Positions 1-64,000 of a stretch of 64,000 bases of DNA are shown here, piece by piece. Location of the stretch: the NCBI RefSeq assembly GCF_000772965.1, contig NZ_JPVQ01000004.1, positions 78,611 through 142,610 on the forward strand, written 5' to 3'. Position numbers and translations under genes: made by a program. Each line of letters opens with the position of its first letter. Position 1 is the stretch's first letter. The DNA is from Ureibacillus massiliensis 4400831 = CIP 108448 = CCUG 49529 (lineage in GTDB: Bacteria; Bacillota; Bacilli; Bacillales_A; Planococcaceae). The notes beneath the pieces were generated by a model that saw only the letters and a program-made list of their open reading frames with translations, ran no database searches and had not been told where the DNA came from.

Positions 1-2
1 AA

Positions 3-410
3 AAACAATTATTCGATATGAAAGTATTAGGACCTTTAGTAAAAAATTTAAATGCATTTCCTGTTGATCGTGAGAATCCAGGACCAAGTGTTATTAAAAT
101 ACCACGACAATTAATTAAAGAAGGTAAGATTGTAGGTATTTTCCCAAGTGGAACAAGATCGACGGAAAATACGGAACTAAAGCAAGGTGCTATCACTATC
201 GCGCAACTATCAAAGGGGAAAATTGTGCCTGCTGCCTATATAGGTCCGCGTAATGTAAAAGAAGTATTAAAACGAAAAAAAGGATATTTAATTTATGGAG
301 AACCTTTTACTGTTGAGGCAGGCAAAGAAGGTAGAGAGGCAGCAACACAGCATCTAGAAAATGAGTTAAATCGCCTTATCGGGGTTTTAGAAGAATTGAA
401 AAAGAAATAA
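3..410 (+). CDS. plsC: 1-acyl-sn-glycerol-3-phosphate acyltransferase, 5'-truncated by window edge
   Basis: This is the C-terminal part of a PlsC-type acyltransferase, which acylates lysophosphatidic acid to phosphatidic acid at the membrane. The reading frame is open from base 3, so the start lies outside the window; the ATG at 18 is internal. Visible family blocks are FPVDREN with a following GPS (acceptor-binding region) and IFPSGTRS. In that block Ser replaces the Glu of the common FPEGTRS motif, which I recall as normal in Bacillus PlsC. A later VPAAYIGP stretch matches the fourth block. The N-terminal HX4D catalytic motif is not in the window. A strong terminator follows the stop codon, so the gene ends its transcription unit. 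Confidence 0.9.
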   Translation, partial: KQLFDMKVLGPLVKNLNAFPVDRENPGPSVIKIPRQLIKEGKIVGIFPSGTRSTENTELKQGAITIAQLSKGKIVPAAYIGPRNVKEVLKRKKGYLIYGEPFTVEAGKEGREAATQHLENELNRLIGVLEELKKK

Positions 411-422
411 GTATTGGTCCAT

Positions 423-452
423 ACACTCTCCAACAATTCGGAGAGTGTTTTC
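423..452 (+). terminator. Rho-independent terminator after plsC
   Basis: A 9-bp perfect stem (ACACTCTCC / GGAGAGTGT) with an 8-nt loop is followed by TTTTCTTT. It separates plsC from the phosphatase gene. Confidence 0.9.
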
Positions 453-483
453 TTTAGAATATCGTTAAAGAGGTGAATAGAAA

Positions 484-945
484 TTGATGAGAGTTTTGTT
501 TGTATGTTTAGGAAATATATGTCGTTCACCAATGGCGGAGGCTGTTATGCGTGATTTAGTTGAAAACAATGGATTGAGCGACGAAATTACAGTTGATTCT
601 GCTGCCACAAGCGGATGGCACGTTGGGGAAGCGCCGCATAAAGGGACTCTGTCCAAGTTGAAGGAGTATCAAATATCAACCACTGGAATTAAAGCGCGTC
701 AGCTACAGGAAAGTGATTTTGAACAATTTGACTACATAATAGGAATGGATTCGAGTAATGTCCGTAATATTCGTGAAATGCTAGGTCAACCTGATCATCC
801 TAAAATATTCCGATTTTTAGATTTAACTCCACACAAAAAAGATGTACCAGACCCATACTATACAGGTGATTTTCAAGAAACGTATGATTTGGTTAAAGAA
901 GGCTGCGAAGTTTTATTAAAGAAGATAATGAAAGAAATGAATTAG
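484..945 (+). CDS. yfkJ: Low-molecular-weight protein-tyrosine phosphatase (YfkJ-like)
   Basis: This is a cytoplasmic low-molecular-weight phosphatase of about 153 residues, the usual family size. The N-terminal P-loop VCLGNICRSPMAE contains the CX5R catalytic signature (Cys and Arg with Ser next to Arg). The C-terminal VPDPYYTGDF carries the general-acid Asp and the Tyr pair typical of tyrosine-specific members. Overall it resembles B. subtilis YfkJ more than the arginine phosphatase YwlE, which begins with a CTGNTCRS loop. AGAGGTG at 469-475 supports TTG at 484; an ATG one codon later (487) is the alternative. The gene lies between two terminator/promoter regions and is probably monocistronic. 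Its substrate cannot be read from the sequence. Confidence 0.9.
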   Translation: MMRVLFVCLGNICRSPMAEAVMRDLVENNGLSDEITVDSAATSGWHVGEAPHKGTLSKLKEYQISTTGIKARQLQESDFEQFDYIIGMDSSNVRNIREMLGQPDHPKIFRFLDLTPHKKDVPDPYYTGDFQETYDLVKEGCEVLLKKIMKEMN

Positions 946-1022
946 CTGGCTATTTAAATCTTTTGAGTTTGCCTACAATCTGGAAGTAAATTATTAACTT
1001 TTTCTTCTTACTGAAATTGGTG

Positions 1023-1028
1023 TATAAT
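1023..1028 (+). promoter_or_regulatory. Candidate -10 element for the YebC-family gene
   Basis: A perfect TATAAT lies 79 bases upstream of the ATG at 1107 in an AT-rich gap. No good -35 hexamer is visible at 16-18 nt spacing, so this is a candidate only. Confidence 0.4.
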
Positions 1029-1106
1029 ATTACAGTCTCAAATACTTAATGATTAGGTACAAGTTACCTTGCTTTATATCTATAAAACTGAAAGAGAGTG
1101 AATCCA

Positions 1107-1826
1107 ATGGGTCGTAAATGGAATAACATTAAAGACAAAAAGGCTGAAAAAGATAAAAATACCAGTCGAATCTATGCAAAATTTGGTGTTGAAATATATG
1201 TAGCTGCTAAAAAGGGTGAACCAGATCCTGAATCGAACGCTGCATTAAAATTTGTTTTAGAACGTGCTAAAACATATAACGTACCAAAACATATTATTGA
1301 TAAAGCAATCGATAAAGCAAAAGGTGCCGGTGGTGAAGATTATAACGAATTGCGCTATGAAGGATTTGGTGTGGGTGGATCAATGGTGATCGTTGATGCA
1401 TTGACAAATAACGTAAATCGTACGGCTTCCGATGTACGCGCGGCATTTGGGAAAAACGGTGGCAACATGGGTGTAAGTGGATCTGTTACTTATATGTTTG
1501 ATTCTACAGCTGTATTCGGGGTTGAAGGTAAATCTGCTGATGAAGTAATAGAAATACTATTAGAAGCAGATGTTGATGCACGTGATGTATTTGAAGAAGA
1601 AGAAGTAACAATCGTTTATGCTGAACCAGATCAATTCCACGCTGCTCAAGAAGCTTTTAAAGCAGCAGGCATTACAGAATTTACTGTTGCGGAACTTACA
1701 ATGCTTCCACAAACAGAAGTAAAATTAACTGGCGAAGATAAAGTGAAGTTCGAAAAAATGATTGATGCATTAGAAGATTTAGATGATGTGCAACGTGTCT
1801 ATCACAATGCGGATTTAGAAGATTAA
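1107..1826 (+). CDS. yeeN: YebC/PmpR-family DNA-binding regulator or translation factor (YeeN-type)
   Basis: The protein (239 residues) belongs to the YebC/TACO1 family. The start [13 protein letters not shown] is diagnostic of the YeeN subgroup, which differs from the MAGHSKW start of YebC/YrbC. The body has the conserved YEGFGVGG and [16 protein letters not shown] segments and an acidic C-terminus. Family members were described as transcriptional regulators and more recently as factors that help ribosomes through difficult peptides; which role applies here is unknown. I prefer ATG 1107 to the in-frame GTG 1098, because AAAGAGAG at 1091-1098 is correctly spaced only for the ATG. A terminator follows. 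Confidence 0.93.
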
Positions 1827-1855
1827 TTCATAGATATAATTAACCATAGCTAGAT

Positions 1856-1886
1856 AAAATCCAGTGGCTTAAGCTGCTGGATTTTT
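1856..1886 (+). terminator. Rho-independent terminator between yeeN and arsB
   Basis: The stem AAAATCCAG / CTGGATTTT continues inward through a GCTTAAGC core and is followed by a short T run. It ends five bases before the arsB ribosome-binding site. Confidence 0.85.
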
Positions 1887-1901
1887 AAATGGAGGAAAGT
1901 C

Positions 1902-3197
1902 GTGGAAACGGTACTGGCATTACTTATATTTCTTGTTACATTATTTTTTGTTATCGTTCAACCGCGCAACCTTTCGATTGGATGGTCTGCGTGTATAGGA
2001 GCAACGATTGCGTTAATTTTAGGCATTGTAACATTTTCAGATGTACTAGAAGTTACTGAAATCGTGTGGAATGCCACACTATCCTTTATAGGGATTATCA
2101 TTATTTCCCTTATATTAGATGAAATTGGATTTTTTGAATGGGCTGCGCTGCATATGGCGAGGACTGCAAAAGGTAGCGGGATCCGAATGTTTATCTATAT
2201 TACAATATTAGGTGCAATCGTCTCGGCCTTTTTTGCAAATGATGGCGCTGCTCTAATTCTAACGCCGATTGTTTTATCAATGGTGCGCAATCTTAACTTT
2301 TCAGAAAAAATGATACTACCTTTTATAATGGCAAGTGGATTTATAGCAGATACCACTTCATTACCCCTTGTAATTAGCAACTTGGTAAATATTGTTTCTG
2401 CTGATTTCTTTGGAATTACATTTTTGGAATACGCCATTGTCATGATTGTGCCTAATTTTTTCTCCTTGTTAGCAAGTATTATTGTACTCTTTATCTATTT
2501 TAGAAAATCAATACCGCGCAACTATGGGGTAGAACAAATAAAGGAACCTGCTAAAGCGATAAAAGATGAGAAACTCTTTAAAATTTCATGGATTGTTTTA
2601 TCACTATTATTAGTTGGTTTCCTTACAAGTGAATTTTTCAATATCCCAGTTTCCTTCATATTATGTGGTATTGCATCAATCTTCCTAATACTTTCAAATT
2701 ATAGTGAAGCAGTAAATACGAGACGTGTTATAAAAGGTGCTCCTTGGAGTATTGTTTTTTTCTCGATTGGAATGTATGTGGTCGTTTATGGTCTTCAAAA
2801 TGTAGGATTAACATCTCTACTTGCAAATGTTTTGCAATGGGGTGTTGATAGAGGGTTACTAATAAGTACAATTATTACTGGTTTTACTGCAGCGTTTTTA
2901 TCATCTGTTATGAATAACTTGCCAACAGTCATGATTAATGCAATAGCAATAGCTGAAACGAATGCATCAGGTGTAGTAAAGGAAGCCCTTATATACGCAA
3001 ATGTTATAGGATCCGATTTAGGACCAAAAATTACACCGATAGGCTCTTTGGCTACTTTGCTTTGGTTACATGTATTAACGCATAAAGGAATTAAAATATC
3101 TTGGGGAACTTATTTTAAAGTAGGAATCATTTTAACAATACCAACTTTAATTGTCACATTGTTTAGTTTATATATTTGGCTATTAATCATTGATTAG
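1902..3197 (+). CDS. arsB: ArsB-type arsenite/antimonite efflux permease
   Basis: This is a 431-residue polytopic membrane protein with about 11-12 hydrophobic segments, the usual length of ArsB. It exports arsenite or antimonite using the proton motive force or with an ArsA ATPase. Family landmarks are the [14 protein letters not shown] segment near residue 110, the [12 protein letters not shown] segment in the second half, and [20 protein letters not shown] near residue 370. The start is GTG 1902 with GGAGG at 1891-1895. No arsR, arsC or arsA is adjacent, so this is an orphan pump rather than a complete ars operon. Arsenite specificity is inferred from family membership; a related anion transporter is possible. 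Confidence 0.87.
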
Positions 3198-3200
3198 CTT

Positions 3201-3236
3201 AAAAGGCGTGGTGGAGAAATATCCCTGCGCTTTTTT
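3201..3236 (+). terminator. Weak candidate terminator after arsB
   Basis: AAAAGGCG can pair with the following CGCTTTTTT through a bulged stem, with an inner GG/CC pairing, and a six-T run. The stem is short and imperfect. Confidence 0.5.
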
Positions 3237-3367
3237 CTGTTTAAAAAAGAAAATATTGTAAAAAATTAGGTATTTATAGTAGAATCTATCAAAATATGAT
3301 TGTGTAAAAGGAAATTTATTGTAATAATGATATTAATCAAAAATAATATTTTAAAGAGGTGAGTATA

Positions 3368-5110
3368 TTGAAATATGTTCGTACTATAAGAGGAAAACTC
3401 TTATTATTCTCACTAACGTTGCTACTTGTTCCAAGCATAATTATTGGATCTGTAAGCTACTATCAAGCAAAAAACAGCATGGATGAGCTGGGTGAATCTA
3501 TTATCAAAAACAGCGTGGAATCTTCATTACAACTAATTGAAAATGTTAATAAGCAGGTTGAAAGTGGAACGATTACTCTTGAAGAAGGTAAGGAACAAGT
3601 TAAAGAGACACTCATTGGTAAAATGAATGCAGATGGAACTCGTGAAATTAGCTATCCTGGAGACCTTGGTGAAAACGGTTACATTTATATTTTAGGCCAT
3701 GATGGAACACTACTTGGACATCCTACAAGAGAAGGTGATAATTTATGGAATGATCAAGACAGTTCTGGTCAATATTTTATTCGCGAGGTTAAGAATCAGG
3801 CGCTTAATGGTGGCGGCTTTACATACTATGAATTCGAATTGCCTGGTCAAGATGTGGTGGCACCAAAGCTCATTTATTCGAAATTAGATCCCAATTGGGA
3901 CTGGATCATCGCTTCCGGAACCTATAATCAAGATTTCAATGCTCCTGCATTCGGGTTATTACAGGTGATCATTATTACAATAGCTGTCGCGATTGTGTTT
4001 GGTATTTTATTAACATTCGTATTCTCTAGACATTTGGCAAAACCATTAAAAAAACTATCTGAACGTGTTTCTGAGGTTGCGAAAGGAAATTTAACAGTTG
4101 AAATTAAAGAGATGCAACGAAAAGATGAAGTAGGGACACTTAACAATGGTTTTAGTCATATGGTAGATCAATTAAAAAATGTAATTTCAGGAGTTGAATC
4201 AACGATAACAGAAATACAAAGCACATCAAGTAATTTGACGGCCGTTGCAGAGGAAACAACAGCCTACGGTGAAAACATTGTAAGTGCTGTTACAGAAGTA
4301 GCTAAAGGTGCCTCACAACAAGCATCTGACGCAGAAGAAACGAATAAAACGACCATTGAATTAGCAAATGAGATTGAAGTTCTTAGTAGTAAGAATGCTT
4401 CAGTATTAGAATCATCCAATCTAATGCGGAAATCCAATGAGCTAGGAATGCGAAATTTAGCAGTATTAAAAGAACGTTCTAATGAGTCCTATCAGGTAAT
4501 AACTACTGTTCAATCTGTTTTTGAAAGCTTAATTATAAAGGTAAAGGAGATAGAAGGAATAGTAGGAACAATCAATGATATTTCAGATCAAACTAATTTA
4601 TTAGCATTAAATGCATCGATTGAAGCTGCTAGAGCTGGCGAGCATGGAAAAGGATTTGCAATTGTAGCTGAAGAAGTAAGGAAACTAGCGGATCAAACGA
4701 GTGAAGCGACAGAGTTAGTACGAAATACACTTAGAGGAATTGTGAATGAAACAACCATCGTGACAGAAGAAATGTCAAAGACAAATATAATTGTACAGGA
4801 TCAAAACAAATCGGTTGCTGAAACAGAAAGCTCATTTAAAGAAATTGATACAGCAGTTGAAAATATTATCAGTACTATTGAGGCTGTATCGGAAAGTGTA
4901 CAGCTATTAAATGAATCGAAAAATATAGTAATTAATTCAATCGAAAGTATTACAAAAATAAGCGAAAATAATGCCGCGACTGCTGAAGAAGTAACAGCAT
5001 CGGTTGAGGAACAACAAAAGGCGATACAGCTTGTAACGGAAGCATCAAATGACCTTTCTCTTGAAATAACCGCTCTTCAAGAAACTATAAGTCAATTTAC
5101 CGTAAAATAA
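3368..5110 (+). CDS. Methyl-accepting chemotaxis protein with extracellular Cache sensor
   Basis: This membrane chemoreceptor has, in order, a TM helix at about residues 10-32, an extracellular Cache-type domain (about 35-185, with [13 protein letters not shown] and the [10 protein letters not shown] end), a second TM helix at about 195-220, a HAMP segment, and a long coiled-coil signalling domain. The hairpin tip reads [20 protein letters not shown], the classic CheA/CheW-binding region. Methylation-helix heptads occur on both sides. TTG 3368 fits AGAGGTGAG at the right distance; the GTG at 3359 overlaps its own Shine-Dalgarno and is unlikely. The ligand is unknown. It stands alone, with a strong terminator behind it. 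Confidence 0.93.
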
Positions 5111-5118
5111 AATTTTTG

Positions 5119-5148
5119 CCTCTCGAAAAAATTTTCGAGAGGTTTTTG
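5119..5148 (+). terminator. Rho-independent terminator after the chemoreceptor gene
   Basis: CCTCTCGAAAA pairs with TTTTCGAGAGG, followed by a TTTTTGTT tail. Confidence 0.92.
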
Positions 5149-5250
5149 TTATTAATAGTTGGCACTTTTGTTAATATATAGTCGTATATGGTTTTAATAA
5201 CATCGTTTTGGTAAAAAATACAAAAGAATAGAGAGAGGAGTGAAACTAAG

Positions 5251-6330
5251 ATGACAAAGAAAGTATGGTTTCAAGTTGGAGTAGGACTATTAATTTCATT
5301 ATTAGTTATAAAATACACACTTGAAATCCATTGGATATTTAACCCGTTATTTATCATTTTACAAACAATTTTTATACCGTTACTTATAGGAGGAGTACTT
5401 TACTACATCACAGAGCCATTACAAAGACTTCTTGAAAAAAAGGGAATGCCAAGATGGGGAAGCATTATTACAATTGTTTTAGTTTTACTAGGATTGTTAA
5501 CAGGGTTAGCACTATTAATCATGAATCCAGTATCAAACCAAATTAATAATTTAGCGAAGAATGCACCTTATATTGGTGACAAGATCATGGAGGCGACAGA
5601 TTTTGTCATAAATAATAAAGAAAATTTACCTCCACAAGCTGCAGAGTTTATTGATACGATTTCCAACTCAATACAAGATATTGCCGTTGCAGGAAGTCAA
5701 ATGATTGTCTCATTTATTAGCGGGGCAGTTTCAGCTACATTTACTCTTATTTTAATCCCGTTTTTCTTTATATTTATGTTAAAGGATCACGAAAAATTTG
5801 CACCACAAATTTATAATCTTTTTACAGGTGAAAGACGCACGTGGATTAAAGATACGTTAGCAGACATCGATACAGTTTTAAGAAATTATGTACAGGGACA
5901 AGTTCTAATTAGTGCAATTCTAGCAGTGTCCATCTATATTGGATATCTATTTATTGGACTACAGTATTCATTATTACTTGCTATATTCGCATTCTTTATG
6001 AACATGATTCCGTTTATTGGCCCGTGGATTTCTTTGGCGCCGGCTATTGTAGTAGCACTTATCCAGGATCCGATTTTAGTTGTATGGGTTTGTGTAATTA
6101 CGCTTGTGGCACAACAAGTAGAAAGCAATTTAATTACTCCGAATATCATGGGTGAGAAATTGAATATCCATCCATTAACGGTTATCTCAATTGTTCTAGC
6201 AGCAGGAAATATTGGTGGATTTATTGCAATTATTATCGCGATTCCTACTTATGCTGTTATTAAGGCTATCGTTAGAAATATTTATGAGGAACGTAAGCAA
6301 ATTAAAGAAGCAGCAACAAAATCAATTTAG
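5251..6330 (+). CDS. AI-2E family transporter (PerM-like permease)
   Basis: This is a 359-residue integral membrane protein with the AI-2E transporter layout: two or three N-terminal helices ending in the EPLQRLLEKKG region, a soluble segment at about 95-140, then helices with LIPFFFIFMLKDHEKF and the conserved MIPFIGPWISLAPA and QQVESNLITPNIMG segments. Bacillus paralogues are YueF, YdbI, YtvI and YrrI; I cannot say which is closest. Family members export autoinducer-2 or act in Na+/H+ exchange, so the substrate is open. The start ATG 5251 has an upstream GAGAGGAG site. An unusual terminator follows. Confidence 0.88.
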   Translation: MTKKVWFQVGVGLLISLLVIKYTLEIHWIFNPLFIILQTIFIPLLIGGVLYYITEPLQRLLEKKGMPRWGSIITIVLVLLGLLTGLALLIMNPVSNQINNLAKNAPYIGDKIMEATDFVINNKENLPPQAAEFIDTISNSIQDIAVAGSQMIVSFISGAVSATFTLILIPFFFIFMLKDHEKFAPQIYNLFTGERRTWIKDTLADIDTVLRNYVQGQVLISAILAVSIYIGYLFIGLQYSLLLAIFAFFMNMIPFIGPWISLAPAIVVALIQDPILVVWVCVITLVAQQVESNLITPNIMGEKLNIHPLTVISIVLAAGNIGGFIAIIIAIPTYAVIKAIVRNIYEERKQIKEAATKSI

Positions 6331-6342
6331 TCCTGAAAAAAT

Positions 6343-6376
6343 ACAGTATACCAATAAAGGTGTGCTGTTTTTCTTT
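6343..6376 (+). terminator. Terminator after the AI-2E-family gene, with a competing repeat downstream
   Basis: ACAGTATACC (6343-6352) pairs with GGTGTGCTGT (6359-6368) using G-U wobbles and is followed by TTTTCTTTCT. A perfect complement of the left arm, GGTATACTGT, recurs at 6384-6393, so an alternative larger-loop hairpin is possible. Confidence 0.7.
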
Positions 6377-6436
6377 CTATTAAGGTATACTGTTTGAAGG
6401 ATTAAGTCGAAAGTTAGATAAAAAGGAGTTCTAAAT

Positions 6437-6892
6437 ATGTTATCATTTGAACAAAAGAAGAAAGTGATTGAGTCATTTTCTGAGCTTTCTAAAAAAGAAA
6501 TTTCATTAAATCGTTTGAATTTCCACTTTAATGAGAGTCTTTATGAAAAAACAATTGTTGTTGAAAAGCTTCATCCAAATGGGAATGGCTTTGTATTTGT
6601 TGGTGATTTAGGCAAATATGAAGATGAGTCAAATGAAAAGGGTCTAGTGAATATACGTGAATACGACGAAGCGAAACTTCGTGAAATTATTGAAGACGCA
6701 ATTTTTTATTTGTCTTCGGATCATGAGCAGCCAATTGTTGAAGAGTGGATTTCAAAAAATGGGACAATCCTTACATTAGCCCATGAAAAAAGAAATTGGA
6801 ATATTTATTATCATGAAAATTTAGAAGAAAGCTTTGGAACGAAGGAAGCTGCAATCACATACTTACATGAAGAAGGATTTAGAAAGAAATAG
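6437..6892 (+). CDS. Conserved small cytoplasmic protein of unknown function
   Basis: I do not recognise this 151-residue protein. It is soluble, acidic and has no signal peptide or membrane segment. The first half reads like alternating strands with a VGDLGKY turn. The middle contains an EYDEAKLREIIEDAIFYLS helix. The last third (VEEWISKNGTILTLAHEKRNWNIYYHENLEESF) looks like paired strands ahead of a short helix ending in EEGFRKK. A good AAAAGGAG site precedes ATG 6437. The gene is followed after only 15 bases by a 47-codon membrane-protein gene, so the two probably share a transcript. Confidence 0.8.
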   Translation: MLSFEQKKKVIESFSELSKKEISLNRLNFHFNESLYEKTIVVEKLHPNGNGFVFVGDLGKYEDESNEKGLVNIREYDEAKLREIIEDAIFYLSSDHEQPIVEEWISKNGTILTLAHEKRNWNIYYHENLEESFGTKEAAITYLHEEGFRKK

Positions 6893-6907
6893 TAGAGGGG
6901 ATTTAGC

Positions 6908-7051
6908 ATGAGTGGTAAAAAGGCGGCAACTACTGTAGTAGTAATCGTATTATTAGTTTGTATAGCAATATTTGTAGCATTTCAATATTTTTTCTCAAAT
7001 TTTGAACCAACGAATAATATAGAAGAATCTTCTACTCAAATTTCGAAATAA
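6908..7051 (+). CDS. Small single-pass membrane protein, 47 residues
   Basis: The gene is short but well supported: an AGAGGGG ribosome site at 6894-6900, ATG at 6908 and a stop at 7049-7051, immediately followed by a terminator. The protein starts MSGKKAATT, then has one hydrophobic helix at about residues 9-29 (VVVIVLLVCIAIFVAFQYFF) and a polar acidic tail. The positive N-terminus suggests N-in, C-out insertion. It has no recognised family and is probably co-transcribed with the gene at 6437. Confidence 0.7.
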   Translation: MSGKKAATTVVVIVLLVCIAIFVAFQYFFSNFEPTNNIEESSTQISK

Positions 7052-7059
7052 ATATAAAA

Positions 7060-7093
7060 ACGATCGACTTGATATAAAAGTCGGTCGTTTTTT
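7060..7093. terminator. Bidirectional terminator between the small membrane gene and pit
   Basis: ACGATCGACTT pairs with AAGTCGGTCGT (one G-U pair). A six-T run follows on the plus strand and an A run precedes it, so it can serve both converging units. Confidence 0.88.
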
Positions 7094-7100
7094 GTTAGCT

Positions 7101-8117
7101 CTAAAAGAAAATACTTAATATCTCATAAATAATTGCTGCCATAACAGCAGAAATTGGCATTGTTATGATCCAAGTTAAAACAATTTTTCTTGCGACGCCC
7201 CATTTAACACCTTTAACTCTTTGAGCCGAACCAACACCCATAATTGCTGAGGAAATAACATGTGTTGTTGATACAGGTAAATGGATAAGGGTTGCACTAA
7301 AAATAATACTAGCTGAGGCTAAATCGGCAGCAGCCCCATTTACTGGTCGGATCTTCATGATTTTTGTACCGACAGTTTTGATGATTTTATAGCCACCGAT
7401 GGATGTTCCTAGTCCCATTGCGATCGCACATGAAATTCGAACCCAATCTTGAACACTATCATCGGTTTGTATCCCAGCTGCGATTAATGCCATTGTAATA
7501 ATCCCCATTGCTTTTTGCGCATCATTCGTACCATGGGTGAAGGATTGGAGTGCAGCGGTAAAGATTTGTAATGTTCTAAAACCTTTATTCGTTCGATAAA
7601 GATTTAAGTTTTTAAACAGTAATTTAAATATACTCATAAAGATAAACCCAACAGCCAGAGCAAGGAAGGGTGAAGCCACTAACCCAATGATGATGCTGGT
7701 AAATCCTTCATAATTCAATTTATCAAAGCCAGCTGCAGCAACGGCAGCACCGGCAATGGAGCCTATTAATGTATGGGATGAACTAGAAGGAATACCAAAA
7801 TACCATGTCAGTAAATTCCAAGTGATGGCCGATAATAAAGCTGCCAAAATAACGATTGTCCCAGTTGTATCATCTGCAGCATTGTTTAATGAAAATGGAT
7901 CTACGATGTCTTTTGCGATTGCCTTTGCAACACCTACAAAAGTAATCGCTCCTAAAAAGTTCATAACCGCTGCTAACAATACTGCAACTCTTGGTGGAAG
8001 AGCACGTGTTGAAACAGAAGTCGCGATTGCATTGGCTGTGTCATGAAAACCGTTAATAAAGTCGAAAGCAAGTGCAAATATTACGACTAAGATAGTAATG
8101 ATTAATATTGTATCCAT
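7101..8117 (-). CDS. pit: PiT-family inorganic phosphate transporter
   Basis: This 338-residue membrane protein has about ten hydrophobic segments and both PiT signature repeats. The N-terminal copy has DFINGFHDTANAIATSVSTR and the C-terminal region has FTHGTNDAQKAMGI. It is a low-affinity metal-phosphate/H+ or Na+ symporter of the cytoplasmic membrane. The DUF47 gene lies ten bases upstream on the same strand, the standard pit-accessory pair. Transcription ends at the bidirectional hairpin at 7060-7093. Length agrees with short Bacillus Pit proteins. Confidence 0.93.
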   Translation of the reverse strand: MDTILIITILVVIFALAFDFINGFHDTANAIATSVSTRALPPRVAVLLAAVMNFLGAITFVGVAKAIAKDIVDPFSLNNAADDTTGTIVILAALLSAITWNLLTWYFGIPSSSSHTLIGSIAGAAVAAAGFDKLNYEGFTSIIIGLVASPFLALAVGFIFMSIFKLLFKNLNLYRTNKGFRTLQIFTAALQSFTHGTNDAQKAMGIITMALIAAGIQTDDSVQDWVRISCAIAMGLGTSIGGYKIIKTVGTKIMKIRPVNGAAADLASASIIFSATLIHLPVSTTHVISSAIMGVGSAQRVKGVKWGVARKIVLTWIITMPISAVMAAIIYEILSIFF

Positions 8118-8127
8118 AAAATTCTCC

Positions 8128-8748
8128 CTAAGCGTTTCGCATTATAATCGTTTCGAGAGTATTAGCTACATCTTGACAGTAATCAGCAATGTCCTCTAAT
8201 TGATCATAAATGTCTCTAAACTTGATTAAGCGAATAGGATCTTTCTCTTTAAGGAATAATTGCTTAATAGATGATCGAGATACTTCATCACATTCTCTTT
8301 CGTAATCCTTTATAAGAATGATATGTTTTCTCATATTGATTAAGTTTTTCTTATTTAGTAACTCAATAGCAGCAACGATTTCGTCAGCACTTTTCGTTAT
8401 ATATTCAAGAAAAGTACGCATGGATTCGTCTAGCTCTGTAAATGAGAACATTTCAAAGTGTGCTATACAATGCTCTGCACCATCTAATACATCATCTAGC
8501 CTATTAGCAAGGGCTAAAATATCTTCCCTTTCAATAGGTGTCATGAACGACTTGTTTAACATGACAATTAACTCATGGATCAGATTATCACCATATGTTT
8601 CATATTGCTTCATTTTAATTGAAATTTCTTTTAAATCTGATATAGATTCAAATTTCGCATTATTAGCATAATGAATTGCTTCTCGCATATTTTCAGCAAT
8701 TTTTTGCAATGATATAAAAAATGGATCTTGTTTTCTAGAACTAAACAT
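8128..8748 (-). CDS. DUF47 family (PhoU-like) partner of the phosphate transporter
   Basis: The 206-residue all-helical cytoplasmic protein belongs to the DUF47/TIGR00153 family, distantly related to PhoU. It shows ExxxD-type metal-binding-like motifs: MTPIEREDILALANRLDDVLDG near residues 70-90, and YERECDEVSRSSIKQLF plus DIYDQLEDIADYCQDVANT near the end. It is encoded directly upstream of pit with a ten-base gap and is expected to control Pit activity. An AGGAGGC site sits before the start. A 12-bp palindrome, GTAAGATCTTAC, lies 20-31 bases upstream of the start codon. Confidence 0.9.
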   Translation of the reverse strand: MFSSRKQDPFFISLQKIAENMREAIHYANNAKFESISDLKEISIKMKQYETYGDNLIHELIVMLNKSFMTPIEREDILALANRLDDVLDGAEHCIAHFEMFSFTELDESMRTFLEYITKSADEIVAAIELLNKKNLINMRKHIILIKDYERECDEVSRSSIKQLFLKEKDPIRLIKFRDIYDQLEDIADYCQDVANTLETIIMRNA

Positions 8749-8895
8749 GAAATGCCTCCTGTTATACGTAAGATCTTACTTGAAAACCTATATAATAATA
8801 ACAAAATAATTACAAAATCTATACTATAGAACCATTGAAATCTACAAAATTTACATAAATGTAACATTTAAAGACAAATATATTTAATAAATATA

Positions 8896-8937
8896 GGCAA
8901 GTATAGATTGAGTGATTTACACCAAAATATACTTGCC
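8896..8937 (-). terminator. Candidate terminator for the methyltransferase gene
   Basis: A perfect 10-bp inverted repeat (GGCAAGTATA / TATACTTGCC) with a 22-nt loop lies just past the stop of the minus-strand gene. On that strand it is followed only by an interrupted T-rich stretch, so its strength is doubtful. Confidence 0.5.
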
Positions 8938-8964
8938 TGAAATTATTATCAATTATATTCGTGT

Positions 8965-10125
8965 CTATTTTAGATATTCCTGTAGTTCATTTTCCAAAAA
9001 TGGTTTCGCTGATAAAAACTGAACAAAACTATGATAACGAGATTGTTGTTCAACTGTAGGTTTCTTACCAGTATAAAAGGCCCGGATTAAAATGTTTTTA
9101 GGGGTATGCTCAATATCAATAAATTCTAAAATTTGTGTTTCATAGCCAACTAAAGACAAAATTTCAGCTCTTATAGAATCCGTAGCAAGTGAAGCAAATC
9201 GTTCTCTTATTAAACCATGCTGTGTCATAATATCTAATGCCGGTGCATCTAATTGACGATTAAGCTCATGTTGACAGCAAGGCACACTAAGAATAACTTT
9301 TGCTCCCCATCTAACAGCCCTTGCAAGAGCCATATCCGTTGCAACATCGCAAGCATGTAAAGTAACCACCATATCAACAGAAGTCTCTGAATTATAATCG
9401 TTGATGTCTCCGACTAAAAATTCGAGATCCTCGTAATTTAAATCATTGGCAATCTGTCTACATTCTTCGATGACTTCTTTTTTTAAATCAAGACCAGTAA
9501 CTTTTATGTTTAATCCCTTTTCAACTTTTAAATAATAATACAGAGCGAAGGTTAAATAGGATTTTCCTGAACCGAAGTCTAAAATTCTTACTTGCTTATC
9601 TTTTGGAAGGTAGTCTAGACAATCGTGAATAAATTCCAAAAAACGATTTATTTGTTTGAATTTATCAAACTTTTGTTTCTTAACTTTACCATCAGTTGTT
9701 TGAACACCTAGACGTATTAAAAAAGGATATGGTGTAGCTTCGTCGAGTAAATATTTCTTTTTTCGATTGTGGGATAAATTAACCACCTTATCGGGACTTT
9801 CCTCACTTTTCCAAAAGACCTTGTTTTTCTTTGATAACTGTATTTGAATTGTCTCATTTGTAAATTGGAAATGTAGTTGTCTAAACCCATCTAAAATTTT
9901 TTCAAAATGTTCAATAAAGTTTTCTAATATAACATTTTCGTGTTTTAGAATGCGCTCATATTGATATTCAAATTGAATATGATAGACATCTTTAAGTAAT
10001 AGTGGTTTTAATTTAATTCTTTTAATTTCATTAGACTTTTGTCTTGGTTGGCTAATTGTGGCGTTTACAAGTTCCTCTTGTAAAACACGTGTAATAATCT
10101 CTTGTTTCATTTGTTCAAATTCCAT
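8965..10125 (-). CDS. Class I SAM-dependent methyltransferase
   Basis: The 386-residue protein has an N-terminal domain of about 150 residues of unknown fold, followed by a Rossmann methyltransferase domain. Motif I is RILDFGSGKSYLTFALYYYL at about residue 180, the acidic strand-2 end is VTGLDLKKEV, and a VTLHACDVATDMAL segment follows. The ILSVPCCQHELNRQL segment with paired cysteines is typical of the family I associate with Pfam Methyltransf_32. The substrate is unknown (RNA or small molecule). GGAGG precedes ATG 10125. The gene is monocistronic and divergent from putP. Confidence 0.83.
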   Translation of the reverse strand: MEFEQMKQEIITRVLQEELVNATISQPRQKSNEIKRIKLKPLLLKDVYHIQFEYQYERILKHENVILENFIEHFEKILDGFRQLHFQFTNETIQIQLSKKNKVFWKSEESPDKVVNLSHNRKKKYLLDEATPYPFLIRLGVQTTDGKVKKQKFDKFKQINRFLEFIHDCLDYLPKDKQVRILDFGSGKSYLTFALYYYLKVEKGLNIKVTGLDLKKEVIEECRQIANDLNYEDLEFLVGDINDYNSETSVDMVVTLHACDVATDMALARAVRWGAKVILSVPCCQHELNRQLDAPALDIMTQHGLIRERFASLATDSIRAEILSLVGYETQILEFIDIEHTPKNILIRAFYTGKKPTVEQQSRYHSFVQFLSAKPFLENELQEYLK

Positions 10126-10386
10126 TTGATTAACATCCTCCAGAAAGAGTGGTTAAAAATAGTTTATCACAAAAAAGAAAAAATATATTATTAGAATCTT
10201 TAGAAAATTATAATAACAAATAAATTATTGAGAGAAAACTTTTTTTATTGAATTTTTTAATAATTTTAGTCACAAATTGTTCAAAATGTGTTAAATTAAT
10301 AAACAGGATAAGTGTTCTGAAAAATGAAATATACTTCTATACTAGGACGCTAAAATCATTACTTTTGTATTAGAGGGGGAAATAAT

Positions 10387-11892
10387 ATGAGCGAATTAAC
10401 ATGGCAAGCGATAGCAATCGTTGTCTATATGGCAGCGATGGTATTAATCGGTTGGTATGCTTATAAAAGAACGTCTAGCTTAAACGATTATATGTTAGGT
10501 GGACGTGGACTTGGACCAGCTGTAACGGCATTAAGTGCTGGAGCAGCAGATATGTCTGGTTGGTTACTGATGGGTTTACCAGGGGCAATTTATCTATCTG
10601 GTATGGTAGAGGCATGGATAGCAATCGGTTTAACGATTGGTGCTTGGTTAAACTATGTTTTAGTTGCACCACGTCTGCGTGTGTATACTCAAGTTTCAAG
10701 TGATTCCATTACTATTCCAAGTTTTTTAGACAATCGTCTTCGTGATAATACAAAATTAATTCGTATTGTTTCAGGAATTATCATTTTAGTATTCTTCACA
10801 TTCTATGTATCATCTGGTATGGTATCTGGCGGTAAGTTCTTCCAAAGTGCATTTGGAATGGATTATTTTACAGGTATGTTAGTGGTTTCTATAGTCACAG
10901 TTGGTTATACGTTATTTGGTGGTTTCTTAGCTGTAAGTTACACAGACTTCTTACAAGGGTTAATTATGTTCTTAGCATTAATTCTAGTGCCAATTGTAGG
11001 TATCTTTGTAACAGGTGGTCTTGGTGAAACAGTGGCTTCTATTCAAGCTGTTAATCCTGAACATTTAAATCTATTTGCATCTACAGCAACAGTTGCTGGT
11101 GTAATTTCAGCAGTAGCTTGGGGACTAGGTTATTTTGGACAACCCCATATTATTGTTCGATTTATGGCGATTAAATCTGTTAAAGAAACGAAACAAGCTC
11201 GCCGTATTGGTATAGGCTGGATGATCCTAAGCTTATTTGGTGCTATAGGAACAGCATTAGTTGGTTTAGCTTATTTCCAACAAAATGATATGTTAAATTC
11301 TGATTTTGATGCTGAAACAATCTTTATCTCAATGGGACAAATTTTATTCCACCCATTCATTGCGGGTATAATGCTTGCTGCTATTTTAGCTGCAATCATG
11401 AGTACAATTGCTTCTCAATTAATCGTTACGTCTTCAGCTTTAGTTGAAGATATTTATAAAGCTCTATTCAATAAAACAGCTTCAGATAAACACTATGTAG
11501 CAGGTGGACGTATAGCAGTATTAATCGTAGCAATTGTTGCCTTTTTCCTTGCTTTAGATCCTGAGAATTCAATTTTAGATTTAGTTGGATTTGCATGGGC
11601 TGGATTTGGTGCTGCATTTGGTCCAGTAATACTATTAGCGTTATACTGGAGAAAGCTTACGAATATTGGTGCTTTAGCTGGTATGATCGTCGGAGCAGTC
11701 GTTGCTTACGTATGGGGTACTGTGCCAGCAATTAAAGAAAACTTCTTTGGTTTATACGAAATCGTACCAGGGTTCGTACTTGGTCTTATCGCAGCTGTTA
11801 TTGTAAGTTTAATTACTTATAAACCAAATGCTGAGATTGAGAAAGAATTCGATGAAACATTAGCTCTTTTAAAATCTGAAAGAGAAAAGTAA
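10387..11892 (+). CDS. putP: Sodium/proline symporter
   Basis: This is a 501-residue sodium:solute symporter with 12-13 membrane helices. Signature segments are LNDYMLGGRGLGPAVTALSA at about residues 32-51 and GYTLFGGFLAVSYTDFLQG near residue 175. The later AWGLGYFGQPHIIVRFMAI and the ILAAIMSTIASQLIV helix are also typical of PutP/OpuE. It imports proline with Na+, for nutrition or osmoprotection. No put catabolic genes lie beside it. The start ATG 10387 is preceded by AGAGGGGG. A clear terminator separates it from hflX. Confidence 0.93.
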   Translation: MSELTWQAIAIVVYMAAMVLIGWYAYKRTSSLNDYMLGGRGLGPAVTALSAGAADMSGWLLMGLPGAIYLSGMVEAWIAIGLTIGAWLNYVLVAPRLRVYTQVSSDSITIPSFLDNRLRDNTKLIRIVSGIIILVFFTFYVSSGMVSGGKFFQSAFGMDYFTGMLVVSIVTVGYTLFGGFLAVSYTDFLQGLIMFLALILVPIVGIFVTGGLGETVASIQAVNPEHLNLFASTATVAGVISAVAWGLGYFGQPHIIVRFMAIKSVKETKQARRIGIGWMILSLFGAIGTALVGLAYFQQNDMLNSDFDAETIFISMGQILFHPFIAGIMLAAILAAIMSTIASQLIVTSSALVEDIYKALFNKTASDKHYVAGGRIAVLIVAIVAFFLALDPENSILDLVGFAWAGFGAAFGPVILLALYWRKLTNIGALAGMIVGAVVAYVWGTVPAIKENFFGLYEIVPGFVLGLIAAVIVSLITYKPNAEIEKEFDETLALLKSEREK

Positions 11893-11912
11893 TAATTTAC
11901 CTAAAACTTCTT

Positions 11913-11944
11913 AAAGGCCCGTAACCTAATTGTTACGGGTCTTT
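11913..11944 (+). terminator. Rho-independent terminator after putP
   Basis: AAAGGCCCGTAAC pairs with GTTACGGGTCTTT across a 6-nt loop. Confidence 0.88.
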
Positions 11945-12011
11945 ATTTATCGGTAAAAGGATATAATAAAGAAGTGGAATACTATTAACTCTTAATGTTG
12001 GAGGAAAATTT

Positions 12012-13301
12012 GTGAGTAATATGAAAGAGATAGAAGTATTAATTGAAAAAGGAATATTAGTGGGTGTAAATTTACAAAACGAAAGTAATTTTCAATATTC
12101 TATGGAAGAGTTAGCTGATTTAGCGGAAGCCCTTGATGTTCAAGTTGTCGGAACCATTACACAGAATTTAGAACGGGTTACACCATCCCATTATGTAGGT
12201 ACAGGAAAAATTGAAGAGATAAAAAGTTTATATGATGAGACGAATGCAAATCTTGTTATATTTAATGACGAACTGTCACCTTCACAGATTCGCAATTTAG
12301 AACACGATCTTGATTGTAAAGTGATAGATCGAACGATGTTAATTCTTGATATATTTGAGAGACGTGCTAAAACAAGTGAAGCGAAATTACAAGTTCAACT
12401 CGCTCAACTACAATACATGCTACCCAGATTAGTTGGATTACATGCATCTCTATCTCGTCAAGGTGGCGGTACTGGTGGAGGATTCAGAAACCGTGGTGCA
12501 GGGGAAACGAAACTTGAATTAGACCGCCGAAAAATTGAGGATCAAATAAGTAAGCTGAAAAATGAATTAGAAAATATTAAGGATCAACGAGAAACACAAA
12601 GGAAGAAACGTCGTAAAAATCAAGTGCCAGTAGTATCGTTAGTTGGTTATACAAACGCTGGAAAGTCGACAATCATGAACCAATTACTATTTAAAATGGG
12701 ACAGCAAGAAAATAAACAAGTATTTGAAAAGGATATGTTATTTGCTACATTAGAAACATCAGTTCGTAATATTGAACTAAGTGATAATAAGTCATTTTTA
12801 CTAACGGATACGGTTGGTTTTGTTAGTAAATTACCACATCATCTCGTTAGAGCTTTTAGATCAACGCTAGAGGAAGCAAAAGATGCAGATTTATTATTAC
12901 ATGTTGTAGATGTATCGAATGAACAATATCAGTTCATGATGGACATTACGAATCAAACACTAAAGGAAATTGGTGTAGTAGATGTTCCTACAATTTATGT
13001 GTATAACAAGTCTGATAGAGCCGATGTGTCTTATCCATTAATAAGTGGTAATAATATTTGGTTATCAGCAAAAGAAGACGTTGGATTAGACGAGTTAATC
13101 GAAATGATACGATTAAGAATTTTTGATGACTATATAAAATGTAAAATGCTAATCCCATTTGACCGCGGAGACATTGTATCCTATCTGAATCAAAATGCCT
13201 CAATTTTCACTACTGAATATGAAGAAAATGGCACATTGATTTCATTAGAATTGAAGGAAGCAGATTATAAAAAGTTTGAGCAATATGCAATAATAAAGTA
13301 G
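12012..13301 (+). CDS. hflX: Ribosome-associated GTPase HflX
   Basis: This 429-residue protein has the HflX architecture: an N-terminal HflX domain (with FNDELSPSQIRNLE), a glycine-rich linker containing RQGGGTGGGFRNRGAGETKLE, a coiled coil at about 175-205, and a GTPase domain. The P-loop GYTNAGKST starts near residue 210. The switch region contains TDTVGFVSKLPHHLV, and the NKSD-type specificity motif reads YNKSDRA. HflX splits 70S ribosomes or rescues stalled ones under stress. GTG 12012 is seven bases after GGAGG and was chosen over the ATG seven codons... downstream that has no own site. Confidence 0.95.
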   Translation: MSNMKEIEVLIEKGILVGVNLQNESNFQYSMEELADLAEALDVQVVGTITQNLERVTPSHYVGTGKIEEIKSLYDETNANLVIFNDELSPSQIRNLEHDLDCKVIDRTMLILDIFERRAKTSEAKLQVQLAQLQYMLPRLVGLHASLSRQGGGTGGGFRNRGAGETKLELDRRKIEDQISKLKNELENIKDQRETQRKKRRKNQVPVVSLVGYTNAGKSTIMNQLLFKMGQQENKQVFEKDMLFATLETSVRNIELSDNKSFLLTDTVGFVSKLPHHLVRAFRSTLEEAKDADLLLHVVDVSNEQYQFMMDITNQTLKEIGVVDVPTIYVYNKSDRADVSYPLISGNNIWLSAKEDVGLDELIEMIRLRIFDDYIKCKMLIPFDRGDIVSYLNQNASIFTTEYEENGTLISLELKEADYKKFEQYAIIK

Positions 13302-13443
13302 AAATTATTTCAATACTTTCAGCCTATGTCATAAAGTTTATATTTTACAATATAATGGCGATATGGGAAAAAACCGTCTCCGCATTATATTTCCTAATTA
13401 TTAGAACCATCGATATAAAGATGGGTTGAAAGGATTGAAAGTG

Positions 13444-14331
13444 ATGAAAAAGTGGTCGACATTATTGCTGGCGTGCTTATTTGCTTTATTATTAACAGCA
13501 TGCAACAGCACAGCAACACCTGTTGAAAATACAACTGAAGAAAATGACAGTGAAAATACAAATGAAGGAACTCCAGAGTCTACAGAAGAGGAATCTAGTG
13601 TTTCTGATTTAACATTGGAAGAGGTTTTTGAAAAAGCAATAGAAAGACAAAATGAAATCACAAGTTTATCAGCTGAAGTGAAAATGGATCAAACCATCAA
13701 AAGTGGCGGTGTAGAAACTGCTGGCAATAGCGATATGGTAATGGACATGACTATCGATCCAATGACGATGTATGCAAAAGGTGCCTCAATGACAGTAGAT
13801 CCAGCTACTGGGGAAGATATAAAGTTAGGTTATGAAATGTATATGGTTGAAGATGGATTCTATATGTATGATGATATGTCGCAGGCTTGGATGCTAATGC
13901 CGATTGACAATTATGAGGATATGCTGGGGCAGGCTGCAAATCAAGCTGATGCTTCTCAACAATTAGAGATGTTACAGTCCTTTGTCGAGGACTTTACTTT
14001 TGAACAAAATGACACGCAATTCATTTTATCCTTAGATGCATCAGGTGAAAAATTTACTGACTTCATCTACGATCAAATTGCAAGTACTGGTGTTGTTGGA
14101 TCTGAAGAAGAAGTTGCAGCTATTCAAATTAATGATTTAAGCTATGTTCTTATTATCAATAAAGAAACATTTGACACAGAAGAGATTACAATGGTTATGG
14201 ATTTAGCAGATTCAGAAGCGCAGGAGTCTGTACTAATGAATACATCAATGGTTTTCTCTAATATAAATGGAATCGATTCAATTGAAGTACCTCAAGAAGT
14301 AATCGATACTGCAACGGAACTAACATTTTAA
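13444..14331 (+). CDS. Secreted lipoprotein, LppX/LolA-like beta-rich domain, function unknown
   Basis: The protein starts MKKWSTLLLACLFALLLTAC, a signal peptide with lipobox LLTAC and lipidated Cys20. An acidic Ser/Thr/Glu-rich linker (about residues 21-55) leads to a beta-rich domain of about 230 residues, repeatedly patterned as strands with Met-rich turns (VMDMTIDPMTMYA and similar). This resembles the DUF6612-type lipoproteins common in Bacillales. ATG 13444 has AAAGGA nine bases upstream; TTG starts at 13426 and 13435 would lack proper sites. It is monocistronic with a strong terminator. The role is unknown; lipid or peptide binding is possible. Confidence 0.78.
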   Translation: MKKWSTLLLACLFALLLTACNSTATPVENTTEENDSENTNEGTPESTEEESSVSDLTLEEVFEKAIERQNEITSLSAEVKMDQTIKSGGVETAGNSDMVMDMTIDPMTMYAKGASMTVDPATGEDIKLGYEMYMVEDGFYMYDDMSQAWMLMPIDNYEDMLGQAANQADASQQLEMLQSFVEDFTFEQNDTQFILSLDASGEKFTDFIYDQIASTGVVGSEEEVAAIQINDLSYVLIINKETFDTEEITMVMDLADSEAQESVLMNTSMVFSNINGIDSIEVPQEVIDTATELTF

Positions 14332-14353
14332 TAGCTTGAAGAAATAAAAATGT

Positions 14354-14389
14354 AAAGATGACTTCTTATTTATGGAGTCATCTTTTTTT
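14354..14389 (+). terminator. Rho-independent terminator after the lipoprotein gene
   Basis: AAAGATGACT pairs with AGTCATCTTT and is followed by a run of seven T. Confidence 0.92.
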
Positions 14390-14496
14390 GTGGGCATTAA
14401 CATCATTTAATTTTTACATAGAATTAATAAGGAAATTTAAATATTAACTTGATTTAAATAGTAAATAAAAACTGTGTGAAAATAGTCATATCTATT

Positions 14497-14511
14497 TGAT
14501 TATCATTCTCA
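14497..14511. promoter_or_regulatory. Fur box upstream of yclN (distal)
   Basis: TGATTATCATTCTCA matches the 7-1-7 Fur consensus TGATAATNATTATCA at nearly every position and lies just upstream of the -35 element. Confidence 0.82.
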
Positions 14512-14519
14512 AGTACGTA

Positions 14520-14548
14520 TTGATTTTTGTGAAATTTGTGATTATAAT
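14520..14548 (+). promoter_or_regulatory. SigA-type promoter of the yclNOP transporter genes
   Basis: TTGATT (-35, 14520-14525) and TATAAT (-10, 14543-14548) are 17 bp apart and lie between two Fur boxes, 58 bases before the yclN start. Confidence 0.75.
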
Positions 14549-14565
14549 GAAGAAAGTACTCGAGT

Positions 14566-14580
14566 TGAGAATCATTTTCA
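14566..14580. promoter_or_regulatory. Fur box upstream of yclN (proximal)
   Basis: TGAGAATCATTTTCA fits the Fur 7-1-7 consensus and lies downstream of the -10 element, where bound Fur would block transcription. Confidence 0.82.
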
Positions 14581-14605
14581 TTAAACTCAAAAGATTAAAT
14601 AGAAT

Positions 14606-15574
14606 ATGGGGATAAAAATGAGACTGTGGATGTTAATTATCGCAGCAATCATCCTATCGATTATTTCGCTATTTATTGGTGCGATTGATATAAAGCCGAC
14701 TGATTTACTTGATTGGGAATCACAAGAGACTCAAATCTTTTTAATTAGTCGTGTACCACGCTTACTAGCGATTATATTAGCAGGCGCTGGGATGAGTATT
14801 GCGGGTTTAATAATGCAAAGCTTAAGTCGGAACAAATTTGTTTCTCCAACTACAGCAGGGACTTTAGACGCTGCTAAGTTAGGGATTCTCATTTCGATGT
14901 TATTTTTCACAAATGTAACCTATACACAGCAAGTAATTTTTAGCTTTGCCTTTGCACTATTAGGTACATTTCTATTCATGCAGATTTTAGATCGCATTAA
15001 ATTTAAAGATGTTATTTTTGTGCCGTTGATTGGGATTATGTATGGTAACATATTATCTTCCGTTACCACGTTCTTTGCTTATGAAGCAGATTTACTACAA
15101 AATATCTCATCTTGGTTGATGGGGAGTTTTACATTGATTATCGCAGGGCGATATGAATTATTGTATCTCAGTGTACCAGCCATCATTTTAGCTTATTTAT
15201 ATGCGAACAAATTTACTGTAGCAGGTATGGGTGAGGATTTTGCGAAAAATTTAGGGCTAAGTTATAAATTTGTTTTAAATATTGGCCTTGTTTTAGTTGC
15301 AATCATCGCTACAACCGTAGTACTTACAGTAGGTGTTATTCCATTTTTAGGACTAATTGTACCTAATATTGTATCTCTTTATTTAGGGGATAATTTAAGA
15401 AAGACGATACCGCATACAGCTGTATTAGGTATTGTGTTCCTATTAATTTGTGACATTATAGGTCGTGTGGTTATTTATCCATATGAGATACCTGTAAATG
15501 TGACAGTCGCAGTTATTGGCAGTGCGATCTTCTTAATCATGTTATTTAGGGGGAGAGCATATGCGAAAAAATAG
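14606..15574 (+). CDS. yclN: Iron-siderophore ABC transporter permease 1 (YclN/FatD-like)
   Basis: The 322-residue polytopic protein is a FecCD-family permease. It shows RVPRLLAIILAGAGMSIAGLIMQ, the hallmark first-cytoplasmic-loop segment, the SPTTAGTLDAAKLG stretch, and the GVIPFLGLIVPNIVSLYLGDN segment where the ATPase couples. Similarity and gene order (permease-permease-ATPase-binding protein) match the B. subtilis yclNOPQ petrobactin importer and the related fat/fpu systems. It overlaps the next permease gene by 14 bases, so translation is coupled. The two Fur boxes and promoter upstream indicate repression by iron. Confidence 0.88.
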   Translation: MGIKMRLWMLIIAAIILSIISLFIGAIDIKPTDLLDWESQETQIFLISRVPRLLAIILAGAGMSIAGLIMQSLSRNKFVSPTTAGTLDAAKLGILISMLFFTNVTYTQQVIFSFAFALLGTFLFMQILDRIKFKDVIFVPLIGIMYGNILSSVTTFFAYEADLLQNISSWLMGSFTLIIAGRYELLYLSVPAIILAYLYANKFTVAGMGEDFAKNLGLSYKFVLNIGLVLVAIIATTVVLTVGVIPFLGLIVPNIVSLYLGDNLRKTIPHTAVLGIVFLLICDIIGRVVIYPYEIPVNVTVAVIGSAIFLIMLFRGRAYAKK

Positions 15575-16517
15575 TATAAAACTTATCATTCTAGCGGTAG
15601 TGGCAATTCTTTGTATTTTGTTATATGGCTTTTATGATATAAAAGGTGGATTCGATTACGCCTTCCCACGTCGTATGATGCGTGTAGGTGCAATGATCGT
15701 TACAGGCTTTGCGATTGCATATTCAACAGTTGTGTTCCAAACGATTACACATAATCGTATTTTAACGCCTTCTGTAATGGGACTTGACTCTATGTATGAA
15801 GTAGTTCAAACGTTAATATACTTCTTAGCGGGGTCATTATCAATTTGGGTGTTAAATCAATATTTAAACTTCACAGCTTCCATTGTCGCAATGGTGTTGT
15901 TTGCACTTATTCTTTACCGATTCCTGTTTAGAGCGGATAAACACCCAATTTACTTACTATTACTAATTGGGATGGTTATAGGTACTTTACTAGGAAGCTT
16001 GGTTACATTCTTACAAGTGCTGATTGACCCTGTAGAATATCTAAGCTTACAAAATCGATTATTTGCAAGTTTTTCTAATATTAAAGTCGAGCTTTTATAT
16101 ATAGCAACAGCAATATTATTACTTGCCTTTCTTTATGGTTATCGTATTTTGGGGCAGCTGGATGTTATGTCACTTGGTCGAGAAAATGCGATGAATCTAG
16201 GTATTAACTACGATAAACTTGTGTTGAATGTTTTAATTCTTTCATCAGTACTTATTGCTACATCAACAGCTTTAGTAGGTCCGATTACATTTTTCGGATT
16301 AATCGTAGCTAATCTTTCATATCAGTTCTTTAGTACTTATAAGCATTCAATACTTATTTTGGGATCCGGTTTAATGAGTGTAATCGCATTAGTCGGTGGT
16401 CAATTTATCGTGGAGCATTTATTTGAAATGCGAACTACATTGAGTGTTATTATTAACTTTGTTGGTGGTATTTACTTTATCTATTTATTATTAAAGGAAA
16501 GTAGGGCAGCAGGATGA
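15561..16517 (+). CDS. yclO: Iron-siderophore ABC transporter permease 2 (YclO/FatC-like)
   Basis: This is the second FecCD-family permease, 318 residues, predicted to form the membrane channel as a heterodimer with YclN. Landmarks are RRMMRVGAMIVTGFAIAYST, the TPSVMGLDSMYEVVQ segment and GPITFFGLIVANLSYQF, the coupling-helix region. The ORF begins inside the end of yclN and its stop codon overlaps the start of the ATPase gene (ATGA, 16514-16517), a tight translational unit. The AGGGGGAGAGC site before ATG 15561 lies inside yclN. Petrobactin or catecholate substrate is inferred from YclO similarity only. Confidence 0.88.
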   Translation: MRKNSIKLIILAVVAILCILLYGFYDIKGGFDYAFPRRMMRVGAMIVTGFAIAYSTVVFQTITHNRILTPSVMGLDSMYEVVQTLIYFLAGSLSIWVLNQYLNFTASIVAMVLFALILYRFLFRADKHPIYLLLLIGMVIGTLLGSLVTFLQVLIDPVEYLSLQNRLFASFSNIKVELLYIATAILLLAFLYGYRILGQLDVMSLGRENAMNLGINYDKLVLNVLILSSVLIATSTALVGPITFFGLIVANLSYQFFSTYKHSILILGSGLMSVIALVGGQFIVEHLFEMRTTLSVIINFVGGIYFIYLLLKESRAAG

Positions 16518-17278
16518 TTGAAATCAAAGGTTTAACAAAGAATTTTGGTAACAAGCCTGTTGTAGAAGATGTTTCCGTTACGATTCAACCAGGATCTATT
16601 ACATCCTTTATTGGTCCTAATGGTGCTGGTAAGTCAACACTATTATCAATGGTTAGTCGATTACTAGATGCAGATACAGGCGAAGTATTACTTGATAAAA
16701 ATAATGTCAAACAGTGGAAATCTAATGAATTTGCTAAACGCGTATCGATTTTAAAGCAGGCGAATTACATAAACGTACGACTTACAGTGCGTGAATTAGT
16801 TTCTTTTGGACGTTATCCTTATTCAAAAGGTCGTTTAACACCTGAGGATGAACAATTTATCGAACAAGCAATTGATTATATGAATCTAGCAGAAATGCAG
16901 GATAAGTATTTAGATGAGCTTTCTGGCGGGCAAAAGCAACGGGCATTTATTGCAATGGTGATTGCCCAAGATACAGATTATGTGCTTTTAGACGAACCTT
17001 TAAACAATTTAGATATGAAACATTCTGTTCAAATAATGAAAATTCTTCGTAAGCTCGTTGATGAGTTAGGCAAAACAGTTGTGATTGTATTGCATGATAT
17101 TAACTTTGCGAGCGTCTACTCTGACTATATTGTTGCACTAAAGAACGGTAAAGTCGTAAAGAGCGGAGCAACGAAAGAAATTATCAATTCAGATGCACTT
17201 CGTGAAATATATGATATGCATATCCCAGTTCAAGAGCAAAACGGATGTCGTATTTGCGTATATTTTAACTCACATTAG
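16514..17278 (+). CDS. yclP: Iron-siderophore ABC transporter ATPase (YclP-like)
   Basis: This is the 254-residue cytoplasmic ATPase of the importer. The Walker A motif is GPNGAGKST at about residues 36-44, the signature LSGGQKQRAFIAMVIAQ at about 136, Walker B YVLLDEPLNNLD, and the H-loop VIVLHDINFAS. It lies in ATGA overlap with the second permease. A long perfect terminator follows it, and the binding-protein gene after that has its own Fur-controlled promoter. The subunits can therefore be made in different amounts, as periplasmic-type binding lipoproteins usually need to be. Confidence 0.92.
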   Translation: MIEIKGLTKNFGNKPVVEDVSVTIQPGSITSFIGPNGAGKSTLLSMVSRLLDADTGEVLLDKNNVKQWKSNEFAKRVSILKQANYINVRLTVRELVSFGRYPYSKGRLTPEDEQFIEQAIDYMNLAEMQDKYLDELSGGQKQRAFIAMVIAQDTDYVLLDEPLNNLDMKHSVQIMKILRKLVDELGKTVVIVLHDINFASVYSDYIVALKNGKVVKSGATKEIINSDALREIYDMHIPVQEQNGCRICVYFNSH

Positions 17279-17289
17279 GTAAGAAATTA

Positions 17290-17337
17290 ATGATTTAGAA
17301 AACTATTGTTCACAATATTTTCTAAATCATTTTTTTA
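17290..17337 (+). terminator. Strong terminator between yclP and yclQ
   Basis: A perfect 13-bp stem, ATGATTTAGAAAA / TTTTCTAAATCAT, is extended by a TATTGT/ACAATA inner pairing and followed by seven T. Confidence 0.93.
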
Positions 17338-17370
17338 AGGAAAAAAGGAAAAAAATATTGAAAAAAGGTA

Positions 17371-17398
17371 TTGACGATATATTTTAAGATGATATAAT
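17371..17398 (+). promoter_or_regulatory. SigA-type promoter of yclQ
   Basis: TTGACG (17371-17376) and TATAAT (17393-17398) are spaced 16 bp, followed directly by a Fur box. Confidence 0.8.
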
Positions 17399-17408
17399 TT
17401 CAATTAGT

Positions 17409-17430
17409 TGATAACGATTCTCATTATCAT
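17409..17430. promoter_or_regulatory. Fur box upstream of yclQ
   Basis: TGATAACGATTCTCA, extended by TTATCAT, gives overlapping 7-1-7 Fur motifs covering the likely transcription start. It is the best Fur site in the window. Confidence 0.88.
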
Positions 17431-17459
17431 TAATAAAAGGAACAGGAGAGAAATAAAGA

Positions 17460-18485
17460 ATGAAAAATTTTAAATTACTAACTTTAATGTTGGCAATGTT
17501 AGTATTCGTGCTAGCTGCATGTAATTCTAACAATGAATCAACTGATTCAAATACTAGCTCAGAAGCTGAGCCATCAAACGAAACAGAAACAACTCAAGAA
17601 GGATATCCATTAACTATCTCATCTACAATTTCTCAAAGTGAGTCTGAAGAAGCTGGCACAATTTTATTTGAAGATGTTACTCTTGAAAAAATGCCAGAAA
17701 AAATTGTTGTATTTGATTACGGTTTCTTAGACACACTTGACACTCTTGGAGTAGAAGGAATTGTTGGGGTTCCACAAGATTCTCAATTACCAGAACACTT
17801 AACAAAATATAGCAGTGATGATTATGTAAACGTTGGTACATTAAAAGAACCATTATTCGAAGATATCGCTGAAATTCAACCAGATGTAATTTTCATCTCT
17901 GGCCGTCAGTCAGTATTCTATGAGCAATTAAAAGAAATTACACCAAATGTAATCTTTGTTGGTGCAACACAAGATGACTACTGGAACACATTCTTAAAAT
18001 CAGTAGATATCGCAGGTCAAATTTTTGGTAAAGAAGCTGAAGCACAAGAACATGTTGCTGAAATCGAAGCTGCAATCGAAGAAATAAAAGAACTTTCTGG
18101 TCAATTCGATAATACTTTAGTAACAATGTATAATGAAGGTAAATTATCAGGTTTCTCAACAAATTCACGTTATGGTTACATTTATGATATTTATGGATTT
18201 GTTCCAGTAACTGAGGATATTGAATCTTCTTCTCACGGTTCAAACTTTGGTTTTGAAGCAATTTTAGAGTTTAACCCACAAGTATTATTCGTTATTGACC
18301 GTACAGCTGCTATTGGTGATGTATCAAATATTGAATCAGATATGGAAAATGACATCGTTAAACAAACAACAGCATATAAGGACAATCGAATTGTTTACTT
18401 AGATGGTCCACTTTGGTACTTAGGTGGGGGCGGCTTACAATCTGAGCTTGCTAAAATCCAAGAAATTCTTAACGAATTAAAATAA
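17460..18485 (+). CDS. yclQ: Siderophore-binding lipoprotein (YclQ/FpuA-like)
   Basis: The 341-residue lipoprotein has signal peptide and lipobox VLAAC with Cys21, a Ser/Thr/Glu-rich linker to about residue 45, then a class III (type F/helical-backbone) binding fold. Typical segments are EKIVVFDYGFLDTLDTLG, FEDIAEIQPDVIFISGR, and a late GFEAILEFNPQVLFVIDR. Overall it resembles B. subtilis YclQ, which binds petrobactin. It is separated from yclNOP by a terminator but carries its own Fur-controlled promoter, and a terminator follows. Substrate is inferred from similarity. Confidence 0.9.
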   Translation: MKNFKLLTLMLAMLVFVLAACNSNNESTDSNTSSEAEPSNETETTQEGYPLTISSTISQSESEEAGTILFEDVTLEKMPEKIVVFDYGFLDTLDTLGVEGIVGVPQDSQLPEHLTKYSSDDYVNVGTLKEPLFEDIAEIQPDVIFISGRQSVFYEQLKEITPNVIFVGATQDDYWNTFLKSVDIAGQIFGKEAEAQEHVAEIEAAIEEIKELSGQFDNTLVTMYNEGKLSGFSTNSRYGYIYDIYGFVPVTEDIESSSHGSNFGFEAILEFNPQVLFVIDRTAAIGDVSNIESDMENDIVKQTTAYKDNRIVYLDGPLWYLGGGGLQSELAKIQEILNELK

Positions 18486-18495
18486 TTAAATGATC

Positions 18496-18524
18496 AAGCT
18501 GTCCATATTATGGGCAGCTTTTTC
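18496..18524 (+). terminator. Rho-independent terminator after yclQ
   Basis: AAGCTGTCC pairs with GGGCAGCTT (one G-U pair) and is followed by TTTTCT. Confidence 0.88.
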
Positions 18525-18618
18525 TAAAGATAGGAAAGATTTTATGTTTATCGGCATAAACCTTAGAGTAATGATAAAAGAGGAGCCGATAAGGATACAA
18601 TGAAGGAGGAAATAAAAA

Positions 18619-18951
18619 ATGTTTGTTCAAATTCGAAAATGGACGGTAACAGAAGGAAATTCAGACAAGATTTTAGATCGTTTTAAAAAGAAACCAGGTC
18701 AAGGCCCATCTTTGATTGAGCAAAGAGAAGGTTTTATTAGCCGTGAACTACTTGTGAAGAATGTACGCCGTGGAGAAGAAGAAGTATTAATGATCATTCG
18801 TTGGGAGTCTGAAGAGGCTTGGAAGGCTTGGGAAAAGAGTCCGGAGCATATCGCAGGGCACAAAGAACAAATTAAAGAGCATGGCGGTAAACCACCAAAA
18901 CCAGAGTTTGTAATTAATATGGAACATGGGAATTACACAGTTGTAGAATAA
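18619..18951 (+). CDS. hmoA: Heme-degrading monooxygenase (HmoA/IsdG-like ABM-domain protein)
   Basis: This 110-residue protein has the antibiotic-biosynthesis-monooxygenase fold. The MFVQIRKWTVTEGNSDKIL start, EGFISRELLVKN strand, IIRWESEEAWKAWEKS segment and SPEHIAGHK match B. subtilis HmoA (YetG) and the IsdG/IsdI heme oxygenases, which release iron from heme. The final His-containing helix provides the expected axial ligand region. Position directly after the siderophore transporter fits an iron-acquisition role. The upstream 90 bases contain only a weak Fur-like half site near 18567-18581, so Fur control is uncertain. GGAGG precedes the ATG. Confidence 0.85.
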   Translation: MFVQIRKWTVTEGNSDKILDRFKKKPGQGPSLIEQREGFISRELLVKNVRRGEEEVLMIIRWESEEAWKAWEKSPEHIAGHKEQIKEHGGKPPKPEFVINMEHGNYTVVE

Positions 18952-18954
18952 GTT

Positions 18955-18983
18955 AAAGCGTCCTTATAATAGGGCGTTTTTTT
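18955..18983 (+). terminator. Rho-independent terminator after hmoA
   Basis: AAAGCGTCCT pairs with AGGGCGTTTT (two G-U pairs) and a T run follows. Confidence 0.85.
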
Positions 18984-19040
18984 ATGTGATTTAAAATAAA
19001 GAAAAATTAGCAGCCGAGCGATGAAAAGATCCACGAAAAA

Positions 19041-19097
19041 CCCTTCACTAACATGAAAACCCTTCACTAACATGAAAACCCTTCACTAACATGAAAA
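19041..19097. repeat. Three exact 19-bp tandem repeats
   Basis: The unit CCCTTCACTAACATGAAAA occurs three times head to tail at 19041-19059, 19060-19078 and 19079-19097 with no mismatch. Partial matches lie on both sides. The array sits in the 260-base gap between hmoA and zupT, 50 bases upstream of a promoter. Confidence 0.95.
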
Positions 19098-19146
19098 CGC
19101 TTCAAAAGTTTTCCTTGTACATAATATATAACCCAAACTAAAAAAG

Positions 19147-19176
19147 TTGCACATAGGAAACATTTAAGTATATAAT
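19147..19176 (+). promoter_or_regulatory. Candidate SigA promoter of zupT
   Basis: TTGCAC (19147-19152) and TATAAT (19171-19176) are 18 bp apart, 36 bases before the start codon. Confidence 0.65.
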
Positions 19177-19211
19177 ACTATTATAAAAATAAAGAGGGGA
19201 TTAGAATCCAA

Positions 19212-20030
19212 ATGGACAGTAATGTAATCTTAGCTTTCGGTTTAACGCTTTTCGCAGGTTTGGCTACAGGTGTAGGTGCATTAATTGCATTTTTTACATC
19301 CAGAACAAATAAAAAGTTCTTGTCAGTTGCATTAGGTTTTTCTGCTGGCGTTATGATTTATGTGTCATTAGTTGAGATATTCGTAAAAGCAAAAGATTCA
19401 TTAACAAATGCATTGGGCGATTCACAAGGCTATTGGATGACAATTGTAGGCTTTTTCGGAGGGATGGTATTTATAGCATTAATAGACCGTTTTATTCCAA
19501 AGAACAAAAATCCCCATGAAGTAAAAACAGTAGAAGATGTTCAAGCAGCAGAAAAAAATACAACAGCAATAGATCATGATAAATTGATGAAAATGGGCTT
19601 ATTTACTGCATTAGCAATTGCCATTCATAACTTCCCAGAAGGAATTGCTACATTTATGTCTGCTATCCAAGATCCAAATGTAGGGATAGCAATTGCGATA
19701 GCTGTTGCTATTCATAATATTCCAGAAGGGATTGCCGTGGCGATTCCAATCTATTATGCAACTGGAATAAGAAAGAAGGCCTTTAAGTTATCTTTTCTTT
19801 CAGGATTAGCAGAGCCAGTAGGAGCATTTTTAGCATATTTAATCCTAATGCCATTTTTAAATGATGTGCTTTTTGGTATTATTTTTGCCGCAGTCGCAGG
19901 GATAATGGTCTTTATTTCTCTTGACGAACTTTTACCAGCAGCAAAAAAATACGATGAAACCCATTTATCGATTTATGGTGTTGTCGGTGGTATGGCAGTA
20001 ATGGCCATTAGTTTAGTGCTATTAACTTAA
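19212..20030 (+). CDS. zupT: ZIP-family metal transporter (ZupT-like)
   Basis: The 272-residue protein has eight predicted membrane helices. Helices 4 and 5 carry the ZIP metal-site motifs HNFPEGIATF (about residue 138) and HNIPEGIAVA (about residue 167), and a hydrophilic cytoplasmic loop rich in charged residues lies at about 95-130. ZupT proteins import Zn2+ and other divalent metals. The following SGLAEPVGAFLAYL is also typical. It stands alone between a promoter and a bidirectional terminator. I saw no clear Zur box. Length matches ZupT. Confidence 0.92.
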   Translation: MDSNVILAFGLTLFAGLATGVGALIAFFTSRTNKKFLSVALGFSAGVMIYVSLVEIFVKAKDSLTNALGDSQGYWMTIVGFFGGMVFIALIDRFIPKNKNPHEVKTVEDVQAAEKNTTAIDHDKLMKMGLFTALAIAIHNFPEGIATFMSAIQDPNVGIAIAIAVAIHNIPEGIAVAIPIYYATGIRKKAFKLSFLSGLAEPVGAFLAYLILMPFLNDVLFGIIFAAVAGIMVFISLDELLPAAKKYDETHLSIYGVVGGMAVMAISLVLLT

Positions 20031-20033
20031 AAT

Positions 20034-20081
20034 AAAAAGGTGATTCACTACAGTCTTAGACACTGTTTGAATCACCTTTTT
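20034..20081. terminator. Bidirectional terminator between zupT and thrB
   Basis: AAAAAGGTGATTCA pairs with TGAATCACCTTTTT, with T runs available on both strands for the converging genes. Confidence 0.92.
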
Positions 20082-20083
20082 AG

Positions 20084-20998
20084 CTATTGAGTAAGAACTG
20101 AGGCTTCAGAAACAGTTACCCCTGTTTGATCTGCTTTTGTTAATAATACTTGATGTGACGGGAAAAGCTTTTCCATTTTTGTAACAAAACGTTGCCCTAT
20201 TGAAGTAGGAATCATAGAAATCATGGTTGGTCCAGCACCACTTAAAGCAGTGCCATATGCGCCATGCTCTTTTGCCATTTGTATAATCTCATAATAATCT
20301 GGTATTAATTGAGCTCGAAAAGGTTCATGGAATTTATCAGCTTCCATATAACGACCGATACGTACATAATCTTTTGCAATTAATGCAGCAGCAAGCATAT
20401 TGGCATTTGCACTCGCAGTAACAGCATATGGTCGTTCAAAATGCTCTGGTAATACACTTCTTGCTTCAGATGTTTTTAATTCAACCTGAGGAATGAAAAC
20501 AACAAAAGAAGTATCTAAATCAGTAACGTGGATTGTATCAACAATTCCATCTTTGTCCATTGAAGAAATAGTTAGACCACCTAAGACAGAAGCTGTTGCA
20601 TTATCCGGGTGTCCCTCAATTTGAGAAGAAATGTTGCATTTATCCTGCTTGGATAAGTTTAATCCACATACTATGTTTGCCAATTCAATTCCTGCTACAA
20701 TCGCAGATGCACTACTACCTAATCCGCGTGCAAAGGGAAGCTCACTCGTCATTTCAATTTTGCAAGGTGGCAATTCCTTATTAAAGCGTGCAGCAGTTTC
20801 ATGAGCAATCTGATAAATTAAATGATCTTCTATTTCAAATTCCTTCGGTAAACCTTCAGAAACATGTATAATTTCCCATTTATCTGATAGCGACACTGTT
20901 AAATGTAAATATAGAGACAAACTAAGTCCAATCGAGTCAAATCCAGGTCCTAAATTAGCAGTGCTTCCTGGGACAGTAATTTGCCATTTTTTTATCAT
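20084..20998 (-). CDS. thrB: Homoserine kinase
   Basis: This 304-residue GHMP kinase phosphorylates homoserine in threonine synthesis. The N-terminus has [17 protein letters not shown], the ATP-binding motif is [20 protein letters not shown] at about residues 88-107, and the C-terminal [15 protein letters not shown] is the third GHMP motif. Its ATG overlaps the thrC stop (20995-20998), so the two are translationally coupled. GAGGG precedes the start. The gene for homoserine dehydrogenase, usually first in the Bacillus hom-thrC-thrB operon, is not here. Confidence 0.95.
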
Positions 20999-22047
20999 AG
21001 AATTCCCTCAATATATTTTCTGATGTCTTCTTCACTATTTTTTAAAGATACTAAATCGATTGTAGAAACTTTCATTGCTGTATCAGGGTCTTTTAATCCG
21101 TTACCAGTAAACACAGTTACAACGCGGCTACCTTTTTTGATTTTCCCATTTTCAACAGATTTGATAACACCTGCAAGAGAAGCTGCAGAACCTGGTTCTA
21201 CAAATATACCTTCGGAGCTAGCGATTAATTTGTACGCAGCTAAAATTTCATTATCTGTAACTGAATCAATAATACCACCTGACTCATCTCGGGCTGCTTC
21301 TGCATATTGCCAGCTTGCTGGGTTACCGATACGGATAGCAGTTGCAACTGTTTCAGGATTAGCAATTGGCTCGCCATTTACAATCGCAGCTGCTCCTTCT
21401 GCTTCAAATCCATACATTTTAGGTAAACCAGTATTTTTTGCTTCATTATATTCTTTGAAGCCTTTCCAGTAAGCAGTAATATTCCCTGCATTCCCGACTG
21501 GAATACATAAATAATCTGGAGCAGAGCCTAAACCATCAACAATTTCGAAAGCAGCTGTTTTTTGGCCCTCAATACGATAAGGGTTTACGGAGTTGACAAG
21601 AGTAACGGCTGTAGTTTCACTTACTTCACGAACGATTTTTAAAGCATCATCAAAGTTGCCATCAATTTCTATAATTTTAGCGCCATACATACAAGCTTGA
21701 GCTAATTTACCGAGTGCTACTTTTCCTTTTGGAATAACAACAATGGATTCAATGCCAGCACGTGCAGCATAGGCACTTGCAGCAGCTGATGTATTTCCTG
21801 TAGAGGCACAAATAACACATTTTGTTCCCTCTTCAACAGCTTTTGCAACAGCAAAAACCATACCGCGGTCTTTAAATGAACCAGTAGGATTTAAACCTTC
21901 GTATTTACCATATAACTCAATGCCTAATTGCTTAGACAGATTAACTAAATGAATTAATGGAGTGTTCCCTTCGTTTAATGTTAAAGAAGGTGTTTTCTCT
22001 GTAACGGGTAAAAATTCTTTATATTCTTCAATAAGACCTCTCCACAT
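20995..22047 (-). CDS. thrC: Threonine synthase
   Basis: This 350-residue PLP enzyme converts O-phosphohomoserine to threonine. The PLP lysine sits in [14 protein letters not shown] at about residues 51-64, followed by the substrate-site [19 protein letters not shown]. The PLP phosphate loop is the [12 protein letters not shown] segment near residue 190. It is the short, Gram-positive type. AGGAGATC precedes the ATG. The 358-base region upstream holds no T-box-like element that I can see. It is the first gene of a thrC-thrB operon ending at 20034-20081. Confidence 0.95.
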
Positions 22048-22405
22048 AACATGATCTCCTTTTGTTCTCTTAAGATGAACAGTTGTTTGTATATAAGAGA
22101 CATTTTAACGCAACACAATAGTACATTTCAATAGAATTTACTAAATTAACACAAACTATATAAGTTTAAATTAAACGATCTCAAAAGTTTCATACATTCT
22201 GGAGAAATATTGGCTGAATTCCTGCTATGTCATCTTAAGTTTCCATTTCAAATACAGCCGTAAAAGCTTTATTTGAGTATAAGTGGGAAAAGAAATAATG
22301 TTTTCACCAAAAAAATTTAAAAAAAATAAAAATTTCTCTTGTAAGTTTCTCAAATTATAGTTATTTTTAATATGTGTTAATACAAATGTAAAGACAGGTG
22401 ATTAG
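22048..22405. other. Intergenic region between divergent thrC and the MFS gene
   Basis: About 360 AT-rich bases with no ORF of substance. It must contain the promoters of thrC (leftward) and the MFS permease (rightward), but no hexamer pair is convincing. Neither a T-box specifier/antiterminator nor a riboswitch core is visible. Confidence 0.6.
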
Positions 22406-23650
22406 ATGGGTAATATCACAATGGAGACAAGCGCTAATAATAAAACAATTTCCAGAAACAAATTGTTAGGCGTTGCGGGTGTTGGATGGATGTTTGATGC
22501 AATGGATGTAGGGATTTTGTCTTTTGTTATTGCAGCACTCGCAGCAGATTGGGGATTAAACAGTAGCCAAATGGGGTGGATTGGAAGTATTAACTCAATT
22601 GGCATGGCAGTAGGGGCACTTGTATTTGGTGTATTTGCAGATAAGGTTGGACGGAAAACGATTTTCATATGGACGCTTGTTATTTTTTCAGTAGCTAGTG
22701 GATTGTCTGCCTTAACAACCACTTTTGTTGCATTTCTCATTTTACGTTTTTTTGTTGGTATGGGATTAGGTGGAGAACTTCCAGTAGCATCTACTTTAGT
22801 TTCTGAAAGTGTTGAAGCAAAAGAACGAGGAAGAGTAGTCGTTTTATTAGAAAGCTTTTGGGCAGCAGGGTGGTTAATCGCAGCAGTTATATCTTATTTT
22901 GTTATTCCAGCTGATTTTTGGCCAATTGAAGGTTGGCGTGTTGCCCTTTTACTTACGGCAATTCCTGCTTTTTATGCCCTGTATATTCGTTTGCATTTAC
23001 CTGACTCCCCACAGTTTACAGCAAGGCCAGAAGCGAAAAAGAGAAGTATTTTACAAAACATGGCTGGGATTTGGGAAAAAAAATATGCAAAAGCAACCAT
23101 CATGCTATGGATTCTTTGGTTTGTCGTAGTATTTTCTTATTACGGAATGTTCCTATGGTTACCTAGTGTAATGGTTAATAAAGGCTTTAGTTTAATTTCA
23201 AGTTTCGGATATGTATTGATTATGACTCTTGCTCAGCTTCCAGGATATTTCTCAGCTGCATGGTTTATTGAAAAATTAGGTAGAAAGTTTGTGCTTGTAA
23301 CTTATTTACTAGGTACTGCTGGAAGTGCATTAGTTTTTGGGAATGCCGAAACAATTGAAGTACTACTTATTTCTGGCATACTTTTATCCTTCTTTAATCT
23401 AGGTGCTTGGGGAGCGCTTTACGCATATACGCCTGAACAGTACCCGTTAATTATAAGAGGTACAGGATCTGGAATGGCGGCAGCAGTTGGGCGAGTTGGA
23501 GGAATCTTTGGTCCTTTATTAGTTGGGAGCTTGTTAACTGCTGGATATGATTTCGGTTTAATCTTTATGATCTTCTGTATCTCGATTGTCATTGGTGTAA
23601 TAGCAGTTATATTCTTAGGAAAAGAAACAATGCAAACAGAGCTTGAATAA
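22406..23650 (+). CDS. niaP: MFS transporter, niacin permease NiaP-like
   Basis: This 414-residue protein has 12 predicted helices and belongs to the sugar/aromatic-acid branch of the MFS. The start of helix 1, VGWMFDAMDVGILSFVIAAL, and the loops GSINSIGMAVGALVFG and FADKVGRK match B. subtilis YceI/NiaP, which imports nicotinate. The segment GMGLGGELPVASTLVSE and the RGTGSGMAAAVGRVGG motif in helix 10-11 also fit. The start ATG 22406 has AGGTG five bases upstream. Its terminator is immediately followed by a group II intron. Niacin as substrate is inferred from similarity; no NiaR operator was confirmed. Confidence 0.8.
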   Translation: MGNITMETSANNKTISRNKLLGVAGVGWMFDAMDVGILSFVIAALAADWGLNSSQMGWIGSINSIGMAVGALVFGVFADKVGRKTIFIWTLVIFSVASGLSALTTTFVAFLILRFFVGMGLGGELPVASTLVSESVEAKERGRVVVLLESFWAAGWLIAAVISYFVIPADFWPIEGWRVALLLTAIPAFYALYIRLHLPDSPQFTARPEAKKRSILQNMAGIWEKKYAKATIMLWILWFVVVFSYYGMFLWLPSVMVNKGFSLISSFGYVLIMTLAQLPGYFSAAWFIEKLGRKFVLVTYLLGTAGSALVFGNAETIEVLLISGILLSFFNLGAWGALYAYTPEQYPLIIRGTGSGMAAAVGRVGGIFGPLLVGSLLTAGYDFGLIFMIFCISIVIGVIAVIFLGKETMQTELE

Positions 23651-23661
23651 TAGAAAAAGTG

Positions 23662-23703
23662 AAAATGACTCAAAAGTGAACCAAACTTTTGAGTCATTTT
23701 TTA
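23662..23703 (+). terminator. Rho-independent terminator of the MFS gene and 5' exon of the intron
   Basis: A perfect stem AAAATGACTCAAAAGT... / ...ACTTTTGAGTCATTTT is followed by a T run. The group IIC intron begins two bases after the last T. Confidence 0.93.
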
Positions 23704-24223
23704 TGTGCGCCCGGCATGGGCTATAACTTGGTGGTGAAAGTCCACTACAGGCTTGGCAGTAGGAACTGTTAGCTAATGGCAAGGGTGTCCACCGTGAGGT
23801 GGAATCTGAAGGAAGCCGGAGGCAAAATCCCGAACTGACGGACAGAAACTATATAGAAGGCTGAATTGGGATGGACGAGTTTGCATAACAAAACGAAGTC
23901 CAATACTGCACGAATCCCATACAGTAAATATAGCAGTTACATGGGAGGAAGGTTATAGCTCTTACCCGGGGAGGTCTCACGAGGGTTATTTATTTAACAA
24001 TTAAACTAGTGATAGTTCGATGAATCGTGAGAAGTCAGCAGACGTCATAGTAGTCTCCCTTTCGGGTGATGAAGGACTGAACAATCTTAAATCTTGGAAA
24101 ACAAGGAGGTATAGATATTCCGCATAACCGCAGAAAACATCGTGGTAAAGACCGAAAGATGGCTACCTATGGAGAGATAAGTTGGAAACGAAAGGGTAAA
24201 TAGGAGCGCGTAGGAATACTAAT

Positions 24224-25521
24224 ATGGATATGAAAGAACAGGATGGTATCAATATCAATTTAATTGATAAAGTTATTGCAAATAATAATCTTTGGAGAGC
24301 TTATAAGAAAGTAAAAGCAAACAATGGTGCACCAGGGATTGATGGAATTACAGTAGTACAATTAAAGTCACACATGAAGAAATATTTTGAACCTCTCAAA
24401 AAGAAGTTGAAAGATGGAACTTATCAACCTCAACCAGTTAAAAGAGTTGCCATACCCAAACCGGACGGTTCTAAAAGATATTTAGGAATACCAAGCGTTT
24501 TAGATAGAGTCGTCCAACAAGCTATTCTTCAAGTGATTGAACCCATTATAGACCCACACTTTTCAGAACATAGTTTTGGATTTCGGAAAGGCAGAAATGC
24601 CCACCAAGCAATTATATTAGCTGAAAAATATTACGAGGAAGGTTACCGCGTAGTAGTGGACTGTGACTTAAAAAGTTACTTTGATACAATTCATCATCAA
24701 AGACTAAGAGCATATTTAGAAGAATTCATATCAGACAAAATTGTCTTAAAATTAATATGGAAATTCTTGCGTTCAGGGATCCTAGACCGGGACATCTATA
24801 TTGAAACCAAAGAAGGTGCTCCGCAAGGTGGACCACTGTCTCCTATATTAGCAAATGTTTATCTAAACAAATTAGATAGAGAGTTAGAGAAAAGAGAGCA
24901 TCGTTTTATTAGATACGCGGATGACTTTGTCATTTACGTGAAAAGTAAACGTGCTGGAGAGAGAGTTATGGAAAGTGTCTCAAAGTTCATTGAACAAGAC
25001 TTACAACTCGTCATTAACCAAAACAAAAGTAAGGTATGCGGGGCAACAACTTCTACTTTTCTTGGGTTTAACATTCAAAATCTTATGGGAAAGTTGGATG
25101 CCGACCAAGTAAGTCGGCCAAACAACGATTCAAAGACAAGTTAAAGAAAAGTACAAGTCGGAAAATGAATGGAAATTTTGAAGAAATAGTCAAGAAAATT
25201 AATCAAATCACAACTGGATGGATTAATTATTATGGGATTTCAAGAATGAAGAAATTCATTATTGAGACACAGAAATGGCTTAACCATCGGTTAAGGCAAC
25301 TTATATGGAAAAGATGGAAGAAACCAAAGACTAAATATAAGATGCTTCGTAAATATGGAGTAAATCATGATGACGCAATGAAATTAGCTAATTCCCGAAA
25401 GGGATATTGGAGACTTTCACGAAGTGAAATTCTTCAACGTGCAATAACAAAAGAAAAGCTCACAAAGTGGAGACTAAAAGATATCTCCTTACTTTATGAG
25501 CAACGATACTTAAAAGGTTGA
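24224..25521 (+). pseudogene. ltrA: Intron-encoded reverse transcriptase/maturase, frameshifted
   Basis: The first reading frame (24224-25144) covers the RT domain: NNGAPGIDGITVVQL near the N-terminus, RYLGIPSVLDRVVQQAI, GFRKGRNAHQAI, EGAPQGGPLSPILANVYL, and the catalytic FIRYADDFVIYV at about residue 228. It then runs into a stop at 25142. The maturase X domain (TGWINYYGISRMKKF, then RLRQLIWKRWKKPKTKY) continues in another frame to 25521. Reading the two together requires one missing base, most likely an A in the GGGAAAG at 25087-25093; the restored frame continues CRPSKSAKQRFKDKLKK, a normal family sequence. There is no HNH endonuclease domain, as expected for class C. Self-propagation is probably lost. 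Confidence 0.9.
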
Positions 25522-25553
25522 ACCGCCGTATACGGAACCGTACGTACGGTGGT
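25520..25553 (+). ncRNA. Group II intron domain V
   Basis: The catalytic hairpin GAACCGCCGTATACGG / CCGTACGTACGGTGGT has the CGC triad form used by class C introns. Its left arm overlaps the stop codon region of the maturase ORF, and domain VI follows at about 25561-25597. Confidence 0.88.
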
Positions 25554-25805
25554 GTGAGAGGTCGACTACTCAAATAATGAATAGTCACCTACTCGATTTC
25601 CGAAAATATTGAAATCTATGCAAATTCACCCACCCTATGCCTATTTTAGATAATACTTATCTAATTTTGTCGAAATTTCGAACATTTCACTTTAGCTTAT
25701 GAAAGATTTTTCAGAAAACTCATTGTATTTAATTTTTATTAGTGTTAACCTATCATTTATCAAATATATACTATTAACATGTCTAAGGGAGGTTTGGAAG
25801 CTAAC

Positions 25806-26666
25806 ATGAATATCATTGAAACTATAAAAAAACGATATATTCGACTATCTAGAGGTCAGCGTAAAGTTGCTCAATTTGTTGTTGATAACCCAAATATAGT
25901 AGCTACTCATATAGCTTCCGAGGTGGGACAACTAATTGGTGTAAGTGAATCAACAGTTATCCGTTTTTGTTATGCCATGGAATTGTCAGGTTATCACGAG
26001 CTACAAGAGAAGCTAAGAAATGATTTGTTCAATGGGATATCTTCAAAAGGAGAACAAAAAGTTGTCGTTTCCAAAAAGCAAAGTAATTTCATTAAAGAGA
26101 TTATGAATGAGGATGTATCAAATATTCTAAATACGATTGAATTAATTGATCCTCAACAATTTGAATTGGCTACACAGCTTTTACATGAGTCCCAGTTCGT
26201 ATACGTACTTGGTTTTAGACAATCAGCACCAGCTGCAAATTTTATGACAAGTACATTAAAAAACTTAAGGAAACATGTAAAGCAGATTCAACATGAAATG
26301 GAAGATATTGTACAGCAATTAAGTAATATAGATAAAGATTCTGTATTAGTCATTGTGGCTGTTGATCACGTGCTAGAAGATGTCCTAACGATTGCTAATT
26401 TAGCAAAAAATAAAAAGGCGAAAGTTATTGCACTTACAAATTCCACTTTATCACCAATTCGTGATTATGCTGATGCTATGTTTACAATTAATATGCAAAA
26501 GCAAATATCTATTGAAACATCTACATCATTATGTTCACTAATTAACGCTTTAATTGAAGGTATGATTTCTAATAATCGAAAGCAATACATGACATTCCAA
26601 AAGTCAAATGAACAAATTGAAAGTAGTTTTTCGTATATTGAATCTAGTATCAGATCAACATGTTAA
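25806..26666 (+). CDS. RpiR/MurR-family transcriptional regulator (HTH + SIS)
   Basis: The 286-residue protein has an N-terminal HTH_6 domain (RLSRGQRKVAQFVVDNPN, then GVSESTVIRFCYAMELSGYHELQ) at about residues 1-77. A SIS sugar-phosphate-binding domain follows at about 105-250, with FVYVLGFRQSAPAANF and VIALTNSTLSPIRDYAD. Such regulators sense phosphosugars. ATG 25806 gives the standard MNIIETIKK start and has AGGGAGGT upstream; the in-frame ATG 25779 precedes that site and is unlikely. No sugar operon is adjacent, so the target is unknown. A strong terminator follows. Confidence 0.87.
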   Translation: MNIIETIKKRYIRLSRGQRKVAQFVVDNPNIVATHIASEVGQLIGVSESTVIRFCYAMELSGYHELQEKLRNDLFNGISSKGEQKVVVSKKQSNFIKEIMNEDVSNILNTIELIDPQQFELATQLLHESQFVYVLGFRQSAPAANFMTSTLKNLRKHVKQIQHEMEDIVQQLSNIDKDSVLVIVAVDHVLEDVLTIANLAKNKKAKVIALTNSTLSPIRDYADAMFTINMQKQISIETSTSLCSLINALIEGMISNNRKQYMTFQKSNEQIESSFSYIESSIRSTC

Positions 26667-26677
26667 TATTAAATGAA

Positions 26678-26726
26678 AAAGCGTATACGTAAATTGCGGG
26701 GGCATTTACGTATGCGCTTTATTTTG
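26678..26726 (+). terminator. Rho-independent terminator after the RpiR-type gene
   Basis: AAAGCGTATACGTAAAT pairs with ATTTACGTATGCGCTTT (17-bp stem, one G-U), with an ATTTT tail. Confidence 0.92.
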
Positions 26727-26819
26727 TGAATTGGAAATGTAGTTCTATTTTTCTAATTTCTAAATAGTTGTGTTAAAATAAATTCGAATTATGAACAAAT
26801 ATTAGGAGGACTTTGGTTA

Positions 26820-27746
26820 ATGAGCAAAGTATTAGTTTTCGGTCATAAAAATCCAGATACAGATACAATAACATCAGCAATAGTTTATGCATATTTAAAA
26901 CAACAGCTTGGCGCTGATGCAGAAGCAGTACGTTTAGGTGAAGTGAACAGTGAAACACAATTTGCATTAAATAAATTTGGCTTTGAAGCTCCAAGATTAA
27001 TCGATAATGTTGCAAATGAAGCAAAAGAAGTAATTTTAGTTGACCATAATGAACGTCAACAATCTGCAAATGGCATTGAAGAAGTGAAAGTAACAGAAGT
27101 AATTGATCACCATCGAATTGCTAACTTTGAAACATCAGATCCACTATATTTCCGTGCGGAGCCAGTTGGATGTACTGCAACGATTTTAAATAAACTATTC
27201 AAAGAAAATAATGTAGAAATACCAGCGAATATTGCAGGGCTAATGTTCTCAGCAATTGTATCTGATACGTTATTATTCAAATCTCCAACATGTACTGAGC
27301 AAGATATTCAGGCAGGAAAAGAACTAGCTGAAAAGGCTGGCATTAATGCGGAAGAATATGGTTTAGCTATGCTAAAAGCAGGTGCAGATCTTTCTGATAA
27401 AGCGTTAGAAGATTTACTTTCTTTAGATGCGAAGGAATTTACATTTGGTAATGTCAAATCTGTTGTAGCTCAAGTAAATGCGGTGGATGTAAACGATGTA
27501 TTAAATCGTAAAGAAGAATTAGTAAGTCTTTTAAATAATAAAGTTGAACAAAATGGTTTGAATTTATATTTCTTCATCGTTACGGACATTTTAAATAATG
27601 ATTCAGTCGTTGTTGTGGCAGGTAGTGCTTCAGAAGATGCAGCAAAAGCATTTGGAAAAGAATTAAATGATCATGTAATTGAATTACCTGGTGTTGTATC
27701 TCGTAAAAAACAAGTTGTACCAGTGCTAACAGACGCTTTAAAATAA
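26820..27746 (+). CDS. ppaC: Manganese-dependent inorganic pyrophosphatase
   Basis: This 308-residue family II pyrophosphatase hydrolyses PPi to phosphate. The DHH domain shows [19 protein letters not shown] at the N-terminus, [10 protein letters not shown] and VIDHHRI near residues 75-95, which hold the Mn ligands, and [12 protein letters not shown]. The C-terminal DHHA2 domain ends with the substrate-binding SRKKQVVP. Length is the same as in Bacillus PpaC. AGGAGG precedes the ATG. It is monocistronic, closed by a bidirectional terminator shared with the convergent oxidoreductase gene. Confidence 0.96.
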
Positions 27747-27749
27747 TAT

Positions 27750-27780
27750 AAAGGTGTCGCTTTAAGGGCGACACCTTTTT
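27750..27780. terminator. Bidirectional terminator between ppaC and the Rieske oxidoreductase gene
   Basis: AAGGTGTCGC pairs with GCGACACCTT across a short loop, with T on one side and A on the other. Confidence 0.92.
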
Positions 27781-29156
27781 CATTTCAAATCTAATGGATA
27801 TACTGCAGGTCCCTCAATAACATTTCCATTTTTATCGAATCTTGATCCGTGACATGGACAATCCCATGTTTCATCCCCTTCATTCCATCGTGTTTTACAG
27901 CCTAAATGAGTGCATTTAGGTGCATCAATTCTAGTTAAATACCCCTCGGCTAAATTAGAAGTCATAAATCCGATTAAATTGAACATGCGTAACATAGTAA
28001 TACCAAATTGATTTCGGGATGGATGATAAATCTCTTCCGCTGGGTGTTTTACCTTTGTAATAGCACTTGAAATGATTTCACCAGCAACAAGGGAATTCGA
28101 TAATCCCCACTTGCGATAGCCTGTTGCAATATAGATGTTCGATTCATTTGCAGTAATTGGCCCAACATAAGGTATCGAGTCAGCGGTATCCGGATCTTGA
28201 GCACTCCAATGAAATTCAGGTTTAGGTAAATCAAATTTTGACATGACCTCATTTTCTAACGTGTCATAATATAATTGTGTATCTTCAACAGTACCAGCCT
28301 TATGAGAACTACCTCCATAAATAAAATAAGGCTGATTGTTAATAAGGGCAGTTCGGATTGTTCGGGAAGGACTATCAACAGATAAATATTGTCCTTTCAA
28401 TAGTTCCGTATTTTTAGTTGCAGTTAAGTAAGAACGTTCAATCGAAAGTTTAGCAATTTGCAAACCTTTAATGGCTTCAATCGGATAATGTGTTGCAAGT
28501 ACAAGATGATTAAATGATACTTCAAGCTCATCTTCTGTATAAATAGTATTATTGTCTGGCACTACCTTTGTGACTCTGGTATTTGAATAAAGATTTGCGC
28601 CTTCTTTTAATGCGAGTTTCGCAAAATGTAGTGTGAAATTTGTAGGATGAATTTGAGATGTATTTTCGATTTTGATTGCAGTGTTAATATCAAAAGGAAG
28701 CTCCGTTTCCAATGTTTCAAGCCCTGGGATATTGAGTAATTTATATGCTTCTAGCTCATCCTGAAGTTTCTGTTTTCCTTGATCAGTAGTTGAATATAAA
28801 TAGGAATCTACTTTTTGGAATATATCACTATTTACACTTTGTAATGCGGAATCAATGGCTTTTTGGTTAGCATCAAAGTAGGTTCTTGCTTCTTCTTCAG
28901 AAAATGATTTTAATAATTTTGCAAAGATTGCATCATGCTGAGGTGTTAACTTACCAGTTGAGTGACCTGTTGTAGCAATTGCTACAGAAGAGTTTGCTTC
29001 AAGAAGCACCACATTAACACCTTTTTTTGCAAGTAAATAGGCAGTATAGACACCCGTTAATCCTCCACCCACAATACAAACATCGCAATTGAGAGAAGTA
29101 GATAGTTTATTTAAAGATAATGGTTCAATTCCACTTAGCCAAAGAGAGTTTTGCAT
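27780..29156 (-). CDS. yhfW: FAD-dependent oxidoreductase with C-terminal Rieske domain (YhfW-like)
   Basis: The 458-residue protein starts with a DAO-type FAD domain ([21 protein letters not shown], then [20 protein letters not shown]). It ends with a Rieske [2Fe-2S] domain: CTHLGC about 20 residues before CPCHGSRFD, giving the two Cys-His ligand pairs. ATG 29156 lies six bases after a GGAGGC site; a longer ORF start at 29210 adds 18 residues without a site. The arrangement matches B. subtilis YhfW. The physiological substrate is unknown. It is transcribed toward ppaC and stands alone. Confidence 0.85.
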
Positions 29157-29384
29157 AAATTGCCTCCAATATATATTCTTTTTAGAAGTATTGGAAAATG
29201 TTGAGTACATTATTCAATGTTGTGTATAAGAACTCACTTTTAAAGAGAAAGAAAAATTAAATTAAATGCCAAAGTATCATCTATTTAAAACTATTTTGGT
29301 AGCATAAATATATTTAGATGAGCACTTTTATTGAACTATAGTAAGTGAATTCCGTAGAATAAGAAAAAAAGGAGAAGTGACCCT

Positions 29385-30092
29385 ATGAAAGTAGAAGTTT
29401 GGTCAGATTACGTTTGTCCTTTTTGTTATATTGGAAAACGTCAATTAGAAAAAGCATTAAAAGATACAGGTTATGAAGGTCAAATTGAAGTTGAATATAA
29501 AAGCTTTCTATTAGATCCTACAACACCAATAGATGCGGATGAGTCCGTATATTCTTCGTTAGCAAAAAAATTTGGAGTATCCGTAGATGAAGCTAAAAAT
29601 ATGACGAAAAACGTTGCGAACCGTGCGAAAGAGGTAGGTCTCGAATACGATTTTGATATTATGAAAACAGCGAATACAGTAGCTGCACATAGATTAGCTA
29701 AGTGGGCAGATACAAAGGGAAAAGGTTCTGAAATGAGCGAACGTCTATTACAGGCCTATTTTTCAGAGGGTCAGGCAATTGGTAAACGAGATGTGTTACT
29801 AAAGCTAGTTGAAGAGCTTGGTTTAGATACGAAGGAAGCAACCGACATATTAGAAGGTGAGCAGTACGCTAAAGATGTAGAACAAGATATTATAGAAGCA
29901 CAAACACTAGGTGTAAGAGGGGTACCATTTTTTGTATTTGATAATAAATACGGTATTTCAGGTGCTCAACCTCAACCAGTATTTGAAAAAACGATTGAAA
30001 AAGTAGCTAGTGAGGCCGGTTTAAAGCCGAAGTTAAAAATGGTTGGTAATGATAACGGTGCTATTTGTACAGACGATCATTGTGATTTTTAA
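29385..30092 (+). CDS. DsbA-family thiol oxidoreductase (FrnE-like)
   Basis: The 235-residue cytoplasmic protein has a thioredoxin-fold DsbA domain: VEVWSDYVCPFCYIGKRQLEKAL gives the CPFC active site at about residue 11. The helical insert follows, then VRGVPFFVFDNKYGISGAQP with the cis-Pro. The C-terminal tail ends in a Cys-X5-Cys pair (AICTDDHCDF), which could bind metal or act as a resolving pair. It resembles FrnE and YwbO-type proteins. No signal peptide is present. GGAG precedes ATG 29385. It ends in an unusually long hairpin. Confidence 0.87.
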   Translation: MKVEVWSDYVCPFCYIGKRQLEKALKDTGYEGQIEVEYKSFLLDPTTPIDADESVYSSLAKKFGVSVDEAKNMTKNVANRAKEVGLEYDFDIMKTANTVAAHRLAKWADTKGKGSEMSERLLQAYFSEGQAIGKRDVLLKLVEELGLDTKEATDILEGEQYAKDVEQDIIEAQTLGVRGVPFFVFDNKYGISGAQPQPVFEKTIEKVASEAGLKPKLKMVGNDNGAICTDDHCDF

Positions 30093-30096
30093 CTAA

Positions 30097-30181
30097 AAAA
30101 TCCCCCATGAAAATGAACTGCTCCCCAATTGTTAGATGGTCTAACTTTAAGGGGTCACTTCAAAATTTCGTTGGGGGATTT
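30097..30181. repeat. Near-perfect 85-nt hairpin, likely bidirectional terminator
   Basis: Nested inverted repeats cover the whole segment: AAATCCCCCA / TGGGGGATTT outside, then GAACTGCTCCCC with GGGGTCACTTC, then TTGTTAGA with TCTAACTTTA inside, and a tiny loop near 30138. T runs lie on both sides, and two genes converge here. The arm sequence looks like an insertion-sequence end. Confidence 0.85.
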
Positions 30182-30283
30182 ATTTTATTTAATGCATTGT
30201 ACAGATACAAGGTGTTATTATGTAGGAATTTAAATGTCGAAATGAATATTTTCATGACATTTCTCATAAATTGTAGATAAACC

Positions 30284-30808
30284 CTATAGAGGGTAAATTT
30301 CCAAATCGATGTAAACGTCTACATTTTCACCGATTAAAAAACTACCAGATTCTAAAATTTTATTATAGCGTAAATTAAAATCATATCGATTTATTGAAGA
30401 GTTAGCAGTAAAACCATAAGTATCCTGCCCCCAAGGATTCTTAACTTGCCCAGTACATTCAACAAAAAAAGTTGTAGGTTTTGTAATATCTTTTATTGTC
30501 AAATCTCCAATAAGGTTAAATGTAGAGTCTGTTAATCTTTCAATTTTTGATGAGTTGAATTTTATTTTTGGAAAACGATCTGCATCAAAAAAGTCTGCAG
30601 AAATTAAATGTTTATCTCGGCTTTGATCACTTGTCGATAAACTTGGAACATCGATATCAAAAGATATAAATACATCTTCTAAGCTTTCAATAGACTTTGT
30701 TTTAATGATGGCTGAGTAAGAACCAAAAACACCATTAACATTTGCAATACCCATATGTTTTACCGTAAATGAAATTGCTGAATGAGGAAAATCGATTGCA
30801 TAATCCAT
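30284..30808 (-). CDS. YceI-family lipocalin-like protein
   Basis: The 174-residue protein matches the YceI fold, an extended lipocalin-like barrel that binds isoprenoid or other long hydrophobic molecules. The start reads FPHSAISFTVKHMGIANVNG. Later segments are DQSRDKHLISADFFDADRFP, GDLTIKDITKPTTFFVE and the C-terminal IGENVDVYIDLEI. Unlike many proteobacterial members it has no signal peptide, so it is probably cytoplasmic. GGAGGTG precedes the ATG. An HxlR regulator lies divergently upstream and may control it. Confidence 0.87.
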   Translation of the reverse strand: MDYAIDFPHSAISFTVKHMGIANVNGVFGSYSAIIKTKSIESLEDVFISFDIDVPSLSTSDQSRDKHLISADFFDADRFPKIKFNSSKIERLTDSTFNLIGDLTIKDITKPTTFFVECTGQVKNPWGQDTYGFTANSSINRYDFNLRYNKILESGSFLIGENVDVYIDLEIYPL

Positions 30809-30993
30809 GAATTTGACACCTCCAATCGAATTCTCTTGTTACCTAATAATATCTTAACAAGGAAAAATATACAATAATAGTAAATATCCAAGAATTAAGT
30901 TACTTTTCGTAGCTAAATTTTAAATGGTACACTAAAAAACAGGACGATAAGAGTGAGTCTACTTTCTAAAATTAAATCTAGAGGTGTTATATC

Positions 30994-31302
30994 ATGAAAG
31001 AGGTATGTATATGTCCACGTTTTTCAAAAGCTATGGACTTGTTAGGAAAGCGTTGGACTACTTTAATATTGTATCAATTATTGGAAGGTCCTCAAAGATT
31101 TAACGAAATTGAATCCTCTTTACCAATTAGTGGCCGGCTGTTGTCAGAACGCTTAAAAGAATTAGAAAAAGAAAATATTGTTGAGCGAAAAGTATATTCA
31201 GAAGTACCTATTAGGGTGGAATATTCCTTAACGGATAAGGGGAAAGCACTTGAAGGAGCAATTCGAGAAGTAGAAAAATGGTCAAAAATATGGATAAATT
31301 AA
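30994..31302 (+). CDS. HxlR-family winged-helix transcriptional regulator
   Basis: This is a 102-residue HxlR protein of typical length. The conserved Cys near the N-terminus (EVCICPRFSKAMDLLGKRWT) may be redox-sensing. The helix-turn-helix region ISGRLLSERLKELEKENIVE and the wing VEYSLTDKGKALEG are clear. Family members often respond to aldehydes or disulfide stress. It is divergent from the YceI gene across 185 bases and near a DsbA-family gene, so a thiol- or hydrophobic-compound-linked role is a reasonable guess only. The ATG has an AGAGGTG site upstream. Confidence 0.9.
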   Translation: MKEVCICPRFSKAMDLLGKRWTTLILYQLLEGPQRFNEIESSLPISGRLLSERLKELEKENIVERKVYSEVPIRVEYSLTDKGKALEGAIREVEKWSKIWIN

Positions 31303-31377
31303 AGTGTATAGCCACTTGCCAAAAAGCTTTCAATTTCCCATACTAAGTATGTACGTTTAGTAGAAAGGATTTTCAAT

Positions 31378-32289
31378 ATGACTATACAAAAGTGGGCTAA
31401 TGATTTGGCTCAATTAATGAATCCAAAAAATATTAAGACAAATGAGTTATTAAAGAAATATACGATGACAAAACTTGGCGGGGCAGCAGATGTGTTTGTA
31501 ATGCCTGAAACAGAAGAAGAAGCCAGTGCTATTGTAAAATATGCCTATGATCATCATATACCGCTATTAATGCTTGGAAATGGTTCAAATATGGTTGTTC
31601 GAGATGGTGGTGTAAGAGGGATTGTCATCACATTTTCAAAATTAAATGAAATTCGAGTGGATGGAAACCAAATATATGCTCAAAGCGGAGCTTTAATAAA
31701 AGATGTTTCAAAGATAGCAGCGAATGAAAGCTTAACGGGCTTCGAATTTGCTTGTGGGATTCCAGGCTCCGTTGGTGGAGCAATGGCGATGAATGCAGGA
31801 GCTTATGGCGGGGAAATCAAAGATATCATCGTATCATCAACTGTGTTAACAAAAGAAGGAAAAATAATCGTACTATCAAAAGAAGAGCTCGATTTACGCT
31901 ATCGACACAGCATCATAACTCAAGAAGGTTATTTTGTTCTTTCTTCAATTTTTGAGCTTAAAAAGGGAAATAAGGAAGAAATTGATGCAAAAATTGCAGA
32001 TTTAACATATAAACGAGAATCAAAACAACCTTTAGAATACCCATCAGCCGGTAGTGTATTTAAACGTCCCCCTGGCTATTTCGCCGGAAAGCTCATTCAA
32101 GACAGTGGATTACAGGGCAAGGGAGTCGGTGATGCCGAAGTCTCTCTAAAGCATGCGGGATTCATTATTAATAAAGGGAATGCAACAGCAACAGATTATA
32201 TAAATACGATTAAAATGGTTCAAAAGGAAGTAAAAGAAAAATTTGGTGTTGAATTAGAGCTAGAAGTTAAAATTGTTGGTGAAGACTAG
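31378..32289 (+). CDS. murB: UDP-N-acetylenolpyruvoylglucosamine reductase
   Basis: This 303-residue FAD enzyme reduces UDP-GlcNAc-enolpyruvate to UDP-MurNAc. The FAD-binding N-terminal domain shows TKLGGAADVFVMPETEEEA and the flavin loop GNGSNMVVRDGG. The ACGIPGSVGGAMAMNAGAYG segment follows near residue 125. The C-terminal domain has the catalytic serine in PSAGSVFKRPPG, and the type II (Gram-positive) end. The gene stands apart from the mur cluster at 51-53 kb. AAAGGA precedes the ATG, and a terminator follows. Confidence 0.96.
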   Translation: MTIQKWANDLAQLMNPKNIKTNELLKKYTMTKLGGAADVFVMPETEEEASAIVKYAYDHHIPLLMLGNGSNMVVRDGGVRGIVITFSKLNEIRVDGNQIYAQSGALIKDVSKIAANESLTGFEFACGIPGSVGGAMAMNAGAYGGEIKDIIVSSTVLTKEGKIIVLSKEELDLRYRHSIITQEGYFVLSSIFELKKGNKEEIDAKIADLTYKRESKQPLEYPSAGSVFKRPPGYFAGKLIQDSGLQGKGVGDAEVSLKHAGFIINKGNATATDYINTIKMVQKEVKEKFGVELELEVKIVGED

Positions 32290-32295
32290 TATGTT

Positions 32296-32330
32296 AAAAA
32301 GCGCCTTTCGTGTAAGCGAGGGCGCTTTAA
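32296..32330 (+). terminator. Rho-independent terminator after murB
   Basis: AAAGCGCC pairs with GGCGCTTT, extended inward by TTCG/CGAG, with a short T tail. Confidence 0.82.
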
Positions 32331-32367
32331 ATACATATAGGAAAATTGATTACATAAGGAGTTTAAA

Positions 32368-33147
32368 ATGAAGTTTATTTCGTGGAATGTAAATGGTATT
32401 AGAGCTTGTTTAACGAAAGGTTTTCTAGATTACTTTAATGAAGTTGATGCGGATTTTTTCTGTATACAAGAAACAAAGTGTCAGGATGGACAAGTACAGC
32501 TTGAACTTGATGGATATCATCAGTTTTGGAATTATGCTCAAAAAAAAGGGTATTCAGGAACAGCTATTTTCACAAAACATCAACCAAATCATGTAAAATA
32601 TGGCGTGGGGGATGAGGAAGAGGAGCAGGAAGGACGTATCATTACATTAGAATATAATGACTTTTATTTGGTAAATGTGTATACACCTAACTCTCAAAGA
32701 GATTTAGCGAGATTGCCCTATCGATTAAATTGGGAAGAGAAATTAGCGAATTATTTAATCAGCTTAAATCAACAGAAACCAGTCGTCTATTGTGGTGATT
32801 TAAATGTTGCACATGAAGAAATAGATTTGAAAAATGCTAAAGCGAATATGGGGAACTCAGGTTTTACAGTAGAAGAAAGAGAAAAAATGAGCCGATTATT
32901 ATCATCGGGATTTGTCGATTCATTTCGTTATTTAAATCCAACTAAAACAGATTCATATACGTGGTGGTCCTATATGAATAAAGTAAGAGAGCGAAATATT
33001 GGATGGAGAATTGATTATTATATTGTCTCTGAGCAATTAAAAGACCAAATTGAGGAAGTGGATATACATTCGAATATTTACGGTAGCGATCATTGTCCAA
33101 TTCTTTTAAAATTAGATTTAAATAATAGGAAATTAAATAATAATTAA
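32368..33147 (+). CDS. exoA: Exodeoxyribonuclease III / AP endonuclease
   Basis: This 259-residue EEP-family nuclease acts in base-excision repair, cleaving abasic sites and degrading 3' ends. Motifs in order are MKFISWNVNGIRACL, the metal-binding Glu in FCIQETKCQ, LVNVYTPNSQR, the CGDLNVAHEEIDL catalytic Asp/Asn pair, WWSYMNKVRERNIGWRIDYY, and the terminal GSDHCPILLKLDL with the catalytic Asp-His. AAGGAG precedes the ATG. It is closely related to Bacillus ExoA and is separated from murB by a terminator. Confidence 0.96.
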   Translation: MKFISWNVNGIRACLTKGFLDYFNEVDADFFCIQETKCQDGQVQLELDGYHQFWNYAQKKGYSGTAIFTKHQPNHVKYGVGDEEEEQEGRIITLEYNDFYLVNVYTPNSQRDLARLPYRLNWEEKLANYLISLNQQKPVVYCGDLNVAHEEIDLKNAKANMGNSGFTVEEREKMSRLLSSGFVDSFRYLNPTKTDSYTWWSYMNKVRERNIGWRIDYYIVSEQLKDQIEEVDIHSNIYGSDHCPILLKLDLNNRKLNNN

Positions 33148-33220
33148 ATGAAATACGTTTAATTCGAATCGTAAAAAACGATATTTAAAATGTTATTGCC
33201 TACGAGAGGTGGTCAAAAGA

Positions 33221-35608
33221 ATGTCAACGGAAGCTATAAAGAAGAAAAAACCGAAAAGAATTATAGATTGGATAATTTGGGCAGTTGGTATATTAATTAT
33301 ATTAGGTGGTCTAATTGTAGTTGGGATACATTTTTATGTTGCAAGCTCATTACCTAAAATTGAAGGCGACGTCGTTGTAGAAATATTGGATGAGGATGTA
33401 ACTGTGACACGTGATGGTCATGGTGTTCCACATATATCTGCTAAGACAGAAGCCGATTTATATCGCGCGCAAGGATATGTACAAGCCCAAGACAGACTAT
33501 TTCAAATGGATTTAGCAAGAAGACAAGCTAGTGGAACACTTGCAGAAGTCGTTGGAGAAACAGCAATTGAGTCTGATAAGTTATTCCGTACATTTAGCTT
33601 AAGAAATGCAGCTGAAAAGTCTTGGGAAACATATGATGATGAAACGAAACAAATTCTAGAATGGTTTGCAGAAGGTGTAAATGCTTATATCAATGAAGGG
33701 AAATTAACTTATGAGTTTGCACTACTTGGATATAAACCAGAAGAATGGACACCAATAGATTCGCTAACCATTGGGAAATACATGGCCTATGATTTAGGTG
33801 GGACTTGGAAATTGCAGGCATTTAATCATTGGGCTATGCAAAACCTAACTGAAGAAGAAGCGAAGGAACTGTTAGTAAAATATCCTGAAGGTGCACCATC
33901 CATTATTGAAGCAAATTTAAATAATTCTGTAAAAGTAGCTGGAGAATTTAATACAGAGTTATTACCAAATGAATTTAATGGTAGTAACAACTGGGTTATA
34001 TCTGGTGAAAAAACTGAAACAGGGAAGCCTTTACTAGCAAATGACCCTCATCTTAGTCTAGGCACTCCCTCTATCTGGTATGAAATGCATTTACAGTCAC
34101 CTGAACAAAATGTTAGTGGAGTAATTTTTGCAGGCGTTCCAGGTATTATTTTAGGTCATAACGAATCTATTGCTTGGGGAGTTACGAATGTCGGTCCAGA
34201 TGTTCAAGATTTATATATTGAAATCCCAAACCCAGAAAATCCAACTCAATTCAAGTATGACGGAAAATGGGAAGATGCAGAAGTTCGAAATGAACCGATT
34301 AAAGTTAAAAATGGAGAAACAATTGATTTTGAAGTTGTTGTAACAAGACATGGCCCGGTTATATCGGATTATATGTTTGGAGAAGAAACACCAGATGCTG
34401 TTTTCTCTATGCAATGGACAGCGTTAGAGCCAACCCATGAATTTCGTGCAATCTTAGGTTTTAACAAAGCTACAAACTGGGATGAGTTTGAAGAAGCTTT
34501 AGAGGACTTTAAAGCACCAGCGCAAAACTTTGTATTTGCATCAACCGACGGAACTATTGCATATAAGGCAGTAGGAAATATACCGATTCGTAAGTCTGGG
34601 GAAGGGGAATTACCTGTACCTGGAGATTCATCTGAATATGGATGGGAAGGATATATTCCATTTGATGAATTACCTTCTGTCATTAATCCTGAGGAAGGTT
34701 ATATTGTTACTGCTAATAACGAAGTAATAGGAGAAGAATATCCATACCATATTGCAAACTATTGGGCGCCACCATATCGTTATGAAAGAATCGTTGAATT
34801 GATAGAATCTGTTGATGGGTCAGAAACAAAGTTAACTTCAAATGACATGAAAGCAATTCAATCAGATAAAAAAAATTTTTATGCAGAAGAATTTTTACCT
34901 CATATTCTTGAAACATTAAAGAAAATGGATACAGAAGGTAAGTATGAAGAAATCATTACACTTCTTGAAGAATGGGAAATGTTTGATAATAAGGATGAGG
35001 CAGCACCATTAGTATTTAATCTACTGATGGATAATGTGCAGAAAACATTATACGATGGTAAACTGCCAGAAGATATCTATGAGTTGATGCCAGCAAAATA
35101 TCAAGTGACTGATCAACTATTAAGAGATGCGTATGCAGGAAATCCAGGTGTGTGGGTTACAGAAGCTGGTGGAATCGATCAAGTTATATTTGATTCATTT
35201 GAAATAACAATAACGGATATAAAATCAAAATATGGAACAAAAGCTTCAAAATGGACATGGGGTAGCTATAATAAGCTAACATTTGATCATCCCTTATCTG
35301 CTGCATCCGATTTTCTTGCACAATATATCAATCCAAGTAAACAATCAGTTGGTGGCTCTAGAATTACTGTACAAGCTGCAGGTAATGATGGGCAAGGGAA
35401 TGTGAACCATGGTGCGTCATGGAGATTCGTTGTTGATTTAAATGATTTATCTCACTCCTTCCAATTGGTTGCTCCTGGTCAGAGTGGTCATGTTAAATCG
35501 AAATGGTATGATGATCAAAGTGCAGATTGGGTTTATGGTCGATACCATCAAACGAATATTGATGGGAACTTAATTAAAACCTATGAATTAATATTGAAAT
35601 CACAGTGA
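33221..35608 (+). CDS. Penicillin acylase-family Ntn hydrolase, membrane-anchored
   Basis: The 795-residue precursor has a cytoplasmic Lys-rich N-terminus (KKKKPKR), a TM helix at about residues 18-42 and an extracellular body. The alpha-chain is followed by the autoproteolysis site before Ser in NGSNNWVISG at about residue 254; this serine becomes the catalytic N-terminus of the beta-chain. Later segments SVGGSRITVQAAGNDGQG and ASWRFVVDLND are typical of the family. Substrates range from beta-lactams to N-acyl homoserine lactones; here it is unknown. ATG 33221 follows GAGAGGTGG at the right distance; the GTG at 33209 overlaps that site. Confidence 0.88.
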   Translation: MSTEAIKKKKPKRIIDWIIWAVGILIILGGLIVVGIHFYVASSLPKIEGDVVVEILDEDVTVTRDGHGVPHISAKTEADLYRAQGYVQAQDRLFQMDLARRQASGTLAEVVGETAIESDKLFRTFSLRNAAEKSWETYDDETKQILEWFAEGVNAYINEGKLTYEFALLGYKPEEWTPIDSLTIGKYMAYDLGGTWKLQAFNHWAMQNLTEEEAKELLVKYPEGAPSIIEANLNNSVKVAGEFNTELLPNEFNGSNNWVISGEKTETGKPLLANDPHLSLGTPSIWYEMHLQSPEQNVSGVIFAGVPGIILGHNESIAWGVTNVGPDVQDLYIEIPNPENPTQFKYDGKWEDAEVRNEPIKVKNGETIDFEVVVTRHGPVISDYMFGEETPDAVFSMQWTALEPTHEFRAILGFNKATNWDEFEEALEDFKAPAQNFVFASTDGTIAYKAVGNIPIRKSGEGELPVPGDSSEYGWEGYIPFDELPSVINPEEGYIVTANNEVIGEEYPYHIANYWAPPYRYERIVELIESVDGSETKLTSNDMKAIQSDKKNFYAEEFLPHILETLKKMDTEGKYEEIITLLEEWEMFDNKDEAAPLVFNLLMDNVQKTLYDGKLPEDIYELMPAKYQVTDQLLRDAYAGNPGVWVTEAGGIDQVIFDSFEITITDIKSKYGTKASKWTWGSYNKLTFDHPLSAASDFLAQYINPSKQSVGGSRITVQAAGNDGQGNVNHGASWRFVVDLNDLSHSFQLVAPGQSGHVKSKWYDDQSADWVYGRYHQTNIDGNLIKTYELILKSQ

Positions 35609-35723
35609 AATCAAATGTTTACTAATTGATGCATTATTTATTTCGATTTTCCATTGTAATAATTGATTATTCGTTTTATGATTAATTCACTAGAAATATT
35701 ATTTATGGAGCGATTTTTCAATT

Positions 35724-36005
35724 ATGACAGAGCCAATTTTAGTCAATGTAACCGAAGAAATAGTTCATGGTCTTGTTAGATTTTTATTATTCGGTCCAGA
35801 ATATCAAACATTTTGTCATTGCGAAAAATGTGAGATGGAAATAGCAGCTTACACGCTGAATAGATTACCATCAAACTATGTGTCAACGGCTGAAGCAAGA
35901 GAAGAAGTGTATAATAAGCTGAATAATCCGATATACATTAGCTTGTTAAATAAGGAAATCATAAGAGCCATTTATGCAGTTGGAAAAAGTCAGAATCATT
36001 CCTAA
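35724..36005 (+). CDS. comFB: ComFB-family protein
   Basis: This 93-residue protein carries the ComFB core: CHCEKCEMEIAAYTLNRLPS, then NYVSTAEAREEVYNKL. The CxxC cluster resembles a metal site. In B. subtilis comFB lies in the late-competence comF operon. ComFB proteins elsewhere have been reported as cyclic-dinucleotide binding, which I recall but cannot test here. In this window it is not beside comFA or comFC but stands between the penicillin-acylase-like gene and mntR, so it is an orphan copy. The start ATG 35724 has a weak GGAG site about 14 bases upstream. Confidence 0.82.
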   Translation: MTEPILVNVTEEIVHGLVRFLLFGPEYQTFCHCEKCEMEIAAYTLNRLPSNYVSTAEAREEVYNKLNNPIYISLLNKEIIRAIYAVGKSQNHS

Positions 36006-36042
36006 CCTAAGATGGTTTAATTAATATAAAGTGATATATGGG

Positions 36043-36079
36043 GGGTGTTCAGAAAATAATAATTTCTGGGCACCCTTTG
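36043..36079 (+). terminator. Rho-independent terminator after comFB
   Basis: GGGTGTTCAGAAA pairs with TTTCTGGGCACCC (G-U pair included) and is followed by TTTG. Confidence 0.82.
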
Positions 36080-36220
36080 TATGTTGTTATTAAAATTTTT
36101 AATATGAGTGAACAACAGATTATTAGCGAATATCAATAATGGATATGTCGTGAAATATTACCTTTTTACGTAAGGTTGTAGTAAACTTAAAAGTAAGATT
36201 TTGAAAGTGAGGGGTCGTTT

Positions 36221-36631
36221 ATGCCAACACCTAGTATGGAGGACCATATCGAACAAATTTATTTACTAATAGAAAATAAAGGATATGCGCGGGTGTCTGA
36301 CATAGCAGAAGCATTATCAGTTTTACCTTCCTCAGTTACAAAAATGGTCCAAAAGTTAGATAAAGATGGCTATTTAGTATACGAAAAATATAGAGGGTTA
36401 ACACTTACATCAAAAGGGGAAAGACTAGGTAAACGACTAGTAAAGAGGCATGAACTACTCGAACAATTTCTTCGTTTAATTGGTGTGGATGAAGAACTTA
36501 TATATGCGGATGTTGAAGGTATTGAACATCATTTGAGCTGGAATTCTATAGACAGAATTGCTGATCTAGTACAACTATTAGAAGAAGATGCTGAGTTAGT
36601 AAAAAAGCTTGAAGAGATGAAAGCTCAATAA
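36221..36631 (+). CDS. mntR: Manganese-responsive DtxR-family regulator MntR
   Basis: This 136-residue regulator is a close match to Bacillus MntR and lacks the SH3 domain of larger DtxR proteins. All manganese ligands known from B. subtilis are present by position: Asp8, Glu11, His77, Glu99, Glu102 and His103. The winged helix spans about residues 22-60 ([22 protein letters not shown]). With Mn bound it represses manganese uptake genes and may activate efflux. No mntH or mntABC is in this window. AGTGAGGGG precedes the ATG. The next gene, cvfB, starts 28 bases later and is probably in the same transcript. Confidence 0.95.
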
Positions 36632-36659
36632 CTTGTTTAAGAGGAGAAGGAAATAACAC

Positions 36660-37514
36660 ATGTTAGAACTAAAATCAGGTGAAGTTGTCGAACTTACTGT
36701 ATTAGAAGAACAGGATTCACGTTTTATGTTAACAAATGGCGAATTAGAAATTCCATTAAATCGTTCGGAAGTCCAACAACCTCTTCAAAGAGGAGATCGT
36801 ATTAAGGTATTTCTATTTGCAGATCGTCGAGGAAACCTACAAGCAACAACTGCCCTACCGAAGATAACGCAAGGCGAGTATGGTTGGGCACGTGTGATAA
36901 AGGTATCTAAAGAAGGTGCATATGTAGATATAGGCTCGACACGTGAGGTTTTAATCAAATCAGAGGACTTGCCACCTTTAAATAATCTGTGGCCAGAAGT
37001 AGGCGATGAGCTTTATACAACGTTGCGAATCGATCGTAATGGTGATTTATTTGGACGTTTAATTACAGAAGAGAAAGTTAATGAACTGTACGAAGGTGCA
37101 GTAGGGGATTTGCATAATAAAAATATAAAAGCTAGACCCTATCGTTTATTACCAGTAGGTTCTTTCCTACTTGGAATAGATAATCCTTATCGTATTTTTG
37201 TGCATAATTCGGAAATGGAATCCGAACCAAGATTAGGTCAAGAAGTGACGATTCGAGTGATCGATGTGAAGGAAGATGGATCATTAAATGGTTCAATGCT
37301 ACCTAGAAAACACGAAAGACTTAGTTCAGATGCAGAACAGATATTAGAGTATTTAAATAGTGTGGGTGGAAAAATGCCTTTTAGTGACAAATCCACGCCA
37401 GAAGAAATATTAGAAATGTTTAAAATGAGTAAAGGCGCCTTCAAACGTGCACTTGGATCATTAATGAAGGCTGGAAAAATACAACAAAAGGATGGCTGGA
37501 CAGAGCTCCAGTAA
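36660..37514 (+). CDS. cvfB: CvfB-family S1 RNA-binding protein
   Basis: The 284-residue protein has the CvfB/YitL layout: tandem S1-like beta-barrel domains (about 1-60, 65-135 and 140-215) and a C-terminal winged helix (ILEMFKMSKGAFKRALGSLMKAGKI). The segment YGWARVIKVSKEGAYVDIG is a canonical S1 strand pattern. In Staphylococcus aureus CvfB binds RNA and affects virulence gene expression. It follows mntR with a 28-base gap and has GAGGAGAAGG before its ATG. No catalytic residues are expected. Confidence 0.9.
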   Translation: MLELKSGEVVELTVLEEQDSRFMLTNGELEIPLNRSEVQQPLQRGDRIKVFLFADRRGNLQATTALPKITQGEYGWARVIKVSKEGAYVDIGSTREVLIKSEDLPPLNNLWPEVGDELYTTLRIDRNGDLFGRLITEEKVNELYEGAVGDLHNKNIKARPYRLLPVGSFLLGIDNPYRIFVHNSEMESEPRLGQEVTIRVIDVKEDGSLNGSMLPRKHERLSSDAEQILEYLNSVGGKMPFSDKSTPEEILEMFKMSKGAFKRALGSLMKAGKIQQKDGWTELQ

Positions 37515-37583
37515 TAGTTGATGCAAATTAATTAAACTCCTGTTTTTAGTATGGTATATTTTAGGCAAAGGGGGAGAAGTAAA

Positions 37584-37865
37584 ATGGAATTTACTTTGAA
37601 TGAATTAAGTCCACAGCATTTTGCTTTTGAGTACAAAAAAGATGGAGAAAAGTTAGCTGAGATTGAGTGGGTTCAAAAAGAGAACGTCATGGTCATGAAC
37701 CATACGTATGTATCTGATGTTTTAAGAGGCCAAGGGGTAGCCAAAAAATTATTAGATCAAGCTGCAAGCTACGCAAGAGAGAACGGTTATAAGATGGAAG
37801 CTGTATGTTCTTATGTAGTGGCGGCATTTGATAAAAGTAATGAATATGATGATATAAAAGCATAA
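37584..37865 (+). CDS. Small GNAT-family N-acetyltransferase (YjdJ/GNAT_acetyltr_2-like)
   Basis: This 93-residue protein is a minimal GNAT domain. VLRGQGVAKKLLDQAASYARENGY carries the acetyl-CoA-binding R/QxxGxG/A-type loop (RGQGVA), and KMEAVCSYVVAAFDKS is the usual ending strand-helix of the short YidJ/YjdJ subgroup. The acceptor is unknown. ATG 37584 is preceded by GGGGGAGAAG; a longer frame from 37551 has no site. It lies 69 bases after cvfB and may be co-transcribed. Its stop codon overlaps the beginning of a strong terminator. Confidence 0.87.
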   Translation: MEFTLNELSPQHFAFEYKKDGEKLAEIEWVQKENVMVMNHTYVSDVLRGQGVAKKLLDQAASYARENGYKMEAVCSYVVAAFDKSNEYDDIKA

Positions 37866-37908
37866 AAAAGGTGTAGATAATGGATAAATTCATTATCTAC
37901 ACCTTTTT
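37864..37908. terminator. Strong terminator after the GNAT gene
   Basis: A perfect 17-bp stem AAAAGGTGTAGATAATG / CATTATCTACACCTTTT with flanking A and T runs. It could also stop the small minus-strand gene at 37988. Confidence 0.92.
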
Positions 37909-37987
37909 AAATAGTATGGGATTATATTGAAATATTGATTTATAAAGTAGTATGAATTTTAGCGTAATTATTAGATGAATATCCAAT

Positions 37988-38089
37988 TTAAATTTGAATA
38001 AAAAAATAAATTAGAACTGTTAGTAATAATGCTCCAACCAAAAATGAGGATACTTCTTTCCAATCATAAAATATTTCTCGATCTCTCAT
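37988..38089 (-). CDS. Small membrane protein, 33 residues
   Basis: A short minus-strand gene lies in the 428-base gap between the GNAT gene and the gene at 38294. It has GGAGAGGG nine bases before the ATG, then MRDREIFYDWKEV followed by one hydrophobic helix (SSFLVGALLLTVLIYFFIQI) that runs to the end. The charged head would stay in the cytoplasm. No family is recognised. Support rests on the Shine-Dalgarno site, the coherent amphipathic-plus-TM pattern and a terminator downstream at 37864-37908. Confidence 0.5.
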   Translation of the reverse strand: MRDREIFYDWKEVSSFLVGALLLTVLIYFFIQI

Positions 38090-38293
38090 GAAGTTCAGCC
38101 CTCTCCATATAAAAAATTTGATACTTATATATTATTAAAGGCAATGGAAATATATTACCAAAATGGAAAGATAGATTGGAAAAATCGTTCGAGGTATTTT
38201 TACATAGTTTATCGTGCAATTGTCGAAATTGAACAAGTATATTTTTTTATAAAAGGGAAAAAGTAAAGTATCAGATCGTTTGGAGGGATTAAA

Positions 38294-38596
38294 TTGGCAA
38301 AATTGAAAGGTAAAGGTGTAGTTTTAGCAGCTTTTGTCGCAGGTGTAGCATCCTTCTTAAGTAAAAAAGACAACCGCGTAAAAACAATGAATATGATTAA
38401 TTCGATTAAAGATAAGGCAGGAGCTAAATTGAATCTTCAGAAATCAGGTGCAACTGGTACAGGTGATACACTCAAAGAATTAGCGGAAACAGCAGCAAGT
38501 GTAAGCGATACAAACATTAGAGGGAATAATTTTATAGGTGAAGGTGGAGGACAAACAGCACTTGCCTATTATAATGAAAGTCAACAAAAGCAATAA
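38294..38596 (+). CDS. Small secreted or membrane-associated protein, YtxH-like, function unknown
   Basis: This 100-residue protein starts at TTG 38294 with GGAGGG seven bases upstream. The N-terminus (KGKGVVLAAFVAGVASFLSKKDN) is one short hydrophobic segment flanked by lysines, like a membrane anchor. The rest is basic-then-polar, with an Ala/Glu/Thr helix (TLKELAETAASVSD) and a glycine-rich end. I do not recognise a family with confidence; YtxH-type stress proteins have a similar plan. It has its own terminator and probably its own promoter in the AT-rich 200 bases upstream. Confidence 0.65.
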   Translation: MAKLKGKGVVLAAFVAGVASFLSKKDNRVKTMNMINSIKDKAGAKLNLQKSGATGTGDTLKELAETAASVSDTNIRGNNFIGEGGGQTALAYYNESQQKQ

Positions 38597-38597
38597 T

Positions 38598-38637
38598 AAA
38601 AACCTCGATAACTTAATTAGTTGTCGAGGTTTTATTT
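38598..38637. terminator. Terminator after the 38294 gene, shared with the convergent CoA-transferase gene
   Basis: AAAACCTCGATAAC pairs with GTTGTCGAGGTTTT (one G-U), with T-rich sequence to the right and A-rich to the left. Confidence 0.9.
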
Positions 38638-38669
38638 CTGCTTGCTATTAAGAAAAAAATGTAACAGAG

Positions 38670-40190
38670 TTAAGCTTTAGCAACTTCTTTTTTCATTGTT
38701 TTGTTTTTAGCAAGGTTTACATGCCATGATAAAGCTTCCTCTAAAATATGAGGAGTTTGCGCATTACCAGTTGCTTCAACTGCGCGGTTATAGTAATCAC
38801 GTAATTGCTCTTTATAATCAGGGTGTGCACAGTTTTCGATAATTAATGCAGCACGTTCTTTTGGAGCAAGTCCGCGTAAGTCAGCAATACCTTGTTCAGT
38901 TACGATTACGTCTACATCGTGCTCTGTATGATCTACGTGAGATACCATAGGTACGATTGACGAAATAGCGCCACCTTTAGCATATGATTTCGTTACGAAG
39001 ATACCAAGACGAGCGTTACGAGCAAAGTCCCCAGATCCACCGATACCGTTCATCATTTTTGTACCACTAACATGCGTTGAGTTTACGTTTCCATAAATAT
39101 CTAGCTCAAGAGCAGTGTTGATAGAAATTAACCCGAGACGACGGATTACTTCTGGATGATTCGAAATTTCTTGTGGACGTAATACTAATTTGTCAGCATA
39201 CTTCTCAAGGTTTCCGTATACTTTTTTCTGTAATTCTTCTGATATAGTAATAGATGTAGCAGAAGCATAGCTTACTTTACCAGCATCAATTAAGTTAAAT
39301 ACTGCGTCTTGAAGAACTTCTGAGGCTACGATCAAATCTTCAAATTCAGAATCTGCAAATCCATCAAGTACAGCGTTTGCAACAGAACCAACACCTGATT
39401 GTAAAGGCATTAATTTGTTCGTTAAGCGTCCAGCTTTAATTTCAGAACGGAAGAAATCTAGTAAGATGTTTGCCATGTCCTGAGTTTCTTCGTCTGGAGG
39501 AACGATTAATGAAGGAGCATCTGGCTCTTCAGAAACAACGATCGCTTTAATTTTAGCTGGATCAACTTTAATTCCGATTTCTCCAATGCGTTGTGTTGCA
39601 TCAGTTAATGGAATTGGTCCACGTTGTCCTTGTGCTTCTGGTACATAAATATCATGAAGACCAATTAAGCTTTCAGGATGTGCGATATTTAATTCAACAA
39701 TAATATTTTCTGCATATTGAGCGAAGATCGGTGAGTTACCAACTGATGTTGTTGGGATAATTAAACCATCTTCAGTAATTGCAGCAGCTTCAATAATTAA
39801 ATATTGGATTGGTCCGATAATTCCTTGGCGTACTAATTCAGCATTGTGAGAAAGATGAGCGTCTACATATAAAACATCGCCAGAGTTAATTTGGTTACGA
39901 ATCATTGGGTCTGCGATGAAAGGTCCGCGTTTGCGAATTGCACCAGCTTCAGCTAGATACTTGTCCACTTCAGGGCCAAGTGAAGCACCAGTATAAACAT
40001 CAATTTTAAACTCTTCATTTTTAGCGCGTTCAACTAATGCCATAGGAACAACTTTTGCATCTCCAGCACGAGTGAATCCACTCATACCAACTACAGCGCC
40101 ATTGCTAATAAGTGCGGCAGCTTCTTCTGCAGATACAACTTTATCGACTAATTGTTTTAAACCTAGACGTTTTTCGACTCTTGGATCCAT
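38670..40190 (-). CDS. Acetyl-CoA hydrolase / succinate-acetate CoA-transferase
   Basis: This 506-residue class I CoA-transferase is of the Cat1/AarC/Ach1 type, which moves CoA between succinyl-CoA or acetyl-CoA and acetate. N-terminal SGFTRAGDAKVVPMAL and ITEDGLIIPTTSVGNSP are family segments. The catalytic Glu should be that in VASEVLQDAVFNL at about residue 290. The oxyanion-like MNGIGGSGDFARNA loop and VTEQGIADLRGLAPKERA follow. GGGGAGG precedes the ATG. A LytTR regulator lies upstream on the same strand, 279 bases away, with candidate operator repeats between. Hydrolase versus transferase activity cannot be settled here. Confidence 0.9.
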   Translation of the reverse strand: MDPRVEKRLGLKQLVDKVVSAEEAAALISNGAVVGMSGFTRAGDAKVVPMALVERAKNEEFKIDVYTGASLGPEVDKYLAEAGAIRKRGPFIADPMIRNQINSGDVLYVDAHLSHNAELVRQGIIGPIQYLIIEAAAITEDGLIIPTTSVGNSPIFAQYAENIIVELNIAHPESLIGLHDIYVPEAQGQRGPIPLTDATQRIGEIGIKVDPAKIKAIVVSEEPDAPSLIVPPDEETQDMANILLDFFRSEIKAGRLTNKLMPLQSGVGSVANAVLDGFADSEFEDLIVASEVLQDAVFNLIDAGKVSYASATSITISEELQKKVYGNLEKYADKLVLRPQEISNHPEVIRRLGLISINTALELDIYGNVNSTHVSGTKMMNGIGGSGDFARNARLGIFVTKSYAKGGAISSIVPMVSHVDHTEHDVDVIVTEQGIADLRGLAPKERAALIIENCAHPDYKEQLRDYYNRAVEATGNAQTPHILEEALSWHVNLAKNKTMKKEVAKA

Positions 40191-40229
40191 TAAAAATCCT
40201 CCCCTTAAATATAAAAAAATAGTCTCTAC

Positions 40230-40238
40230 ATTATATCA
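40230..40238 (-). promoter_or_regulatory. Extended -10 promoter of the CoA-transferase gene
   Basis: On the minus strand the sequence reads TGATATAAT, a TGnTATAAT extended -10, 40 bases before the start codon. The -35 region is weak, as is common for extended -10 promoters. Confidence 0.55.
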
Positions 40239-40326
40239 AGTTACTACTTAATATAATTCTTATACACTAATATTAGCACCAAAATGTCACAAAATCTTCA
40301 ACAAATTTATGAAAGTGCTTAATTTG

Positions 40327-40358
40327 CGTATGAACGAGAAAAAATACGTAAAAACGAA
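40327..40358. promoter_or_regulatory. Candidate LytTR-type direct repeats upstream of the CoA-transferase
   Basis: CGTATGAACGAG (40327-40338) and CGTAAAAACGAA (40347-40358) share the pattern CGTANNAACGA and are exactly 20 bp apart, two helical turns. On the minus strand they read TCGTTnnTACG, with a CGTT core like LytTR sites. They lie about 90 bp upstream of the -10. Confidence 0.5.
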
Positions 40359-40404
40359 GAAAAATAAGAAAACCATCTCTGTTCTTTATCAAATAAAAAA
40401 CAAA

Positions 40405-40444
40405 AAAATAAAAAAACGACCATTATTATATAGTACAATGGTCG
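40405..40444 (-). terminator. Terminator after the LytTR regulator gene
   Basis: Read on the minus strand, CGACCATT pairs with AATGGTCG and is followed by TTTTTTTATTTTTTTG. It isolates the regulator from the CoA-transferase gene. Confidence 0.88.
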
Positions 40445-40469
40445 ATTTGGGTAGAAAAACAATTTTAAA

Positions 40470-41120
40470 TTAAAAGCCTAATGATCTACGGAAGTAACTT
40501 GCATATCTTTGGCTGACAGGAATTCTAGTTCCGTCTTTCATCACTAACAAGAAAGTGGAATGAGAGTCTGGTTGGATTTCTTCTATAAAATCAATGTTTA
40601 CAATGTAAGAACGATGACATCTAATAAAAGAATCAGGAGCTAAGAAAAGTTCTAGGTCACTTAAGTTAAGTCTATGGTAGCCTTCGCGATTCATCGTTTT
40701 CACAAACGTTTTTCTTAATTGTGTTTCAAGGTATATTACTTGATTGTGTTTAATAGGATACCAACAGTCATCAATTTTTATCGTAATATAGTTTGTTAAA
40801 AATGGAGATGGCTTTTGAGGAGAAATAGCTATGATTGCTCCTTTCGTTTCACCTTCTTCAACAAGAGGAATACTCATTCCGTAGTATGGTACTCCAAATA
40901 CATCAGGTTCAATGTATGAACTGATTTTTTGTCCATATGTAAGAGCTTTATGTGCAGCAGAACCTTCTTTAATAGGATCTCCAGGTTTAATTTTTAAATC
41001 AACCTTTTTACTTGGCTGATAGTATAGATACTCATTGGTATCAGAAATTGCAATTGATGTATCCTCTGGGAAGAAATCTTTTATAATATTCATGATTTCT
41101 TCAATTTGCTTTGGATCCAA
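40470..41120 (-). CDS. LytTR-family transcriptional regulator with N-terminal sensor domain
   Basis: The 216-residue protein has an N-terminal PAS/GAF-like domain (about 1-105, with FFPEDTSIAISDTNEYLYY and VFGVPYYGMSIPLVEEGETK). A C-terminal LytTR DNA-binding domain follows at about 115-216, with QVIYLETQLRKTFVKT, APDSFIRCHRSYIVNIDFI and VSQRYASYFRRSLGF. It lacks a response-regulator receiver domain, so it probably senses a metabolite directly. TTG 41120 is six bases after AGAGGTG; the GTG at 41129 overlaps that site. Proximity to the CoA-transferase and the repeats between them suggest it controls that gene (inference). Confidence 0.85.
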   Translation of the reverse strand: MDPKQIEEIMNIIKDFFPEDTSIAISDTNEYLYYQPSKKVDLKIKPGDPIKEGSAAHKALTYGQKISSYIEPDVFGVPYYGMSIPLVEEGETKGAIIAISPQKPSPFLTNYITIKIDDCWYPIKHNQVIYLETQLRKTFVKTMNREGYHRLNLSDLELFLAPDSFIRCHRSYIVNIDFIEEIQPDSHSTFLLVMKDGTRIPVSQRYASYFRRSLGF

Positions 41121-41129
41121 TAGTAACAC

Positions 41130-41637
41130 CTCTTCATTAGCTTAGTATGTATAGTATATATTAATTTTACTACATATTAAACTAATTGAAATAGAGAAGA
41201 TTGAGGAATAATTTAGGATTTTTTGAACAATTCAAAAAAAACTATTGATAAAATGAGTATTTAAAGATAACATCGATGTAATAATTTTACAAATGCGTAA
41301 AATATAATATTATACTGTAAAACAAATATTAATCGTATACAATGGAGTATGCAAAGTATATCTCATTCTATACCAATCTTTAAAATTGAGTTGAAAAAAA
41401 ATCGCAAATTATGGTAATATTCACTGTAGTTATAAAATAATTACTTTATACATATTTATACGAATAAAAACATTAAGTTTTTGCATATCATAACCAAAAT
41501 TTAAGATAAAAATATCAATTTATGTATAGGATGATACAATATTCATATAAAGCATATAATTCTTATTGTAAAAAAATAAAATGTGATTTTTCAAATAATT
41601 TATGCAAATTGCATTCTGAAGAAAGATGGGGTAATTT
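41130..41637. other. 508-base AT-rich region between the LytTR and AraC regulator genes
   Basis: No supported gene lies here; an ORF starting at 41522 only runs out of frame into the AraC gene. The region is very A/T-rich and contains a perfect palindrome, TTTTTTGAA-CAA-TTCAAAAAA, at 41219-41239. It must hold the promoters for both divergent regulator genes, but none is convincing. Confidence 0.6.
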
Positions 41638-42429
41638 ATGCAGCATCAACATTCAATATCAGAAACCATTTCTAAAAGATACTTTCAAGAAATTGATGGT
41701 ATTAATCAATATAGTGGGATTGAGGACTTTTTCAATATTGAATCAAAGCTGTTGTTTGAAATCTTTCACTTAGAGGCGGCGAAGGCAAAGAAATCTTTGC
41801 ATGAAATCATTGATATCCTATCGATTCGATTTGGAAAACAAGTGATTAAAATTGTCCGTGGTTATTTTGTCATACTGTCATCAATTGTTGCTAGAAAATT
41901 ATTAGATAATCAAGTCCCTTCAAAAAAGGCGTTTGCATTTAATCTAGCTTGCTCAGATATGATAGAAAACAAAATGAAAGATGCTGAATTTCTACAATTT
42001 GCAGACGAGTTAATTGAGTTTTATGTAGATTTTATTGCAGATCGCAAACAACCAACTTTCAAACACCAAACTGTGAATAAAGTAATCATGTACATAAATG
42101 ATGAACTAGAAAATGATTTAACAGTTGAAAGTATAGCGAATAAATTTCATATAAGCACAAGTCATTTGTCACGTATTTTTAGAGAACATGTTGGAATTAC
42201 ACTGGTAGAATATTTAAATGTTAGACGAGTAGAAGAGTCGCAGTATTACTTAAGACATACAAATAAAAGCATTACTTCGATTTCTGAACAATTTCATTTC
42301 TGTAATCAAAGTTACTTTACTCGCATATTCAAAAAATATACTGGTGTTACACCGAAACATTTTAGAGATGAATTACATCATGAGTTTTATCGATTTGAAA
42401 TTAATGATTTGGAACATGAAAATGTTTAA
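41638..42429 (+). CDS. AraC-family transcriptional regulator
   Basis: This 263-residue protein has a novel-looking, helical N-terminal half of about 145 residues without similarity that I recognise. A C-terminal AraC DNA-binding domain follows, with two HTH motifs: LTVESIANKFHISTSHLSRIF at about 167-187 and SITSISEQFHFCNQSYFTRIF at about 215-235, ending FKKYTGVTPKHFRDE. The N-terminal half lacks the cupin arm usual in sugar-sensing members. ATG 41638 has a GATGGGG site. Target genes are unknown; no metabolic operon is adjacent. Confidence 0.87.
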   Translation: MQHQHSISETISKRYFQEIDGINQYSGIEDFFNIESKLLFEIFHLEAAKAKKSLHEIIDILSIRFGKQVIKIVRGYFVILSSIVARKLLDNQVPSKKAFAFNLACSDMIENKMKDAEFLQFADELIEFYVDFIADRKQPTFKHQTVNKVIMYINDELENDLTVESIANKFHISTSHLSRIFREHVGITLVEYLNVRRVEESQYYLRHTNKSITSISEQFHFCNQSYFTRIFKKYTGVTPKHFRDELHHEFYRFEINDLEHENV

Positions 42430-42494
42430 GAATACGGAACGTGGCTACTGCAGGAAATGGATATTTTAGTATCTTTCATTGAAGCGCCTGCTAT

Positions 42495-42524
42495 TTGATA
42501 ATCCTAGCTTAAGTACTGTATACT
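42495..42524 (+). promoter_or_regulatory. Candidate SigA promoter of yidC2
   Basis: TTGATA (42495-42500) and TATACT (42519-42524) are 18 bp apart, 34 bases before the start codon. Confidence 0.65.
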
Positions 42525-42557
42525 TCAACATAGTAAAAACATATAGTAGGTGGAAAA

Positions 42558-43319
42558 ATGAAAAAAATATTGCTATTTTCTATGCTAGGCGTCCTGTTGT
42601 TCATATTAACTGGATGTCAGTCTGTAGAAAATCAAGAAGGATTTTTTTATAACATATTTGTAAAACCGATGGATTTCCTTATTGATTATCTTGGAGGACT
42701 ATTTGGGGGTAGTTATGGGTTAGCAATTATCGCAATAACGGTTGCTATTCGTTTAATTTTGATGCCGCCCATGTTAAAAAATTACCGTAAACAAGCTTTA
42801 ATGAAATCTAAAATGGATATCGTAAAGCCAAAAATGGACGAACTTCAAGACCGAATGAAAAAGGCGACAACGAAAGAAGAGCAAATGGCTGTTCAGCAAG
42901 AAATGATTGCTCTTTATCGTGATAATGGTATTAATCCGTTAAATATGGGTTGCTTACCGATTATTATTCAAATGCCAATTATTATGGGACTGTACTTTGC
43001 AATTTCCCATTCGGAAGATGTGAAATCTCACGAGTTTTTATGGTTTAATTTAGGGGAATCTGATATTTTAATGACAGCGATTGCTGGTATCGTATACTTC
43101 CTACAAGCACAAGTATCATTATGGACAGTGCCTGAAGCGCAAAAAGCTCAAATGAAAATGATGGTATATATTTCGCCAATCATGATTGTTATCATTTCAC
43201 TTTCTTCAATGGCAGCTCTTCCGCTATACTGGTCGGTGAGTGGTTTAATATTAATTATTCAAACATACATTGGTAGAAAATTTTATTCTGACCATCCTGA
43301 AATAGTAGATAAAAAATAA
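42558..43319 (+). CDS. yidC2: Membrane protein insertase YidC/OxaA2 (lipoprotein form)
   Basis: The 253-residue insertase has a lipoprotein signal (LFILTGC, Cys20) and five membrane segments. The hydrophilic-groove Arg sits in TVAIRLILMPPML at about residue 66, the cytoplasmic coiled hairpin KSKMDIVKPKMDELQDRMKKATTKEEQM follows, and INPLNMGCLPIIIQMPIIMGLY is the family signature. It is more likely the YqjG-type second insertase than SpoIIIJ, because it is not beside rnpA/rpmH/jag. No MifM-like stalling leader is visible upstream. It inserts proteins alone or with Sec. Confidence 0.92.
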   Translation: MKKILLFSMLGVLLFILTGCQSVENQEGFFYNIFVKPMDFLIDYLGGLFGGSYGLAIIAITVAIRLILMPPMLKNYRKQALMKSKMDIVKPKMDELQDRMKKATTKEEQMAVQQEMIALYRDNGINPLNMGCLPIIIQMPIIMGLYFAISHSEDVKSHEFLWFNLGESDILMTAIAGIVYFLQAQVSLWTVPEAQKAQMKMMVYISPIMIVIISLSSMAALPLYWSVSGLILIIQTYIGRKFYSDHPEIVDKK

Positions 43320-43356
43320 GGAAAATCGAGGAGCCCGACTCCTCGATTTTCTTATT
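43320..43356 (+). terminator. Rho-independent terminator after yidC2
   Basis: GAAAATCGAGGAG pairs with CTCCTCGATTTTC across a 5-nt loop. Confidence 0.92.
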
Positions 43357-43449
43357 TATAAAATACTTTTCTTTAAAAAATAGTACAGTCAAAAAAGTAA
43401 AACAGTGCTAAAATAAAACAGTACAGAAATAGAAAGTGAGAAAGTCTAT

Positions 43450-44334
43450 ATGAAAAAATCTCAAGCATCAAATAAGACAAAATACATACTAATTTCAGTA
43501 ATAACAGTTATAGCCTTAGCTGTAGCAATTGGTTTTATCGTCTTCTTTTCGAACAATTCTACACAGAATAATCCTGTCGAACAACAGAATCAGAAACATA
43601 TAGAATCTAACGAGCCTGAAGAAAGTACAGAACAGGAAGAGTCGATTGAAAATTCGGAAGCCGATAAAGAAGAGGGATTAGAAAGTACACCTGATGAAGA
43701 GGAAAAGACGAATGAAGAAGAAACACAAAATGAAACTCCTCCAGCCGCAGAAGAAAAAGATGATAAGGTAACTAAAGAGAATGGTTATATTGTTGGACAA
43801 ATGTTACCAACTGAGCCAACTTATGTAGATGGCGTATTAATTGCAAACAAAAAGTATCCTTTACCCCAAAATTACAATCCAGGGGAAAATGTTGAAGCTC
43901 GAGCTGCTTTTGAGGAAATGGCTCAGGCAGCACGTAAGGAAGGAATTGAATTAACTGCTTTTAGTACATTTCGTTCTTTTGAATACCAACAATCTCTTTA
44001 TAAAAGATATGTAGACCGTGACGGTAAAGACAATGCAGATCGTTATAGTGCCCGTCCTGGTTACTCAGAACATCAAACAGGTTTAGCGTTCGATATTGGT
44101 GAAGTTGGGAAAGAAGATTTATGGTTAACAAGTGAATTTGGAGAGTCGACAGCAGGAAAATGGTTAGTTAACAATGCGCATAATTACGGATTTATTCTTC
44201 GTTATCCTAAAGGAAAAGAAGAAATAACGGGATACATGTATGAATCATGGCATTTCCGCTATCTAGGTGTTCCATTAGCAACTGATGTTAAAAATTCTGG
44301 TGTAACATTAGAAGAATATTTAGGAATTCAATAA
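43450..44334 (+). CDS. VanY/LdcB-type D-alanyl-D-alanine carboxypeptidase (M15B)
   Basis: The 294-residue protein has an N-terminal membrane anchor (about residues 12-34), then an extended acidic linker rich in Glu, Asn, Ser and Thr (about 38-110). A Zn-dependent M15 peptidase domain follows. The metal motifs are SEHQTGLAFDIG (SxHxxGxAxD) at about residue 199 and ESWHFRYLG (ExxHxR type) at about residue 265. It trims the terminal D-Ala or acts as an L,D-/D,D-carboxypeptidase in the wall. The acidic linker is longer than usual. There is no vancomycin-resistance context, so housekeeping wall maturation is likelier. Confidence 0.9.
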   Translation: MKKSQASNKTKYILISVITVIALAVAIGFIVFFSNNSTQNNPVEQQNQKHIESNEPEESTEQEESIENSEADKEEGLESTPDEEEKTNEEETQNETPPAAEEKDDKVTKENGYIVGQMLPTEPTYVDGVLIANKKYPLPQNYNPGENVEARAAFEEMAQAARKEGIELTAFSTFRSFEYQQSLYKRYVDRDGKDNADRYSARPGYSEHQTGLAFDIGEVGKEDLWLTSEFGESTAGKWLVNNAHNYGFILRYPKGKEEITGYMYESWHFRYLGVPLATDVKNSGVTLEEYLGIQ

Positions 44335-44337
44335 TAT

Positions 44338-44375
44338 AAAAGGACTGTTTAAAATAAAATTTAAACAGTCCTTTT
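44338..44375. terminator. Bidirectional terminator between the carboxypeptidase gene and cls
   Basis: A 16-bp stem, AAAAGGACTGTTTAAA / TTTAAACAGTCCTTTT, with T on the right and A on the left, between convergent genes. Confidence 0.92.
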
Positions 44376-44406
44376 ATGATTTGTAACACTTAAATATTTA
44401 AACTGG

Positions 44407-45861
44407 TTATAATATCGGTGTTAAAAGTCGAGAAACGGATTCTTTAATTTTAATCATATTTGATCGATTATTATATTGCTCTAACGTCAACTCAGTACAA
44501 TCAAATATATCTTTTTCAAAAACTTCCGCTAACTCATGTGAAATAGTTCGATTAAAAATAAACGCATTTACTTCAAAATTTAGACTAAAGCTTCGAACAT
44601 CAATGTTTGCTGTACCAACAGTTGATGCCTCATCATCAATCACAATCGTTTTAGCATGTATAAATCCTTTTTCATAAATATAAACTCTTGCGCCTGCTTT
44701 AAGTAGTTCTCCTATATAGGAATACGTTGCCCAATAAACAAACATATGATCAGGTTTGTTCGGGATCATAATGCGAACATCGATACCAGATAAGGCAGCT
44801 ATTTCAATTGCATTTAAGAAACTACTATCAGGTATAAAATATGGAGTTTGAATATAAATATAACGCTTTGCACTCATTAATAATTTTAAATAGCCATTTT
44901 TTATTGATGGCCAATCATTATCTGGACCACTTGATACAATTTGAATCGCAACATCCCCTTTTTTAGGAATTGCAGGGAAATATTTTTCAGAGTAATCGAT
45001 ACTGTTATTGCTCGCTTGGTTCCAGTCTAGTAGAAATCTTGTTTGTAACGGGTGAACTGAACTTCCTTCTAGACGTAAATGGGTGTCCCGCCAATATCCG
45101 AACTTTTTATTTAATCCCAAATACTCATCCCCAACATTAAAGCCACCTATATAGCCAATACGGCCATCGATAATAACAATTTTACGATGGTTTCGGAAAT
45201 TCAAACGAGGATTAAAAAGTGGAAGGATGGATGGGAAGAACACTTCAACCTCTCCACCTAGCTCTATTAAGTCTTTAAAACGCCATTTTTTAATACCGCG
45301 TGAGCCCATTTCGTCATACAAAATTCTTACCTTTACACCTTGATTGGCTTTCTTTTTTAGAGCATCGAGAATACGTTGTCCTAAATTATCAAGTTTAAAA
45401 ATATAATATTGGATATGGATATGGTCCTTTGCTGCCATTATATCTTCAATTAAGGCTTCGAATTTTTCTGTTCCATCATTAAATATTTGTACATGATTAT
45501 CCTGTGTTAAGACAGAGTTACTAGTTTTTAAATTCATATGTATAAGACTTTTATAATCTTCCACATATTCTTGATGTAGTTCGAGTTTATCTTCTTCGAT
45601 AGCTTGTATTTGGTAGCTTATTAGATTATCAATCCCAATATCTTTTTGGCCATCCCATCGGAATAAATGTTTTTTTCGTAATTGCCTTCCCAGCAATAAA
45701 TATAAAACGAATCCGAGGAAAGGTAAGAAGAAAAGGACGAGTATCCAGGCCCAAGCAGAAGAAGCATCCTTCCTTTCCAGGAAAATCACGGTAATCGCAA
45801 ATACAAGGTTTAAAATAAATAAAATTGGAAGAAATACATAAGGATTAAAGAGGATACTCAT
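44407..45861 (-). CDS. cls: Cardiolipin synthase
   Basis: This 484-residue phospholipase-D-family enzyme condenses two phosphatidylglycerols to cardiolipin. Two N-terminal TM helices span about residues 5-60. The two HKD motifs are HRKIVIIDGRIGYIGGFNVG at about 222 and HAKTIVIDDEASTVGTANID at about 400, as in bacterial Cls. Length and order agree with ClsA of Bacillus. AGGTGCAATCTT precedes the ATG. It is convergent with the carboxypeptidase gene and shares its terminator. Confidence 0.95.
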   Translation of the reverse strand: MSILFNPYVFLPILFILNLVFAITVIFLERKDASSAWAWILVLFFLPFLGFVLYLLLGRQLRKKHLFRWDGQKDIGIDNLISYQIQAIEEDKLELHQEYVEDYKSLIHMNLKTSNSVLTQDNHVQIFNDGTEKFEALIEDIMAAKDHIHIQYYIFKLDNLGQRILDALKKKANQGVKVRILYDEMGSRGIKKWRFKDLIELGGEVEVFFPSILPLFNPRLNFRNHRKIVIIDGRIGYIGGFNVGDEYLGLNKKFGYWRDTHLRLEGSSVHPLQTRFLLDWNQASNNSIDYSEKYFPAIPKKGDVAIQIVSSGPDNDWPSIKNGYLKLLMSAKRYIYIQTPYFIPDSSFLNAIEIAALSGIDVRIMIPNKPDHMFVYWATYSYIGELLKAGARVYIYEKGFIHAKTIVIDDEASTVGTANIDVRSFSLNFEVNAFIFNRTISHELAEVFEKDIFDCTELTLEQYNNRSNMIKIKESVSRLLTPIL

Positions 45862-45952
45862 AAGATTGCACCTACTTTATCAATATTAAGTTTTTATAAC
45901 TTTTATTAAATTCTAGAAAGGCGGAAAATCAAGTAGTCACTATACAATAATA

Positions 45953-46762
45953 CTAAACATATTGTTCAGTAACAAAGTAAATTTCGGAGAAGTCAAGATT
46001 TATCAATTTTTGTTGATTGATAAAGAACTTGATAACACCACTGTCTCCCCACATTATATTCTGTTCATCATTTGAAACAATCTGTAATAATAGTGTATCA
46101 AATCTTCTTAAAAAAGGTGAATTTTTACGAGTATCAATTTGAAGAAAATATGGGTATCCCCCGACCTTATGTTCTGCCCCTAAAAAATCTTGAATGTAAA
46201 CATCTTCAAGCGATCGACCGTCTTCAAGCTCAAAAGAAAAATCGCTTAGGGGCTTAGTGAGGAACTTTTCTATTCGATAATCCATTGCCGATACTGGTTC
46301 TAGTTTATGAGTAAAGGATAACTTCATTTCACTTAAAATAGGAAAATCAGTTGAAAATATGTTCATTAAAGGAAAACTTTGAACCAACATTCCTTCCGAC
46401 AAGATTTTTGAAAAATAACGAACTTTGAAATAATGCTGGAAAATATGTTCATCGACATCTATTTTATTATGAAATAAAATCGGCGAGATAAAAAACTGTA
46501 GAATTCCACTATTCGGAAAAGGTGGATCAAGACGTAATTGAGCAAAGTTAATTTGTGCTAGAAAATACATTCCGTTACCTTCCATATCTTTTGGATATGC
46601 ATGATTTAGTGGTAGATAAGGTAAGCCAGAAAATTTACTATCGTGTAAGGATGATACACTTAATGATGGGTTTATCCTTACGGAATCAAGCAAAGAAGGT
46701 TCTAGCTGTGATCTGATTCTTTCGAGCTGTATAGGTAAATCTAAATGTTTCGACATGTTCAT
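45953..46762 (-). CDS. DUF1963 (YwqG-like) protein
   Basis: This 269-residue soluble protein belongs to the DUF1963 family (B. subtilis YwqG). Supporting segments are YFLAQINFAQLRLDPPFPNSG, the HKVGGYPYFLQID stretch near residue 200, and WGDSGVIKFFI near the C-terminus, all typical of the family. No catalytic motif is known to me. ATG 46762 has GGAGG ten bases upstream; ATG 46756 is an alternative. It lies on the same strand as cls with a 91-base gap, so co-transcription is possible. Confidence 0.8.
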   Translation of the reverse strand: MNMSKHLDLPIQLERIRSQLEPSLLDSVRINPSLSVSSLHDSKFSGLPYLPLNHAYPKDMEGNGMYFLAQINFAQLRLDPPFPNSGILQFFISPILFHNKIDVDEHIFQHYFKVRYFSKILSEGMLVQSFPLMNIFSTDFPILSEMKLSFTHKLEPVSAMDYRIEKFLTKPLSDFSFELEDGRSLEDVYIQDFLGAEHKVGGYPYFLQIDTRKNSPFLRRFDTLLLQIVSNDEQNIMWGDSGVIKFFINQQKLINLDFSEIYFVTEQYV

Positions 46763-46886
46763 TAAACATTATCCTCCGCTAAAATAAAATAACAATAATA
46801 AGTGTTCTTATCTCTTTATTTTCCACATATTTCCATTTGTTAAACATATACAAAAAACACGTATAAAAATATAAGTGGCCCTTTGA

Positions 46887-48053
46887 CTATTCATGTTCAA
46901 ATCTTAGAGAATTAGAAGAACGAGTAAATAGGAAAATGAGGATTATTGAAAGTAAGGCAAGAACAATAGATAAGATGTAACCATAGGAAATATCAATTTT
47001 AAAAAGAGAAGTGAAAAATAATGGGCCAATGATTCTACCTAAGTTGTCCATTGAATAAGATAAACCAGCCCCTGTTGCGTACCTTCCTCCAGATTCTTTT
47101 GTTGTTAAAGATACAACACAAGTTCTTGCTAAGGCATTTCCAGCGGTAAAAATGCATAGTGATAGACCTGCTAAAAATAAATTAGTCGTAAACACGATCG
47201 AAAAAAGCCCGATTGCTGTGATGATTTGTGCCCAGATTAACCACTTTGTTTCGGAACCATCCTTAATTCGTCTTACTAAACCACCCTGAATCGCTGCATC
47301 AAAAAACCCACTAAACATGAATAACCAGCCTAATTGAAGGGGTGTAATAGCAATTTTTTCAATTTGAAAAAGCTGAAATGTTGCTTCAACCCCAGCCAGG
47401 ATAAACGTTACAAAAAAAGAAAATAAAAATAAATAGCGAACACGATATTCAAACATTTTGGATGCACCAATAGGGATAATGGCTCTTTTATTCGCATCGC
47501 CTCTACGAGAAGGTTCTTTTATTAAAATCAATCCATATATAAATAGTAAAGCTATTAATATGGAGGATACGACGAAAGGTAGCTGTAAATTTATATGACC
47601 AAGTAAGCCGCCTATTGCAGGTCCAAAGATAAATCCTAATCCAATGGACATACCCATGAAGCCCATATACTTATTACGGTTTTCATTTGTAGAGATATCG
47701 CTTATATAGCCGGTTACTGCTGTATAAAGTGCTCCAGAGAACAAGCCACCAATAATCCGTGACAAATATAAAATAAACAATTGGTCAATAAAAATACTAA
47801 ACATGATAAAACTCATTGAAAAACCAATTAATCCTAATAAAATAAGCTGTTTTCTTCCGAATTTATCAGAAAGATGCCCCCAAAAAGGAGCAGTAAAAAA
47901 GCTAGCTATTGCATAAATAGTTAGTAAACCTCCAACATGAATTTCATCCCATCCATATTGAACGATGACTTCAGGTAATACGGGGATAATGATTCCAAAT
48001 CCTAGGTAAACAAGGAATTGAATTGACATGAGTAGTAGGAATGTTTTTTTCAT
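46887..48053 (-). CDS. MFS multidrug/tetracycline-type efflux transporter
   Basis: This 388-residue protein has 12 helices and belongs to the DHA1 drug:H+ antiporter group. Helix 1 contains GFGIIIPVLPEVIVQYGWD, followed by the motif A loop GHLSDKFGRKQLILLG and the motif C-like GFIFGPAIGGLLG in helix 5. It resembles Bacillus MFS exporters of the YttB/NorA/TetA branch; the drug range is unknown. ATG 48053 is chosen because GCAGG lies eight bases upstream; a TTG at 48077 has no site. No adjacent regulator is seen. Confidence 0.87.
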   Translation of the reverse strand: MKKTFLLLMSIQFLVYLGFGIIIPVLPEVIVQYGWDEIHVGGLLTIYAIASFFTAPFWGHLSDKFGRKQLILLGLIGFSMSFIMFSIFIDQLFILYLSRIIGGLFSGALYTAVTGYISDISTNENRNKYMGFMGMSIGLGFIFGPAIGGLLGHINLQLPFVVSSILIALLFIYGLILIKEPSRRGDANKRAIIPIGASKMFEYRVRYLFLFSFFVTFILAGVEATFQLFQIEKIAITPLQLGWLFMFSGFFDAAIQGGLVRRIKDGSETKWLIWAQIITAIGLFSIVFTTNLFLAGLSLCIFTAGNALARTCVVSLTTKESGGRYATGAGLSYSMDNLGRIIGPLFFTSLFKIDISYGYILSIVLALLSIILIFLFTRSSNSLRFEHE

Positions 48054-48407
48054 AAAAAAACCTGCTTTCTTATGCAATTAATTATGACCATTTTACCGTT
48101 AACTAATACGAGCTAACAAATATGAACGTGTTGTTATTTTGAGAGTTTAAAATTGTATTTTGATTGTTTGGAAGGTAGTTAGATTGGATATAATTATCTC
48201 ATTGATAGATGGGAACTTTTAATATTTTTAATATCATTAAAAGCAAAATGTTTGACTTTTTTAAAGTTGTAACATAAATGAAAAATACTTTTAAGGTAAA
48301 AAATGTTATGATATTTCAAGAGTAACATGTCAGACCTCTCGACTTACACTTGAAACTTTTTTAACTATGAAAACGTTATAAATAACGAGGAAAGGTTAGG
48401 TGGAAGT
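48054..48407. other. Intergenic region upstream of the MFS gene and the 43-codon gene
   Basis: About 350 AT-rich bases separate the minus-strand MFS gene from the small plus-strand gene at 48408. A cre-like TGAAAACGTTATAA occurs at 48368-48381, but its last half is not a good match. No other structure stands out. Confidence 0.5.
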
Positions 48408-48539
48408 ATGAAAAAAGAAGCAGACTTAAAAAACATTGTGAAAAAATTATCAAAATTAGGTGTTACTGCATCTGTAACCAAGTCACGTCTAGAAATTTTG
48501 AAAGTATTAACACCACCAACACAAACTCCGCAAGTATAG
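48408..48539 (+). CDS. Small basic protein, 43 residues, unknown function
   Basis: This short gene has AGGTGG six bases before ATG 48408 and is closed by a strong terminator at 48566. The protein starts MKKEADLKNIVKKLSKLGV, an amphipathic lysine-rich helix, then ASVTKSRLEILKVL as a second helix, and ends in a Pro/Thr/Gln tail. It has no membrane segment. No family is recognised; a nucleic-acid- or partner-binding helical hairpin is conceivable. Support comes from the ribosome site, the terminator and the coherent helix pattern. Confidence 0.6.
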   Translation: MKKEADLKNIVKKLSKLGVTASVTKSRLEILKVLTPPTQTPQV

Positions 48540-48565
48540 TTTTAAAAAAATTAACTCGAATATTT

Positions 48566-48603
48566 AAAAATCCCGGCTGAGCAACCAGTCGGGATTTTTT
48601 TTA
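48566..48603. terminator. Bidirectional terminator between the 43-codon gene and rodA
   Basis: AAATCCCGGCTG pairs with CAGTCGGGATTT (one G-U) with an eight-T run on the plus strand. Confidence 0.9.
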
Positions 48604-49788
48604 TTCTTCTTCATCAAAGCTTGAGAACATATACGTTCTATAATGAAACTTCATACTAAACACAAGTCCAATAGCCAACGCATTTCCCATTAGAGAACTC
48701 CCCCCATAACTAATAAACGGAAGTGGAATCCCTGTAATTGGAAGAAGCTGAATAGTCATGCCAATATTCTCAAACACATGGAACGTAATCATAGCTATAA
48801 TCCCAGCACATACATATGTACAGAAAGGATCTTTAAGGAGTAAAGTTGTTTTCGTTAAATGATAAATTAACAGGAAGAACAAACATATAACAAGACTTGC
48901 ACCGACAAATCCCCATTCTTCCCCGATAACTGCAAATATGAAATCTGTATGGTTTTCTGCTACGTATACTTCGCGATTCATATATCCTTTACCGAAAATT
49001 TCTCCAGATCCAATGGCGTTTAATGAAGTGATTAAATGATAGCCATCGTCAGCTGGATAAGAATAAGGATCTAACCATGAATAAATTCGGGCAAATTGAT
49101 ATGGTTTGAATCCGAAGGTCTCCTCTAGGAAATCCTGCATGTAAATGGCCATCCATAATAATGATCCACCAATCACACTGATACCAGCAAAAATAGGAAT
49201 CAAGATTCTCCAAGATATACCAGCGACTATAACTAGGGCTGCTGTAATAGCTATAAACACTAAGGAAGATCCTAGGTCAGGTTGAGTGGCGATAAATGCT
49301 AGTGGGATCACTAACGCGATGCCAATTTTGAGTAGTAAGATAAGGTCTGTTTTTATCGACTTTATAACATATTTTTCGTGATGTTTGCTAATCAAATCCG
49401 CTGCAGCTAATACAAAAAAGGTTTTCATAAACTCAGCAGGCTGTATACTACCAAACGGCAACTGATACCAACTTTTTGCCCCGTTAATAGGTTCCCCTAT
49501 TTGCCCTTTCTCCTCGGGCATGAAAATAAGTACCACTAACATTAAAATGCCAAAGCCGTATAAATACCATGACATTTTTTTGTATTGGTCAGGTTCGAAG
49601 TATAAGACAAAGGCTACAATACCTGCTCCTATCACGTACCATTGAAGCTGTTTAATAACAAAATTTGTACCATATTGCCCTGTTGTTTGAGCCGAGGAAA
49701 TCGCAAGAAGGCTAACGATTAAAAAGGCGAATAATATAAAAACGAGAGGCCAATCTAGCCTTTTCGTGAAATTTCGATTATTTTCCAT
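48601..49788 (-). CDS. rodA: RodA-type SEDS peptidoglycan glycosyltransferase
   Basis: This 395-residue SEDS protein has ten membrane helices and polymerises glycan with a class B penicillin-binding protein during cell elongation. Signature segments are GSIQPAEFMKTFFVLAAAD (the PAE motif), ATQPDLGSSLVFIAI with the catalytic-type Asp, and GIPLPFISYGGSSLMGNALAIG at the end. NHTDFIFAVIGEEWGFVGA is the RodA/FtsW/SpoVE loop. ATG 49788 has AGGTG six bases upstream; GTG 49797 overlaps it. RodA is preferred over FtsW because of the absence of ftsW neighbours, but SEDS paralogues are hard to tell apart by eye. Confidence 0.88.
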   Translation of the reverse strand: MENNRNFTKRLDWPLVFILFAFLIVSLLAISSAQTTGQYGTNFVIKQLQWYVIGAGIVAFVLYFEPDQYKKMSWYLYGFGILMLVVLIFMPEEKGQIGEPINGAKSWYQLPFGSIQPAEFMKTFFVLAAADLISKHHEKYVIKSIKTDLILLLKIGIALVIPLAFIATQPDLGSSLVFIAITAALVIVAGISWRILIPIFAGISVIGGSLLWMAIYMQDFLEETFGFKPYQFARIYSWLDPYSYPADDGYHLITSLNAIGSGEIFGKGYMNREVYVAENHTDFIFAVIGEEWGFVGASLVICLFFLLIYHLTKTTLLLKDPFCTYVCAGIIAMITFHVFENIGMTIQLLPITGIPLPFISYGGSSLMGNALAIGLVFSMKFHYRTYMFSSFDEEE

Positions 49789-49980
49789 GTATTTCACCTA
49801 TCAAATTAGGATTATTTAACATTGCATCTTCATAAAATGCTTTGTTAACTGTAACATATTATAGCATTAAAATGCGTCTTTATGGATACGTATAAAGTTA
49901 TAACGAAAAGACTATGAAAATGTTTCAAAATTAAACGATAAATCATATAATAAATTCTGTAGCTAACAATTGGAGTGTGA

Positions 49981-50733
49981 ATGGTCATGCCGAAAAAGAA
50001 AAAGGCATCTGAGGAGTTTATTCATCATTTATATGTACATATGAATGAGGTTGATCAGTTCGTTATTTTTAGTGGTTTAACGTTTAAACAATTCTTTACC
50101 GCAGTAGATCCAATACCTAACCTCCTACTTCTTAAACACAGTTATGAAGATGGATTATTTAATATGCATACGCAATTGGATTATGTGATAAATGAAGATT
50201 TATCAAACTTCATAAGAAAGTATGCTGATACTTCGGATGATTTATGTTGGGTAGATTTTGTTGATGAAAAAAACTTAGATCAACTTTCTCCAATGGAGCA
50301 AGCAAAGCTACTTTATTTTAGTCATAAAAAGGAACCAATTGGTACTCCTTTTTCGTCAAAGCTACAAAATCGGTTTCTGTACTATTCTTCAGCGAGAGAA
50401 AAAACTAAGAAAATCTATTTCGAAAATTTAGATGAAGCAGAGATTCTAGTTTCTAATATTATGAATGGTATTATCAAAGAAAGAATAGGAAATGGCGGAT
50501 TTTGGAGAAAAAAAGCGATGGATTCAATTCCGGTGCTTGAACCTGAATTACTAAAAGCATACCGTCCTTATGCAAAAGACGGTGCTCTAGTATCATTATG
50601 TAAATTAGATAAGCCTAACAGGTTTGGCATTGAAATCCGAACATTAGCTGATAACGATTTCCCTGATGAAGTATGGGATGATTTAGATGTGATTTTAAAT
50701 CAAGACTATGATGAGTTGATACAAATCTCTTAA
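49981..50733 (+). CDS. Conserved protein of unknown function
   Basis: I do not recognise this 250-residue soluble protein. The N-terminus is lysine-rich (MPKKKKASEEFIHHLY); the body is acidic and has no membrane segments or known motif. Notable parts are FSGLTFKQFFTAVDPIPNLLLL at about 36-57, the repeated Asp/Glu patches, and FGIEIRTLADNDFPDEVWDDL near the end. GGAG five bases before ATG 49981 supports that start, though ATG 49987 is possible. It lies between divergent rodA and ddl and ends at its own terminator. No signs of transfer are apparent. Confidence 0.75.
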   Translation: MVMPKKKKASEEFIHHLYVHMNEVDQFVIFSGLTFKQFFTAVDPIPNLLLLKHSYEDGLFNMHTQLDYVINEDLSNFIRKYADTSDDLCWVDFVDEKNLDQLSPMEQAKLLYFSHKKEPIGTPFSSKLQNRFLYYSSAREKTKKIYFENLDEAEILVSNIMNGIIKERIGNGGFWRKKAMDSIPVLEPELLKAYRPYAKDGALVSLCKLDKPNRFGIEIRTLADNDFPDEVWDDLDVILNQDYDELIQIS

Positions 50734-50784
50734 ACTTTCTGTCAATGGAAAAAAATCCAATAACCAAGACAGGAAGTTTTTTAT
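50732..50784 (+). terminator. Rho-independent terminator overlapping the stop of the 49981 gene
   Basis: AAACTTTCTGTC pairs with GACAGGAAGTTT and six T follow; the left arm begins inside the stop codon. Confidence 0.87.
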
Positions 50785-50860
50785 CTTTCATATGTTATCA
50801 TTCATTAGTTATTCGAATTCGTGATAAACTAGAAATACTCAGGTACTGGAGGTTAATTTT

Positions 50861-51940
50861 ATGAAAAAAAGAATTGGTTTGTTATATGGTGGGAAATCAG
50901 CAGAACACGAAGTTTCGTTATCAACTGCATTTGCAGTATTAAAGGCGATTGACTTTGAAAAATACGATGTTCAACCGATTTACATTACCCTTGATGGGGA
51001 ATGGTGTAAAGGACCTCAATTAAGTGCACCAGTTTCATCAATTGATGAATTAGAGTTTAAAAATACATCCGAAACACAACCAAACAATATTTTAAGATTC
51101 ATTCTAGACGAAAATAATACACAGATGGAATATGATGTTATATTCCCGTTATTACATGGCACAAATGGTGAAGATGGAACTGTTCAGGGATTATTAGAGG
51201 TATTAAATTTACCGTATGTTGGCAATGGTGTGTTAGCATCTGCAGCAGGTATGGATAAAGTTGTGATGAAACAGCTTTTCGAAATTGCAGGGTTAAATCA
51301 AGTATCCTATGTTCACTTTTTGCGTAAAGAATGGGAACAAAACCAATCAGCAATCGTTAACAAATGTGAGAATGAACTTCCGTGGCCGATGTTCGTAAAA
51401 CCTGCTAATTTAGGCTCGAGTGTAGGAATTAATAAAGCGAATAACAAAGAAGAACTTATAAATGCTATTAATGTTGCCCTTAAATATGATCGTAAAATAA
51501 TTGTTGAGCAAGGCATTGTTGCACGAGAAATAGAAATGGGTGTATTAGGGAATGATGATCCTAAAGTTTCCGTGCCAGGTGAAATAAAACCAAATACTGA
51601 ATTTTACGACTATGAATCAAAATATAAAGATAATTCTACTTCATTGATTATACCTGCAAAAATAACTTCTGAAGTTCACTCAACGATGAAGGATATGGCG
51701 ATTCGTGCCTTTAAGATTTTGGACTGTGCTGGATTAGTTCGTTCTGATTTCTTTGTAACGGAAAATAATGAAGTATTTATTAATGAAGTGAATACAATGC
51801 CTGGATTTACACCAGTTAGCATGTACCCATTGTTATGGCAAAACTCTGGTGTAAGTTACTCTGAGTTAATTGACCAATTAATCGACTTAGCGGTAGAGCG
51901 TTACGAAGAAAAACAAATACTTCAATACAATAAAGATTAA
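50861..51940 (+). CDS. ddl: D-alanine--D-alanine ligase
   Basis: This 359-residue ATP-grasp enzyme makes the D-Ala-D-Ala dipeptide for wall synthesis. It begins RIGLLYGGKSAEHEVSLSTA and has the ATP loop MFVKPANLGSSVGINKA at about residue 178. The metal-site FINEVNTMPGFTPVSMYP at about 308 and the FPLLHGTNGEDGTVQG segment at about 96 are also typical. The YDYESKYKD region carries a Tyr, as in D-Ala-type ligases rather than the lactate type. GGAGG precedes the ATG. murF starts 14 bases downstream, so the two form an operon. Confidence 0.96.
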   Translation: MKKRIGLLYGGKSAEHEVSLSTAFAVLKAIDFEKYDVQPIYITLDGEWCKGPQLSAPVSSIDELEFKNTSETQPNNILRFILDENNTQMEYDVIFPLLHGTNGEDGTVQGLLEVLNLPYVGNGVLASAAGMDKVVMKQLFEIAGLNQVSYVHFLRKEWEQNQSAIVNKCENELPWPMFVKPANLGSSVGINKANNKEELINAINVALKYDRKIIVEQGIVAREIEMGVLGNDDPKVSVPGEIKPNTEFYDYESKYKDNSTSLIIPAKITSEVHSTMKDMAIRAFKILDCAGLVRSDFFVTENNEVFINEVNTMPGFTPVSMYPLLWQNSGVSYSELIDQLIDLAVERYEEKQILQYNKD

Positions 51941-51954
51941 AGTGGGAATTAAGA

Positions 51955-53322
51955 GTGAAAAAGACATTAAAACAAATTGCCAATTGGTTAGATGTAAAGA
52001 ATGCTCAATTTGAGGATACAATTGTAACAGGTGTTTCAATCGATACTCGTACGATTAAAAAGGGTGATTTATTTATTCCTTTTCGGGGAGAAAAGGTAAA
52101 TGGTCATCGATATGTGGAAAAAGCTTTTGAAAACGGTGCTGCTGCAACCGTTTGGGTAATGGGTGAACCAAATCCACCTAAGGATGTTCCGGTTCTCTTT
52201 GTAGAGGATTCAGAAATTGCTTTACAAGAGATGGCTCGTCAATATCGAAATGAGCACAATGCAATTTTTATAGGTATTACAGGGTCAAATGGTAAAACCT
52301 CTTCAAAGGACATTCTGGCAAGTGCTTTATCGCCGTATTACAAAGTACAAAAAACAACCGGTAATTTTAATAATCAATTAGGTTTGCCTATTACCATCTT
52401 ATCACTAGATGAGGATACGGAAATTGCTGTACTAGAAATGGGAATGAGTGGCTTTGGTGAAATTGAATTTTTATCAAAATTAGCTAGACCTCATTATGCC
52501 GTAATTACAAATATCGGCGAAGCCCATTTGCAAGACCTTGGATCTCGTGAAGGAATTGCAAAGGCGAAATTTGAAATTATTAAAGGATTAGACGAACATG
52601 GGGTTCTGTTTTACGATGGTGATGAACCGTTATTACAAAATTTAGTCGGGAAAGAACCTAATCTAAATGTAGAGTCCTTTGGTTTTAATGAAGATAATTC
52701 ATTAGTTGCATCAAATATTGTCACAACTGAAAAGGGTAGTCAGTTTACAGTGCGCGGAGAACTAAATGGAGAGTTCTTTATTCCCGTTTTAGGGGAACAC
52801 CAAGTTAAAAACGCGCTGAATGCAATGTTAATTTCAAAGTCGCTTGGATTAAGAGATGACCAAATTCATTTTGGAATCGAACAAGCAAAGCTTACGGATA
52901 TGCGTATGCAGGTGATCCAATCAAGTAGTGGCATTTTATTTATAAATGATGCTTATAATGCCGCACCTACGTCAATGACGGCTGCAATCCAATTTATACA
53001 AACAACTCATATGCGATCAGAAAAATGGCTAGTGCTTGGAGATATGCTAGAACTAGGTGAAAATGAAAGACAGTTTCATGAAGAACTAGCCAGCGTTATT
53101 GATGAATCTAAAATCACAAAAGTATGCTTATTTGGAAATCGAATGAACTGGCTTTACGAAAAACTACAAAATAAATTTGCAATTGAAAATCTAATTCATA
53201 CAAATGATGATTATGAGCAAATTATTAATTATATTAAACACCATGCTAGTGAAGAATCCATTATTTTATTAAAGGGCTCTCGTGGTATGAAACTAGAAAC
53301 GGTTTTAGAGTCGTTCAAATAA
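51955..53322 (+). CDS. murF: UDP-MurNAc-tripeptide--D-alanyl-D-alanine ligase
   Basis: The 455-residue Mur ligase adds D-Ala-D-Ala, made by the upstream Ddl, to the UDP-MurNAc-tripeptide. Domain 1 has DTRTIKKGDLFIPFRGEKVN. The ATP loop is IGITGSNGKTSSKDILASAL at about residue 108, and VLEMGMSGFGEIEFLSKLARP plus TNIGEAHLQDLGSREGIA follow. Domain 3 shows LVLGDMLELGENERQFH. GTG 51955 has GTGGGAATTAAGA upstream, a weak site explained by coupling to ddl across 14 bases. A terminator follows. Confidence 0.96.
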   Translation: MKKTLKQIANWLDVKNAQFEDTIVTGVSIDTRTIKKGDLFIPFRGEKVNGHRYVEKAFENGAAATVWVMGEPNPPKDVPVLFVEDSEIALQEMARQYRNEHNAIFIGITGSNGKTSSKDILASALSPYYKVQKTTGNFNNQLGLPITILSLDEDTEIAVLEMGMSGFGEIEFLSKLARPHYAVITNIGEAHLQDLGSREGIAKAKFEIIKGLDEHGVLFYDGDEPLLQNLVGKEPNLNVESFGFNEDNSLVASNIVTTEKGSQFTVRGELNGEFFIPVLGEHQVKNALNAMLISKSLGLRDDQIHFGIEQAKLTDMRMQVIQSSSGILFINDAYNAAPTSMTAAIQFIQTTHMRSEKWLVLGDMLELGENERQFHEELASVIDESKITKVCLFGNRMNWLYEKLQNKFAIENLIHTNDDYEQIINYIKHHASEESIILLKGSRGMKLETVLESFK

Positions 53323-53330
53323 ATAATTTT

Positions 53331-53375
53331 GTTCCAAAAGTAAGATACATAAACTGCTTTTGGAACTTTTCTTTT
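53331..53375 (+). terminator. Terminator between murF and the esterase gene
   Basis: GTTCCAAAAG pairs with CTTTTGGAAC over a 16-nt loop and is followed by TTTTCTTTTT. Confidence 0.82.
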
Positions 53376-53392
53376 TATATGGAGGAAGCACC

Positions 53393-54094
53393 ATGACAAA
53401 GGGAATTTTGATGTTACATGGATTTACGGGTGGTCCATATGAAGTTCAACCACTTGCTAACTTTATTAAGTATGAAACAGAATGGATTGTTGAAACACCT
53501 ACCTTTTGTGGTCACGGAGAAACGCTATCACTAAAAGGCTATAAAGCGGAACATTGGCTTTTAGATGCAGAGGTTGCATATCGTAGATTGGCAAGAAAGT
53601 GCGATAAAGTAATTGTTGTTGGGTTTTCTATGGGTGGAATGATTGCATTGTATTTAGCAACAAAATACAATGTAGAAAAATTAGTTCTTTTAAGTCCATC
53701 AGCAAAATATATTGCTCCTGTACAACTTTTAAAAGATATAAGACAAATTATCAAAGATGCAATTAATGGACATTTAAAAGACAATGAATTATTTAAACGC
53801 TACGAGAACAAAATAAATAATGTACCTGTTAGTAGCGCTGTTCAATTTATGAGAATTGTTAAAATGGTTACACCTTATATTAGTAAGATAAATGTGCCTA
53901 CGTATCTTATACAAGGAAGATGTGATGGAATCGTGCCTTACACTACTGCACAATATCTTTACGATCAACTACCATGTAGTGAAAAGTACATATTCTTTTC
54001 GCAAAATGGTAAACATCATATTTGTTATAGCGACGATTGTGATATATGGTTTCCAGGAATATTAAAATTTTTACAAGAAGATAAAATAAATTAA
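53393..54094 (+). CDS. Alpha/beta-hydrolase, carboxylesterase-like
   Basis: This 233-residue cytoplasmic alpha/beta-hydrolase resembles Est30-type carboxylesterases. It starts with LMLHGFTGGPYEVQPLANF (oxyanion HG loop). The nucleophile is Ser in VVGFSMGGMIALYLA at about residue 80. The acid is probably Asp in IQGRCDGIVPY at about 183, and the base His in NGKHHICYSDDCD at about 212. The two consecutive His and following Cys-Asp pair are slightly unusual. GGAGG precedes ATG 53393; the ORF can be extended to 53360, but that overlaps the terminator. The natural substrate is unknown. Confidence 0.87.
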   Translation: MTKGILMLHGFTGGPYEVQPLANFIKYETEWIVETPTFCGHGETLSLKGYKAEHWLLDAEVAYRRLARKCDKVIVVGFSMGGMIALYLATKYNVEKLVLLSPSAKYIAPVQLLKDIRQIIKDAINGHLKDNELFKRYENKINNVPVSSAVQFMRIVKMVTPYISKINVPTYLIQGRCDGIVPYTTAQYLYDQLPCSEKYIFFSQNGKHHICYSDDCDIWFPGILKFLQEDKIN

Positions 54095-54175
54095 ATCGAA
54101 ATGCAGGAGAGCTTTATCGTTGCATATACGAACATGCGCATGATAGACTATTGTAAGCAATGGATACATTTTGCG

Positions 54176-54210
54176 AAGGCTCTTCAATGTAATGAAGAGT
54201 GCTTTTTTTT
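54176..54210 (+). terminator. Rho-independent terminator after the esterase gene
   Basis: GGCTCTTCA and TGAAGAG(TG)C pair, extended by AAG/CTT, with an eight-T run. Confidence 0.87.
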
Positions 54211-54435
54211 GAATTTACGGTTTTATTCTATTTTAAAAATGATTAAAAGATTGTGTAGAATTGAAACCGCTCGGCAATGACCGGGCTTTCCTTTCATATA
54301 AAACTACTCTAGTGTAAACGTAGAGATTTATTTAATAACGGAAACGTTCCAAACAAAGGCTCGAAATTGCCGAATACACTTCATCTGAATGTAACCATTT
54401 GTCAACTTAAGCGGAAAAAAAGGAGATTGAAGAGT
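54211..54435 (+). promoter_or_regulatory. Long leader region of cshA
   Basis: These 225 bases after the esterase terminator hold no convincing gene. A small hairpin GCTCGG-CAATGA-CCGGGC lies at about 54269-54286 and a palindrome GGAAACGTTCC at 54340-54350. Long, structured leaders are common for cold-inducible DEAD-box genes, so a regulatory 5' UTR is possible. No -35/-10 pair is convincing. Confidence 0.45.
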
Positions 54436-55917
54436 TTGACAAATTTTTCAGAATTAAACATTAGCGAATCTACATTAAGGTCTTTACAACGTATGGGCTT
54501 TGAAGAAGCTACACCAATACAAGAAGGAACTATTAAATTTGCCCTAGAGGGTAGAGATATTATCGGACAAGCTCAAACTGGTACTGGTAAAACAGCTGCA
54601 TTTAGTATTCCGATCATTGAAAAGATTGATCCTAAAAACACATCTATACAAGCATTAATTATTGCACCGACTCGTGAGCTTGCAATTCAGGTTTCAGAAG
54701 AGATCTATAAAATTGGATATGATAAACGAGTGAAAATCTTATCCGTTTATGGCGGGCAAGATATCGGGCGTCAAATACGCGCTTTAAAAAACAGACCTCA
54801 AATTATCGTAGGTACGCCTGGTCGTATTATAGACCATATTAACCGTCATACATTAAAGCTTGATAACGTTCAAACGCTCGTATTAGACGAAGCGGACGAA
54901 ATGTTAAATATGGGCTTCATCGACGATATTAACGCTATTTTAGAAAATGTCCCTGAAGAAAGACAAACATTACTTTTCTCAGCAACAATGCCACCAGCTA
55001 TTCGTAAAATTGCGACGAACTTCATGAAAAACCCTGAAGAAGTTAAAATCAAGTCAAAAGAAATGACAGTTGAAAACATAGACCAATACTTCGTGAAATC
55101 ACAAGAACGTGAAAAATTCGAGATACTATCTCGTTTGTTAAATGTTCATCAACCGGAATTAGCAATTGTTTTTGGTCGTACGAAACGTCGTGTAGATGAA
55201 TTAGCTCAAGCATTAAGTATTCGTGGTTACTTAGCTGAGGGAATTCATGGTGATTTAAGCCAAGCAAAACGTTTATCTGTTTTAAGACAATTTAAGGAAA
55301 ATAAAATTGATATTCTAGTTGCGACAGACGTAGCTGCTCGTGGATTAGATATTTCAGGCGTTACACACGTATATAACTTTGATATTCCACAAGACCCTGA
55401 GTCATATGTTCACCGTATTGGTCGTACAGGACGTGCGGGGAAATCGGGGCTGGCTGTTACCTTTGTAACACCTAGAGAAATGGGCTATTTACGAATTGTT
55501 GAGGAAACTACGAAAAAACGTATGACACCTCTACGTCCACCATCAGAATCAGAAGCTTTAGCAGGTCAACAACAAATTTCAATGGAAACATTAGTTGAAA
55601 TTGTTCAAGCGAATGATTTAGGAGACTATCGTATTTTAGCAAATGAACTTTTAGAACAGCATGACGCTGTTGATTTAGTGGCTGCAGCTATTAAATCAAT
55701 GACAAAAGAACCGGATGAAACGCCTGTAACAATAACAGAAGAACGTCCATTGCCAATGCGAAAAGACCGTGCGAGCGGTGGCCGCAGTGGCCGTGATCGT
55801 GGCCCACGCCGAGATGGCGCACGTGGTGGTCGTCCAACTAGTCGTGATCGAAACAGACGAGAAGGTGGCCGTCGTGAAAGTAGTGAGCGTCGCCGTCCAC
55901 GCCGTCGCGATAGCTAA
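54436..55917 (+). CDS. cshA: DEAD-box RNA helicase CshA
   Basis: This 493-residue helicase has the full motif set: Q motif GFEEATPIQ, motif I AQTGTGKT, Ia [27 protein letters not shown], and [12 protein letters not shown]. The C-terminal tail from about residue 440 is Arg/Gly-rich and repetitive, typical of RNA-degradosome CshA. It unwinds structured RNA in decay and ribosome assembly. TTG 54436 (giving [11 protein letters not shown]) has AAGGAG ten bases upstream; a start at 54367 adds 23 residues without similarity. Synteny with murF and ydbST matches B. subtilis cshA. Confidence 0.96.
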
Positions 55918-55931
55918 TTTAATTTTAAACT

Positions 55932-55965
55932 AAAAACTGACTCAGCTTATGAGTCAGTTTTTTTA
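55932..55965 (+). terminator. Rho-independent terminator after cshA
   Basis: AAAAACTGACTCA pairs with TGAGTCAGTTTTT across GCTTA and is followed by further T. Confidence 0.93.
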
Positions 55966-56040
55966 TTATAGTAGGCTACGGGAAAACGAAACGATTTTAA
56001 ATTTTAAACGTATGTAAAAGAAAGAAACGAGGTGTGGAAA

Positions 56041-56520
56041 TTGAGGGATGAATTAAAAAATAAAATTCCTAGGAAGGGATTAACTGTATGGCGTTTATAC
56101 GGTCTTATAGGTTCGGTTGTATTTTTAATGATTGCAATTGCCGCCAGTGTATTTACGTTTATATTTGAATGGCCACACTATATCCATTACATAGTGATAG
56201 CTGGTGTGATTGTGGAAGCGTTAGCTTTTATTTGGATCATTCCCAATATACGTTGGGAACATTGGCGATATGATGTTAGGGAGCATGAGATTGAAATACA
56301 AAGTGGATTGTTCATCATAAAAAAAACTCTAATCCCGATGGTACGAGTGCAACATGTTGATACAGCTCAAGGCCCAATACTAAAAAAATATAACTTAGCT
56401 AATATATCTATATCAACGGCAGCAACGACACATATCATTCCAATGCTTATTTCGGAAGAGGCTGATTTACTACGTATGCGAATTTCTGAACTAGCGAGGG
56501 TGGCTGAAGATGATGTCTAA
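56041..56520 (+). CDS. ydbS: bPH2-domain membrane protein YdbS
   Basis: The 159-residue protein equals B. subtilis YdbS in length and position. It has two TM helices (about residues 19-41 and 46-66), then one bacterial PH2 domain (about 75-150) with the RYDVREHEIEIQSGLF strand and PMVRVQHVDTAQGP loop. TTG 56041 is six bases after GAGGTG; GTG 56032 overlaps that site. It overlaps the next gene by 11 bases, so the two are coupled. YdbS/YdbT are reported in B. subtilis to matter for resistance to heterologous antimicrobial compounds; the function here is inferred. Confidence 0.88.
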   Translation: MRDELKNKIPRKGLTVWRLYGLIGSVVFLMIAIAASVFTFIFEWPHYIHYIVIAGVIVEALAFIWIIPNIRWEHWRYDVREHEIEIQSGLFIIKKTLIPMVRVQHVDTAQGPILKKYNLANISISTAATTHIIPMLISEEADLLRMRISELARVAEDDV

Positions 56521-57994
56521 CAGAACTTATAAACTACATCCTATATCAGCAATTATTAATTTTTTAAAGGGATTGAAGGAGTTAATCATCCCAATCGGAA
56601 TTATTTTTATATCTAGTACCTTTAATTCGCAGCAAACAAATGAGATTAACTTTTGGTCGGATATTTTTCCAATACTTATTATTACAGTTCCAGTGTTTTT
56701 TTATTTAATATTCGGGATTATTAAATGGTGGACATTTGTTTACTGGTTTGAGGATGACGAGCTTCGATCAGAATACGGCCTGTTTGTTAAGAAAAAGCGG
56801 TATATTCCTTTCGAACGTATTCAAAGCTTGAATTATAAAGAGGGGATATTTCATCAGATATTCGGGTTAGTGCAAGTAATGGTTGAAACAGCAGGGAGTA
56901 CAAATGGTAAGCCCGAGGTTGAGTTAACAGCGGTAACGAAAGAAGCTGCAAAACAAATTGAAATAGAAATGGAAAATGCTAAAAGAAAAGCGCGAATAAA
57001 ACTTAATGAAGAGGATTCTTTAATATTCGAAAGCTCAAGTGATTCTGAAATATCTTCTAAGCTTATCCATAAAATGTCATCTAAAGATTTGCTATTATTA
57101 GCTACAACATCAAATAGTATAGGCGTTGTATTAGCTGGTATAGTAGCTTTGTTATCCCAGTTCTCTGAATATATTCCATTGGATTTGATTTTTGAAGAAG
57201 TATCTGCATTTATTCAATTTGGTTTTCTAGTTATTTTGGGGATGATTTTTATAGGGCTGGTTTTTGCTTGGATCGCATCTGTTGGCCTAACTTTTCTTAG
57301 TTATTATGATTTTAAAATAGTGGAAGAAAATGATCGGATTATAGTTACTCGTGGGCTTCTTGAAAAGAAGAAAATAGCTATTCCTGTAAAGCGAATTCAA
57401 GCGATTAAAATCGTAGAGAACCCTATACGGCAATTATTTGGTTTAGCCTCTGTGAGTATTGAAAGTGCAGGAGGGGGATATGGTGAAAAGGAGAAAAAAA
57501 TTATTTTGTTTCCACTTATCCGAAAAAAAGAGCTATATCCGTTATTAGGGGAATTATTCCCGCAGTTTGATCTGGGTCTAAATTTAACAAAACCACCATC
57601 CAAGGCAAAATCCTTTTTCTATCGAATCGATTTTATTTGGGTGCTGCCATTAGTTGCTTTACTTAGTTATTTTTATTATCCCTATGGTTTATTGTCAATA
57701 TTACTAGTAGTACCAGTGGTTTTGCTTGGATTATGGCAATATCGTACAGCGGGATATGCGATTCTAAACAACCAACTAACTTTGGTATACCGAATCTTTA
57801 GTCGAGTTACATTTTTAACTGAAAAGAAACGAATTCAAGTTATAGGAAGAAGACAGAGCTATTTTCAAAAAAGAAACGAGCTTGCATCAATACAAGCAAC
57901 TGTCATGTCAGGGGTTATGGGTGCAACTGCAAAGGTAGCGCATTTGAAAATTGAAGATGCCGATAAGGTTTTCAAATGGTTTCAGTCAAAATAA
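56510..57994 (+). CDS. ydbT: Multi-PH-domain membrane protein YdbT
   Basis: The 494-residue protein is the YdbT partner of YdbS. It has about six TM helices in three pairs, each followed by a bPH2 domain. The three repeated domain cores are visible in YIPFERIQSLNYKEGIFHQI (about 100), IAIPVKRIQAIKIVENPIRQ (about 290) and TEKKRIQVIGRRQSYFQKR (about 435), showing internal repetition. Two adjacent ATGs (56510, 56513) can start it; both lie inside the end of ydbS. The overlap indicates translational coupling. Its terminator is shared with the convergent rhomboid gene. Confidence 0.88.
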   Translation: MMSNRTYKLHPISAIINFLKGLKELIIPIGIIFISSTFNSQQTNEINFWSDIFPILIITVPVFFYLIFGIIKWWTFVYWFEDDELRSEYGLFVKKKRYIPFERIQSLNYKEGIFHQIFGLVQVMVETAGSTNGKPEVELTAVTKEAAKQIEIEMENAKRKARIKLNEEDSLIFESSSDSEISSKLIHKMSSKDLLLLATTSNSIGVVLAGIVALLSQFSEYIPLDLIFEEVSAFIQFGFLVILGMIFIGLVFAWIASVGLTFLSYYDFKIVEENDRIIVTRGLLEKKKIAIPVKRIQAIKIVENPIRQLFGLASVSIESAGGGYGEKEKKIILFPLIRKKELYPLLGELFPQFDLGLNLTKPPSKAKSFFYRIDFIWVLPLVALLSYFYYPYGLLSILLVVPVVLLGLWQYRTAGYAILNNQLTLVYRIFSRVTFLTEKKRIQVIGRRQSYFQKRNELASIQATVMSGVMGATAKVAHLKIEDADKVFKWFQSK

Positions 57995-58023
57995 AAAACG
58001 GTAATGCTTTACCGTTTTTTTAT
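57993..58023. terminator. Bidirectional terminator between ydbT and the rhomboid gene
   Basis: AAAAAACGGTAA pairs with TTACCGTTTTTT across a 4-nt loop, with A and T runs on the two sides. Confidence 0.92.
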
Positions 58024-58024
58024 A

Positions 58025-58633
58025 TTATCTTCTGTTTCGCCAACGTATAATGTTTTTTGGAGTAAAGTAAACAAGCCCAATAATGAAACCTGTAGCTAAT
58101 CCTCCTAAATGACCCATAATATTAATGCCTGGTTGTAAAAAGGTTAAAATGACACTGATAATAATAATAGGCATAATGATTTGTTTTAACTGTGGCATTG
58201 TATGGCGGGTATAGTAAACTAACGCTGCAAATGCACCGAATACCCCATAGATTGCGCCACTTGCACCAACGCTTGTATATATACCGGGTTGGGTCATAAA
58301 TGTTAAAACGTTACCAAAAATACCTGCAAGCAAGTAGATTGTTAAAAAGCGAGCTTTACCTGCAATTTTTTCAAGCTCGGGTCCAAATAAAAACAACGAA
58401 AACATATTAAACAGTACATGTAGAAAACCAGCATGTATGAAGATAGAGGAAACAACTCGCCACCACTCACCATCGCCAATTAATGAATTAATACTTGCAC
58501 CATATATAAAAAACCTATATTCCATCCCTGGTAAAAGCATTAAAATATAAACAATTAGATTAATCGCAATGATGGAAGAAACAACTGGGTACAATTTAAT
58601 ATATTGCTTGAAACTTTCCCTTCTAATAAACAT
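58025..58633 (-). CDS. Rhomboid-family intramembrane serine protease
   Basis: The 202-residue protein has six predicted helices. WWRVVSSIFIHAGFLHVLFNMFSL is the rhomboid L1/helix 2 signature with His and Asn. The catalytic Ser lies in GASGAIYGVFGAF at about residue 124 and the catalytic His in NIMGHLGGLATGFIIG at about 174. This is the position of B. subtilis ydcA, which is also opposite ydbST. The substrate is unknown. GAGGTGG precedes the ATG. It is divergent from acpS across 65 bases. Confidence 0.93.
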   Translation of the reverse strand: MFIRRESFKQYIKLYPVVSSIIAINLIVYILMLLPGMEYRFFIYGASINSLIGDGEWWRVVSSIFIHAGFLHVLFNMFSLFLFGPELEKIAGKARFLTIYLLAGIFGNVLTFMTQPGIYTSVGASGAIYGVFGAFAALVYYTRHTMPQLKQIIMPIIIISVILTFLQPGINIMGHLGGLATGFIIGLVYFTPKNIIRWRNRR

Positions 58634-58698
58634 ATATCCACCTCAATTTATAACATCATTATACATTGTATTGATTAAAGATGAAAAGGAGAACCTTT

Positions 58699-59049
58699 AT
58701 GATTAAAGGAATCGGTTTAGATATTATAGAAATTGAAAGAATAAAAAAAGTAAATGAAAAGGAAAAGTTTAGAAATCGTATATTATCTAATCGTGAGCTT
58801 GATGTTTACAATAAATTATCAGAGCAAAGAAAAATTGAATATTTAGCTGGAAGATTTGCAGCGAAAGAAGCATATTCTAAAGCAAACGGTACTGGCATTA
58901 GAGAGGGTTGTGAATTTCATCAAATTGAAATACTAAATGACGAACTAGGGAAACCAACATTATATTTCAATCGTCAAATTGTTAAAGGTTTTGTTAGCAT
59001 CACACATTCCAAGGATTATGCTGCAGCTCAGGTTATATTAATGACTTAG
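58699..59049 (+). CDS. acpS: Holo-[acyl-carrier-protein] synthase
   Basis: This 116-residue enzyme transfers 4'-phosphopantetheine from CoA to apo-ACP. The Mg-site Asp is in IGLDIIEIERI at the N-terminus and the second signature is GRFAAKEAYSKANGTGI at about residue 55. SITHSKDYAAAQVI ends the protein. ATG 58699 has AAAGGAGA at a good distance; an upstream in-frame ATG (58681) precedes that site. It keeps the conserved Bacillus order acpS-ydcC-alr. Confidence 0.96.
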   Translation: MIKGIGLDIIEIERIKKVNEKEKFRNRILSNRELDVYNKLSEQRKIEYLAGRFAAKEAYSKANGTGIREGCEFHQIEILNDELGKPTLYFNRQIVKGFVSITHSKDYAAAQVILMT

Positions 59050-59155
59050 TTCTTAACCTAAGAGCAAATTGTCATATTGTCCAAAATTGATAGCATAAAG
59101 TTATTCAACCACTCATATATTTGTCGTATCGAGTGAAAGTAGAAAGGATGGAGTT

Positions 59156-60157
59156 TTGCGACAACGTGTAATTGCTTTTATCGTATTGTTGTTAAGTGTA
59201 CTTGTAATCGCGGCTTGTGGTAGTCAATCGAAGGAAGATGTGTTAAAGGATTTGAGCAACAAATGGACGAACGTCAAAGGTTATGAGTTAGATGCAACAA
59301 TGGAAATCAAAACAGGAAGTGAACCAAGAGTATACGATGTAAATGTTTGGCATACTCAACCAGATCTTTATCGAGTAAAGGTAACACAACAAGGTGAAGA
59401 CGTAACACAGATGATAATACGTAACAAAGAAGGCGTATTTGTCGTAACACCTTCACTCAGAAAAACGTACAAGTTCCAGAGTGAGTGGCCAAAACAAAAT
59501 AGCCAAGCATACCTCATTGGTGCTCTAGCTGAAGATTTATTAGCAGATCAAAATGTTGCAATGGAAGAAGATGAAAACAATTATGTATTCCAAGCAGCTA
59601 CTAGAAATAATCATAAAAGCGTAATGCCAACGCAAAAAATAACGGTAGATAAGAAAACAAAATTACCTACATCAGTCTCAGTTATGAACGAAGCTGGGGA
59701 AGAACAGCTGCTTATTACATTTAGCAAAATTGATTTAGGAATGGAACATAAGGAAGAAGAGTATGCGGTAGAAAAGTTTACTGAGGAATCAGGAGAAACT
59801 GGCGCAATTGAACCTCAAGAATTCCAAGTACATTATCCTAATTTACAATGGGAAGGTACTACATTAGTAGACGAGCAAACAATCGTTGAAGATGGTACGG
59901 AACGTGTTATTTTAACGTTCGAAGGAGACAAACCATTTACATTAATGGAACAACCAATAGCTTATGACGAAAATTCAACGGTTCCTGTATTTGCTCCCGG
60001 CGATCCAGCAGACTTAGGATTTACTATTGGTGCTATTACGGATAACTCAATTAGCTGGGAACGTGATGGGGTATCATTCTTCTTAGCCTCTGAAAGTTTA
60101 ACACGTGACGAGATGATGGAAGTAGCAGCTTCTGTAATCCCAGGAGAATTAAAATAA
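59156..60157 (+). CDS. ydcC: LolA-fold lipoprotein YdcC
   Basis: The 333-residue protein has a signal peptide and lipobox VIAAC (Cys21), then a LolA-like beta fold. The ELDATMEIKTGSEPRVYDVNVWH and YRVKVTQQGEDVTQMIIRN strands are typical, and the C-terminal half has MLxxGPF-type outer-fold strands of the YdcC family. It is annotated as sporulation-related in Bacillus; lipid binding at the membrane surface is plausible. The start is TTG 59156 with AAAGGATGGAG upstream. It lies between acpS and alr exactly as in B. subtilis. Confidence 0.88.
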   Translation: MRQRVIAFIVLLLSVLVIAACGSQSKEDVLKDLSNKWTNVKGYELDATMEIKTGSEPRVYDVNVWHTQPDLYRVKVTQQGEDVTQMIIRNKEGVFVVTPSLRKTYKFQSEWPKQNSQAYLIGALAEDLLADQNVAMEEDENNYVFQAATRNNHKSVMPTQKITVDKKTKLPTSVSVMNEAGEEQLLITFSKIDLGMEHKEEEYAVEKFTEESGETGAIEPQEFQVHYPNLQWEGTTLVDEQTIVEDGTERVILTFEGDKPFTLMEQPIAYDENSTVPVFAPGDPADLGFTIGAITDNSISWERDGVSFFLASESLTRDEMMEVAASVIPGELK

Positions 60158-60275
60158 GCATGTTGAATTGTACAGTTGGACGGGTATAATAATTAACAAA
60201 TGTTTTACAAAACTGAAAAATATAACGTACAAAAATTATTCTAGGTTTAGAATTAAGTAAAAGAGGGAAAAACAA

Positions 60276-61388
60276 ATGACAACACCACACTACCGTCCAA
60301 CTCATGCAATAATTGATTTAAATGCAATAAAAGAAAATGTTCGCCATTTAAAAGGATTTCTGCAACCAGAAGTACAAATAATGGCTGTTGTAAAAGCAAA
60401 TGCTTACGGACATGGAGATGTCGAAGTCGCAGGTGCTGCAATAGAGGCAGGAGCAACTATACTTGCTGTTGCAACACCCGATGAGGCTCTCCATCTTCGA
60501 AAGCATTTTCCTAATATTGATATTTTAGTACTTGGATATTCGCCGGTTACCTTTGCAAAGGTAGCGGCTGATGAAAATATTACTTTAACAGTATATTCTT
60601 CGGATTGGGTTAATAGCGTCCAATTTAACTCCGATAAGTTATTAAAATTACATATTAAAATCGATAGTGGTATGGGTAGAATTGGTGTAACAACTATTGA
60701 GGAACTTTTAACTCTATTTAGCGACATTAAAAAAACAAGTAATCTTATAGTAGATGGGATATTTACTCATTTTGCAACGGCAGACGAAGAAGATGAATCC
60801 TACTTTGAAAAACAGGTAGAAAAGTTTGAAAAGCTAGTCCAAATGTTACCGGAAAAGCCGCGAATCATACATGCTGCAAACACGGCAACTATGTTGATAA
60901 AGGATAAACATCTACAATATGATGCAGTGCGTTTCGGTATTTCAATGTATGGATTAGCACCTTCATCTTACGTAAAAGGTAAATTACCGTTTCCAATTAA
61001 ACAAGCGTTTTCATTAGAAACGGAGCTTGTTGCTGTAAAATTACTTCAAAAAGGTGAATCAGTTGGATATGGTGCAACCTTTACAGCAGAAGAACCAATG
61101 TATGTAGGTACACTACCTATAGGATATGCTGATGGTATGATTCGTAAATTAAGTGGGCAAGAAGTATTGATTGATGGGAAAAGAGTCCCTATAATCGGAA
61201 GAATTTGCATGGATCAATGTATGATTGCATTACCTAGTGCATATAATGTAGGTGAGAAAGTAATTTTAATTGGAAAACAAAATGAGGAAGAAATAACAAT
61301 CGATGAATGGGCAGCAAAAGTTGAAACTATAAACTATGAAATACCGTGTATTATAACAACTAGAGTGCCCCGAATCTATTACTCATAA
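60276..61388 (+). CDS. alr: Alanine racemase
   Basis: This 370-residue PLP enzyme makes D-alanine for Ddl and the wall. The PLP lysine lies in MAVVKANAYGHG at about residue 39, GMGRIGV near 130 is a typical barrel segment, and VRFGISMYGLAPS follows near 220. The catalytic Tyr is in SVGYGATF at about 265, and the end of the beta domain has IGRICMDQCMIALP. The start ATG 60276 has AGAGGGA upstream. Together with ddl and murF in this window it covers D-Ala production and incorporation. Confidence 0.95.
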   Translation: MTTPHYRPTHAIIDLNAIKENVRHLKGFLQPEVQIMAVVKANAYGHGDVEVAGAAIEAGATILAVATPDEALHLRKHFPNIDILVLGYSPVTFAKVAADENITLTVYSSDWVNSVQFNSDKLLKLHIKIDSGMGRIGVTTIEELLTLFSDIKKTSNLIVDGIFTHFATADEEDESYFEKQVEKFEKLVQMLPEKPRIIHAANTATMLIKDKHLQYDAVRFGISMYGLAPSSYVKGKLPFPIKQAFSLETELVAVKLLQKGESVGYGATFTAEEPMYVGTLPIGYADGMIRKLSGQEVLIDGKRVPIIGRICMDQCMIALPSAYNVGEKVILIGKQNEEEITIDEWAAKVETINYEIPCIITTRVPRIYYS

Positions 61389-61463
61389 CAATATAATCCG
61401 ACAAAAATCTCCAATAAAAACCACTACAATCACAAGAATTGTCACATTATAAAATATCTTGTC

Positions 61464-61492
61464 TTTTCAACTACTATTTTCGATGATAGAAT
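61464..61492 (+). promoter_or_regulatory. Candidate promoter of ndoAI-ndoA
   Basis: TTTTCA (61464-61469) and TAGAAT (61487-61492) are spaced 17 bp. Both hexamers are only moderate matches. Confidence 0.4.
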
Positions 61493-61533
61493 AGGTAGAA
61501 GAAACGGTATGGTTTTTGTGGAGGTGCTTGTTT

Positions 61534-61821
61534 TTGTACGCGAAAAAAGCTGATGAGTTAAAAGAAATCGAATATTCTCTTCCTCAAGAGATGTTAATAG
61601 AGTTTAATCAAACACTTGAGCAAAAATTTGCGCGCAAGGAAGAGTATGTTATCGTTGCGACACGTAGATTATCAACGCACAAGCAACCAAATCAAATACG
61701 GGAAGCTTTAATGAAAGGCTATGTGGAAATGTCACAAATTAATTTGTCAATTTGTAGTGAATGTCTACATGCGGAGTATGAAGCAGAGCATATGGTGGAG
61801 CGTCTCGTAAGCGGGGGATGA
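61534..61821 (+). CDS. ndoAI: Antitoxin EndoAI (MazE-like, ribbon-helix-helix)
   Basis: This 95-residue antitoxin matches B. subtilis EndoAI best at its C-terminal half (GYVEMSQINLSICSE and the exact ending VERLVSGG), which wraps the toxin. The N-terminal RHH region (EIEYSLPQEMLIEFNQTL) is more divergent and is longer in the loop. TTG 61534 lies eight bases after GGAGGTG; upstream in-frame TTGs overlap that site. The toxin gene starts four bases after the stop, the usual coupling. It represses its own operon in related systems (known for the family, not shown here). Confidence 0.88.
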   Translation: MYAKKADELKEIEYSLPQEMLIEFNQTLEQKFARKEEYVIVATRRLSTHKQPNQIREALMKGYVEMSQINLSICSECLHAEYEAEHMVERLVSGG

Positions 61822-61824
61822 AAT

Positions 61825-62175
61825 TTGATTGTGAAACGAGGGGACGTTTTTTTTGCAGATCTATCACCAGTGGTAGGTTCTGAACAAGGTGGAACAAGAC
61901 CCGTATTAATCATTCAGAATGATATAGGAAATCGATTCAGTCCTACAGTAATTATCGCTGCGATTACTGCGCAAATTCAAAAAGCAAAATTACCAACCCA
62001 TGTTGAAATAGATGCCAAAAAGTATGGGTTTGAACGAAATTCGGTAATTTTGCTTGAACAATTGCGTACAATTGATAAATCCAGACTAACCGACCGGATT
62101 ACTCAATTAGATGAAGAATTAATGGATAAAGTGGACGAAGCCTTAGAAATAAGTTTAGGATTAATGAAATTTTGA
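61825..62175 (+). CDS. ndoA: Endoribonuclease toxin EndoA (MazF)
   Basis: This 116-residue MazF toxin is nearly the textbook Bacillus EndoA, an RNase that cuts at UACAU. It reads [19 protein letters not shown] at the N-terminus, with [17 protein letters not shown] as the catalytic loop and [18 protein letters not shown] next. The family's conserved Arg (about 25) and the Thr/Ser after NRFSPT are present, so the toxin looks active. It starts at TTG 61825 with GGGGGAT upstream. A strong terminator follows directly and separates it from rsbT. Confidence 0.95.
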
Positions 62176-62186
62176 ATACATAATTT

Positions 62187-62228
62187 AAAAAAGAGTATCG
62201 AAAACAAAAGTTTTCGATGCTCTTTTCA
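62187..62228 (+). terminator. Rho-independent terminator after ndoA
   Basis: AAAAGAGTATCGAAAAC pairs with GTTTTCGATGCTCTTTT (17 bp, one G-U) across a tetraloop. Confidence 0.93.
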
Positions 62229-62257
62229 TTATCATTGTTATTAAAATAAAATTATAA

Positions 62258-62286
62258 TTACTTTGTTACAATTATTAGAATATAAT
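62258..62286 (+). promoter_or_regulatory. Candidate SigA promoter of rsbT-rsbU
   Basis: TTACTT (62258-62263) and TATAAT (62281-62286) are spaced 17 bp, 113 bases before the rsbT start. No SigB-type GTTTAA/GGGTAT pair is visible. Confidence 0.6.
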
Positions 62287-62398
62287 TACAATAAATAGAA
62301 AGTATATAAACCTTATTGGTTTTGCCGATAACAAATAATAGAATTATATAAAAAGTTAAATAAATTTGATAAAAACCTTATGATTTGGGGGTGCAGTT

Positions 62399-62806
62399 GT
62401 GACAGAAATAATAACTATAGATATTAAAACGGAATGGGATATAATCACTGCACGCCAATTTGCTAGAAAAATAGCTAAATCAATCGGATTCGATGTAGTG
62501 GATCAAGCGCGAATCGCAACTGCAATAGGAGAATTAGCAAAAAATATTTTCTTGTATGCAGAAATTGGACAGATTGAAATTGAAAAAATTGACAATGAAG
62601 ATCTAAATTTAAAAGGAATATGTATAATAGCTAAGGATAGCGGGCCAGGTATTGCTGACATTAAAAGCGTATTAGGTGAAAATTCTCCAGAAGGTATAGG
62701 AGCTGGTATACCTGGAGTAAAAAGACTTATGGATAATATGGATATTACTTCAGAAGTAGGAAGAGGAACAAAAATTAGAGTAGAAAAATGGTTAAGAATG
62801 GGGTGA
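62399..62806 (+). CDS. rsbT: Stress-switch serine kinase RsbT
   Basis: The 135-residue GHKL-type kinase matches Bacillus RsbT throughout. TEWDIITARQFARKIAKSIGF is the N-terminal helix, DQARIATAIGELAKNIFLYA contains the N box, AKDSGPGIADI is the G1 box, and GAGIPGVKRLMDNM is the G2 segment. In B. subtilis RsbT is held by the RsbR-RsbS stressosome and, when freed, activates RsbU. The start is GTG 62399 with GGGGGTG upstream. The expected rsbR and rsbS are missing between ndoA and this gene. rsbU follows after six bases. Confidence 0.93.
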   Translation: MTEIITIDIKTEWDIITARQFARKIAKSIGFDVVDQARIATAIGELAKNIFLYAEIGQIEIEKIDNEDLNLKGICIIAKDSGPGIADIKSVLGENSPEGIGAGIPGVKRLMDNMDITSEVGRGTKIRVEKWLRMG

Positions 62807-62812
62807 TATATT

Positions 62813-63811
62813 GTGCAACAATTATTAATTCAATATAAACAAATCTTATCCGATTATATTGCAAATAGACAGGAACAGAATTTATATGTAGGACAAAATT
62901 ATGTTCGACAGCTAATGAAAAAAAATGTAGCACCTGAAGATGTAATCAATATTCATAAAAAAGCCATTGAAGAAATCTATGATGATTTACCGGAAAAGCT
63001 ATCTTATGCTTACGAATTCCTCATCGAAGTGATGGTGCAATTTGGACTTAAATTTCGTGAACACCAAAGTCTTTTAATCAAACAAGAAGAATTGAGAATT
63101 GAGATGGATATTGCTACAAGAATCCAAAATCACTTACTAAAAACAACTGTACCACAAATAGAATCTTTAGATATTGGAATGTTATCTATTCCATTAAGGC
63201 AAATGAATGGAGATTGTGTTTATTGCTTTTTATATGATAAAAAAGATTACTTAAGTTTTGCAGTAACAGATGTTGTAGGAAAAGGAGTTCCTGCGGCTTT
63301 ATGTATGTCCATGGTTAAAAATGGATTGGAAACACTTGAGTATGCTAACAATAATCCATCACACGTTTTAGAAGTATTAAACCGAATCATTGAGAAAAGT
63401 GTTGATGACAGTATGTTTGTTTCATCATTTTATGGCCGATATGATTTAGCTAATGATGTATTAACATATGGTTCAGCGGGACATGAACCTGGACTATATT
63501 TCCGTGCTAGTGATGAATCATTCCACGATTTAGAAAGTAAAGGATTATTATTGGGTGTACTTCCAGAGGTAAAATATCCTCAATTTGATATCCAGCTAAA
63601 GGAAAATGATTTTGTTGTAATCATGACTGACGGGGTAACAGAAATAAGAGATATAGAAGTCAATGAATCTCGGAATATTATTAAAGAGATTACCTATTTG
63701 CACCGTCATCTTTCTGCGCAAGAAATATGTGAAAAGGTCTATTCAGAGTTACAAAAATTACAAGATTATGCTATGAAGGATGATTTTACAATATTTATTT
63801 TAAAGAAATAA
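62813..63811 (+). CDS. rsbU: PP2C-type phosphatase RsbU
   Basis: This 332-residue protein has an N-terminal RsbT-binding four-helix domain (about 1-85), a short coiled linker (RIEMDIATRIQNHLLK) and a SpoIIE/PP2C phosphatase domain. Metal and active-site segments are MNGDCVYCFLYD (the Asp), VTDVVGKGVPAALCMSMVKN, GSAGHEPGLYF and VIMTDGVTEIRD. It dephosphorylates RsbV to release SigB. GTG 62813 has GGGGTGAT upstream. It looks intact, but its substrate gene directly behind is broken. Confidence 0.93.
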   Translation: MQQLLIQYKQILSDYIANRQEQNLYVGQNYVRQLMKKNVAPEDVINIHKKAIEEIYDDLPEKLSYAYEFLIEVMVQFGLKFREHQSLLIKQEELRIEMDIATRIQNHLLKTTVPQIESLDIGMLSIPLRQMNGDCVYCFLYDKKDYLSFAVTDVVGKGVPAALCMSMVKNGLETLEYANNNPSHVLEVLNRIIEKSVDDSMFVSSFYGRYDLANDVLTYGSAGHEPGLYFRASDESFHDLESKGLLLGVLPEVKYPQFDIQLKENDFVVIMTDGVTEIRDIEVNESRNIIKEITYLHRHLSAQEICEKVYSELQKLQDYAMKDDFTIFILKK

Positions 63812-63870
63812 TTTTTATAGTTTTAAAAAAGAAAAAAAGGGAATTGAGTTATATTCAAACTGGAGGTGTG

Positions 63871-64000
63871 GTGAATTTGGAAGTAAATATTCATGTAAGA
63901 GAACAAGGTTAAATATTCATGTAAGAGAACAAGGTAATTTAATGATTATTTACTCAAACTTCGCACATAAATAATTAGGTTCAATAGTTGATGCTATTTG
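63871..64000 (+). pseudogene. rsbV: rsbV, disrupted start (26-bp duplication and divergent continuation)
   Basis: A TGGAGGTG site (63861-63868) is followed by GTG 63871 (or TTG 63877) and the codons NLEVNIHVREQG, an RsbV-like first strand, then a TAA at 63910-63912. A perfect 26-bp tandem copy (63884-63909 and 63910-63935) causes the shift. After the second copy the frame would continue GNLMII, plausible for the anti-anti-sigma factor, but then it runs YSNFAHK and a stop with no GEIDxYTAP motif. The rest to 64000 does not resemble RsbV, so a further insertion near 63950 is likely. Only the first codons are in the window. Confidence 0.6.
63884..63935. repeat. Perfect 26-bp tandem duplication in rsbV
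   Basis: The 26-bp unit starting TAAATATTCATGTAAG occurs twice without a gap (63884-63909 and 63910-63935). Because 26 is not a multiple of 3 it shifts the frame, and the second copy supplies an in-frame TAA. Confidence 0.95.

Follow-up and report, generated by a model that had tools for sequence, protein, structure and literature searches.

The window, by which we mean the whole stretch of 64,000 nucleotides analysed here, stops where contig C94 of the draft genome (156 contigs, 4.0 Mb) stops. Its last kilobases hold genes which we take to be those for alanine racemase (alr) and an ndoA-type toxin-antitoxin pair, followed by rsbT, rsbU and the start of rsbV. The features of this region are:

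62399..62806, + strand: rsbT, 135 aa, intact open reading frame; HATPase_c_2 match over the cut-off; named by its place before rsbU and by locus comparison
62813..63811, + strand: rsbU, 332 aa, intact open reading frame; RsbU_N and SpoIIE domains over their cut-offs
63820..63844, + strand: predicted SigB-type promoter GTTTTA-N13-GGGAAT, upstream of rsbV (pattern match)
63862..63866, + strand: GGAGG, ribosome-binding site of rsbV (read from the sequence)
63877..63912, + strand: 5' piece of rsbV with TTG start, 11 codons and a TAA that comes from the duplication (by translation)
63884..63909, + strand: first copy of the 26-bp unit, which is single in the relative G248 (direct sequence comparison)
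63910..63935, + strand: second copy of the 26-bp unit (direct sequence comparison)
63946..63952, + strand: left copy of the 7-bp target repeat TTATTTA; the right copy lies directly 3' of the right end of the insertion sequence on contig C152
63953..64000 (contig end), + strand: left end of an IS4-family insertion sequence (IS) with terminal repeat CTCAAACTTCGCA; its first 44 bases are without mismatch (44/44) against the ends of contigs C104 and C108

The rsbU product would dephosphorylate RsbV. A loose form of the SigB-promoter motif was found in 45 of 57 related loci, as against a mean of 0.5 and a maximum of 4 in 200 mononucleotide shuffles.

Just inside rsbV, the two tandem copies of the 26-bp unit agree at all 26 positions (26/26), as the sequence-only reading had claimed when it called rsbV apparently inactivated by an exact tandem duplication. 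The bases flanking the unit differ between both copies, so that the junction of the duplication is without microhomology. As 26 is not a multiple of 3, the rsbV frame is lost: from the TTG at 63877 it reads LEVNIHVREQG and then meets the TAA at 63910-63912. The same reading had counted 13 codons before this stop, which holds if rsbV starts at the GTG at 63871 but not for the TTG start, with its 11 codons. We prefer the TTG, because RsbV of Ureibacillus manganicus, the closest named relative, begins MELNIHFRKESN, the MELNIH of which was aligned by eye to the rsbV of the window. In its own frame, the second copy encodes NIHVREQGNLMIIY and then runs into the IS, from which it is separated by 17 bp.

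The mobile element that had been suspected to start near position 63950 does indeed start there, with an IS end at 63953. This left end is identical at 41 of 48 positions to a related full copy in contig C115; this copy is 1530 bp long, has 13-bp perfect terminal repeats and encodes a transposase of 453 aa that scores 591.5 bits against the NCBIfam IS4 model NF049925 (cut-off 250). Contig C152 terminates in the opposite end of the element (46/46 identical to C107, 45/46 to C115), where the transposase C-terminus, the only transposase part seen of the rsbV copy, runs through the terminal repeat and is followed by TTATTTA, the rest of rsbV, rsbW and sigB. The transposase is directed towards rsbW-sigB, ends ...NYIKAYLSILVCEV and has its stop codon inside the terminal repeat. 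The inverted repeats are thus accounted for at 63953 and, as reverse complement, on C152, and TTATTTA flanks both IS ends in rsbV, on the C94 side and on the C152 side. Other insertions of the same IS have their own 7-bp target repeats (TAAAATT at C115, TAATTAA at C104/C107). The element resembles IS4-family insertion sequences in its transposase score above the cut-off, its terminal repeats and its A+T-only 7-bp target repeats; we noticed no unusual trait in it, the rsbV copy being known from its two ends alone. An IS match was present in 138 plasmid records; the matches listed were Enterococcus faecium plasmids, at 64%, and had no annotated feature beneath the match.

What lies beyond position 64000, where the sequence-only reading had advised looking, is hence found on C152: the opposite IS end, the remainder of rsbV, and intact rsbW and sigB genes that score over their family cut-offs. 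The alternative of a complete rsbV further right was not borne out, C152 carrying rsbV only from just before GEID. This fragment has a STAS domain (67.3 bits for PF01740, cut-off 22.6; 78.7 bits for TIGR00377, cut-off 53.45), with matches that start only at profile position 17 or 20. The DSTGLG motif, within which we take the phosphorylated serine S56 of Bacillus subtilis RsbV to lie, is retained in it. The GEIDxYTAP strand had earlier been taken for the phosphorylation site, which was mistaken, S56 being the site in the B. subtilis protein according to PMC7522486. By position, the gene sits between rsbU and rsbW-sigB, with the 5' piece in the window and the 3' piece on C152, and the order rsbU-rsbV-rsbW-sigB is common to the related loci. 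A single open frame across RsbV is absent, with a stop after 11 codons and the halves on two IS-ended contigs.

A scan of the genome found STAS domains at six places including rsbV. Of the other five, one adjoins a SpoIIAB-like gene, two are part of long frames (611 and 484 aa), and two are short proteins on contig C78, in a neighbourhood of another kind; none of these five stands out as a second RsbV, the C78 pair being candidates only. On C78 (L184 3873-9070) we observed a separate cluster of genes that presumably encode a HAMP-like membrane protein, a STAS protein, a PP2C-type phosphatase, a FapA-like protein and another STAS protein; the profile search of contigs gave no match to an RsbW-like kinase on this contig.

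Because the halves of rsbV sit on contigs with opposite IS ends and matching 7-bp repeats, we infer that a single IS of about 1.5 kb, oriented along the operon, connects C94 to C152. The assembly would have broken at the IS repeat, and the transposase would be read in the direction of the operon. We are rather confident of the overall picture, in which the duplication ends the rsbV frame, one IS lies most likely inside rsbV and RsbV is probably not made.

Are these lesions old? The close relative G248 is 97% identical to the window over 58600-63909 (5.3 kb); it carries the 26-bp unit and TTATTTA only once each and has no IS, continuing instead with LEVNIHVREQGNLMIIYIMGEIDT, such that its rsbV frame is open to codon 24; this comparison covers the readable part only, since 8,500 N follow from just inside rsbV onward. 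As G248 has one unit and no IS in that part, both rsbV lesions look derived, and judging from this alignment both probably arose after the split from G248. Among 25 genomes of the genus, G248 is the only one without a match over the SigB cut-off, and its RsbV match is weak. A loss of its whole SigB operon was considered and rejected as unfounded, because the rsbW/sigB region there would fall within these masked bases. Relative to G248, rsbT has 1 synonymous and 0 nonsynonymous changes and rsbU 5 and 4, which are too few for a selection test. Divergence from G248 is unequal along 59156-63811: of the synonymous sites, 42 of 247 differ in alr and 38 of 211 in the preceding gene, as against 1 of 79 for ndoA, 1 of 88 for rsbT and 5 of 200 for rsbU; the rsb region may have been exchanged recently between the two lineages.

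The main competing explanation holds that the assembly went wrong close to the contig end and created the duplication, the IS alone being real; rsbV would still be broken in that case. We give this a minor, though appreciable, chance. It draws on the position of the duplication, which ends 65 bp from the contig end with the blunt junction described above, on the single unit in G248, and on the fact that 8 exact tandem repeats were listed, 3 of which are no more than 150 bp away from a contig end. The contig ends themselves argue otherwise. Counted from the outer end, 48 pairs of them share an overlap of 49 bp, 24 pairs one of 48 bp and 4 pairs one of 46 bp, and the end of C94 fits a 49-bp overlap against both C104 and C108, which fits an assembly of the de Bruijn type with k near 50. 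With such a k, k-mers that span the 26-bp tandem unit would be necessary, unless the unit was made by subsequent gap closing, and the 49-bp overlaps are an argument against an unmerged overlap at the duplication. A further candidate, that an appended read makes up the final 91 bp of the contig, was dropped, because the 49- and 48-bp overlaps (72 of the 76 end pairs) mark a de Bruijn assembly and C94 fits at 49. Of 169 contig ends fetched, 74 were N and 95 usable, and among these 95 readable ends no other blunt tandem repeat was found within 150 bp of the end, the rsbV repeat being the only blunt one; this speaks weakly against a systematic artefact. Exact tandem repeats with a unit of at least 20 bp number 3 in the 811,813 bases fetched, of which 55,662 read N, namely the rsbV duplication, one at the extreme end of contig C110 and one with a 103-bp unit in C78. 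No exact tandem duplication of at least 12 bp occurs in the rsbU-rsbV region of any of the 57 related loci (0/57) or in the readable part of G248. From the assembled contigs, we consider the 26-bp duplication probably real. Elsewhere in the window, at 19037-19098, an exact 19-bp unit is present in about three tandem copies.

Less probable is a different join, in which C94 and C152 are not linked by a single IS and the rsbV halves are separated by a larger element with two IS copies or by recombination between IS copies. Further copies of the same IS do exist elsewhere in the genome, the body of the rsbV copy is absent from the assembled sequence read, and for the left end on C108 no right-end partner was found among the IS ends detected. 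Against this, the flanks on C94 and C152 have the 7-bp target repeat in common and their remaining frames continue RsbV as in G248, while C104 and C107 pair through a target repeat of their own. We consider this arrangement unlikely, and retain a single IS within rsbV. As an observation apart, the IS end on C108 (L006 1-1135) interrupts a GerAC-type spore germination gene in its 3' part, so that PF25198 is whole and PF05504 is matched up to position 144 of 167.

With regard to function, it is reported for B. subtilis that RsbW holds SigB until dephosphorylated RsbV replaces SigB (PMC7522486 and PMC9847131). Following this scheme, RsbW should keep SigB where RsbV is absent: nothing would displace SigB from RsbW, SigB would stay bound, and the general stress response would be off or very low. 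In addition, the IS would come to lie between rsbW-sigB and the SigB promoter predicted upstream of rsbV, and thereby cut the positive feedback. After a first lesion, the second could have been neutral, and either order would be possible. The inhibitor RsbW probably keeps SigB inactive. Perhaps SigB is not fully off, since its activation independent of RsbV has been reported at low temperature (PMC9847131) and in an rpsU mutant of Listeria (PMC10977602). Loss of rsbV may also be costly in some relatives, because attempts to delete it failed in Geobacillus kaustophilus (PMC8024623).

The sequence-only reading had left a choice between a broken and a rewired SigB switch. The first is the likely one, and the second found no positive evidence. 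A rewired switch would require that readthrough from the IS supplies rsbW-sigB together with a shortened RsbV of 89 aa from an ATG after the IS. Consistent with this, the transposase points towards rsbW-sigB with its stop in the terminal repeat, and within about 20 bases an in-frame ATG begins a STAS fragment of 89 aa in which DSTGLG is retained. However, this fragment does not cover positions 1-16 of the Pfam STAS model, a GGAGG-like site before its ATG is absent, and a crude sigma-70 scan of the right end of the IS found no outward promoter, so that we hold this explanation to be very improbable. Least credible of all is its extension to a stress response driven by the IS and switchable by mutation rather than by signals, in which SigB would be out of RsbV control, the IS would drive rsbW-sigB and the shortened RsbV, and the 26-bp unit would contract and expand.

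A broken rsbV with a probably silent SigB, as preferred here, is a case of a known kind, the natural loss of a SigB regulator, and as such an ordinary gene loss. That one small gene bears two lesions so close together is unusual, yet no new mechanism is called for. Among the natural rsbU mutants of Staphylococcus aureus are an IS256 insertion and an 11-nt deletion with frameshift, and a SigB marker was lowered in 4 of 6 rsbU mutants (PMC4949386). They are alike in that sigB is kept but one of its positive regulators is broken by an IS or a small frameshift; they differ in that there the gene was rsbU, the element IS256 and the SigB output measured, whereas here rsbV carries two lesions, one of them an IS4-family element, seen from sequence alone. 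Listeria monocytogenes readily gathers mutations in its sigB operon (PMC13068326). The likeness consists in sequential mutations within one sigB operon that alter SigB activity; in Listeria, however, they concern rsbX, rsbU and rsbW and were selected in isolates and cultures, while the present case is the gene content of one genome. A survey of 106 Bacillales genomes found rsbV and rsbW in every species with sigB (PMC9847131); its main text holds no mention of Lysinibacillus, Planococc- or Sporosarcina. Among the papers listed in our literature searches, none dealt with a broken rsbV in the Ureibacillus-related group.

The genome studied here has rsbT, rsbU, rsbW and sigB intact and rsbV hit twice, and G248 has an intact 5' part of rsbV. 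If confirmed, this pair would offer a natural test of SigB without RsbV, and also of whether selection in the group favours losing the stress switch. The case would also be a warning that the presence of sigB does not prove a functional sigB.

Is the interruption of rsbV common among relatives? Judged by RsbU, U. manganicus is the closest named relative (76%), and further species of Ureibacillus, Lysinibacillus and Solibacillus come next, which marks the strain as a Ureibacillus-like bacterium. In 56 of the 57 related loci rsbV follows rsbU uninterrupted. The 57th, L071 from the complete genome of Sporosarcina thermotolerans CCUG 53480, has an apparent frameshift near the rsbV start (L071 5991-6160), which would be either a second natural break or a sequencing error. 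Within the genus, RsbV is matched over almost its whole length and without a stop in 23 of the 24 other genomes; the exception is G248, where the sequence is masked beyond codon 24. Within the family, 259 of 261 genomes have an RsbV match at E 0.001 or better; the matches listed include weak ones, which may be paralogues.

Finally, the related loci differ around the core of the operon. In the window (62176-62398), rsbT lies directly 3' of ndoA with no space for rsbR and rsbS, and likewise in L024-L045 and L047. Of the 57 related loci, 23 (from Ureibacillus, Lysinibacillus, Solibacillus and their kin) have an ndoA-rsbT gap below 800 bp and 33 (from Planococcus, Sporosarcina and their kin) one of 1.35-1.46 kb, with 1 unmeasurable. 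Downstream, sigB and a tex-like gene leave no space for rsbX on L019 (3820 and below); this gap measures some 80-480 bp in those 23 loci where rsbR-rsbS have no room, and mostly at least 650 bp in the others. From these spacings, one clade may be running RsbT-RsbU without stressosome proteins.
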